In this document: piece by piece, positions 1 to 64,000 of the stretch
Numbering within the stretch: position 1 is the stretch's first letter
Layout of the letters: every line of letters begins with the position of its first letter
Source of the DNA: Saprospiraceae bacterium
GTDB lineage: Bacteria > Bacteroidota > Bacteroidia > Chitinophagales > Saprospiraceae
Assembly: GCA_021604865.1 (NCBI GenBank)
Contig: BQJU01000013.1
Span: forward strand, 1-64,000
Direction of reading: 5' to 3'
Length of the DNA: 64,000 bases
The notes under the pieces: model-generated
Seen by the model: only the letters and a program-made list of their open reading frames with translations
The model's database searches: none
What the model was told of the DNA's origin: nothing
Made by a program: the position numbers and the translations under genes

Positions 1-501
1 CTGGTCATCTACCCCCGTTTGTTCCAACCATTGACGCATATCCAGGATATTTGCTTTTGTTACCTCCTGGTTGGTGAGCGTCTTTTGTCGGATTTGATTG
101 AAACTTTGGGCGGATTGGTATAATTCAGCAATATCCTGGGCATCTTTGGCTGCGTATTGAAGGTCTTTACCCTCGGCCTGATAGTCGGAAACACCGATCG
201 TGAGGAGGTAAAGATCCGGTTTTACATCTGGGGCGTTGTAGGTGATATAGGCTGTAGCTTTGAGGGATTCGGCCCCTCCTTGATTGAGGGCAGATACCTG
301 GATTTTGTTTTCGCCTCGTGAGAGAGGAAGATTGAAGGTAGCGGTATATTTCCTGACGTTTTGATTACGAAGATTAATCCCTTTAATACCATAGATAGGC
401 ACGTCGTTGACAGAAACATTAAGGCGGTCAAGGTTTTCTATTGTATCCATCGCTGTAACAACAAGATTTATGGTAGAATCATACGTTGAAATTGGCAGCA
501 T
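1..501 (-). CDS. Caspase-like (peptidase C14) protein, partial; 3' end beyond the window and 5' end probably truncated
   Basis: The visible 167 residues contain a beta-rich linker with the pattern of Ig-like spacers (about residues 7-90) and then the first strand and helix of a caspase-hemoglobinase fold, LYLLTIGVSDY at 97-107 followed by AAKDAQDIAELY. This is the same order as in the neighbouring caspase gene (linker, then IFALCIGTADY). The catalytic His and Cys would lie beyond the window edge, so activity cannot be judged. The frame is open only back to a stop at 571-573, inside the end of the upstream gene; the only ATG before the linker is at 499-501 and it falls inside what looks like the linker strand. 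There is no signal peptide or WD40 region in front. It is therefore either a short caspase gene cotranscribed with its neighbour (45 bp gap) or the 3' remnant of a duplicated WD40-caspase. Family assignment is fairly sure, start is not. Confidence 0.7.
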   Translation of the reverse strand, partial: MLPISTYDSTINLVVTAMDTIENLDRLNVSVNDVPIYGIKGINLRNQNVRKYTATFNLPLSRGENKIQVSALNQGGAESLKATAYITYNAPDVKPDLYLLTIGVSDYQAEGKDLQYAAKDAQDIAELYQSAQSFNQIRQKTLTNQEVTKANILDMRQWLEQTGVDDQ

Positions 502-545
502 ATCAACATTCGCTATCCTACATATAGGTGGATTTAATTTGTCTT

Positions 546-3500
546 CTATTTCACCCTTTCGTAAGCCACGCTAATAATTTTCTTTGCTAAAGCTTTCAAG
601 TTTTTTGCATCTGCCATAAATTCAATACGTTCTCCTATTCGTTGATTAGCTTTAAAAATGGAGTATGCTATCAAAGCCTGGTCCTTTTCAAGTTTATAGC
701 GTCCCCGTAAGCGGTAAGCATTAGGGTGATGGTCAGCATCTACAAAAATAAGGGCTTTGTCATCTCCTTTGGCAAAAGCAAAATCGCGAAGAAGCCCATT
801 AAGCGTTTGTTCCAATTGAAGTTCATCACCATCTGTTTCATCATTAAAGAAGCTCACTCTCGAAAAAACCGGCTTTACACTGGGTAATAAAATCTGCGCC
901 TTCACCTGCGCAGTAGCCCGGCCAATATCAAAACTCTTAGAGCCCTCCGGCTTCCAGAATTTTGGCGTTTGGATAGCTCCAATATCTTCAGCCAAAAAAG
1001 GGACCTGTTCTTCGGCAAAACTAAACAGTTTCTCCACATCCATGTATTCATCTTCCCGCAAAGCCCCACCACCCATTCCAGTTAACAGGCTATATGTAAG
1101 CAACCCCATCCCATAGGGAGAGGCTTCGTAACTGGCTTGGTTGTTCGCTGATCCTGAGATAATGAAAAGGCCTGTTCGATCACGCAGTCGATCCAATGCA
1201 CGAATCTGAGAACCAGAGATATTTTTCATAGCCAACATAGCCATATTCTCATTGAATTGGCCCGAGGAACAGGCGTCAATGATCATTACCTGTTTGCGGG
1301 CTGGGATAGCATTAAGCCACTCGGCAAACTCGGCAGTCGAGATGGCATACTGTGAGCGAAGTGCTTCGTCGCCCAGGTAATCGCTCCCCATGTCTTGGGT
1401 AAGATAATAGAAATAATCCTGGAAAATCTTTCCATGACCAGAGAGGTATAAGATGAAGACGTCTTCCGGGCGAGCTTTTTCAGCAAAAGAAACAAACGCA
1501 GCTTTAATATTCTTTTTCGTAGGCCGTTGTTCATCCGGGCATTCCTGATCTAAACAAGTTTGCAGGCTCACCACTTCTATCCGCTCTGGATCTCCCAATA
1601 GCGCATTTCCACCCTGCTCAAAGGCATTCGATATATGGATTGCATCCTGTTCTGCATAAGCTAAGTCCAAAGTAGTTCCTCCTGCGTAATCGGCTGTGCC
1701 AATGCAAAGAGCAAAAATACTGGGCTTTGTATTTAGCTGAAGGGATTGTGTTTGCTGTTTATAATGCATGGTGTCTGGTTCGCTGGGCAACCAGCCATCT
1801 TCATTATAGCTCTGGATTCCAATAACATTGGGTTGATCGGTGTAGTAATATCGCTGATAATCCCCTAGGTCAATGGTAAATTTATTGGAGCGTTTCGGGT
1901 CGAGATCCTTAACTTTCTCACTACCATTAATATAAAGTGCTGTACGACCAATGCCGCCGGAACGTTTAGTAAGGGCAACAGACAATTGATCCTGCTGCCG
2001 AGTCAATTGAATAGAGGGAAATAAGGCAACCGAGTCAAAAACGGAGACATCACGGAGTGGTTCCTGGTTAAACCCCAAGAGCTTACCTAGTAGTCCGGGT
2101 TCGTAATACCTGTCTTTTAATCTGTTTAGCGGTATAGCTTCCAAGTCCACAACATAATGAAGATTTTTTAGGCCTTCCTCATTCCCATCAAAACGGCCGT
2201 AGGTGTCGACGACGACCCAACCGAAACCGGTAGCGAACCCATAAATGTCAGCCAATAATTCGCCTGACTGCGTATCCCAAAATTTTAAAACCCCATCCCG
2301 ACTACCCGTTAATACATGTGAACCATCCGGGGAAAAGGAGACAGTAGTCACACCTCCTGAATGGCCGGTAAAGCTTATTAAAGCTTTTCCGGTTAGATCC
2401 CAAAGTTTCGCCGTTTTATCCCAACTGCCCGTTAGGATATATTGGCCATCTGGGGAAAAGGTTATTGCGGCAACCCTTTCTGTATGGCCCATGAAGCTTT
2501 GTAATACATTACCTTCAAGATCAAAAAAATTCACTGAACCATTACTACCTCCCGTCAATATGCGTTGACTATCTGGTGAAAAAGCTACTGAAGTTACATA
2601 AGACCAATGTCCAAAACGCCCTACTTCCCGTCCGGAGAAAGTCCATAATCTTGCTGTTTTATCCGCACTACCCGTCAAAATATATTGCCCATCCGGAGAA
2701 AAGGCGGCCGAAAAAATATCATCTGAATGGCCTTTGAAACTTTGTACAATCTTACCATCCAAGCTCCAAAGTTTCGCCGTTTTATCCCAACTTCTTGTCA
2801 ATAGAGAAGAACCATCTGGTGAAAAAGCCAATGACGTACCTGAATTCGAATTTCTTTTAAATTTTCGCAATTCCTTGCCTGACAGATTACACAATTTCAT
2901 TGTTCCATCAGATGAAGTTCCGGCAAATATACTTTGTGCTTCTTCAACCGGGCAGGCTGGCGACAAGACTATCGGACCATTGAAGTTTTCAAATAACCGT
3001 AGCTCATTATTTACAACATCCCACAACTTAACTGTTTTGTCCCAATTGGATGTCAAAATATATTGACCACCTGCAAATAGACAGGTGCTATCCTTTGAAG
3101 ATGCTGGAAAAAAGCCAAGCATGGAGATTCCCGCAGTATGCCCTTGAAAGGCCTGCAACTCTTCCCCTTTAAGGTTCCATAATTTTGCTGTCCCATCCAT
3201 ACTTGCCGTTAGGATAAATTTGCCATTCCGCGAGAATGTTACTGATTCGATAACATCTGAATGACCCTTAAACCGTTGTAACACCTCCCCTTCAAAATTC
3301 CATAACACAGCTGTTTTATCGAGACTGCCTGTCAATATAAATTGGCCATCAGGAGACACCGCAATTGAAGAAACTTCTTTCCAATGAAATGCAAAGCTTT
3401 GCAATTGATTGCCAGACCAATCCCAAAGCTTTACAGTATGATCAGGATTACCTGTGAGCAAGTATTGGCCATCTGGAGAAAAGGCATACGCGGAAGTATA

Positions 3501-4082
3501 AAGAAAAGGAGTGGTGAAAGCTTTTAATTCATTCCCTGCAAAATCAAGAAGTTTTGCTGTTTTTCCGTTACAGATCAATATATTTTCACCATTGGGGGTA
3601 AAAGAAACAAAAGACGGATTGTAATTAAAGGTTTGTAATTCATTGCCGGAAAGATCCCATAGTTTCACAGTTCTATCTGCACTGCCAGTTAGCACGTATT
3701 CTCCGTTTGGAGAAAAAACAACAGAGGTAACAACTTCCGTATGCCCGCTGAAAGTCCGGATCACATTACCTTTCAAATCCCATAATTTGGCTGTTTTATC
3801 GAGACTCCCGGTCAATATATATTCGCCGTTTGGAGAAAAAACAGCTGATTCAACGGTAGAGGAATCACTGCTAAAGCTTCGCAACTCTCTGCCTGATAGA
3901 TCCCATAATTTCGCTATATATTCATTCCCAATTGTCAGTACATACTGGTCATCCGGGGAGAACGTTGCCGAAGACACATAAGCAGAGTGCCCCGTCTGCA
4001 CTACCAACTCAGGTTTTTGTCCCCAGCCGTTTATCGTACTAAAAAAAAGCCAAACAATTACAGTCAAAATTCGTATATTCAT
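546..4082 (-). CDS. Exported WD40-repeat caspase-family protease
   Basis: This 1178-residue protein starts with a signal peptide ending near WGQ (residues 1-22). I count 14 WD40 units from about 27 to 605, each with FSPDGxxxLTGSxDKTAKLWD-type strands; 14 is the number expected for two seven-bladed propellers. A beta-rich linker (about 640-780) leads to a caspase/C14 domain at about 787-1025, with His883 in LSGHGK and Cys938 in DACSSGQ, the conserved dyad, so it looks catalytically competent. The last 120 residues are an uncharacterised alpha/beta tail. The signal peptide places it in the periplasm or outside, unusual for a caspase. It is divergent from the CHAT-nSTAND operon across 128 bp, which suggests a linked function. 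Substrate and activator are unknown; in known relatives WD40 domains serve as sensor or scaffold. Confidence 0.9.
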   Translation of the reverse strand: MNIRILTVIVWLFFSTINGWGQKPELVVQTGHSAYVSSATFSPDDQYVLTIGNEYIAKLWDLSGRELRSFSSDSSTVESAVFSPNGEYILTGSLDKTAKLWDLKGNVIRTFSGHTEVVTSVVFSPNGEYVLTGSADRTVKLWDLSGNELQTFNYNPSFVSFTPNGENILICNGKTAKLLDFAGNELKAFTTPFLYTSAYAFSPDGQYLLTGNPDHTVKLWDWSGNQLQSFAFHWKEVSSIAVSPDGQFILTGSLDKTAVLWNFEGEVLQRFKGHSDVIESVTFSRNGKFILTASMDGTAKLWNLKGEELQAFQGHTAGISMLGFFPASSKDSTCLFAGGQYILTSNWDKTVKLWDVVNNELRLFENFNGPIVLSPACPVEEAQSIFAGTSSDGTMKLCNLSGKELRKFKRNSNSGTSLAFSPDGSSLLTRSWDKTAKLWSLDGKIVQSFKGHSDDIFSAAFSPDGQYILTGSADKTARLWTFSGREVGRFGHWSYVTSVAFSPDSQRILTGGSNGSVNFFDLEGNVLQSFMGHTERVAAITFSPDGQYILTGSWDKTAKLWDLTGKALISFTGHSGGVTTVSFSPDGSHVLTGSRDGVLKFWDTQSGELLADIYGFATGFGWVVVDTYGRFDGNEEGLKNLHYVVDLEAIPLNRLKDRYYEPGLLGKLLGFNQEPLRDVSVFDSVALFPSIQLTRQQDQLSVALTKRSGGIGRTALYINGSEKVKDLDPKRSNKFTIDLGDYQRYYYTDQPNVIGIQSYNEDGWLPSEPDTMHYKQQTQSLQLNTKPSIFALCIGTADYAGGTTLDLAYAEQDAIHISNAFEQGGNALLGDPERIEVVSLQTCLDQECPDEQRPTKKNIKAAFVSFAEKARPEDVFILYLSGHGKIFQDYFYYLTQDMGSDYLGDEALRSQYAISTAEFAEWLNAIPARKQVMIIDACSSGQFNENMAMLAMKNISGSQIRALDRLRDRTGLFIISGSANNQASYEASPYGMGLLTYSLLTGMGGGALREDEYMDVEKLFSFAEEQVPFLAEDIGAIQTPKFWKPEGSKSFDIGRATAQVKAQILLPSVKPVFSRVSFFNDETDGDELQLEQTLNGLLRDFAFAKGDDKALIFVDADHHPNAYRLRGRYKLEKDQALIAYSIFKANQRIGERIEFMADAKNLKALAKKIISVAYERVK

Positions 4083-4122
4083 CCTGGTAGTTTTGGAGTT
4101 AAAAAAGAAGAATTATATCTTT

Positions 4123-4130
4123 CAAAAATA
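4123..4130 (-). promoter_or_regulatory. Bacteroidota -7 promoter element for the WD40-caspase gene
   Basis: The minus strand reads TATTTTTG, an exact match to TAnnTTTG, 40 bp before the start at 4082. I see no convincing -33 TTG at the right distance. The 128-bp space to the divergent CHAT gene is short enough for a shared regulator site, but I find no clear palindrome in it. Confidence 0.45.
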
Positions 4131-4210
4131 TCCTTCTCACTAGCTCCTAATTTAACCAATATCCAGGAAACTTCCTAAATTAGCACTCCATCAACCTGAA
4201 TTACCAACCT

Positions 4211-7200
4211 ATGCCCCACCTTCTTTTTGCGTATGCCAATGATCAGCAGAGCCCTCGTGGATTTCTCCGCGCCCTGGCGCGCGAACGTAAAGCTGTAAAG
4301 TCAGCTCTGAATCTGGCCGAACAAATGGGATTATGCGAACGCGAATTCATTGACGATGCCTCAGTTGGAGAAATCATAAATTCCTTCCAACAACATACTG
4401 GAGAAGTGGTTCTATTTCATTACGGAGGACATGCTGGCAGTTTTGACCTGCTACTTCAGGATTCAAAAGGTGATGCTAATCAAATAGTCAAAGGAGAAGG
4501 TTTGATCTCCTTTCTTGGTAGACAACGTGGTCTAAAGGCAGTGGTGCTCAACGGATGCCATACCCATCAATTGGCAGAAAGCTTGATCCAGGCAGGTATC
4601 CCACTGGTGATTGGCACCGACGAAGCGATCAATGACCAGGTTGCCACACTCTGGGCTTCGCGATTTTACCAAGGCATTGGAGTTGGCCTATCCCTTAAAC
4701 GAGCCTTTGACGATGCAGTAGATGAAGTACGGATGACATCGCCGGGTAACGATTTTCGAAGGTTGTACCTGGAGGATAACAAATCCAAACCTAGTGATGT
4801 GCCCTGGCGTATACATGTGGCACCCGGACAGGAAGAGACACAGCAATGGAGCCTGACATTGTTCGATCCACTCCTGGGGTTACCAGAACCGCCTGTAAAA
4901 ATTAATCTCCCCGAGTCTCCCTTTCTTTTTTTTCGTCGGTATGATCGAGTTCATTCCCCGGTTTTTTTCGGCAGAGCTCACCACATTCGAATGGTATATG
5001 ACCGGGTAGCCAATCCAGATAGTCCTTCTATTATTTTGTTACACGGCCAAAGTGGAAGTGGGAAATCTTCTCTTTTTGAGGCTGGTTTGGTTCCACGCCT
5101 GGAAGCTGATTATCTCGTACGCTACTTGCGTCGCGACAACCAATTGGGACTGCATGCTACGCTTACAAAATGCCTGGAAGAATTGACCAGTGAAGGTCCG
5201 GAAATGGGGCAGCAATCCCAGGCTGCTGCAGAAGAATTTGCTGAATTGTTTAACCGCCTGGAAGAAGCATTAAAATACCGTCCTTATGATCGGGCATTAC
5301 AGCAACAATTGCAGAGCCTTCGTATTCTCCAGCAACGGTCATTGGTAAATCGAGAAACATTTCAAGGCCAAGACATTCCTCCTTTGTTTGCCCGCTGGAA
5401 ACAGATAGAAGACAAAGCCGGCAGACCATTGATTATCATTATGGACCAGGTGGAAGAAGTATTCACTCAGGCCGGTAAACAGCAAAGTGAGCAAGAATGG
5501 CAAAGTTTCATTCAGGCAATAGGCACCTTATTCAATCACGATCATCCAAAGCTTCAAGGAAAGCTCATCCTAGGTTTTCGCAAGGAATTTTTTCCAGAAA
5601 TCGATAAATCGCTAAGTGGAGAAGCCTTAGCGCGTAGCAGCATTTTCCTGCCTACCCTAACCCAAGTAGAAATCGAGGAAATTGTGTTGGGCTTAACTTC
5701 CAGAAAAGCATTGCGCGAGCACTACCAACTTCAAATAGCGCCGGAACTACCCGGTTTGATATCAGGTGAATTATTGCAACAGCCTGAAGCCATGGTAGCG
5801 CCTATCTTACAGATTTTGCTGACCAATATGTGGGAAGCTGCTAAACAATCCAACTCATACCAACCACAATTCACTATTGAATTGTACCGGCAGCTCAAAG
5901 CAAAATGGTGGAATTTGGATCGCTTCCTAATGGCACAGATTACTAAAATAGCCAGCTTGCATCCCGTTTTTGTGGAAAAGGGGCTACTCTTAGATTTGTT
6001 GTTCCAGCACACTACACTTGGCGGAACTGCACAAAACATTCTAATTGAACAACTTGAAGACCAATATGCCCACCTTTCTGAATTAAAAGCCCTCCTTCGC
6101 GCTTGCGAATCACATTTATTGCTCAAAAAAGGACCGGATGGATATAGTCTTAGTCATGATACCCTTGCGCCCATAGTACGAAGAATGTACCAACAATCGG
6201 ACAAGTATGGCCAACGGGCACGACGTATTCTGGAAGGACGGATACAGGGTTTAGAGAATAAGCAGGTCGCTCCTTTAGATCGTCACGATCTAGCTCAAGT
6301 ACAGCAGGGTAAAAAATTTATGCGAAGGTTATGGCCAGAAGAGGAAAATTTACTTGTGCAAAGTGAAAAAGTAGAACGTCGAAGAAAGCGGCAACAAATA
6401 GGTTTACTGAGCACCCTTGGCGTTTTAGGATTAATGCTAATCACTGCGGCACTTATTGTCTACCAGCAGCAAAGCAAACAACTGAAAATGGAACTGAGTC
6501 TTCAGGAAATGGAAACGACCAGAGAAATTTTAGATAAGAATATTCAAGCCAGAGAAAGGGAACTTGATCAGGCTGGACTTCAACTAAGTGGCCAAAAAGA
6601 TTCCATTTCACAACTCGCTGAAACAACTCTAATCTTAAATAAACAAATGAACCGAACGATCAGCCGGGCAGAAATTGCTGAACAACACTTTTATGCTAAT
6701 CAAAAAGCTGCTGATGCATTGGCCTTTTTACAGGATGGTAAGAAATATGAAGCGCTGCAAGCGATCGTTGCGGCCTATCAGCATGCTACAGACAACCCTG
6801 TGGTCCTTGGAGCGCTTCTCAAAGTTGTCTACGATCCAAATCCTGTTATTCAACCCATGTCAAAGAATTATCACCCCATAGCAAAAGGTTATTCTCATCA
6901 AGGCGGATTGTCCATATCACAACCCTTCACTGGGTTCGAGGTGATTGATCAAAGTGGGGATATTGTTTTTAATTATGTTATAAACGATTTTGTCGATACT
7001 GCCTTACTGATTAACGGTTATTCAGACCGTGCCTATTTCAGCATGAGCAACAAAAGAAATGTAATCATTTGGGCACCCATTATACCTCAGCATAAACTTA
7101 ACGAAGGCTACATTATTGGCCTTGAACCCAACCTGAATGACGCCAGCCTTAGCTGGGCAACTGCAAGCGGGCAAATTGGGATGCAAGCCAATCCTTTAAG

Positions 7201-8035
7201 CACGGAATCATTTCCATCATATTCCTTTGATACTAAAATCCAATCCCTTTGCAGCTCCCCGGATGGACAATATATTGTCGTTGCTCAGCCTACGGCCCTT
7301 CGCCCTTCCAAAAAATCACCTTTGCAATTTGGTCCCGGGCTGGCACCGGAAAATAGTAGCTTGGAATTCTTAAAGGTTCGCTTTTCGTCAGATGGTCGTT
7401 ACTTGGTCGCCTGCCAGAACCAGGGGCGAGCAACCGTTTATATCTGGAAAAACGGACAAATGGAGACCGCCGCTGTACTTATAAACCCCGAAATCAAAAA
7501 TGCACTTATTGTCGATGCCGTATTCTCTCCTGATGAACGATTTTTAATTACACTGGATAATGCTAGTCAACTACACTTGTGGGACTGGCAACAAGGAAAA
7601 CATATTATTACCCAAACTTTTCCCAATCTGCTCAATGTATTGGCATTCACTCCCGACAATAAGCATCTCGCTGTTGGTTGCGCGAACGGACAGCTTTATT
7701 TCTTTCCATGGAAAGGAAAAAACACCTCCTTTTCACTACAAAAAGCAGCTAATTTAGGACATCCGATTGGGGTTACAGATATTGCCTTCAGCAAAGGGTT
7801 GAATCCAAAATTAGCCGTAGCTGCTGGCTCAAAAGTCCATTATTACCAATGGAAAGATAAGCTCCCCATTTGGACATTTGACACCCGACAATCCATCCAA
7901 AAAATAGCTTTTTCAGTGGATGGAGACCGTCTATGGGTGGGCACTTCCGAAGGGCTTTTGACTCCGTTACTGGTCAATCCAGACAGTTTGGTTAAAAAAA
8001 TCCTTCAACTTAAATACCTAAATCCTGAATCATGA
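4211..8035 (+). CDS. CHAT protease - nSTAND ATPase - transmembrane - beta-propeller protein
   Basis: The 1274-residue protein has four parts. Residues 1-205 are a CHAT (caspase HetF associated with TPRs) peptidase with His74 in HYGGHA and Cys116 in LNGCHT. Residues 245-680 are a STAND P-loop NTPase of the nSTAND1 type: FFGR at 252-255, Walker A GQSGSGKSS at 279-287, Walker B LIIIMDQVEE at 407-416. Residues 731-752 are one transmembrane helix preceded by RRRKRQ, followed by a coiled coil (about 752-850). Residues 880-1270 carry WD40/YVTN-like propeller strands (FSPDERFLITL, FTPDNKHLAVG). There is no signal peptide, so the positive-inside rule puts protease and ATPase in the cytoplasm and the propeller outside the membrane. 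By analogy with STAND proteins the propeller should sense and the CHAT domain should be the effector; that is inference. Its stop overlaps the next gene's start. Confidence 0.92.
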   Translation: MPHLLFAYANDQQSPRGFLRALARERKAVKSALNLAEQMGLCEREFIDDASVGEIINSFQQHTGEVVLFHYGGHAGSFDLLLQDSKGDANQIVKGEGLISFLGRQRGLKAVVLNGCHTHQLAESLIQAGIPLVIGTDEAINDQVATLWASRFYQGIGVGLSLKRAFDDAVDEVRMTSPGNDFRRLYLEDNKSKPSDVPWRIHVAPGQEETQQWSLTLFDPLLGLPEPPVKINLPESPFLFFRRYDRVHSPVFFGRAHHIRMVYDRVANPDSPSIILLHGQSGSGKSSLFEAGLVPRLEADYLVRYLRRDNQLGLHATLTKCLEELTSEGPEMGQQSQAAAEEFAELFNRLEEALKYRPYDRALQQQLQSLRILQQRSLVNRETFQGQDIPPLFARWKQIEDKAGRPLIIIMDQVEEVFTQAGKQQSEQEWQSFIQAIGTLFNHDHPKLQGKLILGFRKEFFPEIDKSLSGEALARSSIFLPTLTQVEIEEIVLGLTSRKALREHYQLQIAPELPGLISGELLQQPEAMVAPILQILLTNMWEAAKQSNSYQPQFTIELYRQLKAKWWNLDRFLMAQITKIASLHPVFVEKGLLLDLLFQHTTLGGTAQNILIEQLEDQYAHLSELKALLRACESHLLLKKGPDGYSLSHDTLAPIVRRMYQQSDKYGQRARRILEGRIQGLENKQVAPLDRHDLAQVQQGKKFMRRLWPEEENLLVQSEKVERRRKRQQIGLLSTLGVLGLMLITAALIVYQQQSKQLKMELSLQEMETTREILDKNIQARERELDQAGLQLSGQKDSISQLAETTLILNKQMNRTISRAEIAEQHFYANQKAADALAFLQDGKKYEALQAIVAAYQHATDNPVVLGALLKVVYDPNPVIQPMSKNYHPIAKGYSHQGGLSISQPFTGFEVIDQSGDIVFNYVINDFVDTALLINGYSDRAYFSMSNKRNVIIWAPIIPQHKLNEGYIIGLEPNLNDASLSWATASGQIGMQANPLSTESFPSYSFDTKIQSLCSSPDGQYIVVAQPTALRPSKKSPLQFGPGLAPENSSLEFLKVRFSSDGRYLVACQNQGRATVYIWKNGQMETAAVLINPEIKNALIVDAVFSPDERFLITLDNASQLHLWDWQQGKHIITQTFPNLLNVLAFTPDNKHLAVGCANGQLYFFPWKGKNTSFSLQKAANLGHPIGVTDIAFSKGLNPKLAVAAGSKVHYYQWKDKLPIWTFDTRQSIQKIAFSVDGDRLWVGTSEGLLTPLLVNPDSLVKKILQLKYLNPES

Positions 8036-9171
8036 GAATTCACTGCTTTTCAACCTTCTGTTTTTATTTATTGCTTTTATTGAGTCAACCTGTATCTGGC
8101 CTGACTAATACTCAAGCATCGGTTGACAGCCTGTTATTCCATTTAGGGGTGAGTATGATGCTCACGGAAAATTTTGCAGAAGCAGAAACCTGCTTTGCTG
8201 AACTAGAAGCAATTATGCCTCGAGATGTAGGGGTTTATAACAACCGGGGGATTAATCAGGCAATGTGGGGGTTGAGCCTGCTTAAAAAAAACGAAGCAGA
8301 AGATTTGATCGAATATGTATTTCCTTTTGCGGTAGCGCCAGATTTAAACTCAAAGGGTAATGAAGATCGTATTTTAAATATAGGGCGGCTTTTCAAATCG
8401 TCTGAGGAGTATTTCCAGCGCTGTATCAATCTCAAATCCGATTTTGCAGAAGGGTACCTTAACTTGGCCTGCAGTCAGGCCTTGCTTAGTCGCTGGAATC
8501 GAGATCCTAGTTTATTGCGCAGCGCTTTGGGCAATGTTAATATTGCCAAACAAAAAGCAAGCAAAGGTTCTACCACTTTGGGCGCATGTCTGATTGTCAG
8601 AGGCATCATTTATGACTATCTGAATAACGCAGAAAAAAGAAATGAAAATTTCAGCCTGGCCAGTAAACATTATGAGTTGTATCCTGACATTAATCTAGCG
8701 TCTTTAGCGGAGCAAAACCAGGAGGTTGCTTCTGGAAAATCTGTTGTTTTTGCCAATGCCAAAGGCGAAAAATATAGTATAATGGAAGATGAACCTGAAA
8801 TGATTGACGGTCAACAACTCAGCAGACTTATCCGCAAGCCAAATATGGATGTTGACACAGAAGTAACCACCATTGGAGGCGCTAGGCTCTTCCATAAAAC
8901 ATACTCTGAATCATCCCTGTATATTTATTTCAAAAATGCCGATCATTTTGTTTTTTTTCATCGCACCTCAAAAGGTTACACCGGAAAGTCTGGCAAGGGG
9001 ATAAGTGTTGGCGATCATGAAGCTCATGTCATCCAGGCTTATGGGACTCCAATTCGAGTTTGGCCTGCCTTAGGGGGAAAGTATTTGTTTTATCAAAAAG
9101 CAAAATTGCTTTTTTTTATCAACAATAAGGGTGTTGTAAAAGAGTGGATGGTTTGGCGTAGGAAAACATGA
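8032..9171 (+). CDS. Exported TPR-like protein, partner of the CHAT-nSTAND protein
   Basis: The ATG overlaps the stop of the CHAT gene (ATGA, 4 bp), so the two are translationally coupled. The 379-residue product has a signal peptide (residues 1-23, ending near VSG). Residues 30-230 are alpha-helical with TPR-like spacing (NFAEAETCFAELEAI, AEGYLNLACSQALL). The last 85 residues have the pattern GISVGDHEAHVIQAYGTP, then YLFYQKAKLLFFI and VVKEWMVW, resembling the small beta-alpha SmpA/OmlA/BamE-like fold (low to moderate confidence). It would sit in the periplasm, on the side where the propeller of its partner is predicted to be. It could be a regulator or ligand-binding partner of the CHAT protein. 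No enzymatic motif is seen. Confidence 0.8.
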   Translation: MRIHCFSTFCFYLLLLLSQPVSGLTNTQASVDSLLFHLGVSMMLTENFAEAETCFAELEAIMPRDVGVYNNRGINQAMWGLSLLKKNEAEDLIEYVFPFAVAPDLNSKGNEDRILNIGRLFKSSEEYFQRCINLKSDFAEGYLNLACSQALLSRWNRDPSLLRSALGNVNIAKQKASKGSTTLGACLIVRGIIYDYLNNAEKRNENFSLASKHYELYPDINLASLAEQNQEVASGKSVVFANAKGEKYSIMEDEPEMIDGQQLSRLIRKPNMDVDTEVTTIGGARLFHKTYSESSLYIYFKNADHFVFFHRTSKGYTGKSGKGISVGDHEAHVIQAYGTPIRVWPALGGKYLFYQKAKLLFFINNKGVVKEWMVWRRKT

Positions 9172-9181
9172 ACACTTAAGT

Positions 9182-10489
9182 TTAAGTAGTTCTCCAAAAA
9201 AACAAAATCTCCGGAAATACCATCACCACCACCAAAAACACCAACTGTATCAAAACAAAAGGCACAATGCCCCGATACAAATGCCCCGTAGTCACACTGG
9301 GCGGTGCCACTCCCTTGAGGTAGAACAGCGAAAATCCAAAAGGCGGTGACAAAAATGAAGTTTGTAAATTCATGGCCAACAAAATTCCGATCCAGATCAG
9401 GTCTACCCCGTAAGCTGTAAATATCGGGGCTACTACCGGGACAATAATGAAAATGATTTCAATAAAATCGATAAAAAAGCCCGCAATAAATACAATGATC
9501 ATGACCAGGATGAGAAATACGGTAGGACTGAGGTTGGAGGCTTGGATCAATTCCACCAGATAAACATCGCCTTCCATTTCCCTGAATACAAACGAAAAGG
9601 TAGTTGCTCCCAGCAAAATCACAAAAACCATACTGGTCAGGTGGGTGGTTTCCCGCATAACAGATTGTAGCACTGGTAGGTTAAATTTGCCTTGAAAAAT
9701 AGTTAGTAAAGTCGCTCCCATAGCCCCTACTGCCGCTGCCTCCGTTGGAGAAGCAATGCCTAAAAAGATAGAGCCCAATACCGCCAGGATAAGCAACATC
9801 GGCAAGATGAATGCTAAAACGACTTTTTTGACAAAATTATCGGCTTTAAAAGCAGCAATTTCTTCTTCGGGAATGGCTGGTGCCTCGTTGGGATAAAGTT
9901 TGGCAATCACCAGAATGTATCCTACATACACCAACACCAATAACACCCCTGGTAAGACAGCTGCAGCAAATAAATCTCCAACGGAAACATTGAGTACGCT
10001 TCCCAACAAAACCAAAACCACTGAAGGGGGTATAATCTGCCCCAGCGTACCCGATGCTGCTATGGTTCCGGTAGCCAATTCAGGGCGGTATCCGCGCTTC
10101 AACATGGTAGGCAAGCTAATGAGTCCCATAGTGATCACGGTAGCGCCTACAATGCCAGTTGATGCCGCCAATAATGCACCAACAATGATCACTGAAATGG
10201 CCAGGCCTCCCTTCACTTTTCCAAAAAGAATAGCCATCGTTTCCAATAGTCGTTCAGCCAGCCCTGATTTCTCCAGCATAATTCCCATGTAGATGAAGAG
10301 CGGTACGGCCAACAACACATAATTGTTCATCACCCCAAGAATACGGGGAGGCAGCGCAACAAAATTAGCAGGGTCAAGAAAACAAATAGCATAGAGCAAC
10401 GAAATCCCTCCCAGCGTAAAAGCTACCGGGTAACCATAAAGAATCAAGATAAAAATGCTGGCAAAAAGAAGTAGGGCTAATAATTCCAT
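9182..10489 (-). CDS. dctM: TRAP transporter large permease (DctM subunit)
   Basis: This 435-residue polytopic protein has the length, the roughly 12 hydrophobic segments and the conserved stretches of TRAP DctM subunits, e.g. ASTGIVGATVITMGLISLP near 110-130, ASGTLGQIIPPSVVLVLLGS near 145-165 and ASPTEAAAVGA near 245-255. DctM is the ion-driven translocation subunit that imports carboxylates or similar solutes with DctQ and a periplasmic DctP. It lies 11 bp after dctQ in one operon. No DctP is encoded in the window, so the substrate cannot be inferred. The gene converges on the exported TPR gene with a 10-bp gap and no obvious terminator. Confidence 0.95.
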   Translation of the reverse strand: MELLALLLFASIFILILYGYPVAFTLGGISLLYAICFLDPANFVALPPRILGVMNNYVLLAVPLFIYMGIMLEKSGLAERLLETMAILFGKVKGGLAISVIIVGALLAASTGIVGATVITMGLISLPTMLKRGYRPELATGTIAASGTLGQIIPPSVVLVLLGSVLNVSVGDLFAAAVLPGVLLVLVYVGYILVIAKLYPNEAPAIPEEEIAAFKADNFVKKVVLAFILPMLLILAVLGSIFLGIASPTEAAAVGAMGATLLTIFQGKFNLPVLQSVMRETTHLTSMVFVILLGATTFSFVFREMEGDVYLVELIQASNLSPTVFLILVMIIVFIAGFFIDFIEIIFIIVPVVAPIFTAYGVDLIWIGILLAMNLQTSFLSPPFGFSLFYLKGVAPPSVTTGHLYRGIVPFVLIQLVFLVVVMVFPEILFFWRTT

Positions 10490-10500
10490 GATGGTTTAAG

Positions 10501-11025
10501 CTACTGATTGGTTTCTTTTTCTGTTTGAGCCGTTTTGAGTATATCTATGCAGTCGATTATACTTGATATACCCTGCAAAAACAGCAGCATAATACCCACA
10601 CAAACGCTAAATTTGATGATATACAAGGCGGGTAAACCACCAGGGTCAGGAGAGGTTTCTCCGATTTTGTAGGAAAGCATAGCAAAATCAAAAGCATAAA
10701 AGGTAATCAGCAGACACCAGGGAAGCAATAGCAGTAACCCGCCAATAAGATTTACCCAGGCCTTTTCTCTTTCCGTGAAATTGCTGTAAAATACATCCAC
10801 TCTGACGTGGCGGTCGTGTTTAAAAGCATAACCGGCTCCCAAAATAAAAATCAGGGCAAAAAGGTGCCATTCCAATTCCCTGATCCAGGCTTGTGTATCA
10901 TTAAACACGTATCTGATTACCACATCAAAACAAACCAATACAACCAGGATGGTGGTTAACCAGGAAATCGCCCGACCCACACCTTCATTTAGACGATCTA
11001 TGTTATTTTTTAATTTTTTCCACAT
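10501..11025 (-). CDS. dctQ: TRAP transporter small permease (DctQ subunit)
   Basis: The 174-residue protein has four hydrophobic helices and the DctQ signatures VIRYVFNDTQAWIRELEWHLF and RHVRVDVFYSNFTEREKAWVN. It is the small membrane subunit that partners the downstream DctM. The charged tail (TAQTEKETNQ) is typical. The upstream 74 bp before the glucosaminidase stop holds no gene, and the usual dctP is missing here, so the binding protein must be encoded elsewhere if the transporter works. Confidence 0.93.
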   Translation of the reverse strand: MWKKLKNNIDRLNEGVGRAISWLTTILVVLVCFDVVIRYVFNDTQAWIRELEWHLFALIFILGAGYAFKHDRHVRVDVFYSNFTEREKAWVNLIGGLLLLLPWCLLITFYAFDFAMLSYKIGETSPDPGGLPALYIIKFSVCVGIMLLFLQGISSIIDCIDILKTAQTEKETNQ

Positions 11026-11099
11026 AGGTTAGCAGTGCATTTTGCCTGGAAAATACAAACACTCTACCTATAAAAAAATTTCTGAGTAGAAAAAAGCAC

Positions 11100-11906
11100 C
11101 TATCGATCATACTCCTGAAGACCTAAGGCTTCAATAATCTGAATTAGTTTTTCAGCATAACGTCGATCTGTGGCGTAACCGGCTTTTTTTAATCCTTTGG
11201 CCCAGCCTTTATAGTCCTTTTTATCTAAATTGAGCAGATGTTGATAACGTTTGCTATTGAGCAGGATTGAATGTTCCCGATAACTTTCTGAGGCAGATTC
11301 AAAAACCCGAAACATATCGTAAATATCATCGTCTGTATAATTGCGGCAAGTGCAGGAACGGCATTTTGTGCGGCATTTAATCCCAAAATGGTTATTAGAT
11401 TCACGAGATAACCGACTATCGCCTGCATTAGATTCCAGCAATCCCTGGGCTAAAGTGATACTGGCTGGTATTCCATATTCCCGCATTTCTAGCTGAGCTG
11501 CCCGGGCAAATTGCTCTACATAGTTTCTGCAATTTCCAATTTTTTCTGCTACAATCTCCCGATCAACCTGATGCCGTTCGGCATAATCCGGACTTAATAC
11601 GAAGGTTAGATTGCCATATTTTTTACTGCTCTTCTTAGCACGCACACTTTTTTCAGGGTTCCGTTTACCTTCCTGATTATGTTTCAAAGTGGTAGGAACA
11701 ACCTCTGCTGGCTGCATGGGTACGGGAGCGATCAAAGTCATTGTTTGTTGGCTAGGCCTGGAATTCAAATTGAACTCTATAGTGATGTTTTTATTAAAAA
11801 CAACATATAATAACAAACTGAGCAGGAATAAATCAAACCAATGACGGGTCACCCAAACCCCTTGTGCGTTATAAGCATTTTGCCGAGTAGAAATTCCAAT
11901 ATCCAT
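11100..11906 (-). CDS. Membrane-anchored glucosaminidase (FlgJ/Bax-type peptidoglycan hydrolase)
   Basis: The 268-residue protein has one transmembrane helix at about 22-38 (WFDLFLLSLLLYVVF), a basic linker, and a GH73/mannosyl-glycoprotein endo-beta-N-acetylglucosaminidase domain at about 125-265. The motif GIPASITLAQGLLESNAGDS holds the catalytic Glu in LLESN, followed by NNHFGIKC and SYREHSILL...RY, all hallmarks of the family. It should cleave N-acetylglucosaminyl linkages in peptidoglycan on the outer face of the inner membrane. No LysM domain is attached, unlike many relatives. A single-gene unit is likely, with its own -7 element upstream. Confidence 0.9.
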   Translation of the reverse strand: MDIGISTRQNAYNAQGVWVTRHWFDLFLLSLLLYVVFNKNITIEFNLNSRPSQQTMTLIAPVPMQPAEVVPTTLKHNQEGKRNPEKSVRAKKSSKKYGNLTFVLSPDYAERHQVDREIVAEKIGNCRNYVEQFARAAQLEMREYGIPASITLAQGLLESNAGDSRLSRESNNHFGIKCRTKCRSCTCRNYTDDDIYDMFRVFESASESYREHSILLNSKRYQHLLNLDKKDYKGWAKGLKKAGYATDRRYAEKLIQIIEALGLQEYDR

Positions 11907-11965
11907 AACCTAAATGATTTGTCTTGACGGGGAATAAAATAATTCACAATTTAAACTTTTTGTTT

Positions 11966-11973
11966 CAAAAATA
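11966..11973 (-). promoter_or_regulatory. -7 promoter element for the glucosaminidase gene
   Basis: The minus strand reads TATTTTTG (TAnnTTTG). A TTG lies 23 bp upstream on the same strand, at 11997-11999, slightly wide for a -33 element. The predicted transcript would have a leader of about 50 nt. Confidence 0.45.
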
Positions 11974-12106
11974 CAATATTTAAACATTATTTTTCACAAT
12001 TGAACTGTTTCTTAAAAAACCAGTGCCCGGTTTGTTTTAAAATAGATCAAAAATGCTTACTTAGTGTCAAAATTACACTACTTTTATCCCGACTAAAATT
12101 TGGGAT

Positions 12107-12952
12107 ATGATTGTAATAGCTGACAGCGGATCGACCAAGGCAGATTGGGCCGTTATGCATCAAGACGAAACCAGGAACCTGAGTACTATGGGATTCAATC
12201 CGGTATTTCATAATTCTGACCAGATTTATGGGGAACTGGACAAGGCGTTTATCAATACACAAGAAAGGGCAATGGTAGAGGGCGTTTTCTATTATGGGTC
12301 AGGCTGTTGGGATCAAAAGAGGAAAGCAGTGATCAAGCAAGCATTAAACAGGATTTTTAACAATGCCCGAATTGAAGTTCAGCATGATTTATTAGGTGCA
12401 GCCAGAGCAAGTTGTGGCAATGATCCTGGAATATCCTGCATCATGGGAACAGGATCAAACTCGTGTCTTTATGATGGTGTTGATGTTATTGACAATGTGA
12501 CCAACCTTGGCTACATGCTGGGAGATGAGGGCAGCGGTACGTTTCTTGGAAAAATGCTGATCCAAACCTATTTTTACCGGGAAATGCCCAAGGAGATGGC
12601 CCCTGCTTTTGAAGCCTTTATCGGAGGAGGTAAATCAACAATTCTTGATAAAGTATATGGCAAAGAAACACCGAATGTTTATCTTGCGTCTCTAACCAAA
12701 TTCATGGCAGAAACCATAGATCACCCATTTATCCAGCGGTTGTTATATAAGGGCTTTGCGACCTTCATTGACCGACATGTTCGGAAGTATAAGGGACATT
12801 TGGGGTTACCCATACATTTTATAGGCTCCATTGCTTATCATTTTCAAGATGTCCTTCGTTTGGTTTTGGAAGAAAGATCCATGACCGCTGGTCAATTCAT
12901 TCAAAAGCCAATTGATGAACTTGTAAAATACCACTCAACAGTTCTCAATTAA
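12107..12952 (+). CDS. BadF/BadG-type ATPase, N-acetylglucosamine kinase-like
   Basis: The 281-residue protein has the ASKHA (actin/hexokinase) nucleotide-binding fold: phosphate-1 loop DSGSTKADW at 6-14, phosphate-2 loop IMGTGSNSCLY near 116-126, and LGDEGSGTFLGK near 140-150. This pattern matches the BadF/BadG/BcrA/BcrD family branch that includes N-acetylglucosamine kinases. The most likely role is phosphorylation of an amino sugar such as GlcNAc. The gene lies 20 bp before pfkA on the same strand, which suggests coexpression with glycolysis. The nearby glucosaminidase is on the other strand, so a recycling link is only a guess. Confidence 0.85.
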   Translation: MIVIADSGSTKADWAVMHQDETRNLSTMGFNPVFHNSDQIYGELDKAFINTQERAMVEGVFYYGSGCWDQKRKAVIKQALNRIFNNARIEVQHDLLGAARASCGNDPGISCIMGTGSNSCLYDGVDVIDNVTNLGYMLGDEGSGTFLGKMLIQTYFYREMPKEMAPAFEAFIGGGKSTILDKVYGKETPNVYLASLTKFMAETIDHPFIQRLLYKGFATFIDRHVRKYKGHLGLPIHFIGSIAYHFQDVLRLVLEERSMTAGQFIQKPIDELVKYHSTVLN

Positions 12953-12972
12953 GTGCGCTAAAGATACTTTAC

Positions 12973-13959
12973 ATGACGAAAGACATTAAACGAATTGCTG
13001 TTTTTACCTCAGGTGGAGACGCCCCAGGTATGAATGCTGCATTAAGAGCAGTAGTGCGGACTGCTTCTTTCAACGACTTGCACGTCTACGGAATCAAAGG
13101 AGGTTATGAGGGAATGGTGGATGGAAATCTATCCCGATTAGAGGTCAGAGATGTTGGAAATATCATTCATAGGGGCGGGACCATCCTTAAGACAGCCCGC
13201 AGTGAACGTTTTCGGACTCCAGAGGGAAGAAAGTCGGCTTACGAAGCTTTACTCGCCTTTGATATCGATGCCTGCATTGGTATTGGTGGCGATGGAACTT
13301 TTACTGGTGCCAATATTTTTTCACAAGAATTTCCAGATATTCCATTAATTGGTGTTCCGGGTACTATCGACAACGATCTTTATGGTACAGATTATACCAT
13401 CGGTTTTGACACAGCTGTCAACACGGCAATCGATGCCGCTGATAAAATCCGCGATACTGCCGATTCCCATAATAGGCTTTTTTTTGTAGAAGTTATGGGG
13501 CGGCATTCCGGATTTATTGCCCTAAATACAGGGATAGGAAGTGGTGCAGCCAGTGTGCTCATCCCGGAAATTGAAACCACTCTTGAAGGATTAGTAGAGA
13601 CCTTGCGAAAAGGAGCAAAACGCAAAAAATTATTTAGCCTTGTCATCGTTGCAGAGGGCAATCGTTATGGAGGCGCTGCTGAAATTGCCAAACGTGTTCA
13701 AGATTCTTTTGATTATTACGACACAAAAGTTGCCATCATCGGCCACCTCCAACGAGGAGGGTCACCTACTGCTATGGACAGGGTTTTGGCCAGCCGTTTA
13801 GGATTTGGAGCAGTTGAAGGCTTGATCAAAGGTGAAAAAAATGTGATGGTCGGGTTGGTAAACAACAAAATAAAATATACACCATTTGAAGTGGCTATCG
13901 GTAAAACCAAAATACCGGATAAGGATTTAATTCGAATGGCAGAAATATTAGCTATTTAA
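12973..13959 (+). CDS. pfkA: 6-phosphofructokinase
   Basis: The 328-residue protein has the length and all main motifs of bacterial ATP-dependent PfkA: TSGGDAPGMNAALRA at 12-26, GIGGDGTFTGA near 103-113, catalytic TIDND at 131-135 (Asp133 equals E. coli Asp127), MGRHSGFIAL near 174-183, and the substrate loop GHLQRGGSPTAMDR. It converts fructose 6-phosphate to fructose 1,6-bisphosphate in the cytoplasm. It is probably cotranscribed with the BadF-type kinase 20 bp upstream. Its last 8 bp overlap the 3' end of the convergent membrane-protein gene. Confidence 0.97.
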   Translation: MTKDIKRIAVFTSGGDAPGMNAALRAVVRTASFNDLHVYGIKGGYEGMVDGNLSRLEVRDVGNIIHRGGTILKTARSERFRTPEGRKSAYEALLAFDIDACIGIGGDGTFTGANIFSQEFPDIPLIGVPGTIDNDLYGTDYTIGFDTAVNTAIDAADKIRDTADSHNRLFFVEVMGRHSGFIALNTGIGSGAASVLIPEIETTLEGLVETLRKGAKRKKLFSLVIVAEGNRYGGAAEIAKRVQDSFDYYDTKVAIIGHLQRGGSPTAMDRVLASRLGFGAVEGLIKGEKNVMVGLVNNKIKYTPFEVAIGKTKIPDKDLIRMAEILAI

Positions 13960-14836
13960 AAGACTCTTTAACGGCTTTTGGGTTAGCGTCCCAATAAAAA
14001 AGGAACAAAACAGCCGGTAATAAAAAATGAGGTGCCCTGTATAAAAACTGAAAACTCCATTGGTGTAAGTTATTCATCCAGTCTTCCAGATAAAAATAAG
14101 CCCAAATACGTGCTAAGCTTGTCATAAATCCCCAAAAAACAGCATAAGCCAAGGCAACCATATTTACCTTTCTCCAAGGTAGGAACAAACATATACTCAA
14201 TACAAAATCGGCTATTCCTGCCAGGTTGAGAAACATTTTGGCTTGTTCGTTATTTAAATGTAGGATATTCATGGGCATCGTTAAAAAATGTTCTGGCTGA
14301 GGATAGAAGCCAATGGCATATAGCCCATGACAAGCGAAGGTTAGGGCAATAGCTATTTTTAGCATCCCTTGCATGCGCATTGTAATCGTGCCTTTGGTGT
14401 AAAGCCAGATAAAGAAGAAGGGTGTAAAAACCTGTAAGGTGTATTCAAAAAATTGACCGAAATAATAGAATTTCTCTTTCCAGTATAAAAAAGCCAGAAA
14501 AAGTAAAAATCCTCCACCGATTCGAATAATCCAGGTGTTTATTGTCTTGGCAAAAGGATAAACCAGGGCTGCAAAACCAGCCAGTAGATAGAACCAACCC
14601 AGCAAAACAATAGAAGTCTCGATTCCATTTCCCACACTGGGACTAGTGACATAGGAAGTCCATGACATACCAAAAACACCTTCAATTATCGGTCGCATCC
14701 ATTTTTCATCCCAAAGTAATGTCCGAAAGGGTGCATCCCAGAAAAGGTGTTGCCATGCCCTTCCCCAAAATACGCTAACACAAGCGATTCTGGCCAGAAG
14801 AAGCAACAGTTGATTATCTACATTTTTTTTACTCAT
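13952..14836 (-). CDS. Polytopic membrane protein of unknown function
   Basis: The 294-residue protein has about seven to eight hydrophobic helices, many aromatic residues (FFFIWLYTKG, WAYFYLEDWMNNLHQW) and no soluble domain. The start of the chain (LLLLLARIACVSVFWGRAWQHLFW) resembles the first helix of DoxX-like proteins, but I cannot assign the family with confidence. It ends inside the last codons of pfkA on the opposite strand (8-bp overlap) and lies about 100 bp downstream of prfB with a hairpin between, so it may have its own promoter. Confidence 0.75.
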   Translation of the reverse strand: MSKKNVDNQLLLLLARIACVSVFWGRAWQHLFWDAPFRTLLWDEKWMRPIIEGVFGMSWTSYVTSPSVGNGIETSIVLLGWFYLLAGFAALVYPFAKTINTWIIRIGGGFLLFLAFLYWKEKFYYFGQFFEYTLQVFTPFFFIWLYTKGTITMRMQGMLKIAIALTFACHGLYAIGFYPQPEHFLTMPMNILHLNNEQAKMFLNLAGIADFVLSICLFLPWRKVNMVALAYAVFWGFMTSLARIWAYFYLEDWMNNLHQWSFQFLYRAPHFLLPAVLFLFYWDANPKAVKESFK

Positions 14837-14872
14837 GCCACAGTAACCTGTTTTTCATTTTTAATAAAATAC

Positions 14873-14905
14873 AAGGCCACCCTATAAACAGAATAAGGTG
14901 GCCTT
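14873..14905 (-). terminator. Probable rho-independent terminator of prfB
   Basis: AAGGCCACC (14873-14881) and GGTGGCCTT (14897-14905) form a perfect 9-bp stem with a 15-nt loop, 31 bp after the prfB stop. On the minus strand it is followed by a T-rich stretch (GTATTTTATT), though not a pure T run. Confidence 0.6.
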
Positions 14906-14935
14906 CTGGTATTTATCTGAACAGAATATGCGGCC

Positions 14936-16010
14936 TTAGTGGTGCATCAGAAAAGCTTTCAAAAAAGCATTTAGATCACCATCCAAAACAGCATCTGTCT
15001 GACTAGTATAATGATTTGTACGGTGGTCCTTGACCCGGCGATCATCCAAAACATAGCTTCGAATTTGAGAGCCCCACTCATTCTTCATCTTTGAGGCTTC
15101 TACTTTGTCTCGTTCGGCTCTTTGTTTTTCCAATTCCCGTTCAAAAAGCCGGGATTTTAGTCCCTGTATCGCCTTTTCCCGGTTCATGTGTTGTGACCGT
15201 TCCTGTTGACACTCCACCACAATTCCGGAGGGAATATGTCGAACCCGCACAGCAGACTCTGTTTTATTAACGTGCTGTCCACCCGCACCACTGGCCCGGA
15301 AAGTATCCCATTCCAGGTCAGCAGGATTGACCTCCACTTCAATACGTTCATCCACACTGGGGTGGACAAAGACAGAAGCAAAAGAAGTCATACGTTTGCC
15401 CTGGGAATTGAATGGGCTAACCCTAACCAGGCGGTGTACCCCGTTTTCACCCTTCAGTAAACCGTAAGTAAAATCACCCTTGATTTCAATTTCCGCTGAT
15501 TTGATTCCAGCTACATCTCCATCCTGACGATTCAGTTCCGAAACTTTATAGCCTTCTTTCTCGCCCCACATCGTATACATGCGCAGTAGCATTTCAGCCC
15601 AGTCGCAGGCCTCTGTACCACCAGCACCTGCATTGATTTCCACTATGGCGCCAAGTTCATCTTCCGGCCGGTTGAGGGTAGATCGAAATTCAAGATCTTC
15701 AACCATTTCAACCGCTTTATCAAATTGGGCATCCACATCTTCTTCAGTAGCCTCTCCTTCGCGGTAGAATTCATACATTATTTCCGTTTCTTCTACCGAA
15801 TCGGCTACTTTCTGGTATTGGCCCACCCAGTTTTTGTGGCTCTTCAGCGTTTTTAATATACTTTCTGCCTGCTCAGGGTCATCCCAAAATTTGGGATTAA
15901 GGGTCAACTGTTCTTTTTCTTCAATTTGGATCAGACGGTCATCGACGTCAAAGATACCTCCTTAAAGAAGCCATACGATCTTTTAAGTTCTTCAATTGAT
16001 CAGTTGTCAT
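14936..16010 (-). CDS. prfB: Peptide chain release factor 2, expressed by programmed +1 frameshifting
   Basis: The gene starts at ATG 16008-16010, reads 20 codons (MTTDQLKNLKDRMASLRRYL), meets an in-frame TGA at 15948-15950, and continues in the +1 frame as DVDDRLIQIEE to the stop at 14936, giving about 357 residues, the normal RF2 length. A TTG-initiated frame from 15907 lacks the N-terminal helix and is not the real start. The peptide anticodon SPF (RVSPFNSQG) identifies RF2 (UGA/UAA), and GGQ in GAGGQHVNKTESAV is the catalytic loop. It releases the nascent chain at the ribosome. It starts 1 bp after the FKBP lipoprotein stop, so it is likely in an operon with nrnA and the FKBP gene. Confidence 0.96.
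15947..15962 (-). promoter_or_regulatory. prfB programmed frameshift site
   Basis: On the minus strand the site reads AGGAGGTATCTTTGAC: an internal Shine-Dalgarno (AGGAGG), a short spacer, then the slippery CTT followed by TGA C. This is the well-known RF2 autoregulatory site: low RF2 lets the ribosome pause at UGA and shift +1. The strong SD is striking because most genes in this window have none. Confidence 0.95.
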
Positions 16011-16011
16011 A

Positions 16012-16905
16012 TTAGTTTACTTTTTCTAACTCTACGTAAAAGATAAGTTCTGCTTTAGCTGGAATATTTGGTGGAGAACCAGCCTCACCATAAGCCAGGT
16101 CATAAGGAATAAAAAAGGTAGCCTTTGAGCCCTCTTTCAATAAACCAATCCCCTCATCCCAACCTGGAATAACACGGCCTACGCCTAATGGAAATTGGAT
16201 GGGCAAGCCACGGTCAAATGAATTATCAAACATATTTCCGTCAGTCAATGCGCCATAATACTGTACACTTACAGTTTGGCCAGGTGTAGCGGTTTTACCG
16301 GTTCCTTCTTCCTGGATGAGGTATTTCAATCCAGAAGAAGTCGTTTGCAACTGAGCATCCAATTCACCATTGGCGTATTTAGCAACGATGTCGTCTACTA
16401 AAGTCTTCACTTCCGGTGCTCTAGCCTTAATTACTGCCGCTTCGGCATCCTTTGCTTCCTGCTCTATTTTCTTGTCAGCAGCAAATTCTTCAGCGGTCTT
16501 GATGCTAGTCAAAACAATATCGTAATACATCATTTTTGAATTCTCAAAGCCCTGTGGTTTATTAGGAATGGTATCCAGGTCGATAAAGATTGTTGCACTA
16601 TCCCCAACTCCCATCTGCTTAAGAATCTCTTCTACCGGTGTTGCTGGTCTGGCAGGATCTGGTGCAACAGGAATTTCAATAAATGGTTCCTGTGCCTGGT
16701 CCCGACTTGAATTGACAACTTCATTGTCGTTTCTCATCTGAGCATGGAAGTAGGCGATTTCACCTGGTTGGGGAACAGCAGTTCCAGCATTGGTATGGAT
16801 TTTGTATTTGTACCCACTTGGAGTAACTCCTTCCATTCCATCATTGTTCTGGCAAGAAAAAGCCAAGAAAGCCAAGCCCACAATTAAAAAATGCTTAATG
16901 TTCAT
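16012..16905 (-). CDS. FKBP-type peptidyl-prolyl isomerase lipoprotein
   Basis: I start at ATG 16903-16905, which gives a lipoprotein signal peptide MNIKHFLIVGLAFLAFSC with the lipid-bearing Cys at 18; a start 27 bp upstream would add only a polar leader. The 297-residue product has a divergent N-terminal FKBP-like region (about 30-160) and a canonical C-terminal FKBP domain (about 205-297: VSVQYYGALTDGNMFDNSF, VIPGWDEGI, IPYDLAYGEAG, IFYVELEKV). It should catalyse proline isomerisation in the periplasm or on the outer membrane. The gliding lipoprotein GldI is of this family, and ndk, nrnA and an FKBP gene being together is reminiscent of gldI loci, but this protein has an extra domain, so I do not assign gldI. 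Confidence 0.9.
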   Translation of the reverse strand: MNIKHFLIVGLAFLAFSCQNNDGMEGVTPSGYKYKIHTNAGTAVPQPGEIAYFHAQMRNDNEVVNSSRDQAQEPFIEIPVAPDPARPATPVEEILKQMGVGDSATIFIDLDTIPNKPQGFENSKMMYYDIVLTSIKTAEEFAADKKIEQEAKDAEAAVIKARAPEVKTLVDDIVAKYANGELDAQLQTTSSGLKYLIQEEGTGKTATPGQTVSVQYYGALTDGNMFDNSFDRGLPIQFPLGVGRVIPGWDEGIGLLKEGSKATFFIPYDLAYGEAGSPPNIPAKAELIFYVELEKVN

Positions 16906-16944
16906 AAAACGTTGATTAAAAGTTTTTTGCAAAAATTGTTTAAA

Positions 16945-17952
16945 CTATTGATTCAATTGTTTCTCGTAGCTGGGTAATAATGCTTTGAACCGTCGAACCG
17001 TACCATTTAATGTCTGAAAAGAAGATCCTCCTGCTGCATTTTTATGTCCACCACCTTTAAAATTCTTCCGGGCGATTTCCTGTACATCAAAATCACCTTT
17101 TGACCTTAAAGAAAGTTTGACTATGGTCGGTTGTTCGGTAATAAAGGCCGCCAGCTTCACCTTTTTCATTTTTAAAAGAAAATTGACAATACCCTCAGTA
17201 TCACCTCTTTGGATGTCAAAAGTTCCGTAATCTTCTTTAGTGAGGGTAATGATTCCCGTTTTAAATTCAGGAAGTATTTCCATCCTGTTATTCAGGCAAT
17301 GGCCTAAAAGCCGCAGTTGTTTTTCTTCCAGGCTATTGAAGATCAGGTCTTGCAATAAATAATCGTCTACCCCTAATTCGATCAAATCAGCAACAATCCT
17401 ATAAAGTTTGGCAGACGTGCTATATTTAAATGATCCCGTATCGGTCAAAATACCGGTGAAGATACATTCACCAATCTTTTTGTTGAGGTCGGCCTCTGCT
17501 CCCAGCATTTTGATAAAGTCATAGATCAATTCACAGGTGGAACTGGCCGTAACATCTGAAAGCATAAAGTCGCAGAAAGGGTCCGGATAAAGATGATGGT
17601 CGATCATCACAATTTTAATGTTCTTCCGGTCGGAAATCAATTCACCAACCTTGTCAATACGGTCCAATGCATTAAAATCCAGGCAAAAGGCCATTTCACA
17701 CTGATCAATATACTTTTTGGACAATTCCGGATCATTATCGTAAATAATGACTTCTTCTGCTGCTGGCATCCACAATAAAAAGTCCGGATATTCTGATGGT
17801 GCGATTATTTTTACCTGGTGACCATTGTACCGCAAAAAATGCAGCAGCGCCAATGAAGAACCTATAGCATCTCCATCCGGATTACGATGCGTAACAATAA
17901 CGATGTCTTTAGGAATATTTAGAAGCGTCTTAAGTTCTTTAATGTTTTCCAT
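16945..17952 (-). CDS. nrnA: DHH-family oligoribonuclease / pAp phosphatase
   Basis: The protein contains the DHH phosphoesterase motifs THRNPDGDAIGSSLA near the N-terminus, FCLDFNALDRI, MIDHHLYPD (the DHH signature), CTGILTDTGSF-like FTGILTDTGSFKYST, and the DHHA1 glycine motif GGGHKNAAGG near the end. These bind Mn2+ and hydrolyse short RNA oligomers and 3'-phosphoadenosine 5'-phosphate. I start at ATG 17950-17952 (MENIKEL), which fits the family; an in-frame ATG at 17989-17991 would add 13 polar residues. It is followed 39 bp later by the FKBP lipoprotein and then prfB. Confidence 0.92.
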   Translation of the reverse strand: MENIKELKTLLNIPKDIVIVTHRNPDGDAIGSSLALLHFLRYNGHQVKIIAPSEYPDFLLWMPAAEEVIIYDNDPELSKKYIDQCEMAFCLDFNALDRIDKVGELISDRKNIKIVMIDHHLYPDPFCDFMLSDVTASSTCELIYDFIKMLGAEADLNKKIGECIFTGILTDTGSFKYSTSAKLYRIVADLIELGVDDYLLQDLIFNSLEEKQLRLLGHCLNNRMEILPEFKTGIITLTKEDYGTFDIQRGDTEGIVNFLLKMKKVKLAAFITEQPTIVKLSLRSKGDFDVQEIARKNFKGGGHKNAAGGSSFQTLNGTVRRFKALLPSYEKQLNQ

Positions 17953-18109
17953 GTGCCCATTTGTGCCGGATTGCCCTTGTTGTTTGACCATACCTTAATT
18001 ATTGGTAGATCAAATGCCTCTCTTCCAGGGTCGTTCCATTGGTCTAGAGTCAAATAAAGATGCGAAGTTGCCAAAAAATATGAATTTAACCAAAATATTA
18101 TATGCCGCG

Positions 18110-18142
18110 TTTGGTTGCTTTAGTTCTGTTTACTTACTTTTG
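18110..18142 (+). promoter_or_regulatory. Bacteroidota promoter of ndk
   Basis: TTTG at 18110-18113 and TACTTTTG at 18135-18142 are separated by 21 bp, matching the -33/-7 pattern. The start codon is 51 bp downstream. Confidence 0.65.
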
Positions 18143-18193
18143 CGACGCTTTTTGAAAAAGCACTACTTAAAATAATAAAATAAAACAATAAAA

Positions 18194-18613
18194 ATGGCAG
18201 GAAATATCACCTTTACCATGATCAAGCCCGATGCAGTTAAAAACGGGCACATCGGAGCAATCCTCGCAAAAATTAATGAGGCTGGATTTCGTATCGTCGC
18301 AATGAAATTGACAAAATTGTCTCCTCAAAAAGCAGGTGAATTTTATGCAGTTCACAAAGAGCGGCCTTTTTACGGTGAATTGGTAGAATTTATGTCTTCA
18401 GGCTCGATTGTTGCCGCTATTCTGGAAAAAGAGAACGCTGTTGAAGATTTTCGTACACTGATCGGTGCAACGAATCCTAAGGAAGCTGCTCCAGGAACTA
18501 TCCGTGCGCTATATGCAACAAGCATTGGAGAAAATGCCGTTCATGGTTCTGATTCTGATGAAAATGCCAAGATTGAAGGCAGTTTTCATTTTGCTGTTAC
18601 TGAGCAGTTTTAG
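18194..18613 (+). CDS. ndk: Nucleoside diphosphate kinase
   Basis: The 139-residue protein has the standard length and motifs: [14 protein letters not shown] at 8-21, and the phospho-histidine loop NAVHGSDS with His117. It transfers the gamma phosphate between nucleoside tri- and diphosphates in the cytoplasm. It has its own promoter and is divergent from nrnA. The downstream hairpin at 18621-18679 is shared with the convergent mutS2 gene. Confidence 0.98.
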
Positions 18614-18620
18614 GACCTAT

Positions 18621-18679
18621 CTTAAATCGGAAAATTCTGTGATTACCGTAAAGCTTATCGCAGAATTTTCCGGCTTAAG
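18621..18679. terminator. Long hairpin between convergent ndk and mutS2
   Basis: CGGAAAATTCTG (18628-18639) pairs perfectly with CAGAATTTTCCG (18661-18672), with a 21-nt loop; an outer CTTAA/TTAAG pair (18621-18625 and 18675-18679) extends it. The right end includes the mutS2 stop codon. There is no long T run, so termination strength is uncertain. Confidence 0.5.
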
Positions 18680-21068
18680 CAATTTCCACCAAAGTCACAC
18701 CATCACCGCCCATTTCTGCCGGCGGATGAGAAATATCCATCGCTACATTATATTCTCTCAATTTCTGCCGGACAACCTTCCGCAAGATGCCGTTGCCTTT
18801 ACCGTGTACAATCTTTAGCGTAGAAACACTGGAAACTAAGGCCTGATCTACAAAATCTTCTACTATTTTCATCGCCTCTTCCATGCGCATGCCTCGAATA
18901 TCCAGTTTATTTTGAAATTCAGCAGCAGATTGACGAGTATCGGTTTGTATACTCCGTGTACTTTGAATCTCGAGTGGTTCTCCTGCGTGCTGCAAATCTC
19001 TTAATTTGACAGTCATACGCATAGCTCCCATAACCAAAGTGGCCTTCTTTTTGTCAATACCTTCAACCTGGCCAGTTGCCCCTCCCGTCCGCAACCGAAC
19101 GAAATCTCCAATTTTAATCTCCCCCTTTTGTTCTTTTTTAGGGGCGGGCTGGTAATAAATTTCTTCCTGAAGATTAGTTACTTCGCTTACCAATTGTTGC
19201 CGTTCTTCTTTGACCTGAGCTGCAGCGGCTTTAGCTTTTTCCAGATTTTGTTGTTCTTTCAATTCTCGGATCAGTCGTTCAAAATCCTTATTACTTTGGG
19301 CTGTTTGTTGCAAGGCAGCTTCCTTGGACTCCAGTTTCAGCTTTTTCCGGCGATATTCCAGGTCTCGGTGAAGCTGGTCGTAAGTTTTGATCAACCGCTC
19401 AAGGGACTGTTGTTTTTCGGTTAGGGATTTGAGGTGTTCTTCTGTTTCCTGTTTTTCTCGTTGCAGATCAACCAACAATTGGTCTACCGCCTTTTCATTC
19501 ACACCGGTCCGGTGTTTCGCATATTTCAGCACTTTTTGACTCAATCCACTCTTTTCCGCAATTTCAAAAGCATAAGAACTACCCGGTCGCCCAACCTGCA
19601 ATTCATAGGTCGGCGATAGCGTATCACTATCAAAATTCATCGATCCATTAACGATGCCTTTGGTTTTAAAGGCAAATATTTTCAGGTTGGAATAATGGGT
19701 CGTAATCAGACTAAAAACCTTCAGAGAGTTCAACTCCCGCAATATTGATTCAGCTATCGCACCACCAATTTTAGGATCTGTTCCCGAGCCAAATTCATCT
19801 ATAAGAATTAGCGTTTTTTCGTCCGCCTTTTCCAAAAAGACCCGGGCATTAGCCAACCGGGAGCTATAAGTACTCAAGTCATCTTCGAGAGACTGTTGGT
19901 CGCCGATATCCGCAAAGATATTGTGGAAAATCCCCATTTCGGACTCTTTGTCAACAGGAACCAGCAAACCGGATTGCACCATCAGTTGCAACAATCCTAC
20001 TGATTTCATCGTAATGGACTTACCGCCAGCATTAGGGCCACTCAAGACCAGTATGCGATTGGCACCAAATAAAGTAAGGTCAAAAGGTACCGTTACTTTT
20101 TCCAATTGTTTGTTTTTCAAAAAGAGCAAAGGATGAAATCCACGAAGGATTCCCAGATGCGGTTTGGGCACCAGTTTGGGTTTCTCTGCATTGAGTTTAT
20201 TGGCAAAATGAGCTTTGGCCTGAATGACATCAAACCGAATCAAAAGGGATTGATAAATCTCTATTTGAGGGACGTAAGGACGAAGTGTTGCACTAAGTTC
20301 CTTAAGAATTCGATAAATTTCTCGCTTTTCCTCTGTTTCAAAGTCAAAAATATCGTTGTTGATATCAATAACCCCTTCTGGCTCAATAAAAGCTGTTTTT
20401 CCGGTGGTAGACTCATCATGGATAATCCCCCGGATTTTACGTTTATGTTCCGAAGGTACACTCAACACCCGTCTTCCATTCCGGAAACTTTCTACATTAT
20501 CTGTGAGCCATCCTTTTGTGCGGTAAGTATTGATCAGACTACGAAACATGCGGTCCAATTCCTTTTGTTTGCTGATAATCAGCCGACGAATACGCATCAA
20601 TTCCGGTGAAGCGTCAGGGCGAATATTACCCTCTTCGTCAATCACCTTATCAATGGCTTTGATCAGGTTTTCATCAAAGGTATAGGGCCGAATGATTTCG
20701 TATAATTTAGGATAAGCATCTTGACGCAATTGGTTGAAAAAGCGGTAAATGTTACGGACAAAACGCAAACTGATATTGATGCGCACCAGCCCTTCTTCTG
20801 GCAAGACAAAACCATCAACCTCCAACATCCGCAAATCTTCCGCGATATCCTGATAGGCGTTGATAGGCAGATGATCGTTTTTAGCCAGCGTTAATTTGTA
20901 TTCATTGACTTCCTCAAGTAATTGGTTAATCTTGTCCAAATCAGTTAAAGGACTTAGCTTCTGAACCACCTCCCGGCCCAGGTCACTCAGACACTCCTTT
21001 TCTACCAATGCCAGAACTTTGTCAAATTCAAGCTTTTCGTATAAATCCCTCGGTTCGAGTTCCATCAT
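18675..21068 (-). CDS. mutS2: MutS2 ATPase with Smr nuclease domain
   Basis: The 797-residue protein has the MutS core/lever region (about 1-300), the ABC-type ATPase with Walker [13 protein letters not shown] near 338-349 and Walker [14 protein letters not shown] near 420-432, a long glutamine/lysine-rich coiled coil (about 515-640), a small KOW-like beta segment, and a C-terminal Smr domain (about 715-797) with LDIRGMR and HGKGNGILR. Lack of the mismatch-binding domain and presence of Smr separate it from MutS1. MutS2 proteins act on recombination intermediates or on collided ribosomes, depending on the species. It begins MM, so either of two adjacent ATGs may be used. Confidence 0.96.
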
Positions 21069-21260
21069 TGCTATTTTATCCCAAAACTTTCACCAGAAAG
21101 GCTATTTCTTGTGTTGCTTTGTCTTTATGGTTCTTTATTTGCGCAAAATTACATAATTCAACACACTACAAACAATTTGAGAAGAGGAGAGTTCCCTTGC
21201 AGGCATATTTTCCTGTTCTTATTGTCAGGCAAAGTCGAAAAGACTACCTTTGAGCTTTGT

Positions 21261-21268
21261 TATTTTTG
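21261..21268 (+). promoter_or_regulatory. -7 promoter element for aroC
   Basis: TATTTTTG matches TAnnTTTG 22 bp before the GTG start, giving a short leader of about 15 nt. It supports GTG at 21291 as the start, because a longer upstream reading frame would contain the promoter within its coding region. Confidence 0.55.
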
Positions 21269-21290
21269 GGAATATTCAAAAGCAGATCAC

Positions 21291-22370
21291 GTGGCAGGTA
21301 ATTCATTTGGGCAAGCATTTAAAATTTCCACTTTTGGAGAATCTCATGGCAAAGCCATTGGTGTAATTATTGATGGTTGCCCCGCTGGAATAGAGCTAGA
21401 TGAAACATTTATCCAAAAGGAACTGGACCGTAGAAAACCGGGGCAATCCAAAATCGTAACCCAGCGAAAGGAGAGCGATATGGCGCAAATACTTTCGGGG
21501 GTTTTTGAAGGAAAAACAACGGGTACTCCCCTTTCGATGGTAATATACAATGCTGATGCCCGTTCTAAAGATTACAGCCATATTGCTGACAAATATCGCC
21601 CTTCTCATGCCGATTTTACCTACCAAAACAAATATGGTCTTCGTGATTATCGGGGCGGCGGGCGGTCATCTGCCCGGGAAACAGCTGCCCGGGTAGCAGC
21701 CGGTGCTGTAGCTAAATTATTTCTCCAAACAAAAAACATCGACATTCAGGCTTACGTAAGTCAAGTAGGAAAACTGGGGTTGGATACACCTTATTACAAT
21801 TTGGATTTATCTCAAACTGAATCCAATATAGTTCGTTGTCCGGATTCCGAAATGGCAGAAAAAATGATTGCCCACATCCAGGAAGTTCGGAAAGCGGGCG
21901 ATACAATTGGCGGCATTGTTAATGCAGTTGTCACCGGCTGTCCTGTTGGACTCGGGGAACCGGCATTTGATAAATTACATGCCGATTTGGCGAAAGCCAT
22001 GCTCAGTATCAATGCGTGCAAGGGATTTGAATACGGATCGGGATTTGCAGGTGTCGAAATGCGAGGCTCTGAACACAACGACTTGTTTCATAAGGAGGAC
22101 GGAAAGATCGTCACTACCACCAATCACTCAGGGGGCATACAAGGAGGTATCTCCAATGGCATGCCAATCTATTTTCGGGTGGCCTTCAAACCGGTAGCAA
22201 CTATTATAAAAGAACAGGCATCTGTCAATGAGGCAGGAGAATCCGTTACCGTAGTTGGCAAAGGCCGACACGATCCATGTGTAGTACCCAGGGCAGTTCC
22301 CATTGTAGAAGCGATGACGGCGCTTGTTTTGGCTGATCATTTGCTGAGGCAGCGGATGACACAATTGTGA
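21291..22370 (+). CDS. aroC: Chorismate synthase
   Basis: Starting at GTG 21291 the protein is 359 residues and begins [20 protein letters not shown], the classic AroC N-terminus; the frame is open 180 bp further upstream, but that part has no AroC similarity and precedes the -7 element. Other signatures are [21 protein letters not shown] near 120-140 and the C-terminal [18 protein letters not shown]. It converts EPSP to chorismate with reduced FMN, the last step of the shikimate pathway. No other aro gene is near. Confidence 0.97.
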
Positions 22371-22501
22371 ATGGAGAAATTCGTTGCACTATCAGTTCTA
22401 TCGGCTTTACCTCGACTGTCAGAGGTAGATCGCCCATGCTGAGCTTAGTCAGGCTGACCTCTGACCAATACCTTTTTTATAAAAAAACAGTAAACAATCT
22501 C

Positions 22502-23515
22502 ATGAAAGACTTTATCTCTTTATTTTTTATTTTCCAATTCATATTGACGCTGGGTTGCGCCCAGAAGATGGATGGTTACCGGGTTGCCTTTTACAATGTG
22601 GAGAATCTTTTTGACCTGCATGATGATCCGATCAAACTAGATGAAGATTTCACGCCTCATGGCAAACAAAATTGGACAAAAGAAAGGTACCATACCAAAA
22701 TGATCCGATTGAGTCAGGTGTTGGACAGCATGGGCAGACCCACTTTTATTGGTTTGGCTGAGGTCGAAAACCTTGCTGTCGTCAAAGATTTGGCAAAAAC
22801 AGGTGGGCTTAAAAAGTGTAAATACGCCTTTGTTCACCAGGAATCTCCTGATCGGAGAGGTATTGATGTTGCTTTCATGTATGATAAAAAACAATTCAAA
22901 TTGATTTCCTCAGATTTTATCCGGATTGATTTTCCAGTTGAAGATGATGAAGAGTATACCAGCCGGGATATTTTACATGCCGTAGGAAAAACATCAAAAG
23001 GAGACACGCTTCACTTTTTTGTCAATCACTGGCCGTCGAGGCGTGGGGGCGTTGAAAAAAGTGAACCCAAAAGAGTATTGGTTGCCAAACATTTACGGTC
23101 GTCAATCGACCAGATTCTGCTCACTAATCCTGACGCCAACATTATCATTATGGGTGATTTTAATGACGAACCCGACAATCGAAGTATTGTATCCATACTT
23201 GGCGCACTTCCTCTGGATAGCGATCCCCAAAGAGGGTATTTGTACAACTGTTTTTCGGATTATGCAAAACAAAAACAGGGCTCTTACCGGTACCGGGCAG
23301 ACTGGAATGCGCTAGACCAAATTATAGTAAGCGGTTCTTTATTAAATGGGCAAGCGCATTTAAAAGCCACAAATCCTGTAATCTTTTCCAGGGACTGGAT
23401 GCTCTATAAAAATAACAAATATGGGTTTTCACCCAATCGCACCTATGGAGGACCCAGATACTATGGTGGTTATAGCGATCATCTTCCGGTCAGCCTTGAT
23501 TTAATGAAAAATTAA
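22502..23515 (+). CDS. Exported endonuclease/exonuclease/phosphatase-family lipoprotein
   Basis: I start at ATG 22502, giving a signal peptide with a lipobox-like LTLGC (Cys near 19); the frame is open back to an ATG overlapping the aroC stop, but that adds 45 residues with no signal. The 337-residue product has the DNase I-like fold motifs: FYNVENLFD, GLAEVEN (metal-binding Glu), NHWPSRRGG, MGDFNDEP (catalytic Asp-Asn) and YSDHLPV (catalytic Asp-His). It should hydrolyse phosphodiesters or phosphomonoesters outside the cytoplasm, perhaps for phosphate scavenging. It ends with a 4-bp overlap with the convergent TamB-like gene. Confidence 0.9.
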   Translation: MKDFISLFFIFQFILTLGCAQKMDGYRVAFYNVENLFDLHDDPIKLDEDFTPHGKQNWTKERYHTKMIRLSQVLDSMGRPTFIGLAEVENLAVVKDLAKTGGLKKCKYAFVHQESPDRRGIDVAFMYDKKQFKLISSDFIRIDFPVEDDEEYTSRDILHAVGKTSKGDTLHFFVNHWPSRRGGVEKSEPKRVLVAKHLRSSIDQILLTNPDANIIIMGDFNDEPDNRSIVSILGALPLDSDPQRGYLYNCFSDYAKQKQGSYRYRADWNALDQIIVSGSLLNGQAHLKATNPVIFSRDWMLYKNNKYGFSPNRTYGGPRYYGGYSDHLPVSLDLMKN

Positions 23516-26500
23516 TTTTTAACTCTTTTCGCCGAGCCTTTTAAGCTGTTAAAAAACTCTTTAAAAGAATCAAATTCCTTGCGGTAACTAATGCCGGAGC
23601 CCAATTGCAATCTTCTACCGCCACCAATATCGGGCTCCAGGCGTTGGTATATTCTCAACTTCAGGGTCCGGTTTTTATTGAGGACATATTCCAGCACTAG
23701 GTCATTACCTACAAAGGTCCCGCTGGTTTCGGGAGTGGCACGGAGGTTGTTGCCAAAGTCGACATTCCCCCCGACTTTGATCGATAGTCGATCATCAAAA
23801 AGGTTTTGGCGAATACTCACTTCCAGGTCATTTCCACCTGAATTAATACCTTGATCTAAGTTGAGTTGCTGGTATTGGGTGTAAGCTATATTGAAATTAA
23901 AATCGGACGCGAGTTCACTATCTCCAATCACTTCGGAAAACAGTTCCGTTATTAACAGAGAAAGCTGATTGGATAAAAACTCACTTACCGTGTTTGCCAG
24001 CACATCACTTCCTGTAAAAGATAAATCAGAAGGCAAAAATTGCCCTACTACAATCAATCCAAATACCTGGCGGTTGAGTTCACTTTGATCCTGTTTGAGC
24101 GTGCGAAGTTTATTTTGAGCATAGGTTTCTATTTGCCCGGTAAGGTTAGGAAAATCAAGGTCGAAATTAATGTTGGGTTTTAATAAATCTCCGGTCAATT
24201 TAAGGGTGAGGTCTACAGCAGTTGCCTGGCTGGCCAAGCTTGCCAGCGACCCGTCATCACTAGCCAGATATTCCTGAATAAAAGTGGCCATTGAAGCTTT
24301 GAGGTCTTTATATTCGGCTTCGATATTGATTTTTGCACCAAATGGGTCACCGCTCCAATTTATGGTTCCTCCTTGTTCAATGCGAAAATCCTTATTCACT
24401 ACATTGTACAAGGTGAATAAATAATTCCCCTCGCTAATAATATATTCGCCATACATTCTAAAATCTTCTCCCCGAGGCACCACAATCCGGATGTTGCCCC
24501 TACCCTTTCCAGAGATAATGTCTCCAGCTTGCTCATCAAAAATCAACTCCATGAGGGCTGTTTCGGTTACTGTAAGATCCATTTCCAGACTCAAACCCTT
24601 GAGTTCTTCCTGACTAATCAGATTCTTTTGCTCTTTTTTGCCATGTTTGTCCACAAAATCCACGTTCAGAATGCTTGCCTCTCGTTGGTTGCTAATAGGG
24701 ACAACAATGTGTGTACTATCTTCCAGAGTGGCATTGACATAGATGTCTGTTTGTTTAAAAGAACCCGTAAAATGAACCTCCCCACTACCCAATGCCTGAC
24801 CGTAGAAAATATCATTATCTCCCTTATGGGTATCCAATGCCAATAGACGGCTAGTGCGCAATCGGGCAGAAAGGCCGAGGTCTCTCAGGTGGTTATGGCT
24901 AATGCCGCCATATAAAACTGCCCGGTTGTTGAATTTATCATATAAAGTAGTCCCTGTGGCATCAAAAAGGAAATTATCCACCCTAATGAACCCCCGATCG
25001 AAAGTATAACGGGTGTTGAGATAGTCAACGGTTACACCTCCATCGGTGATACTGATAAACCCTTCTGTGTTAGGTTGATCAGGAAAACCATAAAAGTGGA
25101 GGCTAGAGTTAAATTGTCCTACGATGTTATTGGCAATATCACCGATCCAGTATTCTCCAATCCGCACTGGATAAGCAGCAATATCTACCGCAAAATCAAA
25201 GTATTTGGCTTTTAGTTGTGGTGGTGTTTTTTTTGATTCATTTGGAGAAGTCAGATTGTAGGTACCTTCTGCGAGCAGCTGCATGGTGTCTTTCGTAATA
25301 GAAAGATAGGCCTGAACCTGGCTTTTGAGGTCCGGTGCTTCGGCATCAAGGCGCAGCACTCCAAAATCGTCATTGTTAATACGGAAAGTATCGGCCGTGA
25401 CGGTAGCTCTAATATCCTTCATTTTAAAAACATCTCCAATTTCTGCATGGACATTAAATTTGCCATTAAAATCCAGCTCATCATAATCCCAGTAATCGTC
25501 AATAAATTTAAAATCAAAATTGAGCATAGACAATTTCAATCCTGTGGTATCCAATTTCTCCAACAGGATTTTCCGATCCTTATTGATCAAGGTAAAGTTT
25601 CGCGTATCGACGTATTGTTTTCCAAAGGTGATGTAATTGTTTTCATCGATAGTCCAGGGGCTTTCCAACAAAACCAGGTCGGATTGTTTGAAACGGATTT
25701 CAAAATAATTGCTATCCGGCAAATAGAAAAAACCGTTTAAATTCAGGTTATCCAATAGGCTTGAGGAAGTTGTTGCATAATTTAAGCCAAAATTGATTGT
25801 ATCTCCTTCCAGGATACTCAAGAAGGTAACGGTGGGCAGCAACTCCTTTTGGTTTACAGAAGTGGAGCCGACAATCATATCCAGATCTCCTTCATTTTTT
25901 ACACCGTCATAAGTTAGAAAGACTTCTTCCAAATCAACATTATCATAAGACAAATAGGGCATATTCAATTCCAGTTTCAAAGAATCGCTCCGGCCATCAT
26001 AGCCCCCCCTAAGCATAATGCCTTCTAATCTCCCTAGTTTCTCGTCTACCAGCCAATTCAGTCCTTTGGTATCGTGAATTAAAACGTCGTAAGTAAAATA
26101 CGAGGTATCAATTGGAGATTTGGGTGGCTTGATTTTCAATCGAGAAGAAAAGCCTGGATAATTTTGGGTAAAATATTGTGTAAAAACACCTGGTATTTGG
26201 TCTATGGCAAACTCCCCGGTAATTTTTGCATGCATCACATCCGAGGATACTTCGAAATTTTTTGTGCCCGTATCGTCTTTTCCAGCAATTACCAAAATTG
26301 AGTCTATTTGATACGTTGTTTCGTCTTTACCTATGCTGAAATTCGTAACATAGGCTCTTCCTTCCAAATCCGATAGTTTCTGATTGCGCAATTTCAGATC
26401 AACTACCCCAGCCAAACGGATGTCTTCTTTTGAAAGATTCAGGCTCTTTAATGCCAATTTATTCACATTAGCCTGGAAATCGAAGAAAGGAATGCGATTG

Positions 26501-28395
26501 GTAAAATCTATCTCTCCCAGGAAAGAAAAATCAATATTCTCGTCCTTAATCTGGAAATTACCATCAAACAAGTTTTTGTTCAGCGTCCCCGTGAGGTTGG
26601 CATTTTTATAGTTATATCCCTTAAACATAAAACTCCCAATATTGGCGCTTAGTTCTGCATTAGCGGTTTCAGCAGTCAGGCCACTACCATTTTTCACCTC
26701 CGATTGGAAGTTGACCAATCCAAAATCCGGATTGTCGGACCAGGTGGCCAGGTTAAAGTCCTGAAGTTTCAACTTACCAGAATAATTGGCCTTGGAAAGC
26801 CCATTTTTCACATTCATACGCATATCTAATTCTGCCTGCCCTATCCTGGATTTTAACAATCCATAAGCAACAAAATCAGCAAAGAAGCCATCAAATCGGC
26901 CTTTAAATTCCAATTTACCCAAACGATCAAAATTGCTCGGTGGATTAAAGTTGGGGATCAATTCCCGCAATGTCGTCATATTGGTGACCAGTCGCTCCAA
27001 TTCCAGGTTGAGGATTTCTTCGTTTTTGACCGCAAAGTTCCTGGAATTAAAATTTCCCAATAAGATGGAACCATCTGCCAGTTGGATATTTAGATCGCTA
27101 CCACGTAAGTTGTTGATTTGTCCACGAATCCGTCCATCCACATTCAATACTGTGTTTTTATTCTTCCGAAAAAAGACGTTTTGTTCCAAACCGGGAGCAA
27201 AGGCCATGATATCACTCAAGGCTATGGAAGCGCCGTTGATGCGAGCATCCATCCGGACCTCGTCTTCAAAATATTCAAAATCACTATATTGTTTGAACTT
27301 GAAACTCAGTGTATCTCCTACTTCACTGTATGGTGTGATGATTTTTAAATCGTTGATTTGAACTCCAGTGGAAGAAACACGGGTATCTTTTGATGACAAT
27401 TCATTCAAAACGAATCCGCTGGACTCCTTACAAGAAATCAAGTTTACCTTACCGGAATATTCATCCTGGATATAAGCAAAGCTGTCAATATCGATCTTGA
27501 TATCGAAAACATCCAAATGTTTAAAGTCGAGTATATCGGGAGCTGTTAATTTAACAGGCGCCTTACGATAATTGTGTAGACCAAATCGCCCCTCTTCCAG
27601 GGTGAATTTCCGGATAAACAGGCGAAAGCCAATTGAATCTTGGAAGATTATTTCATTACTATCGGGAGGAGTAACTGTTGGCACAATGAGGTCAGCCAAT
27701 GGTTTTTCAGGAAAATTGTTGACTAGAATATTTAATCCTTGCAAATAAACGGCTCCAGCATCTATCAGCTGTGCAGGCAAATCCATCTCATTGAAATACA
27801 CCTCCCCCTGAGGTAGAAAAAAGGAGAGTTCTTTGCCTTTGACTTCATTTTTTTGGTAAAAGAGGATATTCTGTAACCTCAAAGTTTCCAAATTGAGGCG
27901 GAAAGGTCTTTTCTCCGTTTGAATGGTTATAGAATCAGGCGGAAAAAGCCTGCTAAGTGCCAGGTCAATGTTGCTGTAAGGATCGCCCTCATCCTGTCGC
28001 AGTTTGATCCTGGCGTTAATTAAACTGAGATCTTGGATAACCAATCCTTCTCTCAATAAAACGATGGGATTGAGGTTAAAATCGGCTTTTAAAGATTGAC
28101 TGTACAGCAGGGTATCCTGATACACATCTTCAAAATATACGCCATCCAATACTAATTTATCAAAAAAGGAAAAATAGAGATAATCGATATTAACCCTGGT
28201 TTGTAGGGTTTCACTAAGAGAATTGGTCACTTTTTTGACCATCCAGTTTTGCACCATTGGGATTTGTACTACCAACACCAGAAAAAGAAGAAGGCCCAGC
28301 ACACCAACAACTAATCTTTTGCCCCAAAGAAACAACTGTTTCCATCGGGATTTTTTTGCGGGAATCTCTTCTTTATCGTTGTTCTCTACTTTCAT
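23512..28395 (-). CDS. TamB-like inner-membrane protein (DUF490 domain)
   Basis: The 1627-residue protein has an N-terminal transmembrane helix (about 27-47, VVGVLGLLLFLVLVV) after a basic cytoplasmic tip, then a very long run of beta strands, and a C-terminal TamB/DUF490 domain (about 1180-1600) with GISGKGRGNIRIVVPRG-like and FGLIVVGQFLPSD segments. This is the AsmA/TamB bridge-like lipid-transfer architecture, thought to carry phospholipids from inner to outer membrane or to assist assembly of outer-membrane proteins. TamA is not next to it. The length is large but normal for Bacteroidota TamB homologues. It forms a single-gene unit. Confidence 0.92.
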   Translation of the reverse strand: MKVENNDKEEIPAKKSRWKQLFLWGKRLVVGVLGLLLFLVLVVQIPMVQNWMVKKVTNSLSETLQTRVNIDYLYFSFFDKLVLDGVYFEDVYQDTLLYSQSLKADFNLNPIVLLREGLVIQDLSLINARIKLRQDEGDPYSNIDLALSRLFPPDSITIQTEKRPFRLNLETLRLQNILFYQKNEVKGKELSFFLPQGEVYFNEMDLPAQLIDAGAVYLQGLNILVNNFPEKPLADLIVPTVTPPDSNEIIFQDSIGFRLFIRKFTLEEGRFGLHNYRKAPVKLTAPDILDFKHLDVFDIKIDIDSFAYIQDEYSGKVNLISCKESSGFVLNELSSKDTRVSSTGVQINDLKIITPYSEVGDTLSFKFKQYSDFEYFEDEVRMDARINGASIALSDIMAFAPGLEQNVFFRKNKNTVLNVDGRIRGQINNLRGSDLNIQLADGSILLGNFNSRNFAVKNEEILNLELERLVTNMTTLRELIPNFNPPSNFDRLGKLEFKGRFDGFFADFVAYGLLKSRIGQAELDMRMNVKNGLSKANYSGKLKLQDFNLATWSDNPDFGLVNFQSEVKNGSGLTAETANAELSANIGSFMFKGYNYKNANLTGTLNKNLFDGNFQIKDENIDFSFLGEIDFTNRIPFFDFQANVNKLALKSLNLSKEDIRLAGVVDLKLRNQKLSDLEGRAYVTNFSIGKDETTYQIDSILVIAGKDDTGTKNFEVSSDVMHAKITGEFAIDQIPGVFTQYFTQNYPGFSSRLKIKPPKSPIDTSYFTYDVLIHDTKGLNWLVDEKLGRLEGIMLRGGYDGRSDSLKLELNMPYLSYDNVDLEEVFLTYDGVKNEGDLDMIVGSTSVNQKELLPTVTFLSILEGDTINFGLNYATTSSSLLDNLNLNGFFYLPDSNYFEIRFKQSDLVLLESPWTIDENNYITFGKQYVDTRNFTLINKDRKILLEKLDTTGLKLSMLNFDFKFIDDYWDYDELDFNGKFNVHAEIGDVFKMKDIRATVTADTFRINNDDFGVLRLDAEAPDLKSQVQAYLSITKDTMQLLAEGTYNLTSPNESKKTPPQLKAKYFDFAVDIAAYPVRIGEYWIGDIANNIVGQFNSSLHFYGFPDQPNTEGFISITDGGVTVDYLNTRYTFDRGFIRVDNFLFDATGTTLYDKFNNRAVLYGGISHNHLRDLGLSARLRTSRLLALDTHKGDNDIFYGQALGSGEVHFTGSFKQTDIYVNATLEDSTHIVVPISNQREASILNVDFVDKHGKKEQKNLISQEELKGLSLEMDLTVTETALMELIFDEQAGDIISGKGRGNIRIVVPRGEDFRMYGEYIISEGNYLFTLYNVVNKDFRIEQGGTINWSGDPFGAKINIEAEYKDLKASMATFIQEYLASDDGSLASLASQATAVDLTLKLTGDLLKPNINFDLDFPNLTGQIETYAQNKLRTLKQDQSELNRQVFGLIVVGQFLPSDLSFTGSDVLANTVSEFLSNQLSLLITELFSEVIGDSELASDFNFNIAYTQYQQLNLDQGINSGGNDLEVSIRQNLFDDRLSIKVGGNVDFGNNLRATPETSGTFVGNDLVLEYVLNKNRTLKLRIYQRLEPDIGGGRRLQLGSGISYRKEFDSFKEFFNSLKGSAKRVKN

Positions 28396-28469
28396 TGATT
28401 ATTTCACTGTACTTTTAAAACTCCAAAATCGCAATAAATCATTCAATATCAAGCCGGTTTAACGATTAT

Positions 28470-29426
28470 TTAAACTGATAAAATAAAATCAACAGCTCTC
28501 CTTTCTGACCAATATAATCCATCCTTATCATCGGTTACAAAGCCAACATGACCGCCATAATCCGGGATTTCCAATTTCAACATGGCGTTTGCGGCAACTT
28601 CCTTTACCGGGTAACATTGTTCACTTAAAAAAGAATCATCCTTTGCATTGATGATTAGGCAAGGAACACGAATTTCCGGCAAAATGTAAAGGCTACTCGA
28701 ACTTTCCCAGTAGTCTTCAGCATCTTTAAAACCATGGATCGGTGCTGTATAACGATCATCAAATTCCCGAAAGTTGCGAGCAAAGTTGCCCGTGATATCC
28801 AATTGCCCTGGGAATCGGTTTGATTTTTCCAGTATTTTAGCATTTAAACCATCAATGAATTGTTTCAGATAAAGCCGGTTGAACCATTTTCCAATTTCTA
28901 CATTTGCTGAAGCAATGTGGCAGGGAACACTATAAGCAACTGCCCCTACTATTTCGCTTGGCACACCGTGCCCTTGTTCTCCCAGGTATTTTAACAAAAC
29001 ATTCCCGCCCAGACTAAACCCAATGAGCGCAATATTCCGGTATCCCAGTGAAATGGCATGATCAACAATAATTGATAGATCATCGCTGACTCCCATGTGG
29101 TAAGAGCGAAGCAAAGCATTGGGCTCTCCGCTACAAGACCGGAAATTCATACCCATTGCGTCCCAACCTTCCTGATTAAAGGCCCTGGCCATTCCTCGTA
29201 TGTAATGGCGATCCGCACTCCCTTCAAGTCCATGAAGTAGAATAACTAATTTGTTACTTCCAATCTTCGACCAATCCAGATCCAAGAAATCATGATCTGG
29301 GGTAAAAAAACGCTCCCTTTGATAATTTACACCTCCAATCCTGCGAAATAAAGCAGGATAAACCGTATTTAAATGGCGATTTCTGAACAGCAGAGGAGGC
29401 TGATAATTTTTTTTAGAATGAACCAC
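28470..29426 (-). CDS. YheT-like alpha/beta hydrolase
   Basis: The 318-residue protein has the alpha/beta hydrolase nucleophile elbow GFSLGGN near 136-142, the oxyanion-side motif LHGLEGS near 64-70, and the C-terminal catalytic His in YGGHVGF. The N-terminal RNRHLNTVYPALFRR and the FRSCSGEPN segment are typical of the YheT/ABHD1-3 branch. The substrate is unknown; esters or lipids are likely from the family. It lies between the TamB-like gene and an exported amidohydrolase, all on the same strand but with gaps of about 75-85 bp. Confidence 0.9.
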   Translation of the reverse strand: MVHSKKNYQPPLLFRNRHLNTVYPALFRRIGGVNYQRERFFTPDHDFLDLDWSKIGSNKLVILLHGLEGSADRHYIRGMARAFNQEGWDAMGMNFRSCSGEPNALLRSYHMGVSDDLSIIVDHAISLGYRNIALIGFSLGGNVLLKYLGEQGHGVPSEIVGAVAYSVPCHIASANVEIGKWFNRLYLKQFIDGLNAKILEKSNRFPGQLDITGNFARNFREFDDRYTAPIHGFKDAEDYWESSSSLYILPEIRVPCLIINAKDDSFLSEQCYPVKEVAANAMLKLEIPDYGGHVGFVTDDKDGLYWSERRAVDFILSV

Positions 29427-29511
29427 GATTTTTTGACTTATTTGAGTTGTTTTGCAGGGGGCATGACAAGGTTAAGATGACTTCTCATCGCCCTGTCCCT
29501 GCGAAATAACG

Positions 29512-30798
29512 CTATTCATTTTTATAAATTACGCCTTCTTTCATCACAAAGGCAACTTCTGTCATGGTTTTAATATCTTGTAAAGGATTTCCTTTTACCG
29601 CGATAATGTCAGCAATTTTACCTGCCTCAATGGTGCCCAACTGATCCTCAACACCAAGGATTTTTGCGGGAGTTACAGTGGCTGACAGAATAGCTTCCAT
29701 AGCGGGCATTCCTGCTTCGTGCATAAAAATAAATTCGTTGGCATTGTCACCGTGATAAGATACACCCGAATCGGTACCAAAAGCAATTTTGACTCCTGCT
29801 TTATATGCCTTGGCGAAAGTTCCCTGAATCTGAGGACCAATAGCCAAAGCCTTTGGCACAATAATTTTGGGATAAAAACCTTCTTCTTTTGCCTTATCCG
29901 CCACAAACCGACCTGCTGATATAGTCGGAACATAGTAGGTTCCTTTTTGTTTCATCAATTCCATGATTTCAGGTGTCATTAACGTTCCGTGTTCTATGGT
30001 GGTGATACCGGCCAATATGGCTCGTTTCATACCTTCTTCACCATGAGCATGTGCCGCCGAATGCATACCGTAATCATTAGCTGTCGAAACAATGGCATTT
30101 AATTCTTCCTGGGTAAACTGTGGCCCCTGTCCATCTTTTGCTACACTAAGCACGCCACCAGTAGCGGTTATTTTGATGCAATTTGCGCCGTTTTTATATC
30201 GTTGCCGGACCGCTTTCCTGGCCTCTTCCGGGCTATTTATCACCCCCTCTTTAGGTCCAGGATCTTCCATCAATTCCCGCCTCACCCCATTTGTTGGATC
30301 AGCATGCCCTCCGGTAGTACCAATAGCCTTTTCCGCAGTAAAGATCCGTGGTCCTTCCACAAATCCCTGATTGATGGCATTTCGCAAAGCGATATTTACG
30401 CCACTCCCGCCTAAATCTCTTACTGTTGTGAATCCAGCCATCAAAGTGCGTTTGGCATACTGGGTTGACCTTAAAGCTACATCCGCATCATTAAGAGTAA
30501 ACCGTTCCAGGTAACGCGTTTTGCTTGACTCGCCTTCTATATGAACGTGCATATCCATCAGGCCTGGTATAACCGTTTTATCTTTTAAATCAATAAAAGT
30601 ATGTTCCGGGCTAATTTGGGTATAGCCCTTCCTTACTTCTATAATTTTATTTTCCTGGATAATGACACTCATATTTTCCTGAATTTCCTTACTCTTGCAG
30701 TCGATTAGTTTGCCACAATGCAAGTGAATTTGTTGTCCTCTTAACAAGGTTATGCCAGAGAAAAAGAGTAGCATGCTGAGGAGGTGAATTTTTCGCAT
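29512..30798 (-). CDS. Exported metal-dependent amidohydrolase (imidazolonepropionase/prolidase-like)
   Basis: The 428-residue protein has a signal peptide (1-21, ending LLRGQ). The amidohydrolase TIM-barrel ligands are visible: HVH in MDMHVHIEG, a probable carboxylated Lys in CIKITATGG, His in [10 protein letters not shown] and IEHGT, and Asp in [12 protein letters not shown]. The C-terminal [20 protein letters not shown] strand is the usual ending. Members of this branch act as Xaa-Pro dipeptidases or hydrolyse organophosphates or other amides; I cannot choose a substrate. The signal peptide places it in the periplasm. Confidence 0.92.
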
Positions 30799-30838
30799 CT
30801 TTGAAACAATTTGAATGGTGTTGTAATAAATACCTGTT

Positions 30839-32269
30839 TTACCGAAATTGCCGTGCCCGAAGCCGGGAGGATAATTTGCGTGAGCTAATTGCCGTTTCCA
30901 GATACAGAATCTCTGTGGCAGCTGTTAAACTATCTGGGTATAACTGCCCAAAATAAACTAGATAGCCAGCTTTAATTTCGGAATAACATCCTCGCCAAAT
31001 AGCGGTAACATTAAAATCTGCATCTCCTAACAAATTCACTCGGTTACGGGCATCATTTAAATTTAGTACCAGCGTATCTTCTACAATATAACGGATACTA
31101 TCCCCTTTTGGCAAGCGAGAACAATCATAATATAACAAATCACTATTTTTTCCTGATCGAATTAAAATATCCCTTGGCGCTGAAAGGGGAGGTTCGAATG
31201 CGGGTTCCTCTTCTTCAATGGTATCTTGCTCATATCTGGATTTTAGGTCAATTTTGGTGCTATGGTCATGGAAGCTTTTTTCATTCTCAGGTAACACACC
31301 TGGTTCTGTAGGTGTATCAATGAGGTAAGTCCGGGATTCCTTTTGCTTTTTTTCCGCCAGAACCTTCTTGGCATAATCCTGCTCATTGACATAAATTACC
31401 GGGCCATTCATCATCTGAACCCCCAACAGTGTGGCCAGAATAATCAGGCCAAACCCTACAATAGCCATTTGATTTAGGGGCAATTTTTGAAAACGCAAAA
31501 TGTCCCTGGTTTTATTACCAGTAAGTTTGGGAATAAGCCTTTCAAACCATTGACCGGTTTGAGGGATACGCAGGCGATTTTGCACTTCTTCTTTTGAGAA
31601 AAAACTGACGATTCTTCTCCGGAAATTGGATACTTCTACGCGGGAAGGCGTAGCCAATAATCGGGGTTCCAGGTCTTCATCCAAGCGGATCAATCCAAAA
31701 CCATTGCGCAAACATTGGCGCTTCAATTCTCGAAAATATTTATCTTTTAAATTTGGAAAGACATCACTGGCAAATGAAATCCATTGCTCATCGGCATAGT
31801 AGTTTTTAAACTGCTCAATGGCATAAATGTAGCGATATCTGGAAATGCTGAATTTTTTGAAAAAATATTTGTACACCAATACAAATAAGCCTATGGTTGA
31901 CAGGATCGATGCTATCGTCCAGAACCATCCAATCTCCAATAGAACATAAAACTTGTTATAATGCAGCAGCGCAAAAAGTCCTGCGGTCATCAATGCCGAT
32001 ACGGCAAAACCATCCAGAAAAAGTTTGATGCCAAGAGGCGAATAATTCAATTCCTCCCTGGAGTGATAAGACGTTGCCTCAAAAGTGGCTGAAAAAAAGG
32101 TATTGTCATCTCTGACAAAAGACAAATATCCATCAGCGATAATGCCACCCTCACCACGCATATCAATACTGGCACTGGTCTCTCCTTTACGAGGCCGGTG
32201 CCGGTAATACCCTTTTAAATACCGCAGGGTTGCCCGTTTCACATCATCTTCTGTCCAGTTATTTGCCAT
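30839..32269 (-). CDS. Membrane protein of unknown function
   Basis: The 476-residue protein has two adjacent transmembrane helices (about 90-110 and 118-140) and a third (about 268-288, [20 protein letters not shown]). The N-terminal 75 residues contain [11 protein letters not shown] followed by ATFEATS, which resembles the Asp...Glu-x-Lys core of restriction-endonuclease-like folds but with Thr in place of Lys; this is a weak resemblance. The C-terminal 150 residues are acidic and probably periplasmic, or cytoplasmic if the topology is reversed. It lies 24 bp upstream-side of folP, so it may be cotranscribed with folP. Function unknown. Confidence 0.75.
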
Positions 32270-32293
32270 AAATTGTTTTTGCCGTGACGAATG

Positions 32294-33136
32294 TTATACA
32301 CTTTCCAACTCCTGCCATAACTGAATTACCTCATTGGCTTCCTTCACATCATGTGCCCGTAGAATATGGCTACCTTGTTGTAAGGCCACCATGTGTAAGG
32401 CGGTTGTGCCATTCAATGCTGCCGGAGGATTTACTTTTAATGCTTTGCAGATCATGGATTTCCGTGAAATCCCTGCTAATAAAGGTAAATCCAGGACTTT
32501 GAAAATGTGTAGCTCTTTAAGCAATCGAAAATTGTGTTTTACCGTTTTACCAAATCCAAATCCCGGGTCCAGAATGATATCCTTTACATTTAATGCTCTA
32601 AGCCTAGCAATATGTTCGATAAAAAAATCGAGAATTTCAAGACTAACATCCTCATAACTCGGCAATTCCTGCATATTTTCCGGGCGGCCCTTCATGTGCA
32701 TCAATATATAAGGTACATTCAAATCGGCTACCGTTGGGAACATTTGTTCATCCAGTTTACCGGCTGAAATATCGTTGATTATCGATGCACCTGCGTTTAC
32801 TGCTTTGCGAGCCACCTCAGCCCGAATGGTATCAATTGAAATAAATGCCTCCGGAAAACGCTGGTGGATGGCCTCAATAGCAGGAATAACGCGCAGGAGC
32901 TCTTCTTCAAGAGGGATAATGTTTGCGCCTGGCCTGGAAGACATGCCACCAATGTCGAGAATGGTGGCGCCTTCCTTCAACATTTTCTCTGCCAATTTTA
33001 ATAATGAATCTAAATTATCGATCCTACTCCCTGAAAAAAAAGAATCCGGAGTAATATTTAGTATCCCCATTACTATTGGTACGTCTAAACTCAATAAACG
33101 GCCGCGACAATTAAGGCTAAGTTGCGGATTCAGCAT
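32294..33136 (-). CDS. folP: Dihydropteroate synthase
   Basis: The 280-residue TIM-barrel protein has all DHPS signatures: MGILNITPDSFFSGS near 22-36, ILDIGGMSSRPGA near 60-72 (with Gly-Gly where many have Gly-Glu/Gly-Gly), IINDISAG, DPGFGFGKT near 193-201 and a late GISRKSMI. It joins p-aminobenzoate to the dihydropterin pyrophosphate in folate synthesis and is the sulfonamide target. It is divergent from the DUF4230-like gene across 53 bp and probably forms an operon with the downstream membrane protein. Confidence 0.96.
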   Translation of the reverse strand: MLNPQLSLNCRGRLLSLDVPIVMGILNITPDSFFSGSRIDNLDSLLKLAEKMLKEGATILDIGGMSSRPGANIIPLEEELLRVIPAIEAIHQRFPEAFISIDTIRAEVARKAVNAGASIINDISAGKLDEQMFPTVADLNVPYILMHMKGRPENMQELPSYEDVSLEILDFFIEHIARLRALNVKDIILDPGFGFGKTVKHNFRLLKELHIFKVLDLPLLAGISRKSMICKALKVNPPAALNGTTALHMVALQQGSHILRAHDVKEANEVIQLWQELESV

Positions 33137-33146
33137 TATTTATAAA

Positions 33147-33174
33147 TTTGAAAAGCCTAAAGTTATTAATTTTG
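33147..33174 (+). promoter_or_regulatory. Probable promoter of the DUF4230-like gene
   Basis: TTTG at 33147-33150 and TAATTTTG at 33167-33174 are separated by 16 bp, a little shorter than the usual 19. The start codon is 15 bp after the -7 element, leaving a very short leader. Confidence 0.45.
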
Positions 33175-33189
33175 TGAAAAATTTGAGTT

Positions 33190-34386
33190 ATGGCAGATAT
33201 CAATCCCTCCTCCAATTCAGCGGTTAAGGTAGGCAGAATGTTGATCTTCGTTTTGGCGGCGTGTTTGGCGGGCATCGTGATATACCGTTATTATAGTGGT
33301 CAAACGGGTGATTATACGATTGTCCCAAAAGAGATGCAAATTAATTATATTCCTGCGGATTTTGATGCTAATATTGACCCGGAGGATGCCCTGGTGATAT
33401 TATCGAACCCACATCGGTATAAAAATGATTTTAATAAACTGATTTACAATCTGAATATCTCCCTACTACGACATGTTGGCAAACGCATGGGCCTTAATCA
33501 GGAACAAATGGCTTTAGCTGAAAAGGAATACGAAAAACAGCACCCCTATCTACGTAGTTTATACTTCAATGAATTTGTTGCCATGAAAGATACGACCTCC
33601 ACTTTGTATCAAACCTGGTATGATAATGAATCGACTAATGCCGTGGAAATACTTAATGAAGTAGCATCAAAATATACCTGTTTTCTGGTTAATCAAATCA
33701 TTACCACCATCCTTCCCACTGAAGGGGGAAAACTCTTTGGAAAGGGCAATAAAGTGGATACACCTTGTGGAATTGCCCTTACTGAGGCACTCCGCCCTAC
33801 GTTAAAAAAATGGGAGGAAAGAGCCGCTATTGATGATTTTAGCCGTTCAAAAGGGCTTTTACAGGAAAAAGTCGAAAGGGTCATTGCCGAACTTGCGACG
33901 ATGGAGATTCGGGATAAAAAGGGGGTCAATAAACAGATGCAAACTAAAATCTGGGGTTTTTCAGTGTCCTCCTCTGATATAGAGATCACGGCCATCAGTG
34001 TTTTAAAAGTAGGATTCCGACTCCATGATTATTTTGATATCAGCCTAAGTTCCAAAAGTGGCGTGGTTACGATCACCTTACCTGAACCGGTAATTCTTTC
34101 TCATGAGGTTTACCCCAAAATTGATAAACTGGACATAGGCTGGATGAGGGAAGTAAAAAATATCAACCTCAATCAGAGTTTTAACCTACTCCGTGAAGAA
34201 TTTCGGCGAGAAGCTTATGCTGATGATGTCATGGATAAATCCAAGACTCAGGCGGTTGAACTAATGAATACAATATTCACGCCGCTATTGAGTTCAATGG
34301 ATAAACGTTATAAACTGAAAGTAAGATTTAAGGCTCCAGAAAAAGATATCGAAGAAATTGAGGATGAGTCAAGGCCGCTTGATTAA
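33190..34386 (+). CDS. Membrane-anchored DUF4230-like protein
   Basis: The 398-residue protein has one N-terminal transmembrane helix (about 16-36) and then a long soluble region. The segment ITAISVLKVGFRLHDYFDI followed by VVTITLPEPVILSHEVYPKIDKL resembles the DUF4230 pattern (a beta domain with LPEPEIL). The C-terminus is acidic (DIEEIEDESRPLD). No catalytic motif is visible. It stands alone between folP (divergent) and a response regulator 120 bp downstream. Family assignment is moderate; function unknown. Confidence 0.75.
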   Translation: MADINPSSNSAVKVGRMLIFVLAACLAGIVIYRYYSGQTGDYTIVPKEMQINYIPADFDANIDPEDALVILSNPHRYKNDFNKLIYNLNISLLRHVGKRMGLNQEQMALAEKEYEKQHPYLRSLYFNEFVAMKDTTSTLYQTWYDNESTNAVEILNEVASKYTCFLVNQIITTILPTEGGKLFGKGNKVDTPCGIALTEALRPTLKKWEERAAIDDFSRSKGLLQEKVERVIAELATMEIRDKKGVNKQMQTKIWGFSVSSSDIEITAISVLKVGFRLHDYFDISLSSKSGVVTITLPEPVILSHEVYPKIDKLDIGWMREVKNINLNQSFNLLREEFRREAYADDVMDKSKTQAVELMNTIFTPLLSSMDKRYKLKVRFKAPEKDIEEIEDESRPLD

Positions 34387-34457
34387 GTGTTTGTTTGAAA
34401 GCGGGTAAATGTCATTAAACGGTTAAAAGTAATAAGCTTATCTAAACTAAGTCTAAA

Positions 34458-34465
34458 TAAATTTG
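34458..34465 (+). promoter_or_regulatory. -7 promoter element of the response regulator gene
   Basis: TAAATTTG is an exact TAnnTTTG match 41 bp before the ATG at 34507. No clear -33 element. Confidence 0.45.
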
Positions 34466-34506
34466 CTTGAATGCCGCTTTGTCGCTATTTTCGCTAAAAT
34501 CAGGAA

Positions 34507-35157
34507 ATGTCAAATATGCAAATCACTCCTATTATACTTGCGGATGCACAATATCTAACCCGGTTGGGTTTACGGCACCTTTTGTCGCAAAGAGAGGAAT
34601 TTAGTGTCGTTGCGGAGGCCAGTGATGAGGAGGAACTCATTGAATATCTGGCTGAAAACCCTAAAAGCATTGTTATTCTCGACTATAATCAACCGGGCAG
34701 TTTTAGTTACGAAACCGTCCTGCAGGTTCGCACCAAATCACCTGGCACCTACATTTTGATTATTAGTTCGGATAATGACAAGAGTAACATCTATCAGGTT
34801 CTGGAACACGGCGTCAATAGTTTTTTAACCAAAGCTTGTGACGAGGAAGAAATATTTGATGCCGTAGCTGCAACTGCTAAAGGTGAACGTTTTTTTTGCA
34901 GCAAGGTCCTGGATATCATCATGGAACGCTCTTTTGGCAAACCTGGTGAAGCTTGCAGTCCAACCCCCTTGACTCCCAGAGAAATTGAGATCGTTCGCCT
35001 GACAGCCAAAGGGTTAATTGCCAAAGAAATTGCTGACGTGCTAAATTTGAGCCCACATACGATTTATACACATCGGAAAAATATTATGAAAAAACTGAAG
35101 ATTAACTCCTCTTCAGAATTGGTGCTTTATGCTGTAAATAATGGCATGGTCGAGTGA
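34507..35157 (+). CDS. LuxR/NarL-family response regulator
   Basis: The 216-residue protein has a receiver domain (1-125) and a LuxR-type helix-turn-helix (about 150-212: LTPREIEIVRLTAKGLIAKEIAD, then LSPHTIYTHRKNIMKKL). The phosphoacceptor is Asp59 in VILDYN, and Lys109 in FLTKA is conserved. The acidic pocket is reduced: ILADAQ at 10-15 has one Asp where most receivers have two, so Mg2+ binding and phosphorylation may be altered. No histidine kinase is encoded near it. It may control the LysM gene downstream, but this is only positional. Confidence 0.92.
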   Translation: MSNMQITPIILADAQYLTRLGLRHLLSQREEFSVVAEASDEEELIEYLAENPKSIVILDYNQPGSFSYETVLQVRTKSPGTYILIISSDNDKSNIYQVLEHGVNSFLTKACDEEEIFDAVAATAKGERFFCSKVLDIIMERSFGKPGEACSPTPLTPREIEIVRLTAKGLIAKEIADVLNLSPHTIYTHRKNIMKKLKINSSSELVLYAVNNGMVE

Positions 35158-35211
35158 CCTCGTTTTAAATTCGTGCAATAGTTAACAATCTTTAACCGGT
35201 TTTATCCGTTT

Positions 35212-35219
35212 TATATTTG
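35212..35219 (+). promoter_or_regulatory. -7 promoter element of the LysM protein gene
   Basis: TATATTTG matches TAnnTTTG. The ATG is at 35349, so the transcript would have a leader of about 120 nt that is A/T rich and has no clear structure I can name. Confidence 0.5.
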
Positions 35220-35348
35220 CTTTTTTTTAATAAACTTGCGCAAATCTTTGATTTCATTTACCTTACAGCTAATTATTGAGCATTTAATATTCAAATTTTG
35301 TTAAACCCCCATTTTTTTAACTTATCGGTTATAACAAAAAATAACACT

Positions 35349-37205
35349 ATGAAGACCAAATTTTTGATTCAGGTAATTTGCTTAATCTTAATTCCTGCCA
35401 GCATGCAGGCCAGCAAATTGTATATCCTGTACGATGTAAAGTGCATGGATAAACTGGACTATAATTATTCCCAAAGTAATGACGATTATGTGGTATATCA
35501 TGTAAATGTCAGTGCCGGTGAAAAAGTCATTCTAGAAGTAGGAAGAGAAAGCAAAAAGGCAGAATCTAACCTGCCAACACCATTTATCGGTTGTTTTAAT
35601 GGTACTTTTGATCTGCGTCTGGTAGATAGGGTCAACAAACGAATTGATGAAGTATTCATGGTTTATCCACGCGGTAATAAATACTACATTTCGCCTATTA
35701 CTTTTGCCGGATATTACAAATTCAACGACCAGGAAATCACTTATTTATCTCCTAAGTACAAGTTTCAATTTGACCGCAAACACGGAGCAATTGGTGAGGA
35801 CATTTCTTACAATAATAAAAAAAGCAAGGTGTATTTTGAAGGGCAATTGGAAAATGAATGTAATGGAACCCTTCTTTTTCGCCAGTTTTCTTCCACCAGT
35901 AGTATGGCCCACATTGACCTGATGTTGGTACCTGAAATTGGTGTTATTGAAGAACGTAGCGGTGCCAACCTCGAAGCGGCACAAAACAATACGTTGAAAC
36001 TGAATGATGTGAATGGAAAATCTTACGAAAGGTACCTTCGAGCAATCTGCGGCAAGGCCAACCCAAGTGGAGAATCCCTTGCTGCCGTTAGAGAAAACAT
36101 ACCTCAGGAATCTGATGTAACGCCCGTTTATCCAACGCCCAACCAACCAAATCTGGTGGTTAAAGACGGATCTGCCCGGCCGACTAATTACGATGAGCAA
36201 CCTCCCGTAGCTAAGGCATCCTTCCATTCCGTTAAAAAAGGAGAAACCCTTTATGCTATTTCTCGCAAATACGATGTGACCGTAAGTCAAATCAAAGAAT
36301 GGAATAATAAAGGCAACAACACCATTCGAGTGGGCGAAAGTTTAAGGGTAAATGCCGGAGCAGATAATACTACAACAGCTCAGGCAAACCTGACCAGTAA
36401 GGGAGCTATCCAAACAACAAGTACAGCCATTAGCCGGCCACAACCAAGCAATATTTCTATTGCTACCACAAATGAATATCACACTGTTAGATCAGGAGAA
36501 ACCGTTCCCTCTATTGCGCTGAAATATGGCTATACAGAGGCTCGCTTTCGGGAAATCAACAACCTAAGCAAAAATGAATTCATCAAAATTGGCCAACAGT
36601 TGAAGGTTTCTGATTGTAACTGTCCGGCTGCAACAGCTAAACCTTTCAATAGTGGTGCATCGGTATATAATCCAATAAGTCCTGCATTTCATGAGGATCT
36701 AACACCAAGGACAGTGGAACCGATGCCATATTCTCAACCTTCTTCCCGGATTGGGTATGACAATACGATAGCAACGCCCTCTGCCTACAGCAATACCCAA
36801 AGCAGAATTTACACCAGTGCGCAACCAGAAAACACAACAAGTAAAGGTGGTATCCAATATTACGATACCCCTGTACCTCAGCCTAGTGCACCGTCCAATG
36901 CCAATTATTACCAAAGTGCCAATACATCCTATCCGGCAACTAACGTCAATTCGGGCTACCCTACTACCAACAATTTGCCCGACTTTGATGAGCCCGTAAG
37001 GCCACAGAGTTTCGAAACAATAAACACTTCTTTCAAGAGTCCTAATGCAGCAAACGGAAAAAGAACCCAGCATCAGGTTCAGGAAGGAGAGACTCTTTAT
37101 TCAATTGCAAGAAAATATGGTGTTTCGGTAGAATACCTCAGAAGTATCAATAACCTCGAGCGTAATGAAGTGATCATTCCGTACCAACGGGTTTTTATTA
37201 ATTAA
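35349..37205 (+). CDS. Exported protein with three LysM domains
   Basis: I start at ATG 35349, giving a signal peptide MKTKFLIQVICLILIPASMQA; the frame is open 51 bp upstream without a sensible start. The 618-residue protein has an N-terminal beta-rich domain of unknown type (about 22-235), then LysM1 (about 289-333, VKKGETLYAISRKYDV), LysM2 (376-419, VRSGETVPSIALKYG), a low-complexity Ser/Thr/Pro/Asn/Tyr-rich linker (430-570), and LysM3 at the very C-terminus (574-618, VQEGETLYSIARKYGV). It probably binds peptidoglycan in the periplasm. No hydrolase domain is visible. A strong terminator follows 31 bp after the stop. Confidence 0.88.
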   Translation: MKTKFLIQVICLILIPASMQASKLYILYDVKCMDKLDYNYSQSNDDYVVYHVNVSAGEKVILEVGRESKKAESNLPTPFIGCFNGTFDLRLVDRVNKRIDEVFMVYPRGNKYYISPITFAGYYKFNDQEITYLSPKYKFQFDRKHGAIGEDISYNNKKSKVYFEGQLENECNGTLLFRQFSSTSSMAHIDLMLVPEIGVIEERSGANLEAAQNNTLKLNDVNGKSYERYLRAICGKANPSGESLAAVRENIPQESDVTPVYPTPNQPNLVVKDGSARPTNYDEQPPVAKASFHSVKKGETLYAISRKYDVTVSQIKEWNNKGNNTIRVGESLRVNAGADNTTTAQANLTSKGAIQTTSTAISRPQPSNISIATTNEYHTVRSGETVPSIALKYGYTEARFREINNLSKNEFIKIGQQLKVSDCNCPAATAKPFNSGASVYNPISPAFHEDLTPRTVEPMPYSQPSSRIGYDNTIATPSAYSNTQSRIYTSAQPENTTSKGGIQYYDTPVPQPSAPSNANYYQSANTSYPATNVNSGYPTTNNLPDFDEPVRPQSFETINTSFKSPNAANGKRTQHQVQEGETLYSIARKYGVSVEYLRSINNLERNEVIIPYQRVFIN

Positions 37206-37236
37206 CATACCTGTTTTCAAGGGTTTAAATGATAAT

Positions 37237-37273
37237 CAAAGAAAAAGGCCGGAAGTTCCGGCCTTTTTCTTTG
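37237..37273. terminator. Strong rho-independent terminator
   Basis: CAAAGAAAAAGGCCGG and CCGGCCTTTTTCTTTG form a perfect 16-bp stem around a 5-nt loop, with A and T tracts on both sides, so it can work in both directions. It follows the LysM gene. Its right edge supplies the TTTG of the next promoter. Confidence 0.9.
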
Positions 37274-37300
37274 GCAATTGGTTTAGCCTTGTTAATTTTG
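37270..37300 (+). promoter_or_regulatory. Consensus Bacteroidota promoter for the leader ORF and CNNM gene
   Basis: TTTG at 37270-37273 and TAATTTTG at 37293-37300 have exactly 19 bp between them, the consensus spacing. The transcription start would be near 37306, just before the Shine-Dalgarno at 37310. Confidence 0.75.
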
Positions 37301-37323
37301 AACATTTTTAAGGAGGGCCCGTT

Positions 37324-37401
37324 ATGAGAATCAATGGTTTGAGTTTCACCGTCCTTAAAATGGGGCTTTCAAAAATGCTCTTAATACCAAAGAAAAAATA
37401 A
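37324..37401 (+). CDS. 25-codon leader ORF upstream of the CNNM/CBS gene
   Basis: ATG 37324 opens a 25-codon frame (begins MRINGLSFTVLK, ends LLIPKKK) closing at TAA 37399-37401, 3 bp before the next ATG. It has a full Shine-Dalgarno, AAGGAGG at 37310-37316, 7 bp before the ATG, rare in this window, and a consensus promoter just upstream. The peptide is basic and hydrophobic and matches nothing I know. It may be a regulatory leader peptide that couples translation to the cation transporter gene, or a small protein in its own right. The physical signals are clear; the function is inferred. Confidence 0.5.
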   Translation: MRINGLSFTVLKMGLSKMLLIPKKK

Positions 37402-37404
37402 TTC

Positions 37405-38508
37405 ATGGGATTACTCCTGGTTTTCGCATCTATTTCTATTATTTTCTCCTTTCTATGTTCGATTTGGGAAGCTGCATTACTCAGCATCACTCATTCTTTT
37501 GTGGAGCAAAAACGCAAAGAAGGTGGCAAAACTGGTAAATTACTCAAGCGATTTAAGGAAAACATAGACCAGCCGCTTTCTGCCATACTCACGCTTAACA
37601 CCATTGCCCATACCGCTGGAGCAATTGGAGTGGGTGCTATGGCAGGCCAGGCATTTGGGGCTGGGAACATCCATTTTTTAGGGTATGAGCTGCCCTTTTC
37701 AGCCGAAGCAATGATCGGTACATTAATGACCCTTGCCATCCTAATTCTATCTGAAATCATCCCCAAAACGCTGGGTGCCAATTATTGGCGAATGCTTGCT
37801 CCCTTTACCGTCAAATCCCTGGAAGTAATCATTTGGATTTTGTGGCCTTTGGTTTGGTTGAGTCAAATCATTACCAAAAGGCTGAAAAAGGAAAAAGGAA
37901 GAAGTATATTCAGCAGGGCTGACTTTACCGCTATGGCTGAAATTGGTGAAAAAGAGGGCATCTTTCAGCAAAATGAATCCAGAATCATCCAGAACCTTTT
38001 GAGGTTTCACACCATTGATGCCCAGAGCATTATGACACCGCGCACCGTAATTCAGGCCGCCGATCTAGAAACTAAAATTGAAGATTTTTTTCACGCCAAC
38101 AAACTAATGCGCTTTTCACGGATACCAGTATATAAAGACAATAAAGACAACATTGAAGGTTTTGTGCTCAAAGATGAAATTCTCGCCAGCATCATCAATG
38201 GCAATGGTGATGCTCCCTTAAAACAAATCAAAAGGGATATCATGATCATCGGCCAGAAATTTCCTCTTCCTGAGCTATTTGACAAAATGCTGGAAAAAAG
38301 AGAACAAATTGCTATGGTTGTAGACGATTTTGGAGGCCTTGCCGGAATTGTGACCATGGAAGATGTCATTGAAACACTGCTTGGTATGGAGATTGTGGAT
38401 GAATTGGATGGTACCGAGGATATGCAGTTGCTTGCACGTGAAAATTGGGAAAAAAGAGCACAACAACTAGGCCTGTTTACACAACCTTCCGATGGGGAAG
38501 ATGAGTAA
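37405..38508 (+). CDS. CNNM/CorC-like transporter (DUF21 and CBS domains)
   Basis: The 367-residue protein has a DUF21/CNNM transmembrane domain (about 1-165, four helices, with SIWEAALLSITHSFV, and LILSEIIPKTLGANYW, the conserved ExxPK region) followed by a CBS pair (about 195-330) with MTPRTVIQA, SRIPVYKDNKDNIEGFVLKDE and MVVDDFGGLAGIVTMEDVIE. It lacks the usual CorC/HlyC C-terminal domain. Family members transport or sense Mg2+ and other divalent cations (Mg efflux in several bacteria). It follows a leader ORF by 3 bp. Confidence 0.9.
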   Translation: MGLLLVFASISIIFSFLCSIWEAALLSITHSFVEQKRKEGGKTGKLLKRFKENIDQPLSAILTLNTIAHTAGAIGVGAMAGQAFGAGNIHFLGYELPFSAEAMIGTLMTLAILILSEIIPKTLGANYWRMLAPFTVKSLEVIIWILWPLVWLSQIITKRLKKEKGRSIFSRADFTAMAEIGEKEGIFQQNESRIIQNLLRFHTIDAQSIMTPRTVIQAADLETKIEDFFHANKLMRFSRIPVYKDNKDNIEGFVLKDEILASIINGNGDAPLKQIKRDIMIIGQKFPLPELFDKMLEKREQIAMVVDDFGGLAGIVTMEDVIETLLGMEIVDELDGTEDMQLLARENWEKRAQQLGLFTQPSDGEDE

Positions 38509-38511
38509 AAT

Positions 38512-39456
38512 TTAAAGAATATTTTTCAAGATTTCGGATTTATCAACTTTTGAAGGAAGTTGCCCGAAATGGCCAAGTTTTAATTCAGCCATATTGCGCC
38601 CTGCTTTTGCACACGGCAAAGGCCCAAAACCATCAAGCCAAGCGGTCAGATAACCAGACCAGAAAGCATCACCAGCCCCCGTCGTATCCTTTACTTCTAT
38701 TTTTCGAGCTTCCAAAGAGAAACGTTCTTTTGTATTGGCTACAAAACACCCTTTATCGCCAAGCGTCACACATACTTCCGTTGCCCCGAGGGCCAAAAAA
38801 TGATCAACAGCCTGAGTCGGATCGGCAAGGGGACTATTGTAAAGGCGCTCCCAGTCAACTTCACTTACTTTCACGATGGCTCCCAATGCACAATAAGCTG
38901 CAATCAAAGCCTGGGCTTCAGCCTGGTCCGGCCAGATTTTTGACGCGTAGTTGATATCAATGCTCAATTGGCAGCCACTAGCCGAGGCCTTTCTAGCAGC
39001 GTGCATGATACTGGATTTTGCTGGCTCATGGCTCAGCCCAAAACAAGTGGTATGAAATAAACTAAGTTCCTCAAATATGTTTGCAGGAAATTGAGCCTCA
39101 TTAATCTCAAAATCGGCAGCTCTGTAGGGTTGAAAGTTGGAGACTGTTTTGGAGCGGGTCACAAGAATTAAACTTGTAGGCACATTTACCTTCAATAATT
39201 GCCTGCAATCTACCCCAGTATCCTCAACAAGTTGGTATAAATACTGCCCCAAATCATCATTGCCAACTGATGCTACCAATTTAGTCCGATTGCCCAGTCG
39301 GGACATATTCATACATAAATTTGCCGGGCTGCCACCTGCCAAACGTTTAAAATTGGACACATCATCCAGGTTTTCTGCAAAATCTGTACTAATAAAATCA
39401 ATTAACAACTCTCCTGCACAAAGAATGTCGTAGCTTCGTTTTCGTCTTGCTGTCAT
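38512..39456 (-). CDS. PfkB-family sugar kinase (fructokinase-like)
   Basis: The 314-residue protein shows the ribokinase fold: GELLIDFISTDF near 16-27, RLAGGSPANLCMNMSRLG near 38-55, and the C-terminal signature TTGAGDAFWSGYLTAWL with the catalytic Asp in GAGDAF. FKRLAGGSPAN is typical of fructokinases, so fructose is the likely substrate, but ribokinase-like sugars cannot be excluded. It converges on the CNNM gene with a 3-bp gap and is divergent from glpD; the two genes may use opposite promoters in a 159-bp space. Confidence 0.9.
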   Translation of the reverse strand: MTARRKRSYDILCAGELLIDFISTDFAENLDDVSNFKRLAGGSPANLCMNMSRLGNRTKLVASVGNDDLGQYLYQLVEDTGVDCRQLLKVNVPTSLILVTRSKTVSNFQPYRAADFEINEAQFPANIFEELSLFHTTCFGLSHEPAKSSIMHAARKASASGCQLSIDINYASKIWPDQAEAQALIAAYCALGAIVKVSEVDWERLYNSPLADPTQAVDHFLALGATEVCVTLGDKGCFVANTKERFSLEARKIEVKDTTGAGDAFWSGYLTAWLDGFGPLPCAKAGRNMAELKLGHFGQLPSKVDKSEILKNIL

Positions 39457-39506
39457 TTCAAAATAAGGGTTTAGAGCATTTTTAAAACTTGATGATGAAA
39501 AAAAAC

Positions 39507-39537
39507 TTGTTCTCTAGTCGGACTTATTGTAATTTTG
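39507..39537 (+). promoter_or_regulatory. Promoter of glpD
   Basis: TTG at 39507-39509 and TAATTTTG at 39530-39537 are 20 bp apart, matching the Bacteroidota pattern. The leader to the ATG at 39616 is about 72 nt. Confidence 0.65.
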
Positions 39538-39615
39538 ACACAAAGCGAATTAATTAGAGTGACTTACAGAAGTAAATAGCACTAATAATATTGAACACAA
39601 TTTTGCTAAAATACT

Positions 39616-41265
39616 ATGAATTTTCTTTCCAGCTTAAATCGCGCTCAAATAATCCGGCAACTTTCCACGGATCATTTTGATCTGACCATAATTGGCGGAG
39701 GTATTACCGGTGCAGGCATTGCACTGGATGCAGCCTCACGTGGCTTAAAAGTGGCGTTGGTGGAAAAGAAAGATTTTGCCTCAGGCACCAGCAGTAAGTC
39801 TACCAAACTGATACATGGAGGCCTACGTTATCTCAAACAACTCGAGATAGGTTTGGTGCGGGAAGTGGGCCAAGAGCGGGCAATTGTACACAAAATAGCT
39901 CCTCATCTGGTCGTTCCTGAAAAAATGTTGCTGCCCTTAATTAAAGAAGGCAGCTATGGAGAATTGGGCACCTCTTTTGGGTTATGGGTGTACGATATTT
40001 TGGCAGGTGTGGAAGGTGATGACAAACGCAAGATGCTGTCAAGAGAGGAAACCCTGACCAAGGAACCATTACTAAAAAAAGACATCGTCACGGGTGGCGG
40101 TTTTTATGCCGAATACCGAACAGATGATGCGCGCTTAACCATTGAAAATATAAAAACAGCCAATCAATTTGGCGCAATTTGTATCAATTATGTGGAAGCG
40201 AGTGATTTTGAATACAATGATGAACATCAAATTGAAGGGGTAAAGTGTATCGACAGGAATGCTGAAAAATCCTTTATTATACGGTCCAAACACGTTATTA
40301 GTGCAGCAGGTCCCTGGGTAGACAATCTCCGCAAGGTCGATCATTCTTTGGAGGGCAAACACCTTTTTCTTTCCAAAGGTGTTCATATTGTGGTTCCTCA
40401 TGCAAGATTTCCAGTGCACCAGGCCGTCTATTTTGACGTGCCGGATGGCCGGATGATTTTTGCCATTCCACGAAACCGGGTAACGTATATTGGCACAACA
40501 GATACGCCGTATAAAGGCGATATCAACAATATTCCAGTTTATCGGGAAGATGTTGATTATCTTTTGAATGCAGCCAATAATATGTTCCCTACTATCATGC
40601 TCACCATTGAGGATGTAGAATCCAGCTGGGCGGGTTTGCGACCGCTCATCCATGAAGAAGGAAAATCTGCGTCCGAAATGTCGAGAAAAGATGAGTTGTT
40701 CATTTCAGATAGTGGTTTGATTTCAATAGCTGGAGGCAAGTTAACCGGATTTCGTAAGATGGCTGAAAGAGTTGTTGATGTAGTTGCCAAAAAAACGGAT
40801 CAGCCGCTTAAAAGAAATCGCACGGAGGATATCCCCTTGACCGGAGGTATTTTCGCAGATGCAGAAGCCGTTGAAAAATACCGTAGCCATTTGGCTGAAC
40901 AAATCAAACAATTAGGTTTAACGGACTATCACGCCAAATATCTAGTAGGGAATTACGGAAAACAATCCGAAGAAATCCTCCTAAAGATGAAAGACTTTCC
41001 CGAAGAGCCACTAGTAGCTCTGGCCAGGGCAGAAGCCTGGTACAGCATTCAAAATGAGTTGGTGCTGACCCTCATGGATTTTTTTGTGCGTAGAACGGGC
41101 CGGTTATATTTTGACCTGCCAAGTATTGAGCCTATTAAATCAATTATACTCAACGATTTTAAAAACTATTTTCAATGGGATGAGAACCGTCTTCTGGAAG
41201 AACAAAAAGTGCTGGAAGATGCGATTCGGGAAACTTCTACATTCCAACCCTCAACTGGGGGATAA
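39616..41265 (+). CDS. glpD: Glycerol-3-phosphate dehydrogenase/oxidase (FAD)
   Basis: The 549-residue protein has the N-terminal FAD Rossmann motif DLTIIGGGITGAGIALDAASRG at about 22-43, SSKSTKLIHGGLRYL near 60-75, RPLIHEEGK and SGLISIAGGKLTGFRKMA, with the C-terminal DAO-C domain (about 420-540). It oxidises sn-glycerol 3-phosphate to DHAP at the inner membrane and passes electrons to quinone (or oxygen in oxidase variants). No glpK or glpF is near. The downstream GH31 gene is 89 bp away on the same strand. Confidence 0.96.
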   Translation: MNFLSSLNRAQIIRQLSTDHFDLTIIGGGITGAGIALDAASRGLKVALVEKKDFASGTSSKSTKLIHGGLRYLKQLEIGLVREVGQERAIVHKIAPHLVVPEKMLLPLIKEGSYGELGTSFGLWVYDILAGVEGDDKRKMLSREETLTKEPLLKKDIVTGGGFYAEYRTDDARLTIENIKTANQFGAICINYVEASDFEYNDEHQIEGVKCIDRNAEKSFIIRSKHVISAAGPWVDNLRKVDHSLEGKHLFLSKGVHIVVPHARFPVHQAVYFDVPDGRMIFAIPRNRVTYIGTTDTPYKGDINNIPVYREDVDYLLNAANNMFPTIMLTIEDVESSWAGLRPLIHEEGKSASEMSRKDELFISDSGLISIAGGKLTGFRKMAERVVDVVAKKTDQPLKRNRTEDIPLTGGIFADAEAVEKYRSHLAEQIKQLGLTDYHAKYLVGNYGKQSEEILLKMKDFPEEPLVALARAEAWYSIQNELVLTLMDFFVRRTGRLYFDLPSIEPIKSIILNDFKNYFQWDENRLLEEQKVLEDAIRETSTFQPSTGG

Positions 41266-41354
41266 CTACCTATGAGCATGTTTACAACTCATGCTCTGAC
41301 CAGCGTACCATTCTTACGCTTAAAAATATCCAATATTAACGGAAATCTTTTGAT

Positions 41355-43898
41355 ATGGAACAAGACAATCAATCAGTTTCAGAACAAACTACCTCCAATG
41401 GTAATGGAATTCCACGACCTGGAATTGTTCACATTGATGAAACCCCAAGTGGGGTCCGGCACCAGGATGTACAATATAGTTTTATACCCAATACTATTAT
41501 TGAATCTTACCAAGAAGAAGATGCTTCGATCATTTATCGATGCCAGAATGGGATCGCACTGAAGGTTCAGGTGGTTTCCAGGTGGGTCTTCCGGTTTCGC
41601 TATGCCTTGGAGGGAGAATTTCTGGAAGACTTCTCCTATGCCCTGGTAGATCATTGGCGAGATCCCTTTCCCAAATTTACCATTGGTGGCAATGAGGAGG
41701 CCTATTTTATCAATACCGGAGTGATTTGCTGCTATATTGACAAAAAAGATTTGCGCGTAAAAATCGTAGATGCTCAGGATCAGCAAATTATCAATGAAGA
41801 TGCCGAGCCTTTCTTTGCGAGTTCAACGATTATGCGTGGCCTGGATGAAATCCGGCTTACCAAAAAAGCACAATATGAGGAAGTTTACTTTGGTTTGGGC
41901 GACAAAAGTTGCAACCTCAACCTACGGGGTCAAAAACTAAAAAACTGGAATACAGACAGCTTCAGCTTTTCTAAGGATACGGATCCACTTTATCGGAGTA
42001 TCCCCTTTTATTACGGTTTACAAAACGGAAAAGCTTACGGCATTTTTCTACACAATACCTGGCGCACACATTTTGATTTTGACAGCCAGCAAAATGGTCA
42101 GACCAGTTTTTATGCAGAGGGTGGAGAAATGGATTATTTCTTCATTTATGGAAGCAGTCTATTGGATGTGGCCAGTGAATACACTCATTTAACCGGAAAA
42201 CCGGAACTTCCGCCGCTCTGGGCACTTGGCTTCCACCAATGTCGCTGGAGCTATTATCCCGAGAGCCGGGTCAGGGAAGTCGCAGCTGAATTCAGGGAAA
42301 GACAGATCCCTTGTGATGCCATTTATCTCGACATTGATTATATGAACGGCTATCGTTGTTTCACCTGGAACAAGTCCTATTTTCCCGACCCACCCAAAAT
42401 GATTGCCGATCTGGCAGAAAAAGGTTTTCAAACGGTAGTGATGATTGATCCGGGTATCCGGGTAGATGAGAACTATGAGGTCTATAAAGAAGGCATAGAA
42501 AAGGATTTATTTTGTCGGAGAACTTCAGGTGAAGTCATGAAGGGCCCCGTTTGGCCATCGGTTTGTGCTTTTCCTGATTTCACCAATCCTGCAACAAGGG
42601 CATGGTGGCAACAACTTTACAGGGGCTTGTATTTGGAAGATGGCGTTAGTGGTTTTTGGAATGACATGAACGAGCCGGCCATTTTCAAAATCCACCACAT
42701 GACCTTTCCCGATAATGTATTGCACGATTTTGATGGGTTGCGGGGAGATCATCGCAAAGCGCATAATATTTACGGGCAGCAAATGGCACGCAGCACCTTT
42801 GGGGGGCTTAAGGTCTTACAACCGGAGAAGCGTCCATTTTTACTTACCCGGGCCAGTTTTTCCGGTGGACAAAGATTTGCTTCTGTCTGGACCGGTGATA
42901 ATATTGCCAGTTGGGAACATTTACGCTTGGCCAATATTCAATGCCAACGGCTGAGTATTAGTGGTTTTTCATTTGTGGGTACTGATATTGGCGGATTTGT
43001 TGACATGCCGGATGGCGAATTGTTTGTACGCTGGTTGCAATTAGCGGCTTTCCATCCACTTTACCGGGTGCATTCCATGGGTAATAATACCGATGGTGCT
43101 GCCGAAGCAGATGCAGATGCAGTACAGGAAGCCGAAACCAGTAATCGTATGGATCAGGAGCCTTGGGCATTTGGTGAACCCTATACTGAACTGGCCAAAG
43201 TAGCCATTTCTTTTCGTTATAAATTGCTGCCTTATTTATATACCGCCTTTCGGCAATACGTTACCCATGGCATTCCGGTACTCAAACCACTATCTTTTGT
43301 GGCGGAGTCCGATCCTGAAGCGTTAAAACGAGAGGAGGAATTTATGGTAGGTGATGCTCTTTTGGTAAGTCCGGTACTTGAAACAGGCATCAAGGAGCAA
43401 CAAGTCTATTTACCCGCCGGAGTTTGGCTGAATTATTACGAAGGTACTATTTATGAAGGTGGCCAATTTATTACCAGTCAGCTACAGGATGACCGACTAC
43501 CGATTTTTGTAAAAGCTGGTGCCGTAATCCCCAATTTTCCGGTAATGCAATACAGTTCGGAAAAAACGGTTACTACACCAACACTCAGGGTCTATTCCGG
43601 CACCCGGGAGGCTAGTCCGTTTTACGAAGACGCAGGTGAAGGGTACGGCTATCAAAATGGAGGATACCGTCTCCGCAATTTCCAAACGACCCATTCTGGT
43701 GACCAATTATCCATAGTCCAGGAATTAGAAGGCCGGTACAACTCTCCAATCGAGGCTTTCCAAATAGAAGTTTTTGGCTTGGATTTTGTTCCTGGAAAGG
43801 TTACAATTAATGGCGCTATGATCCCATTTGAAATTAATGAACATCAAATATCCTTCCAGGCAAGTGGTCGTTTTGATCAAATCAGAATTGAAGCATAG
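41355..43898 (+). CDS. GH31 family alpha-glucosidase
   Basis: The 847-residue protein has an N-terminal beta-sandwich (about 30-290) and a TIM barrel (290-640) with the GH31 nucleophile in WNDMNEP (Asp about 437) and the acid/base in WTGDN (Asp about 515), plus WALGFHQCRWSYYPE and PLYRVHS. It should remove terminal alpha-linked glucose. No signal peptide is seen, so it is cytoplasmic, which fits degradation of imported malto-oligosaccharides. It has no susCD or other amylase genes near. A bidirectional terminator follows. Confidence 0.95.
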   Translation: MEQDNQSVSEQTTSNGNGIPRPGIVHIDETPSGVRHQDVQYSFIPNTIIESYQEEDASIIYRCQNGIALKVQVVSRWVFRFRYALEGEFLEDFSYALVDHWRDPFPKFTIGGNEEAYFINTGVICCYIDKKDLRVKIVDAQDQQIINEDAEPFFASSTIMRGLDEIRLTKKAQYEEVYFGLGDKSCNLNLRGQKLKNWNTDSFSFSKDTDPLYRSIPFYYGLQNGKAYGIFLHNTWRTHFDFDSQQNGQTSFYAEGGEMDYFFIYGSSLLDVASEYTHLTGKPELPPLWALGFHQCRWSYYPESRVREVAAEFRERQIPCDAIYLDIDYMNGYRCFTWNKSYFPDPPKMIADLAEKGFQTVVMIDPGIRVDENYEVYKEGIEKDLFCRRTSGEVMKGPVWPSVCAFPDFTNPATRAWWQQLYRGLYLEDGVSGFWNDMNEPAIFKIHHMTFPDNVLHDFDGLRGDHRKAHNIYGQQMARSTFGGLKVLQPEKRPFLLTRASFSGGQRFASVWTGDNIASWEHLRLANIQCQRLSISGFSFVGTDIGGFVDMPDGELFVRWLQLAAFHPLYRVHSMGNNTDGAAEADADAVQEAETSNRMDQEPWAFGEPYTELAKVAISFRYKLLPYLYTAFRQYVTHGIPVLKPLSFVAESDPEALKREEEFMVGDALLVSPVLETGIKEQQVYLPAGVWLNYYEGTIYEGGQFITSQLQDDRLPIFVKAGAVIPNFPVMQYSSEKTVTTPTLRVYSGTREASPFYEDAGEGYGYQNGGYRLRNFQTTHSGDQLSIVQELEGRYNSPIEAFQIEVFGLDFVPGKVTINGAMIPFEINEHQISFQASGRFDQIRIEA

Positions 43899-43906
43899 GT
43901 CACGAT

Positions 43907-43947
43907 AAAAAAAGGGGTGAAATCGAATGATTTCACCCCTTTTTTTT
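43907..43947. terminator. Bidirectional rho-independent terminator
   Basis: AAAAAAAGGGGTGAAATC (43907-43924) pairs with GATTTCACCCC plus a T8 run (43929-43947) around a 4-nt loop. It lies 8 bp after the GH31 stop and 14 bp from the convergent TPR gene's stop and fits both directions. Confidence 0.92.
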
Positions 43948-43961
43948 CACATTTTAACCCC

Positions 43962-45287
43962 TTATTTGTAATAGGACGTTTCGTTCGTTCCACCACCCTG
44001 AACGTTTTCAAGACGCTTCTTAAATTCAGAAGAAGTCTCCAAATCGTCCTTACGGGCAAAAATTTCCTTCAGGGCGATCAGGGTATTTACGTCATTCGGG
44101 TCTAACTTTTCCGCTCTTTTAAAGAAGGGAAGTGCTTTATCGAATTCTGCCATAGCCTCATTCTTAAGATCTTCAACCTGCTTTAACTCTGCTTTGGAAA
44201 AACCTGTGATAGAATTCATTTTCACAATTAAAGCCGCAGCTTTATTGTAGTATAATGCACCAACACTGTAAAGGGCATCAAAGTAATTTTCGTCTTTTGC
44301 CAAGGCCTTATTATGAGCCTCCATAGACTTCTGAAAATACTCATTTGCTTTTTCCGTATTGCCGGCTTCAGCTTCCTTCTGATATAGGTTATCATATACA
44401 CTACCTAAGGTGGTGTATAAAGAAAGGTTATTTGGTTCCTTATCAATGGCCATGTTGATTTTCTCGATCAACACATCCAACTTCTGTTCGGCTAGAAAGT
44501 AATTGATTTCTGCAAAAAGCAGCGATACATTATCCGGGAATTTCTTTCTACCCTGCTCCAGGTATTTGTAAGCAGCAGCACGGTCATCCTTTTCATGGAT
44601 GGTGTATAATTCTTCGTAAATTTCAGGTTCTTCGTAACCAGCTTTATAGAGCTCTTCGAAATACATTTTAGCCTTTTCCGGTTTGTTAGCCCGCATGGCT
44701 AGCAGACCATTGGTATGCATTTGTCTGTTCACATCCTCTTCTGAGGCCAATTTGCTGTCTTCATCATTTGCCTTCAGAATCTTGTGTGCTTCCAGTACAG
44801 CCTCAAAATTGACAAAAGACCCCTCATAGTTACCATCCTGATTTTCATAATACCCCATATTATAGAGGTTCTCCTGATTTTCTTTAATACCTGTCAGTGC
44901 TTTACTGGTTTCATATTTTTTCTCAGCCAGCTCCAGTGCTTTTTTGTAGGATTCGAAGGCGACAATTGCAGGATTGTCCACCTTGGGAAGTCCTTCAGCT
45001 AGGCCAGCAAGACTCTCCGTTCCTTTGGCGATAGAAATTTGAGTAGCGATTTCATCGTAAATTTTCCCTCTGGATTCCCAGGCTTTAGACATCGCAGCGA
45101 TTTCAGCATCCTGAATAGCGATATCTATATTTTCCAAAGCAGAAGAAAGTTTCTCTTTATCTTGAGTATTGCCTTTGAAGAGACCATAGTCTCTATCTGC
45201 TGTCCTCAAGGCCTTTTTCCCTTCTTGGGCAAAGCTAGTTCCAGAAATTAAAGCAATTGCTACAAAAGCAAGAAATAATCGTTTCAT
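43962..45287 (-). CDS. Exported tetratricopeptide-repeat protein
   Basis: I start at ATG 45285-45287, giving a clean signal peptide MKRLFLAFVAIALISGTSFAQ; a longer frame from 45395 would include the promoter. The 441-residue product is almost wholly TPR-like helical pairs (NPAIVAFESYKKALELAEKK, GNYEGSFVNFEAVLEAHKI, DPNDVNTLIALKEIFARKDD). It should act as a periplasmic scaffold; no enzyme domain is seen. The gene lies immediately after gyrA but with its own -7 element in the short gap. Confidence 0.88.
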   Translation of the reverse strand: MKRLFLAFVAIALISGTSFAQEGKKALRTADRDYGLFKGNTQDKEKLSSALENIDIAIQDAEIAAMSKAWESRGKIYDEIATQISIAKGTESLAGLAEGLPKVDNPAIVAFESYKKALELAEKKYETSKALTGIKENQENLYNMGYYENQDGNYEGSFVNFEAVLEAHKILKANDEDSKLASEEDVNRQMHTNGLLAMRANKPEKAKMYFEELYKAGYEEPEIYEELYTIHEKDDRAAAYKYLEQGRKKFPDNVSLLFAEINYFLAEQKLDVLIEKINMAIDKEPNNLSLYTTLGSVYDNLYQKEAEAGNTEKANEYFQKSMEAHNKALAKDENYFDALYSVGALYYNKAAALIVKMNSITGFSKAELKQVEDLKNEAMAEFDKALPFFKRAEKLDPNDVNTLIALKEIFARKDDLETSSEFKKRLENVQGGGTNETSYYK

Positions 45288-45348
45288 AATTCGCGTGTTA
45301 AGTGTGTTGTAGTGATTAAAACTATGGTTTTGACGAATTTTCATACCA

Positions 45349-45356
45349 CAAAGGTA
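45349..45356 (-). promoter_or_regulatory. -7 promoter element of the TPR protein gene
   Basis: The minus strand reads TACCTTTG (TAnnTTTG), 42 bp after the gyrA stop and 61 bp before the chosen start at 45287. It supports that start over the upstream ATG at 45395. Confidence 0.55.
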
Positions 45357-45397
45357 TTTCCAAAAAGTTAAAATACCCTTATTTTTTGTTAACAACT

Positions 45398-48004
45398 TTA
45401 TTCTTCCTCCCCTCCTTTGTCTCCTGCATCCTCAATTACTGCGTCTTCAATTGTTGCCGATTCATCCTCTTCAGAATGTGGTACAACCGCTAAATCTGCA
45501 ATTTCATCTTCGTCATTCAGGCGAATAACTTTAACGCCTTGCGTTGCTCTGCCCATGACTCTGATTTCATCAATTGGCATACGAATTACAATTCCGAAGC
45601 GACTAGTAATCATCAAGTCATCTTCTTGCCTTACAGCCTTGATAGCAAACAAGGCGCCTGTTTTATTGGTCACCTGCATAGTACGCACACCCTTACCTCC
45701 ACGGTTAGTCAATCGGTAATCATCAAACTGGGAACGTTTACCCAGGCCTTTTTCCGAAATCACCAAAATCGTAACCTCTTTATCTTCCGAATCGATACAA
45801 ACCATGCCAACGACCAGGTCTCCTTTTTTCTTGATAGAAATCCCCCGGACTCCAGCAGCAGTACGGCCCATAGACCGGACTTTACTTTCGTTGAAACGAA
45901 TGGCATTACCACTACGGGAAGCGATAAATATTTCATTTTTCCCGTTGGTCAGTTTGGCTTCCAGCAATTGATCATTTTCATTGACATTGATGGCGATAAT
46001 ACCACCGACCCGTGGGCGGGAAAAGGCTTGTACCGGGGTCTTTTTGATAATGCCCTGCCGTGTACAGAACATAATAAAGTGATTCTCAAGGAATTCACTA
46101 TCCGTCAGGTCTTTTATGTTGATGTAAGCCCTTACTTTGTCATCCTTCGGAATCGACAATATGTTTTGGATAACCCGGCCGCTGGAAGTTTTATTCGCCT
46201 CCGGTATTTCATACACCCGCAACCAATAACATTTCCCTTGCTCGGTAAAGAGCAACAGATAATTATGATTAGTAGCGATAAAGAGATGTTCTATAAAATC
46301 TTCATCTCTGGTCTTGGAGCCTAAAGAGCCCCGGCCTCCCCTACTTTGGGTGCGATATTCCGAAACAGGTGTGCGCTTGATATACCCAAGGTGGGATATG
46401 GTCACTACTACTTCTTCATCTTCAATCAGGTCTTCAATGGAAATATCCCCATCGGAGTAATTGATCTCAGTCCTGCGGGCGTCACCGTATTTCTCTTTGA
46501 TTTCAAGGAGCTCTTCCTTAACAATTTCCCGTTGAAGTTCTTCACTGGCCAGGATGGCACGATAATGGTTGATCCGTTCCTGAATCTCATCGTATTCCTT
46601 ACGAATACTGTCCCGTTCCAGTCCGGTCAGTTTTTGCAACCGCATATCCAGGATAGCCTTGGCTTGTTCCTCTGATAATACGTTGTCTTCCAATACCTGA
46701 TAATCGTCTGTTTGTCCAAATTTGATCAGGTCCCGGAATTTTGTCCAAAAAGCATCTTTATCATCAATAAAATCGCCACGCATCAAAGCTTTTCTGGCTT
46801 CTTCAGGATTGGCTGAGGCACGTATCAAACTAATGACCTGATCAAGATAATCCAATGCGATGAGTAAACCGATCAGGATGTGCGCCCGGCTTAAGGCTTT
46901 GCGCAAATCAAATTTGGTCCGTCTAACGATTACCTCCAAGCGGAATTTCACAAATTCCTCAATCATATCTTTCAGATTGAGAATGCGAGGCCGCCCATTG
47001 ACCAGTGCTACGTTATTGACACCAAAGGAAGATTGTAAAGGCGTATATTTATACAGCTTGCTGAGCACCACACTGGCCATAGCATCGCGCTTGACCTCCA
47101 CAACTATCCGCAGACCATTACGATCTGATTCGTCACGCAAATCACTGATGCCTTCGACTTTCTTCTCATTCACCAGATCAGCAATCTTGGCAACCAGGGA
47201 AGCTTTATTAACCTGATAGGGAATTTCCGAAATAATGATCGTTTCCCGGCTTCCATTATCGATGATATCGGCCTTACCGCGCAAGACGACCTTTCCTCTT
47301 CCCGTTTCAAATGCATCCTGAACCCCCTGATATCCAAAAATGATACCGCCGGTAGGAAAATCCGGGGCAGTGATGAATTCCATCAGTTCCGGAATCGTAA
47401 TTTCAGGATTGTCAACGGTTGCTACAATACCATTTATCACTTCAGTGAGGTTGTGGGGCAACATATTGGTCGCCATACCCACAGCAATACCCGATGCGCC
47501 ATTGATAAGCAGATTGGGCAATCGGGCAGGCAAAACGGTAGGTTCTTCCAGCGAATCATCAAAGTTGAGTGCAAAGTCGACCGTATCTTTGTTGATATCC
47601 GCCAACATTTCATCACTAATGCGTTGCAACCTAGCTTCGGTATAACGCATGGCCGCCGGGCTATCGCCGTCCATTGATCCGAAGTTTCCCTGGCCGTCTA
47701 CCAGTGGATATCGCAAAGACCAATCCTGGGCCATCCGCACCATGGTATCATATACTGAAGAATCACCATGAGGGTGATATTTACCCAGTACTTCACCAAC
47801 AATACGAGCCGATTTCTTATGCGACTTTCCATAAGTCAGTCCCAAACCTGACATTCCATACAAAACCCTACGGTGAACCGGCTTTAAACCGTCTCTCACA
47901 TCAGGTAATGCACGTGAAACAATCACCGACATTGAATAATCAATGTAGGCTGATTTCATCTGATCCTCAATATTAATGGGAATAATTCTTTGACTCGGAG
48001 CCAT
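45398..48004 (-). CDS. gyrA: DNA gyrase subunit A
   Basis: The 868-residue protein has the winged-helix/tower core with catalytic Tyr121 in [10 protein letters not shown] and the C-terminal six-bladed DNA-wrapping domain (about 510-820). The GyrA-box appears as QSRGGRG, which separates it from ParC. In the quinolone-determining region, [11 protein letters not shown] has Ser82 and Asp86 at the E. coli Ser83/Asp87 positions, the quinolone-sensitive residues. The acidic tail ([24 protein letters not shown]) is typical. gyrB is not in the window. It introduces negative supercoils in DNA. Confidence 0.98.
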
Positions 48005-48049
48005 TCACTCAATTTAACTTAGGAAATAATTATTTTCAATCGAAAATGG

Positions 48050-48191
48050 TTCTTTGACAAATCTCGTGATTTTGAGTCAATCAAAAATGTAAATCAACGC
48101 TTCCTTGCACCTCCGCTTTAGCCAACTATGGCGCACGCGGATGGTCTCTTATGCTTCACATTTTAGCTTGACCACGAGATTTGTCAAAGAA
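48050..48191. repeat. Long inverted repeat between gyrA and menG, MITE-like or structured RNA
   Basis: A 19-bp perfect inverted repeat (left arm 48050-48068, TTCTTTGACAAATCTCGTG; right arm 48173-48191) frames 104 bp. The arms continue inward imperfectly: the 20 bases near 48076-48095 match the reverse complement of the 20 bases before the right arm at about 16 of 20. The centre holds CCTCCGCTTTAGCC and GGCGCACGCGG, also partly self-complementary. It lies in the 423-bp gap between the divergent gyrA and menG; the remaining right half (48192-48405) shows nothing clear but the menG promoter. No coding frame runs through it. Confidence 0.75.
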
Positions 48192-48405
48192 GAGAAAAAA
48201 AGCGTTTTTCAAAGACACGCAAAGTTAAGAAAATTTGGCCTAATTTTTCAGTACAAAAAATAATTACTTGCCTTGTTTTGCTGAACTTAAATAGGTTCTC
48301 ATTGTTGAAAAAATCCAAAGTTGAATTTGACGAGAAATATTGCTCTTAAAAGTACCCTATCGACAGAAATATTCCGTCAATTCCAGGATTTCATTTTTGA
48401 CCCTC

Positions 48406-48413
48406 TATATTTG
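48406..48413 (+). promoter_or_regulatory. -7 promoter element of menG-porT
   Basis: TATATTTG matches TAnnTTTG, 14 bp before the ATG at 48428, so the leader is very short. Confidence 0.6.
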
Positions 48414-48427
48414 CAAAAATTTTTAAA

Positions 48428-49156
48428 ATGGCAAAAGCGGTAAAACCCTATAATGAAGGTGAAAGTAAAAAAGTACAGGTGTCCAGGATGTTTAACAAGA
48501 TTGCACCTTACTACGATTTTCTCAATCGGCTTTTGTCATTAGGCATCGATACTATTTGGCGAAAAAAAGCCATTGACCAGTTGAAAGGTAAAAACAACCG
48601 CCTGATACTGGATGTGGCCACCGGCACGGCTGATGTAGCTATTGAGACGGCCAAGAGGCTAAAACCTGAAAAGATTATCGGTTTAGATATATCTAGCCAG
48701 ATGCTTGAAGTGGGGCGAAAAAAAATAAAAAAACAAGCCCTGGAAACCGTCATTGAGCTCCTTGAAGGGGATTCGGAAAATTTACCTTTTGCAGACAATA
48801 CCTTTGATGCAATTACCGTTGCATTTGGGGTGAGAAATTTTGAAAACCTGGAAAAAGGACTCAGCGAAATGCAGCGCGTACTTAAAGAAGATGGTCAACT
48901 GGTGGTGTTAGAGTTCTCAAAACCGACGCTCTTCCCATTCAAACAATTATTTAATTTTTACTTTCGGTACATTTTACCGCTGATTGGACGTTTAAGTTCT
49001 AAAGATCCGAAAGCCTACCGATATCTATACGAATCGGTACAGTCATTTCCCAATGGGAACGACTTTTTGAACATATTACGTAAAACCGGTTACAAATCGA
49101 ACAAATGCATACCGTTAACACTGGGAATTTGCTCTATCTATGTGGGCGTAAAATAA
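48428..49156 (+). CDS. menG: Demethylmenaquinone methyltransferase (UbiE/MenG)
   Basis: The 242-residue protein has the UbiE signatures: YDFLNRLLSLGIDTIWRKKAI near 29-49, SAM motif I LDVATGTADVAIE near 60-72, and the later DAITVAFGVRNFENLEKGL and LEFSKPTLFPFKQLFNFYF. It methylates demethylmenaquinone to menaquinone; ubiquinone would not be expected in this phylum. Its last 52 bp overlap the start of porT in another frame, a strong sign of translational coupling. The first gene of a two-gene operon. Confidence 0.95.
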   Translation: MAKAVKPYNEGESKKVQVSRMFNKIAPYYDFLNRLLSLGIDTIWRKKAIDQLKGKNNRLILDVATGTADVAIETAKRLKPEKIIGLDISSQMLEVGRKKIKKQALETVIELLEGDSENLPFADNTFDAITVAFGVRNFENLEKGLSEMQRVLKEDGQLVVLEFSKPTLFPFKQLFNFYFRYILPLIGRLSSKDPKAYRYLYESVQSFPNGNDFLNILRKTGYKSNKCIPLTLGICSIYVGVK

Positions 49157-49848
49157 TACTTTGTCTATTGCTTGCAGCCTTTATGCTGCCTGCTTATGGC
49201 CAACGTGTCAATCAAGGCAACTACAATTTTTACGAATTTCAACAGAAGTCCTATTATTTTGGGATCACCCTGGGATATAATACGTCTACCTATACGCCTT
49301 TCCGCTCTAAGGATTTTATCTATAGCGATAGTATTCGGGCCATAGAATCCATCAAGGGGCCTGGTTTTAACCTGGGCATCGTCACTAATCTGAAAATTGG
49401 TGATTATTTTGATTTTCGGTTCCTCCCCACCCTTTCGTTTGCCGAACGCAATCTCCGTTATAACAAATCCAGCCGGCTAACGTCCTTCAGCCAACGAAGG
49501 GTGGAATCGGTTTTTGTAGAAATGCCTTTCCAGTTTCGTTACAAATCCGCACCTTATAAGGATAAACGACTGTTTGTTATTGCCGGCATCAAATATTCCT
49601 TTGATGTAGCCAGTGATTCCCGGGCCAGACAGGCGGAAACCCTGGTCAAAATCTCTCCACACGATTTTGCCATTGAATATGGGGCTGGCATTCAGTTTTT
49701 CTTCCCCTATTTCATTTTTTCGCCGGAGTTTAAGGTCTCTCATGGCATTGGTAATACCCTGCTTTTTAATCCAAACCTGGAGGAATCTACGGTCCTGGAA
49801 AAGATTTTGTCACGGACCTTTACGATTTCAGTGCATTTTGAAGGATAG
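49105..49848 (+). CDS. porT: Type IX secretion outer-membrane protein PorT
   Basis: The 247-residue product has a signal peptide (hydrophobic IILCLLLAAFMLPAYG, ending AYGQ) and then alternating beta strands of an outer-membrane barrel (YYFGITLGYNTSTY, DYFDFRFLPTLSFAERNLRY, FVEMPFQFRYKSAPYK, AIEYGAGIQFFFPYF). The pattern RFLPTLSFAERNLRY and the position right after menG/ubiE match PorT/SprT of the T9SS. PorT is needed for secretion and gliding in Bacteroidota. The start is uncertain: ATG 49105 lies inside menG, and the next possible start is a TTG at about 49129. The other T9SS core genes are elsewhere. Confidence 0.85.
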   Translation: MHTVNTGNLLYLCGRKIILCLLLAAFMLPAYGQRVNQGNYNFYEFQQKSYYFGITLGYNTSTYTPFRSKDFIYSDSIRAIESIKGPGFNLGIVTNLKIGDYFDFRFLPTLSFAERNLRYNKSSRLTSFSQRRVESVFVEMPFQFRYKSAPYKDKRLFVIAGIKYSFDVASDSRARQAETLVKISPHDFAIEYGAGIQFFFPYFIFSPEFKVSHGIGNTLLFNPNLEESTVLEKILSRTFTISVHFEG

Positions 49849-49887
49849 GATTTGAGTGGGAGGGAATAGCAAATGTCAGACCAACTC

Positions 49888-50469
49888 CTAACACCCACAA
49901 AAATCTTGCGTCATTTTAATCACATCAGGGAAAAAACCGGCAAATTCTTCGGCGAGCAAATCCTCATCCTTTTGCAAGCTTTGTATCACGCCTTTCAAGT
50001 GGGCAGGGCGGCTAACCCGTCTGGCCATGCGGCTAAAGGTAAACTCCAATCCGGACAAGGTTCCATAATTCATCAGCCAGTCATCCTGAATCATTAGGAG
50101 CATGTTTTTTTGCAGGGCCGGCGGCATCAATTCAAGGTTTCGTTTCAGGATTTCATAAATTCTGTGGCTAAATTCCCGTAAAGGTTCTTCGCTATATTCG
50201 TGCCAGGCTTGGCTTAGGAAATAATCGTAAAAAACATCGATGATGACTGGTGCATATTTATGGTGGTCGGCATACATGCGGCGTACCCCTTGCAACACCA
50301 AAGGGTGTACATCGGTAAAATGGTCAATCTGTCGGTGCAATAAGATGCCTTCCTGAATTTCGGCAGGAAATTTCTGAACGTCTTTATTACGGATAAAGTC
50401 CGCCAGGAAGTTACCGACCAGCAATGCTTCACGTTCGCAGGATAAAAAGAGGTGTGCCAGAAAATTCAT
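49888..50469 (-). CDS. AcpH-like acyl-carrier-protein phosphodiesterase (DUF479)
   Basis: The 193-residue protein begins MNFLAHLFLSCEREALLVGNF and has LADFIRNKD, ILLHRQIDHFTDVHPLV and HKYAPVIIDVFYDYFLSQAW, the His/Asp motifs of the AcpH family. Enterobacterial AcpH removes 4'-phosphopantetheine from holo-ACP; whether the Bacteroidota relatives do the same is not settled. It is divergent from ychF across 71 bp. The -7 element sits only 4 bp before the start codon, so the mRNA may be nearly leaderless. Confidence 0.88.
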   Translation of the reverse strand: MNFLAHLFLSCEREALLVGNFLADFIRNKDVQKFPAEIQEGILLHRQIDHFTDVHPLVLQGVRRMYADHHKYAPVIIDVFYDYFLSQAWHEYSEEPLREFSHRIYEILKRNLELMPPALQKNMLLMIQDDWLMNYGTLSGLEFTFSRMARRVSRPAHLKGVIQSLQKDEDLLAEEFAGFFPDVIKMTQDFCGC

Positions 50470-50473
50470 GACT

Positions 50474-50481
50474 CAAACATA
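50474..50481 (-). promoter_or_regulatory. -7 element of the AcpH-like gene
   Basis: The minus strand reads TATGTTTG, a TAnnTTTG match ending 4 bp before the ATG at 50469. With transcription usually starting about 6-7 bp after the element, the message would begin at or inside the start codon unless another promoter is used. Confidence 0.4.
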
Positions 50482-50493
50482 ACCGAAAAAAAT

Positions 50494-50501
50494 TATCTTT
50501 G
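50494..50501 (+). promoter_or_regulatory. -7 element of ychF
   Basis: TATCTTTG matches TAnnTTTG and is followed by GCGGCG; the ATG is at 50541, a leader of about 33 nt. It is 12 bp from the opposite-strand element of the AcpH-like gene. Confidence 0.55.
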
Positions 50502-50540
50502 CGGCGTTTTTATCATTTTTGATTATAAGATACAATACTT

Positions 50541-51638
50541 ATGGGACTGAAATGTGGCATTGTCGGATTGCCTAACGTAGGAAAATCAACGCTTTTTAAT
50601 GCGCTTACTTCTGCAAAAGCACTTGCAGCGAATTATCCATTTGCAACCAAAGATCCTAATGTAGGCATCATTACGGTGCCGGATAGCAGATTGGACAAAC
50701 TGGCGGAATTTGTCAAACCACAACGCATCCTTCCCACAACTGTGGAGATTGTAGACATCGCTGGTTTGATCAAGGGGGCCAGCAAGGGTGAGGGGTTAGG
50801 CAATCAGTTTCTGGCTAATATCCGGGAAGTAGACGCCATTGTACACGTGGTTCGTTGTTTTGAGAACGACAATGTGGTGCATGTGGACGGTAGTGTCAAT
50901 CCGGTTAGAGATAAGGAAATTATCGATACGGAATTGTTACTCAAGGACCTGGAAGCAGTGGAAAAACGACTGGAAAAAGCACGTAAAGCTGCCAAAACCG
51001 GTGAAAAAGAAGCACTTCGTGTTGTCAACACTGTTGAAAAAATCAAAAACCACCTGGAATCAGAACAGCCTGCCCGTACCCTAGCGCTGGAAGAAGACGA
51101 GAAGGACCTGTATAACGATATGATGCTGCTCACCGGTAAACCCATCCTTTACGTATGTAATGTGGATGAAGATTCGGTGCTTAATGGCAATGCCCATACG
51201 GAGGCTTTCAAAAAGGCTGTGGCCAATGAAAATGCAGAGATAATCCTGATTAGCGCCGATATTGAAGCAGAGATTGCTCAGCTGGAAAGCAAGGAAGAAC
51301 GCCAGGAATTTCTGGATGAAATGGGCTTGGAACAACCTGGAGTAAATAAGTTAATTGAAGCCAGCTATCAGTTATTGGATCTGATCACCTATTTTACTGC
51401 CGGTGAAAAAGAAGTGAGAGCCTGGACGATTCACCGGGGTACCAAAGCACCTCAGGCGGCTGCGGTGATTCATACTGATTTTGAAAAAGGGTTTATCCGG
51501 GCAGAAGTGATCAAATATGCTGATTATGTTGCCCATGGATCAGAAAATGCGGTCAAAGAAGCCGGTAAGCTAGGTGTAGAAGGGAAAGAATATGTAGTGA
51601 CAGATGGAGATGTGATGCACTTCCGCTTTAATGTTTAA
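50541..51638 (+). CDS. ychF: YchF/OLA1-type ribosome-associated ATPase
   Basis: The 365-residue protein has G1 [14 protein letters not shown] at 9-22, the G3 DIAGL, the altered G4 CNVDE (NxxE in place of NKxD, which explains ATP preference), a coiled-coil insertion (about 125-165) and the C-terminal TGS-like domain ([23 protein letters not shown], and [11 protein letters not shown]). It acts on ribosomes and translation and is universally conserved. Full length. A single-gene unit with its own promoter. Confidence 0.97.
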
Positions 51639-51646
51639 ACCACTTG

Positions 51647-52189
51647 TTAATAACGCCATTCATCGAGGTATTTCCCAAATATTTTTGCCAGATTTTTGGC
51701 ATCGTCAATACCTCGATGATGGTTACCTGTAAAATCAAACCCTTCTTTAGTTACCGATGATTTTAGGCCACGGGTACGGTGAAGCCGCTTGATTTCATGG
51801 TATTGCCTCCGAATATTAATATGGGACTCAGCCCAATCATAATCCAAATCGTGTAGCTGACAATCCTGGATCAGGATCTTTTTATCAAAATTGCCCCAAG
51901 AACAAAGCATGTATTCATCGTCAAACATTTCTGCCCAATCCTGAAAATCTTCGATTACAGCCGGAAATTGATCCGCCCGATTGATATTTTCCTGTTCAAT
52001 GCTTGTTAGTTGTCGGCAAAACAAAGATAGATTGGGATGCAAAATGGGTTTGATAAAACGGTTGAATTCTCCTTCATATTCTCCAAACTGATTGATACGC
52101 ACCGCTCCAATTTCGATGACCTCCTGGACTCTTGACATGGGGTTTCCCTCCCAACAGGTTGCTTCAATATCGTAAATAATAAAATTCAA
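51647..52189 (-). CDS. DEDDh 3'-5' exonuclease (KapD/ERI1-like)
   Basis: The 180-residue protein has the exonuclease motifs ExoI YDIEATCW with Asp7 and Glu9, ExoII CSWGNFDKK, and ExoIII with HHRGIDDAKNLAKIF (His and Asp). The short length and the order fit the ERI1/KapD family of inhibitor-of-KinA-type exonucleases in bacteria. It should trim RNA or DNA 3' ends. It converges on ychF with an 8-bp gap. It is preceded by the ion channel gene (11 bp) and the acyltransferase, so it probably is the last gene of an engB-acyltransferase-channel-exonuclease operon. Confidence 0.9.
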   Translation of the reverse strand: MNFIIYDIEATCWEGNPMSRVQEVIEIGAVRINQFGEYEGEFNRFIKPILHPNLSLFCRQLTSIEQENINRADQFPAVIEDFQDWAEMFDDEYMLCSWGNFDKKILIQDCQLHDLDYDWAESHINIRRQYHEIKRLHRTRGLKSSVTKEGFDFTGNHHRGIDDAKNLAKIFGKYLDEWRY

Positions 52190-52200
52190 ATTTATTTTTT

Positions 52201-52980
52201 TTAAGTCCCCTTACTCTCTTGTATGAGCCCCTTTAATTCTTCTACCTGCTCTTGCAATTTGTCAATTTTATCTTCCAGAGCAAGGTTATTATCCATCGTC
52301 ATTTCATCTACAAAAACGGCATTAGCCAGAGACATGCCAAAGACCCCACCCAATAAGACAATCATGACAAAATAAAAACGGGTAAAGCCTATCACCCATT
52401 CATTGTCGGTTCTTTGGGCAATTGTTGCAGGAATTTCGTTCCATCCTTCAACTGTAAAAAGTTGAAAAATAGTATAGGAAGACACCAGAGGGTTTCCAAA
52501 ATATTCGGGTGCCGTTTTGCTGTAAAAATGACACGTAAACAAGGCCAGCAAAAAATTCAGAAACATCATAGCCATCAATACAAAAACTGATGCTTTTAAG
52601 GCTCGACCCAAACCATCGATTACCTGGTTAAAGTTGGGAATAAACCGAATCAGTCGCAACAATCTTGCCAACCTCAATACACGCAAAACAGTCAACACAG
52701 AGGTATCGGGGAATGGAATCCAATCCATCAACAACGTCGGCAAACTACCAACAATGATGATAAAATCAAACATATTCCACGCATTTGAAAAATAGGGTCC
52801 TGGTTTAAGAAACCTAAGTTTCACGATTACTTCGACCATGAAGAAGATAATAAAAACATGATCGATTAGAATCAGCCATTGATTTTCGGATAATTCCGGA
52901 AAATACCTAAGAAAAATGATGATTGCATTGACAAAAATTGCAATCAAAATATTCCTTTCCTGTAAAAAAAATCGTTTCAT
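52201..52980 (-). CDS. Single-domain voltage-gated cation channel (BacNaV-type)
   Basis: The 259-residue protein has six hydrophobic segments. The voltage sensor S4 has Arg at 100, 103, 106, 109 and 112, a strict three-residue spacing. The pore-loop segment FTVEGWNE (175-182) resembles the selectivity filter of BacNaV channels (TLESWS), with Glu178 in the key position. The C-terminal segment (233-255, LEDKIDKLQEQVEELK) is a coiled coil, as in the tetramerising tail of BacNaV channels. It probably forms a homotetrameric Na+ or cation channel in the inner membrane. The filter is atypical (Gly-Trp-Asn for Ser-Trp-Ser), so selectivity is not certain. Confidence 0.9.
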   Translation of the reverse strand: MKRFFLQERNILIAIFVNAIIIFLRYFPELSENQWLILIDHVFIIFFMVEVIVKLRFLKPGPYFSNAWNMFDFIIIVGSLPTLLMDWIPFPDTSVLTVLRVLRLARLLRLIRFIPNFNQVIDGLGRALKASVFVLMAMMFLNFLLALFTCHFYSKTAPEYFGNPLVSSYTIFQLFTVEGWNEIPATIAQRTDNEWVIGFTRFYFVMIVLLGGVFGMSLANAVFVDEMTMDNNLALEDKIDKLQEQVEELKGLIQESKGT

Positions 52981-52998
52981 AATGGGATTTAGAACATG

Positions 52999-54708
52999 TT
53001 ATATTTCTTCTAGTTCCATTTCTAGCTTTTTCCACTTTATCTGATCATCCAGATTATAGTTTTCCAGACGATTGTGATAATAGAACAATATTTTAAAACT
53101 ATCACTAATTATTTCTCCGTTCTTGTTGAATTTCAGCGCTTTAGCTACGTGGTAATTGCCTAAGCGTGATATGCCGTCTTTAATTAACTGGTCAAGCTCC
53201 CAATGCATCTGTTCCGACAATTTTATCTGATCCTTTGCAGCCATTTCCAACAGGTGATCTCTAAGCTCTTCAATCACTTCAAAAAGCAGGGATTTTGAAA
53301 AAACGTAATCATCAGTAGGCAATCGCAATATACCGTAAAGGTCCAGTTTGGGATTTTGATATTTCAACAACTGAAAAGCTGCAAAAGCGACCAGGTGACT
53401 GGTCAACACAATATTGTCTCTGTGGTAACGCTCTACAATTTTATCGGCTAAAATCTTGGTGTATTCCGATTCACGCTGCAGGTTTTCATTAACTATTCCA
53501 TTGGAAACAAAATAGTCTTTGATTTTAATTTCATTCCCGTATTTATCAAAACTTCGGCCATCGGCATTCACTGGATTTCCCAGCACATCCATTGGCTGAC
53601 CGATAGAAAGAATAATCTCATTGCCCTTAGAGAATAGCTGCCAAACAAATTTAATAATTTGCCGAAAACTATTAAAAGCATCTTTTGACCGAATATAACG
53701 CTCCTTGCCCATAATTCGAAGATGTTGATCTATCAAATACTTGGCTTCCAATACGAAGTGATAACTCGTAACCAGGGGAACGATAAAAATTTTATCTTCT
53801 TTTCCCCTTTTCAGCAACTTTTCCTGCGCCTCAATTGCCGTACTTAAAAGGCCCAATTTGAGGTTGGTTTCCAACGCACCGGAACGGGAACGGGTTCCTC
53901 CTGGAAAAAACAGGGAATTGGTTCCTCGTTGGATAGAAAGATTAGACATTGCCTTGAGGGTCTCCAAATAAATCGGATTCTTTTTACGGCGATCAACCCG
54001 ATAGGCCCCCAGACGATTCATGAAATAGGCTGTATAACCAGTATTGTACAAATTTAAACCGGCACCGTAAGAAAAAGAAGGCAGTCCAACAAAAGTGTCC
54101 ATAGCAAAACCAATGAGGATGGAATCCAGGTTGCTAAAATGAGTAGGCACAATAACCACCGTTCCCTTTTTAAACAATTCGCGGATGGTATCCACTTCTC
54201 CGGTTACCTTCAGGCGATCAGCCAGGCGAAAGCGACTACTCCAAATTCGATGCCACCGTTTGGCCGCAGCCGTATTTAAAAGTCTCGTAAAAAATAGGGT
54301 GAGAAATTTTCTGGCAAATAAAAAGGTTTGTTTGCGAAAAGTGCCTACAATCTCCTCCGCATAACGATGGATGATTTTTCGTAAAATTTCCTCATTCGTT
54401 TTAATACTTTCTTCCTCACTCCGGTCCAGTGATTTTCGAACCAGTCTTTTACTGATTCTCCTCCAGAATTGTGGCTCATTTGGAGGATCAACTTTCCAGG
54501 GTTCCTCTTTTATCCTGATTTTTTCCAGGTAAATGGTCTTGGAGAGAATATCACTCACTGCTCCCGGCGATTTGCTCCAAATACGGTTGAAAGTGAATTC
54601 CTCAATCTCTTCCACAAATTTCCGGCGATCATGATGCAATTTATAAATAGGCCATTGCTCAATATCAGGAATAACCTGGTCGAGGTGGTTCGAGCTATTC
54701 TTACTCAT
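52999..54708 (-). CDS. PlsB-like glycerol-3-phosphate/1-acyl-glycerol acyltransferase
   Basis: The 569-residue protein has the PlsC/PlsB-type acyltransferase core: HX4D box THFSNLDS near 185-192 and FFPGGTRSRSG near 265-275 (equivalent to the glycerol-phosphate motif FPEGTRS, with Gly for Glu). The long length, the N-terminal extension and large C-terminal helical region resemble PlsB rather than the short PlsC. It should acylate glycerol 3-phosphate or a related alcohol in membrane lipid synthesis. Its start overlaps the end of engB by 8 bp. Positioned with glpD in the same window but not in its operon. Confidence 0.85.
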   Translation of the reverse strand: MSKNSSNHLDQVIPDIEQWPIYKLHHDRRKFVEEIEEFTFNRIWSKSPGAVSDILSKTIYLEKIRIKEEPWKVDPPNEPQFWRRISKRLVRKSLDRSEEESIKTNEEILRKIIHRYAEEIVGTFRKQTFLFARKFLTLFFTRLLNTAAAKRWHRIWSSRFRLADRLKVTGEVDTIRELFKKGTVVIVPTHFSNLDSILIGFAMDTFVGLPSFSYGAGLNLYNTGYTAYFMNRLGAYRVDRRKKNPIYLETLKAMSNLSIQRGTNSLFFPGGTRSRSGALETNLKLGLLSTAIEAQEKLLKRGKEDKIFIVPLVTSYHFVLEAKYLIDQHLRIMGKERYIRSKDAFNSFRQIIKFVWQLFSKGNEIILSIGQPMDVLGNPVNADGRSFDKYGNEIKIKDYFVSNGIVNENLQRESEYTKILADKIVERYHRDNIVLTSHLVAFAAFQLLKYQNPKLDLYGILRLPTDDYVFSKSLLFEVIEELRDHLLEMAAKDQIKLSEQMHWELDQLIKDGISRLGNYHVAKALKFNKNGEIISDSFKILFYYHNRLENYNLDDQIKWKKLEMELEEI

Positions 54709-55309
54709 AGGTTACATTTATCGATTCAATAAATGAGAGTACCTCTTCACGTCCCATTCTGCTACGCGCCGAAGTGATGAATTGTTGAGGCAATTCATTC
54801 CAGCTTTCCAATATTGCTTCCCGGATTGCATTCAGGTTTTCGGTTAGCTGGTGGGACTTCATACGGTCACATTTCGTATAAACCAATACAAAGGGTACCT
54901 GGTTCTCTCCCATCCAATTAATAAATTCAAGGTCAATTGCTTGCGGAGGGATATTTGAGTCTATTAGTACAAAGGCACACAATAGCTGAGGCCGTTGGCG
55001 GAAATAGGTTTTAATCATCTTCTCCCAGCTTTTCCGCAATTTCTTGGAAATCTGGGCGTAGCCATAACCCGGTAGGTCTACTAAAAACCAGGTTTCATCA
55101 ATCAGATAATAATTCAACAATTGGGTTTTACCTGGCGTATTGGAAACGTGTGCCAAATCTTTCCGCTCGCAAAGCATATTGATCAGGGAAGATTTCCCTA
55201 CATTTGACCGGCCTATGAAAGCATATTCCGGTCGTTCTTCATTCGGACATTTTGCTACACCAGGATAACTACCGATGTATGTCGCCTTGTTAATTTCCAT
55301 GACCTTCAT
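54701..55309 (-). CDS. engB: Ribosome-biogenesis GTPase EngB/YsxC
   Basis: The 202-residue protein has the EngB G motifs: G1 GRSNVGKSSLINML at 33-46, G2/switch TPGKTQ, G3 DLPGYGYA, G4 TKCD and G5 TSARS. It helps assemble the 50S subunit. A start at 55309 (MKV) or at the fourth residue (MEI, 55300) is possible; the family usually starts near MEI. Head of a probable operon with the acyltransferase, channel and exonuclease. Confidence 0.97.
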   Translation of the reverse strand: MKVMEINKATYIGSYPGVAKCPNEERPEYAFIGRSNVGKSSLINMLCERKDLAHVSNTPGKTQLLNYYLIDETWFLVDLPGYGYAQISKKLRKSWEKMIKTYFRQRPQLLCAFVLIDSNIPPQAIDLEFINWMGENQVPFVLVYTKCDRMKSHQLTENLNAIREAILESWNELPQQFITSARSRMGREEVLSFIESINVTYE

Positions 55310-55322
55310 TTTTTGCAGAAAG

Positions 55323-55330
55323 CAAACATA
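55323..55330 (-). promoter_or_regulatory. -7 promoter element of engB
   Basis: The minus strand reads TATGTTTG (TAnnTTTG), 13 bp before the 55309 start. The leader would be only a few bases, which favours the MEI start at 55300 if a leader is needed. Confidence 0.5.
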
Positions 55331-55501
55331 ACGAATAATATTCGGTTCTCTGATAAATCACGCGATTTGGAAACATTCAAAAGCGGGATATAAAAGCCTC
55401 TACCTGGTATTTTGTGCCTCTATATTATTGGGTCAAAGCATATAAAATTACCAAAAAGTTACTCAAAGGAAAACCTACAATATTATTAAGCTCAATTCAG
55501 T

Positions 55502-55509
55502 TATCTTTG
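55502..55509 (+). promoter_or_regulatory. -7 promoter element of the beta-barrel gene
   Basis: TATCTTTG matches TAnnTTTG 27 bp before the ATG at 55537. It supports this start over the upstream frame beginning at 55414, which would span the promoter. Confidence 0.6.
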
Positions 55510-55536
55510 CGCAACAATTTTAAAAAGATTTACTCG

Positions 55537-56184
55537 ATGAAAAAAATACTGCTCTTCGTTTTTTTGTTTGGCTGCTTTGGAGCGGCGCAGGCACAATTTA
55601 AACTGGGGGTAAGAATGGGTATCAATACCACCGACCTCAATCCGAACGACATAAAGATTTTGGACGCCAATGGCCTGGATCGTTTTAACCTTGCTTTGAA
55701 ACAAGCTAATTATGGGGTACATGGAGGGCTGGTATTCAGCTTTCGCAAAAACAACCTAATGATTCAACCCGAAGTCTTGTTAAATTCCAACAAGGTAGAC
55801 TATACCATTACGGATGCTCAAGGATCAGGGTTAGTCGATTCTATCCGCAGTGAGAAATACCAATACCTGGATATTCCGGTATTGTTGGGTTTAAAACTGG
55901 GACCTCTCCGGTTACATGGCGGGCCTGTAGGCCATATTTATATCAACAGTACCTCTGAATTGGAGGGATTGGATGGTTATCTTGATCGCTTTGAACCTTT
56001 TACGCTGGGATACCAGTTGGGTGTTGGATTGACTATCTGGAAATTGATGCTGGATGTTCGTTATGAAGGAAACTTCACCAAATTTGGAGATCATTTTGAG
56101 TTTTTTGGCAATCAATATCAATTTGATCAGTCATCTGCCCGTTTTTTATTTTCCATAGGCTTCCTTTTTGGAGATGCCAATTGA
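55537..56184 (+). CDS. Outer-membrane beta-barrel protein (porin-family, OMP_b-brl_2-like)
   Basis: The start at 55537 gives a clear signal peptide MKKILLFVFLFGCFGAAQAQ. The 215-residue protein begins FKLGVRMGINTTDL, the common first strand of this family, continues with alternating amphipathic strands (ANYGVHGGLVFSFRKNNLMIQPEV, YLDIPVLLGLKLGPLRLHGG, MLDVRYEGNFTKFGD) and ends with a strand ending in FLFGDAN. It is an eight-stranded-type small barrel in the outer membrane; function unknown. It has its own promoter and is 130 bp before the sigma factor gene. Confidence 0.88.
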   Translation: MKKILLFVFLFGCFGAAQAQFKLGVRMGINTTDLNPNDIKILDANGLDRFNLALKQANYGVHGGLVFSFRKNNLMIQPEVLLNSNKVDYTITDAQGSGLVDSIRSEKYQYLDIPVLLGLKLGPLRLHGGPVGHIYINSTSELEGLDGYLDRFEPFTLGYQLGVGLTIWKLMLDVRYEGNFTKFGDHFEFFGNQYQFDQSSARFLFSIGFLFGDAN

Positions 56185-56314
56185 TATAAAGCGTCTTGAG
56201 ATTTTCGGCTTCAGCATGAAAGTCCTAACACGCTCTAAGCTAATTTTTCATGTCATACAACCGTCTCAATCCTTTAGTACTCTTTAGACTAAAGAACTCT
56301 AAAGGCGAAACACA

Positions 56315-56851
56315 ATGCCCTTGACCCTCAGGATGACAGAAGACGAATTAATCAAGGCCTGTCTGGCAGAAGACCGTCTGGCTCAAAAAGAACTGTACGA
56401 GCGGTACAATAGAGCCATGTATACGATAGCCTACCGGATGAGTAACGACTTTGAATTGTCGAATGACATTCTTCAAGAAGCGTTTATCAAGGTGTTTCGC
56501 GGCCTTCCCGGCTTCCGCAGCCAATCCACATTAGGAGCCTGGATCAAGACCATCGTAGTTCGAACGGCACTAAGCCGACTTAAAAAGGTACAACATTTTG
56601 AGCCGATCGAAAACCGCCCAGAAGGCAATGCCCTTGACTGGGGGCATTATTTGGATGCGGAATATCTGGAACAGGCCATCCAGAGCCTGCCTGATGGATA
56701 CCGAGCTGTTTTTGTGCTGATTGAAATAGAGGGCTACTCTCACAAAGAAGTAGGTGAAATGCTCAACATCTCAACTGGTACATCGAAATCTCAATTGTTC
56801 CATGCCAAAAAGCGGCTGAGAGAGACTATTAAAACGTTGCTAGACTACTAA
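56315..56851 (+). CDS. ECF-family RNA polymerase sigma factor
   Basis: The 178-residue protein has sigma region 2 (about 20-85: ELYERYNRAMYTIAYRMSNDFELSNDILQEAFIKVFRGLPGFR) and region 4 (about 120-172: IQSLPDGYRAVFVLIEIEGYSHKEVGEMLNISTGTSKSQLFHAKKRLRE). It lacks region 1.1 and region 3, as ECF factors do. The start could be ATG 56315 or the more usual MTEDELI at 56333. It is followed by a one-transmembrane protein 5 bp later, the expected anti-sigma position. It probably controls an envelope-stress regulon. Confidence 0.95.
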   Translation: MPLTLRMTEDELIKACLAEDRLAQKELYERYNRAMYTIAYRMSNDFELSNDILQEAFIKVFRGLPGFRSQSTLGAWIKTIVVRTALSRLKKVQHFEPIENRPEGNALDWGHYLDAEYLEQAIQSLPDGYRAVFVLIEIEGYSHKEVGEMLNISTGTSKSQLFHAKKRLRETIKTLLDY

Positions 56852-56856
56852 ATGCC

Positions 56857-57444
56857 ATGGAAAAGAATAAAAAAACCTTAACTGCGGCACTGAAAAAATT
56901 GCCGCAATATACGCCACCGGAAACGGTATGGCAGCACATTGATCAAGAAATTACTTACCGGCAAAACCTCGATCAATTGCCGCAATATACGCCACCGGCA
57001 TCCGTTTGGAATGCCATTGAAGCCGACCTGGCACGACCCAGGGTAAAAACTTTCCGGTTTCCTATCCGAAAGGTCATTGCTTATGCGGCTTTGGTCTGTG
57101 GTGTTGCTCTGGGGTGGTATTGGCTGGGGTTGGATAAAGCAGCCAATGTTGAAATTACATACAGCGAGGAGCAGTATCAGGCAGTCTTATTGGCTCAGGA
57201 TTGGGATGAAGATGAAGCAGCCATAGAAATAGTCGTCAAAGAATTTGACCACAAATCGCGTTTGGAAGGCGACGTTACAAATCCCAACAGTCTGAAAGTA
57301 GAATTACAAGAACTGAATGAAGCAAAAGAGGAACTGGAGCAATTGATGAAGCGCTATGGCCAGGACGCAGCAATGGTCAGTGAAATCAGCAAAATAGAGT
57401 TGGAGCGTACCAGTGTTATCAAACAAATGGCAGCTGCTATCTGA
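56857..57444 (+). CDS. Probable anti-sigma factor with a duplicated N-terminal repeat
   Basis: The 195-residue protein begins 5 bp after the sigma gene. It has one transmembrane helix (about 69-86, VIAYAALVCGVALGWYWLGL) with about 65 cytoplasmic residues before and 105 after, the topology of anti-sigma factors. The cytoplasmic part holds two copies of LPQYTPPxxVWxxI at about 15-29 and 41-55. The outer part is a helix-rich acidic coil. No zinc-binding ZAS motif (HxxxCxxC) is seen, so the mechanism would differ from classic zinc anti-sigmas. The identity is based mainly on position and topology. Confidence 0.65.
   Translation: MEKNKKTLTAALKKLPQYTPPETVWQHIDQEITYRQNLDQLPQYTPPASVWNAIEADLARPRVKTFRFPIRKVIAYAALVCGVALGWYWLGLDKAANVEITYSEEQYQAVLLAQDWDEDEAAIEIVVKEFDHKSRLEGDVTNPNSLKVELQELNEAKEELEQLMKRYGQDAAMVSEISKIELERTSVIKQMAAAI
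56898..56998 (+). repeat. Direct 23-bp repeat inside the anti-sigma gene
   Basis: ATTGCCGCAATATACGCCACCGG (first 20 bases ATTGCCGCAATATACGCCAC) occurs exactly at 56898-56920 and at 56976-56998, 78 bp apart, or exactly 26 codons, so the duplication keeps the frame. The identical DNA suggests a fairly recent or maintained tandem copy. Confidence 0.85.
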
Positions 57445-57479
57445 TAAAATTCTTATACTTGAAAAAAAATCATCAAGCA

Positions 57480-58397
57480 ATGCAAAAGACCCAAATGTTG
57501 TCGCACCTGATCGTATTCCTTCTTTGTATAGGATTACCATCAATGAGTTTTGCGCAGACGACACAACAGGTCATCACCAAAACCATTGAAAAGTCTTTTG
57601 CCTATAAAAAAGGGTACGAGGTAAATATTGAAGGCGAAAAGGCGGAGGTCACTATCAATACCTGGGACAAGGCAGAAGTATCCGTCCACATGGAAATCAT
57701 TGCCAAACACCCTAAAAAGGATATCGCTGAACGAGATATTGAAAAAGTCAAATACCTTACTCAAAGGATTAAAAACAAAATTTATCTGCGTAACTACGCA
57801 AGCATTGAAGCAGGTGAGACCGCTATTGAGGCCAGCCTTTCTGCTAAATATACCATTTATCTACCCAAGGATTGTCCGGTATACCTCAAAAACTATTTTG
57901 GCACGGCTACGGTTAGTAACCTCAATAACCGGCTACGGATCAATGGTCAGTTCAGCACTATTGGACTTGAGAATATCGAAGGATTTATAGATGTGACTAC
58001 CCGTTTTGGCGATTTGCTGGCCCAGCATCTTAATGGCCAAATGAAAATTAATGCCCGTCGTTCCGATATCACCCTAAGCGACATCAAAGGCAGTTACGAC
58101 ATTCAGGCCCAATACGGAGTGATCAAAATATTTTCGGATGATGATCTGGTCGATTTACGCATTGATGCAGAAAAATCAGACGTATTTTTGTACAACCCTA
58201 ATCCAGCATTATTCAGTTACGCACTGACTGCCAATCACGGCAATATCAGCTTGCCCAACACCCTCAAAGCTGACCTCAAGGAAAATACACCAGATATAAA
58301 AAAAGTAGAATTCAGGCCGCGACAGGAGCTTTATCCTAGTATTACCATTAGTGTGACTTTTGGGAATATTAGTGTAGAAAAACCAAAGGCGAGGTAG
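57480..58397 (+). CDS. Exported DUF4097-like beta-helix protein
   Basis: I start at ATG 57480 (MQKTQML), giving a signal peptide (about 1-26, ending SFAQ); a TTG start 21 bp upstream is possible. The 305-residue product has repeating beta strands such as AEVTINTWDKAEVSVHMEI, IYLPKDCPVYLKNYFGTATVSNL, RINGQFSTIGLENIEGFIDVTTRFGDL, ISVTFGNISVEKP, the pattern of DUF4097/DUF4098 'putative adhesin' proteins. It lies 35 bp after the anti-sigma gene and is probably in the same operon as the sigma factor. Such proteins often are regulon members of ECF systems. Confidence 0.75.
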   Translation: MQKTQMLSHLIVFLLCIGLPSMSFAQTTQQVITKTIEKSFAYKKGYEVNIEGEKAEVTINTWDKAEVSVHMEIIAKHPKKDIAERDIEKVKYLTQRIKNKIYLRNYASIEAGETAIEASLSAKYTIYLPKDCPVYLKNYFGTATVSNLNNRLRINGQFSTIGLENIEGFIDVTTRFGDLLAQHLNGQMKINARRSDITLSDIKGSYDIQAQYGVIKIFSDDDLVDLRIDAEKSDVFLYNPNPALFSYALTANHGNISLPNTLKADLKENTPDIKKVEFRPRQELYPSITISVTFGNISVEKPKAR

Positions 58398-58446
58398 CAG
58401 ACAAACGTTGCGTGCTCATAAGCCTGATAACAAAGCGATTTAAAAC

Positions 58447-59298
58447 CTACCTTCCAACCTGCTTGGCCACAACATAAAATCCAACATAAAAGTGTGGTGC
58501 TGAAGGAAACAGATCGCTCAATTTTCTAAAATCAGCAAAGCTGGTTTCTTTATTATAAAAATTGTCCAAAGATCGGGACTTTTTTGCCTGAAAAGTGATG
58601 CCTACATTGCCAGATCCCTGGTCGTTTTTGATCCACTCTAAAGAAAGCAGCACATCGTGATCAGTAACGATTCCATATTCCGTAAGGTCCACATCGAGTG
58701 TACCTTTTTTTTGTGGAGTGGTAATAATGACATTCTGCTTTAATAGGTTTTCACCAACTTTCCCATCCTGAAAATCATAAATATTTACCCGGAACAAAAG
58801 GCTATCGCCCTTTGCATGATTCAGTATAAAGTGGGCACTTTTGAGGTAAGTTTCTTTCTCGATTTTAATCAAGGCTCCAATTTCTGTACCTAACTGGCGA
58901 CTCCCAAAACCAACACTCTGTTTTTTTTCATCTGAATTATAACCCAATACAACTGCTGTCTCTTCCAGTATTTCCGCCGTTATTTCAACTTCCGGAATGG
59001 CATATTGTCTAGGGACCAATTCAATTTCTTCAGCTTTCAGCAAGTCACTTCCAACGATATTCAGTTCGTAATAGCCAATAGAGGAAATGCTCACCGAATC
59101 ATTCTGACTAGCAATTTTGAGTTCAAAATTTCCTGCTTCATCACTTACAGTCCCTACGGCTAATTTTTTAAACCCAATATTTACAAAAGGGACAGGATCT
59201 TTGGTAACTGCATCAAGGATTTTCCCATGGGCAACCGGCTGTGCCTTTAATAAAATCAATCCAATAAGCATAAATAAAGTCGAAAGCGCTAATCTCAT
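58447..59298 (-). CDS. Exported protein with a carboxypeptidase-regulatory-like domain
   Basis: The 283-residue protein has a signal peptide (1-20, ending LKAQ) followed by a CarboxypepD_reg-like/Kdgk-type beta domain (about 22-95: HGKILDAVTKDPVPFVNIGFKKLAVGTVSDEAGNFELKI, then SISSIGY), the pattern seen at the N-terminus of TonB-dependent receptors. No plug or barrel follows; the rest is a soluble beta domain. It probably belongs to the group of small accessory proteins in Bacteroidota. It overlaps the upstream membrane protein's stop by 4 bp, so the two are in one operon. Confidence 0.85.
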   Translation of the reverse strand: MRLALSTLFMLIGLILLKAQPVAHGKILDAVTKDPVPFVNIGFKKLAVGTVSDEAGNFELKIASQNDSVSISSIGYYELNIVGSDLLKAEEIELVPRQYAIPEVEITAEILEETAVVLGYNSDEKKQSVGFGSRQLGTEIGALIKIEKETYLKSAHFILNHAKGDSLLFRVNIYDFQDGKVGENLLKQNVIITTPQKKGTLDVDLTEYGIVTDHDVLLSLEWIKNDQGSGNVGITFQAKKSRSLDNFYNKETSFADFRKLSDLFPSAPHFYVGFYVVAKQVGR

Positions 59299-59945
59299 AA
59301 TAATCCTTCCTTTTCAATTTCTGTATCTGTATCATCAACTACAACGTCCCCATCGGCTGTATATTTCGTCATTAGCTCTGCAAACCCTACAAATATCAGT
59401 ATCCATGGCCCAAATATCAGTCCTGCAATAACCCAAAGCCACAAATATTTTTCGGCCTTTTGTTTTTGCCTGTAATAAATGGTTAATATTACGACGACAG
59501 TTGTTACCCATATATAATGAAAAGGGCCAAAATCTTTAATATAGGTTGTAATCAAATCAGATCCTGTTCTTGAGATGCTGTACTGAAATCTTCCATTTGC
59601 AATGATAAAATTAAACATGACTAATAATATCCCAACGATCAGAGGTTTATAATTACTACTTCCCTCATCTTTGATAAAACCACCTAATATCGTGTCATTT
59701 TCATCTCTTTCCAGTTTCTGATATTCGATTTTATACTCGCCTACCTGATCAGTAATGATGCTAAATTGTTCGCCTTCCAATTCCTGATATTCGATCTCAT
59801 ACCCCCTTTCTTTAAGTATGTTTTCTGTTGCTTTTAAGGCAGCTTGTTGATATTGGCCTTCCCCTGACTGGAGAATCTCAATTAGTTGTTCGTCAGAATA
59901 ATCCTTAAACTTTTGATAAAATTGGTTTTCCATAGGTTCTCTCAT
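59295..59945 (-). CDS. Membrane protein with a soluble N-terminus, unknown function
   Basis: The 216-residue protein has a soluble N-terminal half (about 1-95, rich in Glu/Gln/Tyr) and about three transmembrane helices in the C-terminal half (LIVGILLVMFNFIIANG, YIWVTTVVVILTIYY, YLWLWVIAGLIFGPWILIFVGF). The segment YSDEQLIEILQSGEGQYQQAALKATENIL looks like a short helical repeat that occurs in other Bacteroidota membrane proteins. The last bases overlap the start of the downstream exported protein. Starts at 59945 or at the inner ATG 59933 are both possible. No function assigned. Confidence 0.75.
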   Translation of the reverse strand: MREPMENQFYQKFKDYSDEQLIEILQSGEGQYQQAALKATENILKERGYEIEYQELEGEQFSIITDQVGEYKIEYQKLERDENDTILGGFIKDEGSSNYKPLIVGILLVMFNFIIANGRFQYSISRTGSDLITTYIKDFGPFHYIWVTTVVVILTIYYRQKQKAEKYLWLWVIAGLIFGPWILIFVGFAELMTKYTADGDVVVDDTDTEIEKEGLL

Positions 59946-60003
59946 GTTTTTAAAAAAAGTCCTCTTTTATTATGACGCCAAAGGGTTTAAAATTCCATAA
60001 GCT

Positions 60004-60168
60004 TTGAACATTTTTTTACAAAAAAATAAAAATCTTTTAAAACAAGCCGGTTTGGCTAAAAAGCTGATTGGTCAATTGTTTCGGAACTATACCGATTATG
60101 AATTGTCGGTTGAGCAATATCGGAAGGTGAAACGGGAATTGTTGATGGCATTGACAGAAGGCGAGTAA
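60004..60168 (+). CDS. Possible 54-residue ORF or gene remnant
   Basis: The only possible gene in the 289-bp gap. A TTG at 60004 opens 54 codons ending at TAA 60166-60168. The sequence (LKQAGLAKKLIGQLFRNY then SVEQYRKVKRELLMALTEGE) has protein-like composition with amphipathic helix spacing. The same frame is open just upstream from ATG 59944 for 18 codons to a TAA at 59998-60000; the two pieces together could be the remains of one gene broken by a stop. A perfect 15-bp hairpin starts 1 bp after the stop. I do not recognise it. Confidence 0.3.
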   Translation: MNIFLQKNKNLLKQAGLAKKLIGQLFRNYTDYELSVEQYRKVKRELLMALTEGE

Positions 60169-60169
60169 G

Positions 60170-60206
60170 GTTGTTGATTGACGACCTCTTTTCGTCAATC
60201 AACAAC
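60170..60206. terminator. Perfect 15-bp hairpin after the small ORF
   Basis: GTTGTTGATTGACGA (60170-60184) pairs with TCGTCAATCAACAAC (60192-60206) around a 7-nt loop. No T run follows on either strand, so it may be an attenuated terminator, an mRNA 3' stabiliser or a protein site. It lies 28 bp from the stop of the convergent BNR-repeat gene. Confidence 0.55.
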
Positions 60207-60234
60207 TACCTTGAAGTCGTCAGTTGATATTTCA

Positions 60235-62808
60235 TCAACTTTTCATAAACTGACCTCTATAAATTTTACGATCTACTTTCAATTTAAAATAGTAAATCCC
60301 TTTTGCCAGGGTTGAGATATCTACTCTTTTTTCGGTGGTCTCCCCTATCCTACCCTGCCAGTTGTTCAACAATTGGCCAGAGGTATTAAGCAAGGCCAGT
60401 TCATAGGTGCCTCGGACACTTTTTTCAGGTAGCTGAATGTTAACAAAACCTGTAGCTGGTGACGGAAAAACCGTTAATTCCTGATGGGCAATAGAAGGAT
60501 ATTGGGTATTTAGAATGGTCGTATCCGGGACTACAATAATAGAATCCAGGTTATAAGACTGAATGGAGCGAGCGTGGGTACCGGCAACCAGCTCGTTGCG
60601 AACAGGATTGTATTCCAGATCGTAGACAGGTACAAAAGGCAGGTTATTGCCAAGACGTTGCCAGGTTTGCCCAGCAGTCATGCTACCATAAACCCCACCA
60701 TCAGAAGCGACAAAGAGGGCTGTATCCTGGTTATTGGGTAGAATATAAACGTCATTCAATGCCAGGTCAGGTAGGTCACCGTCAATGGATTCCCAATTGA
60801 CACCACGATCCGTTGATCGGAAGATATGTGGACTGGAATCATTGTCTTTATAGCCTGATACGGTGACGTATACCCAATCTTCATGGTATGGAGAAGCCTT
60901 AATATCTGTTACATAACGATCAGTGATACCGGCCGTGACATTTGTCCAATTGAAATCATCGACATTATCCACCCGCCAGACATTGCCGTCGCTAGTGCCA
61001 ACATAAACCAGGCCAGGAACCAGGGGAGATTCGTGCAAGGTGGTGATGGTATGATACCGAGCTGCATCTCCTGGGCCATCAGTCAGGTCATCAGATACAG
61101 GTTCCCAGAGGGGAAAGACTCCGGCAGTACTTCGATAAAGGCGGTAAGTACCGGTGTACATGACATCCGGGTTATGCGGGCTCATAACCAGTGGCGTATC
61201 CCAATTAGTACGGTCATCTGAATCCATGCCCGTATTAGCTGATGACCAATTTTGCCAGCTTCCATCTGTACTTACCACAAAATTTCCATTCTGCGTTTCG
61301 GCATAAGTAACATCTGCATTGGTGGGGTGAAACAATAATTGAAACCCATCACCACCATAAATACGCAGCCAATCATCCTGCTCAGAAGTGCCTCCGGAGC
61401 TACCATTATCCTGTGCCCCTCCAAAATACCAATCGGGGAGATGTGGGTTATAAGCCACCCGATAAAACTGAGTCGTGGGAATATTTTCGATATCCGTCCA
61501 GGTAATACCGAGATTCTCACTTTTGTAAAGGCCTCCGTCTGTACCCAAATAAATATTGTTATGGGCAAAAACCAGGTCGTGTTTGTCGGCATGAACCTCG
61601 TACGACCACCATGATGGGGTCGCCAAATTCCAAGTTTGGCCGCCATCAATAGTGCGCCACAAATCAACCCCTAAAACAAACAAATCATCATCTGATTCGG
61701 GGTTTACCCGGAGTTGTCCAAAATACCAGCCAAAGCCTCCCAGAATATTATCAGGAAGATTGGTAGTATCCCAGTCAATCAGGGGCGTCCAGTTGAGTCC
61801 TGCATCTATGGATTTATAGATATTGTGCAATTCTTGGTCATTTCCAGTATAACTGGCAAACAATACATCAGGATTGCTGCCAGACATAGCCAAACCTATA
61901 CGGCCAATAGATTCCTGCGGCAATCCTCCCTCTAATAATGTCCATGTAGCGCCACCATCTATAGATTTGTGGATTTTAGCGTCAGGTCCGTTGGTTACCG
62001 ATTCCATATTGTTTCGAATACGGTTCCAGCCGGCGGCATAAAGAACGCTAGGATTCTCTGGATTAATCAGCAGATCTGTAATGCCTGCTTCCTCACTTAG
62101 GTATAAAATATGTGTCCAGGTTTGTCCGCCATCGGTAGACTTATACAATCCTCGGTCATCATTCCTTTTGAATGGCAATCCCATGCAAGACACATAAATA
62201 ATATTGGAATCTGTTGGATCAACCACAATTTTAGAGACGATGCGCTGATCTGTCAATCCCAGATGTGTCCAGGTTTGTCCGCCATCAGTACTTTTGTATA
62301 CCCCATCACCAATTTGCACATAACCGCCAATATTCGGGTCACCGGTTCCTACATAAACCGTTTCAGGGTCATTGGGGTCTAACGTTATAACTCCAATGGC
62401 CAGGAAAAGATTATTGTCAAAAATTGGTGTCCAATTGCTGCCACCATCGATGGTTTTAAAAACCCCACCTGTTGAAAATCCGGTATAAATAATATTCGGA
62501 TTGGTTGGATGCACGGCAATCGTATTGACCCGGGCCCCAATATTGGCCGGCCCACGGCCGATCCATTCCAAATCAAAGCCTGGAAATTCGTCCTTAAGCA
62601 ATGATTCTAATTTGGCATTTTCTAATGCCTGAGTATATGCTTTGAGATTGATGGTCCCATCCGGATAAGCTCTTTGCAAAAAAAAGTGATCATTGGGTGC
62701 ATGCATGTCCGTTAAACGATCACTGCTTTTTTCGTTTCGTTTATCTTCACAAGATAAAAAAACACACAGGAAATTGAAGGCAAGGAGGCTAAGTAGAAAC
62801 TTATTCAT
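60235..62808 (-). CDS. Secreted BNR/sortilin-type beta-propeller protein with a type IX sorting domain
   Basis: The 857-residue protein has a signal sequence ending in LSC at residue 20. Residues 50-760 contain many BNR/sialidase or VPS10-like propeller repeats (VFKTIDGGSNWTPIF, YKSTDGGQTWTHLGL, IYYSTDGGxTW types with SxDGGxxW motifs). The last 80 residues (about 777-857: LTVFPSPATGFVNIQLPE, YELALLNTSGQLL, VDISTLAKGIYYFKLKV, RGQFMKS) form a type A T9SS C-terminal sorting domain. It should be exported by the Sec and then the type IX system to the cell surface. No catalytic Asp-box sialidase triad is obvious, so it is probably a binding or structural protein. The presence of porT in the window fits. 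Confidence 0.93.
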   Translation of the reverse strand: MNKFLLSLLAFNFLCVFLSCEDKRNEKSSDRLTDMHAPNDHFFLQRAYPDGTINLKAYTQALENAKLESLLKDEFPGFDLEWIGRGPANIGARVNTIAVHPTNPNIIYTGFSTGGVFKTIDGGSNWTPIFDNNLFLAIGVITLDPNDPETVYVGTGDPNIGGYVQIGDGVYKSTDGGQTWTHLGLTDQRIVSKIVVDPTDSNIIYVSCMGLPFKRNDDRGLYKSTDGGQTWTHILYLSEEAGITDLLINPENPSVLYAAGWNRIRNNMESVTNGPDAKIHKSIDGGATWTLLEGGLPQESIGRIGLAMSGSNPDVLFASYTGNDQELHNIYKSIDAGLNWTPLIDWDTTNLPDNILGGFGWYFGQLRVNPESDDDLFVLGVDLWRTIDGGQTWNLATPSWWSYEVHADKHDLVFAHNNIYLGTDGGLYKSENLGITWTDIENIPTTQFYRVAYNPHLPDWYFGGAQDNGSSGGTSEQDDWLRIYGGDGFQLLFHPTNADVTYAETQNGNFVVSTDGSWQNWSSANTGMDSDDRTNWDTPLVMSPHNPDVMYTGTYRLYRSTAGVFPLWEPVSDDLTDGPGDAARYHTITTLHESPLVPGLVYVGTSDGNVWRVDNVDDFNWTNVTAGITDRYVTDIKASPYHEDWVYVTVSGYKDNDSSPHIFRSTDRGVNWESIDGDLPDLALNDVYILPNNQDTALFVASDGGVYGSMTAGQTWQRLGNNLPFVPVYDLEYNPVRNELVAGTHARSIQSYNLDSIIVVPDTTILNTQYPSIAHQELTVFPSPATGFVNIQLPEKSVRGTYELALLNTSGQLLNNWQGRIGETTEKRVDISTLAKGIYYFKLKVDRKIYRGQFMKS

Positions 62809-62938
62809 ACGAATCCGGATTTATTAGAGATGTTGATTTTTCTAGGAATAAAACTACTGGAATTTGCACGTATTTTTAAAAGTCTCCCTCGGCAAGTTTG
62901 ACAGCTTACAGTCAGAATAGGTAAAAATGTAATATGTT

Positions 62939-63790
62939 TTATATCATTTCTTCTTGTAGTCGAATGATTTTTCTCAACAATTTCATCATTTTGACATTAA
63001 TAGAAGGTGTTACATTAAAAAATTGGGTGTTGATGGTAATCCAGTCTTCCACTCGGTTGACCTCTGCCAAGTTGTGATAGGCCACTTTTTTAGCTTTTTG
63101 TAAATGGGCTTTCCAATAGATCCCTTTTTCCGTTAAGGCAAACCCTTCTTTGCAAGAGCCCATAATGCTCTGATCACAAATCAACAATATCCGTTCCTGT
63201 GTTTCGGGAAAAAGAAATGCTTTTCCGGCATTTTTTAGTTTATCAATCGGCATCACCAAAAAATCGGTGTATATGGTTTCCTCCTCCTGGTTGAAATCCA
63301 GAAAATCAAGAATCATTTTCCGTAAATCTACCTGTTCCAGTTTTGTAAAATTGTGGTAGCTCAGAATAGCTTCCGGCAACAGAATTTTATTTAGGGTTTT
63401 GCAATGTTTGATCAAATAAAAGTCTAACAATTCGTCCAACAGAAAACGAGCTTTTTGATCCATCTTTTGAATAGCAAGCGAACCACTGAGTCGAATTTGA
63501 TCGGTTTGATTCATAAATTGGTTCACCCTTCTTTCCAATACATCCCGAAAGCCACTTTCATAGACATGCTCTGAGTATTCCTGGCTTGATTTTATCCCCT
63601 GCTCTTCCTCAATGCGCTTTTTTAATTGGCTAAAGAACAGTTCCTTAATCTTCTGTTTGGCATCCCCTCCCCAGTCAATTAGTGGCTCAGCATTATTTTT
63701 TGAGGCAGCTCCTTCCTGGCTAGCTCCACAATTCCAACAAAATTTGGCATTATCTGGAAGTTCAATACCACATTGATAACAATGGATCAT
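62939..63790 (-). CDS. Zinc-ribbon protein of unknown function
   Basis: I start at ATG 63788-63790, giving MIHCYQCGIELPDNAKFCWNCG, a perfect zinc-ribbon (Cys4, 3/18 spacing) at residues 4-22; a longer frame to 63865 adds a hydrophobic leader that would not precede a zinc ribbon. The 283-residue protein continues with a helical region (about 40-170: KKRIEEEQGIKSSQEYSEHVYESGFRDVL) and an alpha/beta region with FALTEKGIYWKAHLQKAKKVAYHNLAEV near 220-250, which resembles the PH-like/YcxB-type module found after zinc ribbons. It is cytoplasmic, role unknown. The remaining 210 bp of the window hold no feature I can support. Confidence 0.75.
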   Translation of the reverse strand: MIHCYQCGIELPDNAKFCWNCGASQEGAASKNNAEPLIDWGGDAKQKIKELFFSQLKKRIEEEQGIKSSQEYSEHVYESGFRDVLERRVNQFMNQTDQIRLSGSLAIQKMDQKARFLLDELLDFYLIKHCKTLNKILLPEAILSYHNFTKLEQVDLRKMILDFLDFNQEEETIYTDFLVMPIDKLKNAGKAFLFPETQERILLICDQSIMGSCKEGFALTEKGIYWKAHLQKAKKVAYHNLAEVNRVEDWITINTQFFNVTPSINVKMMKLLRKIIRLQEEMI

Positions 63791-64000
63791 AGTTGTTATG
63801 ATGATAATTTTTGTAAAGATAAAAATTATGTGAACCAAGCACAGCAATTTGCTTACAGGGGCCATTAGGCACAGGTTTCCTATTGAGCACTTTGAACAAG
63901 AATTCCTCTGGTTTGTTTCAAAATTAGTTATCTAGGTCGGTAATTAGCGGGCAGCAAAGTTTAAGTTTTCTGTTTCAGGCGAGCTATTTTGCCGCCACTT

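Follow-up and report, generated by a model that had tools for sequence, protein, structure and literature searches.

The long inverted repeat between the divergent genes gyrA and menG is very probably an old copy of a non-autonomous mobile element (MITE) mobilised in trans by a DDE transposase of the ISL3 family, a reading that we draw from sequence comparison. The stretch analysed (hereafter the window) comprises the first 64,000 nucleotides of contig BQJU01000013.1, and the genome to which it belongs (G000) comprises 7.97 Mb in 161 contigs. A preliminary description made from the window alone had suggested a MITE, a REP-like element or a structured RNA; the MITE suggestion holds and can be made specific, as an ISL3-derived, multicopy family with 8-bp target-site duplications. 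What was an unexplained palindrome can thus be given a name as a copy of a mobile element. Judging from what the assembly contains, this copy can no longer move.

Anatomy of the repeat between gyrA and menG

The two terminal inverted repeats, each of 19 nt, occupy positions 48050-48068 (left) and 48173-48191 (right) of the plus strand, are 100% complementary to one another and stand 104 nt apart, exactly as first described; as then noted, the arms extend inward imperfectly and enclose a GC-rich, self-complementary centre. The repeat lies in a gap that measures 423 bp (48005-48427), again as reported, between gyrA, encoding DNA gyrase subunit A (45398-48004, minus strand; TIGR01063, 1159.7 bits), and the menG/ubiE methyltransferase gene (48428-49156, plus strand; PF01209, E 4.9e-69). 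The view that the repeat is too structured for chance is borne out by its copies at other loci (see below) and by 300 dinucleotide shuffles of the gap, in which the longest exact inverted repeat averaged 9.3 nt and never exceeded 15, against the 19 observed. The predicted RNA fold of positions 48045-48195 likewise reaches -54.4 kcal/mol, compared with -30.1 (sd 3.5) in 200 shuffles. One statement of the preliminary description requires correction, namely that the repeat is too far from either gene to resemble a normal terminator, given that the end of the element is only 43 nt upstream of the gyrA start codon.

The whole element is 146 bp long (48048-48193, plus strand in the orientation of our covariance model R1), with the tip GG at 48048-48049 preceding the left arm. 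It matches R1, which was built without the window copy, over model positions 1-111 (103.1 bits, E 4e-18), and no ORF of at least 60 aa overlaps it, in keeping with the absence of a transposase gene that is expected of a MITE. The window copy consists of the 111-bp form common to the family plus an extra palindrome of approximately 35 bp and 63% GC at about 48107-48141, delimited by alignment with the copies on C7 and C17, the exact ends of which are ambiguous by at least one base. Within G000 this insert occurs at three places, solely in the copies on C13, C17 and, in diverged form, C62. The C17 copy is 92% identical to the window copy across 146 bp, and the C7 copy lacks the insert while being otherwise very like C17. 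As the insert is common to C17 and the window copy and missing from C7, the composite of 111-bp form and insert probably moved as a unit once the insert had arisen.

The inner hairpin was also considered as a separate repeat, a candidate that we rejected because all three of its places in G000 fall inside MITE copies. A pattern search for it across 396 genomes of the order returned matches in 35 (G000 included), mostly at a single site, and the reversed control matched too. The palindrome at 48107-48141 additionally resembles a 38-nt stretch of G034, a genome of another taxonomic family (89%; L010:1501-1538). Arm pairing was compared for 22 of 27 loci: the window copy alone pairs at 19/19 positions, five copies pair at 18, and the mean is 16 of 19. 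This pairing shows no correlation with the decay of target-site duplications (rho 0.07).

Copies, target sites and the candidate transposase

A search of G000 with positions 48045-48195 as query gave 46 matches, and 33 stretches covering 34 places were retrieved and inspected. The common form of the element is 111 bp long and begins GGTTCTTTGACAAATC. Twenty copies were aligned, excluding the 171-bp copy on C46 and partial copies, and model R1 was built from the 15 of near 111 bp that remained once those on C13, C17, C128, C62 and C49 were dropped for their inserts or deletions. R1 finds 39 matches in G000. As 12 of these repeat a locus on its other strand, they represent at least 27 loci, among which the 15 copies used for training necessarily match; the figure of 27 is a lower bound because scoring extended to only 150 of the 3691 first-look candidates. 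With 17 of the 27 loci measuring 101-112 bp, the family is short, multicopy and dispersed. ORFs of at least 90 aa cover 88%, and 18 of 21 copies fall outside them. The 16-nt tip (up to 3 mismatches) occurs at 310 sites in G000, as against 65 for the reversed control, and the consensus is now available for annotating such related ends in this genome and its relatives.

Matches to R1 were found in 5 of 40 genomes searched, which belong to five genera of one taxonomic family: besides G000, these are G014 (60 matches), G015 (9), G020 (3) and G001 (2), a few of these matches being both strands of one place. The other 35 gave none, with 95 candidates scored per genome throughout. The whole-genome search for copies proposed in the preliminary description thus returned at least 27 loci, and with matches in 4 of the 39 other genomes the element is not the single, unconserved copy that, by the same account, would have left only a chance repeat. 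Viral contigs, searched with one exact 22-mer, and plasmids and phages, searched by blastn, gave no match.

Target-site duplications are 8 bp long and AT-rich in the family. We compared the 8-bp flanks of 23 of the 27 loci (C54:102, C111, C80 and C10 being left out), and found 146 of 184 bases identical, where permuted pairs give 79.0. Sixteen of the 23 copies have flanks matching at no fewer than 7 of 8 positions, where 1.12 would be expected, and none of 20,000 permutations was as good. Among nine registers tried, agreement peaks at 8 bp (6.35 of 8, the next being 4.09), and seven copies retain a perfect duplication, for example ACTTATTT (C7) and TAGTTTTT (C4). The same signal is seen in relatives, where the flanks of 21 loci (among 74 matches) are identical at 107 of 168 positions, against 71.5, with 7 loci at 7 or more (0.57 expected). 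In the window copy, however, the left 8-mer TCGAAAAT (48040-48047) and the right 8-mer GAAAAAAA (48194-48201) are alike at only 4 of 8 positions, the target duplication of this copy being eroded or lost. Consequently, of the target-site duplications for which a search had been advised, the part concerning the family stands (16 of 23 copies at 7/8 or better) and the part concerning the window copy does not, and the duplication length of 8 nt given for ISL3 elements in PMC11448079 is found in the former and not in the latter.

The sole match in G000 to the ISL3-type transposase domain (PF01610) is a C-terminal fragment of 177 aa on contig C89 (E 2e-28), and a search of the whole genome found no complete ISL3 gene. 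Directly past the stop codon of this fragment lies GGTTCTTAGACAAATCTCGTGG, which points inward, with 23 bp separating its tip from the stop. This terminus is identical at 21 of 21 nt to the C51 copy at its right end; the TTAGAC variant is common to 6 of the 20 aligned copies. The family therefore matches, via the C89 remnant, an ISL3-family element in the same genome, of which one end survives. No second tip was found near the remnant (one tip in 11.5 kb, allowing up to 8 mismatches in 24), and 75 stretches of G000 around tip sites contained no transposase fragment other than that on C89. By eye, the MITE appeared to keep the last codons of the transposase. We dropped this impression, since agreement as good arose in 634 of 5,000 shuffles and in 39 of 546 windows of the genome; as homology between the inner right arm of the MITE and the 3' end of the transposase gene is insignificant, the C89 remnant itself is at most a candidate ancestor of the MITE. 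The parent would be an intact ISL3 element bearing GGTTCTTTGACAAATCTCGTG at its ends.

Across the 396 genomes of the order, 6 (G000 included) contain an ISL3-type protein match. G372, from a different genus than G000, harbours an apparently complete ISL3 element of 1267 bp with a related terminus: it bears GGTTCTTTGACAATTTTTGCAAA at both ends, begins GGTTCTTTGACAA and has 13 nt of the tip in common with the MITE. Its transposase (349 aa) scores 267 bits against an ISL3 model cut-off of 180, with zinc-ribbon and HTH domains scoring just below their cut-offs, and is 38% identical to the C89 remnant; no duplication is visible by eye in the sequence flanking the element. In six relatives searched for PF01610 the domain was present in G022 only. 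Draft assemblies frequently lose repeats, so that a missing parent is weak evidence. A side observation is that G014, a relative of 11.2 Mb, has the most R1 matches of any relative and no detectable ISL3 transposase gene (no PF01610 match).

A tip-to-tip form of 36 bp was additionally found at 8 loci in G000 (up to 3 mismatches), against 0 for the reversed control and 0 in five other genomes at the same threshold. Its flanks are alike at 42 of 64 positions versus 27.9 expected, with 2 of the 8 loci at 7 or more. The loops of these forms are all different, so that in-place loss of the sequence between the arms is as good an account of them as transposition of such a small unit. We also observed perfect 8-bp flank repeats around a 24-bp piece (G000:C6:132462-132485; L161:1463-1486) and a 32-bp piece (G000:C1:198008-198039; L153:1509-1540), both drawn from 62 candidate pairs that include chance and nested pairs; these pieces are either very small transposed forms or products of in-place deletion.

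Probable position in the gyrA leader

Promoter boxes in the gap were called with TAnnTTTG, which we take to be the Bacteroidota -7 consensus. The only such box in the gyrA sense is TAACTTTG (48220-48227, minus strand), the probable gyrA promoter, and the only one in the menG sense is TATATTTG (48406-48413, plus strand), the probable menG promoter, which is clear of the element. The window also encodes a T9SS sorting domain at 60235-62808 (TIGR04183, 25.5 bits, cut-off 23), and both this domain and the TAnnTTTG boxes are presumably typical Bacteroidota traits.

The gyrA box stands 223 nt from the ATG, a distance that falls to 69 when 154 is subtracted (the 146 bp of the element and one 8-bp copy of the target). 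Of 39 relatives 29 entered the comparison, and 23 of these have a TAnnTTTG box no more than 160 nt from gyrA, against 2.9 expected from base shuffles; the distances in these 23 range from 29 to 138 with a median of 67, and are approximate in those genomes (10 of the 29) where the extrapolated start falls off an ATG. In the window the distance surpasses this median by roughly one element length. In G001, the block matching window positions 48200-48235 sits 44 bp past the gyrA match, as opposed to 191 bp here, its leader being shorter and without the element and hairpin, although this leader is so diverged that the exact insertion point is unreadable from it. No R1 match on the gyrA contigs of G001, G014, G015 and G020 was among those listed. 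Given the box beyond the element, the shorter spacing in relatives and the G001 leader, the element is most likely situated inside the transcribed gyrA leader, between promoter box and start codon, with both the box and the transcription start read from sequence. The leader so assumed folds with -65.1 kcal/mol (z -6.0).

In the most probable course of events, an ISL3-family transposase bound the GGTTCTTTGACAAATC ends and carried the element into the gyrA leader via an 8-bp staggered cut. The 5' leader of the gyrA transcript would then contain the element as a strong hairpin, 43 nt ahead of the start codon. Its predicted effect on gyrA expression is probably little. Having most likely come to rest in an essential gene's leader, this MITE is easily mistaken for a riboregulator. 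The insertion may have been co-opted as a working gyrA leader hairpin, but we consider this improbable; if it were true, a long palindrome at gyrA could sense supercoiling (as DNA cruciform and mRNA hairpin) and feed back on gyrA.

A preference of the family for the interval between promoter box and start codon was considered and rejected: a box lies beyond the MITE on 2 of 17 gene-facing sides, against 1.0 expected, so that the placement at gyrA reflects no family rule. On 12 of these 17 sides (21 copies) an ORF, in several cases a long one, starts 9-43 nt downstream of the element; these distances are raw figures, shortened by taking the first start in each case.

Alternative readings and related elements

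Several features of the repeat could also be expected of a structured or regulatory RNA, or of a gyrA leader element under selection. The fold is very stable, 10 of 27 consensus pairs show changes on both sides in at least one copy, and the window copy is alone among 22 in having 19/19 arms even though its target duplication is eroded. Changes on both sides are, however, also explained by two ends that must fit one transposase, and the covariation term of RNAalifold is not favourable (+0.17). Broken Watson-Crick pairs comprise 16 G.T and 16 A.C, an equality which indicates that neither strand is favoured, as for DNA palindromes and unlike a single RNA strand. Moreover, the copies lie upstream of different ORFs, the hairpin is missing from the gyrA leader of G001, and Rfam 15 yields no match at gathering score in the whole window. 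The structured-RNA suggestion of the preliminary description is consequently unsupported, and we regard an RNA function, or selection as a leader element, as quite improbable.

Its REP-like suggestion, taken as a palindrome of REP/REPIN type that a RAYT (IS200/IS605-like) transposase would have spread, accounts for an element that is palindromic, multicopy and mostly extragenic, and could draw on the resemblance of the central hairpin to the 38-nt stretch in G034. Yet at the thresholds used this centre is found in G000 only within MITE copies, and the family combines long terminal repeats at both ends with 8-bp duplications and a terminus of ISL3 type; to our knowledge, REPs leave no target duplication. 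The common copy is also 111 bp long, versus the 20-40 bp given for REPs in the text available to us (PMC3733652). The REP reading thus appears very improbable and finds no support. Mere chance, to which the want of a clear target duplication at the window copy might point, is refuted by the number of copies (no fewer than 27 genomic loci) and sits ill with a shuffle maximum of 15; we give it practically no weight.

We take the ISL3-derived MITE family of G000 to be new and its kind to be already published. Among the titles and opening lines of abstracts of the open-licence literature on ISL3 MITEs and Bacteroidetes MITEs we found no description of this family, and the part of PMC9769881 at hand contains no ISL3 term. 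Going by the accessible sections of each source, the closest parallel is a MITE of 187 nt from the cyanobacterium Microcystis aeruginosa, which was attributed to ISL3 elements having GGCTCTTCG ends and repeats of 8 nt (PMC11448079). It is likewise short, has a stem-loop and 8-nt direct repeats, and its terminal inverted repeats are imperfect and begin with GG.TCTT, but it differs in its tip (GGCTCTTCG) and length, and in that ISL3 elements with matching ends reside in the same genome there (PMC11448079). The MITE related to ISMac21 in Methanosarcina acetivorans is also an ISL3-related miniature element, although of 179 bp; its row of values (179, 6, 22, 7) we read as giving length, copy number, inverted repeat and direct repeat (PMC3852290, as excerpted). 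REP elements, as far as the consulted text of PMC3733652 describes them, share small palindromic repeats in many copies with the G000 family, which differs in its two terminal repeats with target duplications. MITEAba12 of Acinetobacter resembles that family in being a MITE of 111-114 bp with AT-rich target duplications that occurs in more than one genus, whereas its parent is ISAba12 and its duplications are 9 bp long (PMC6382973, in the portion available).
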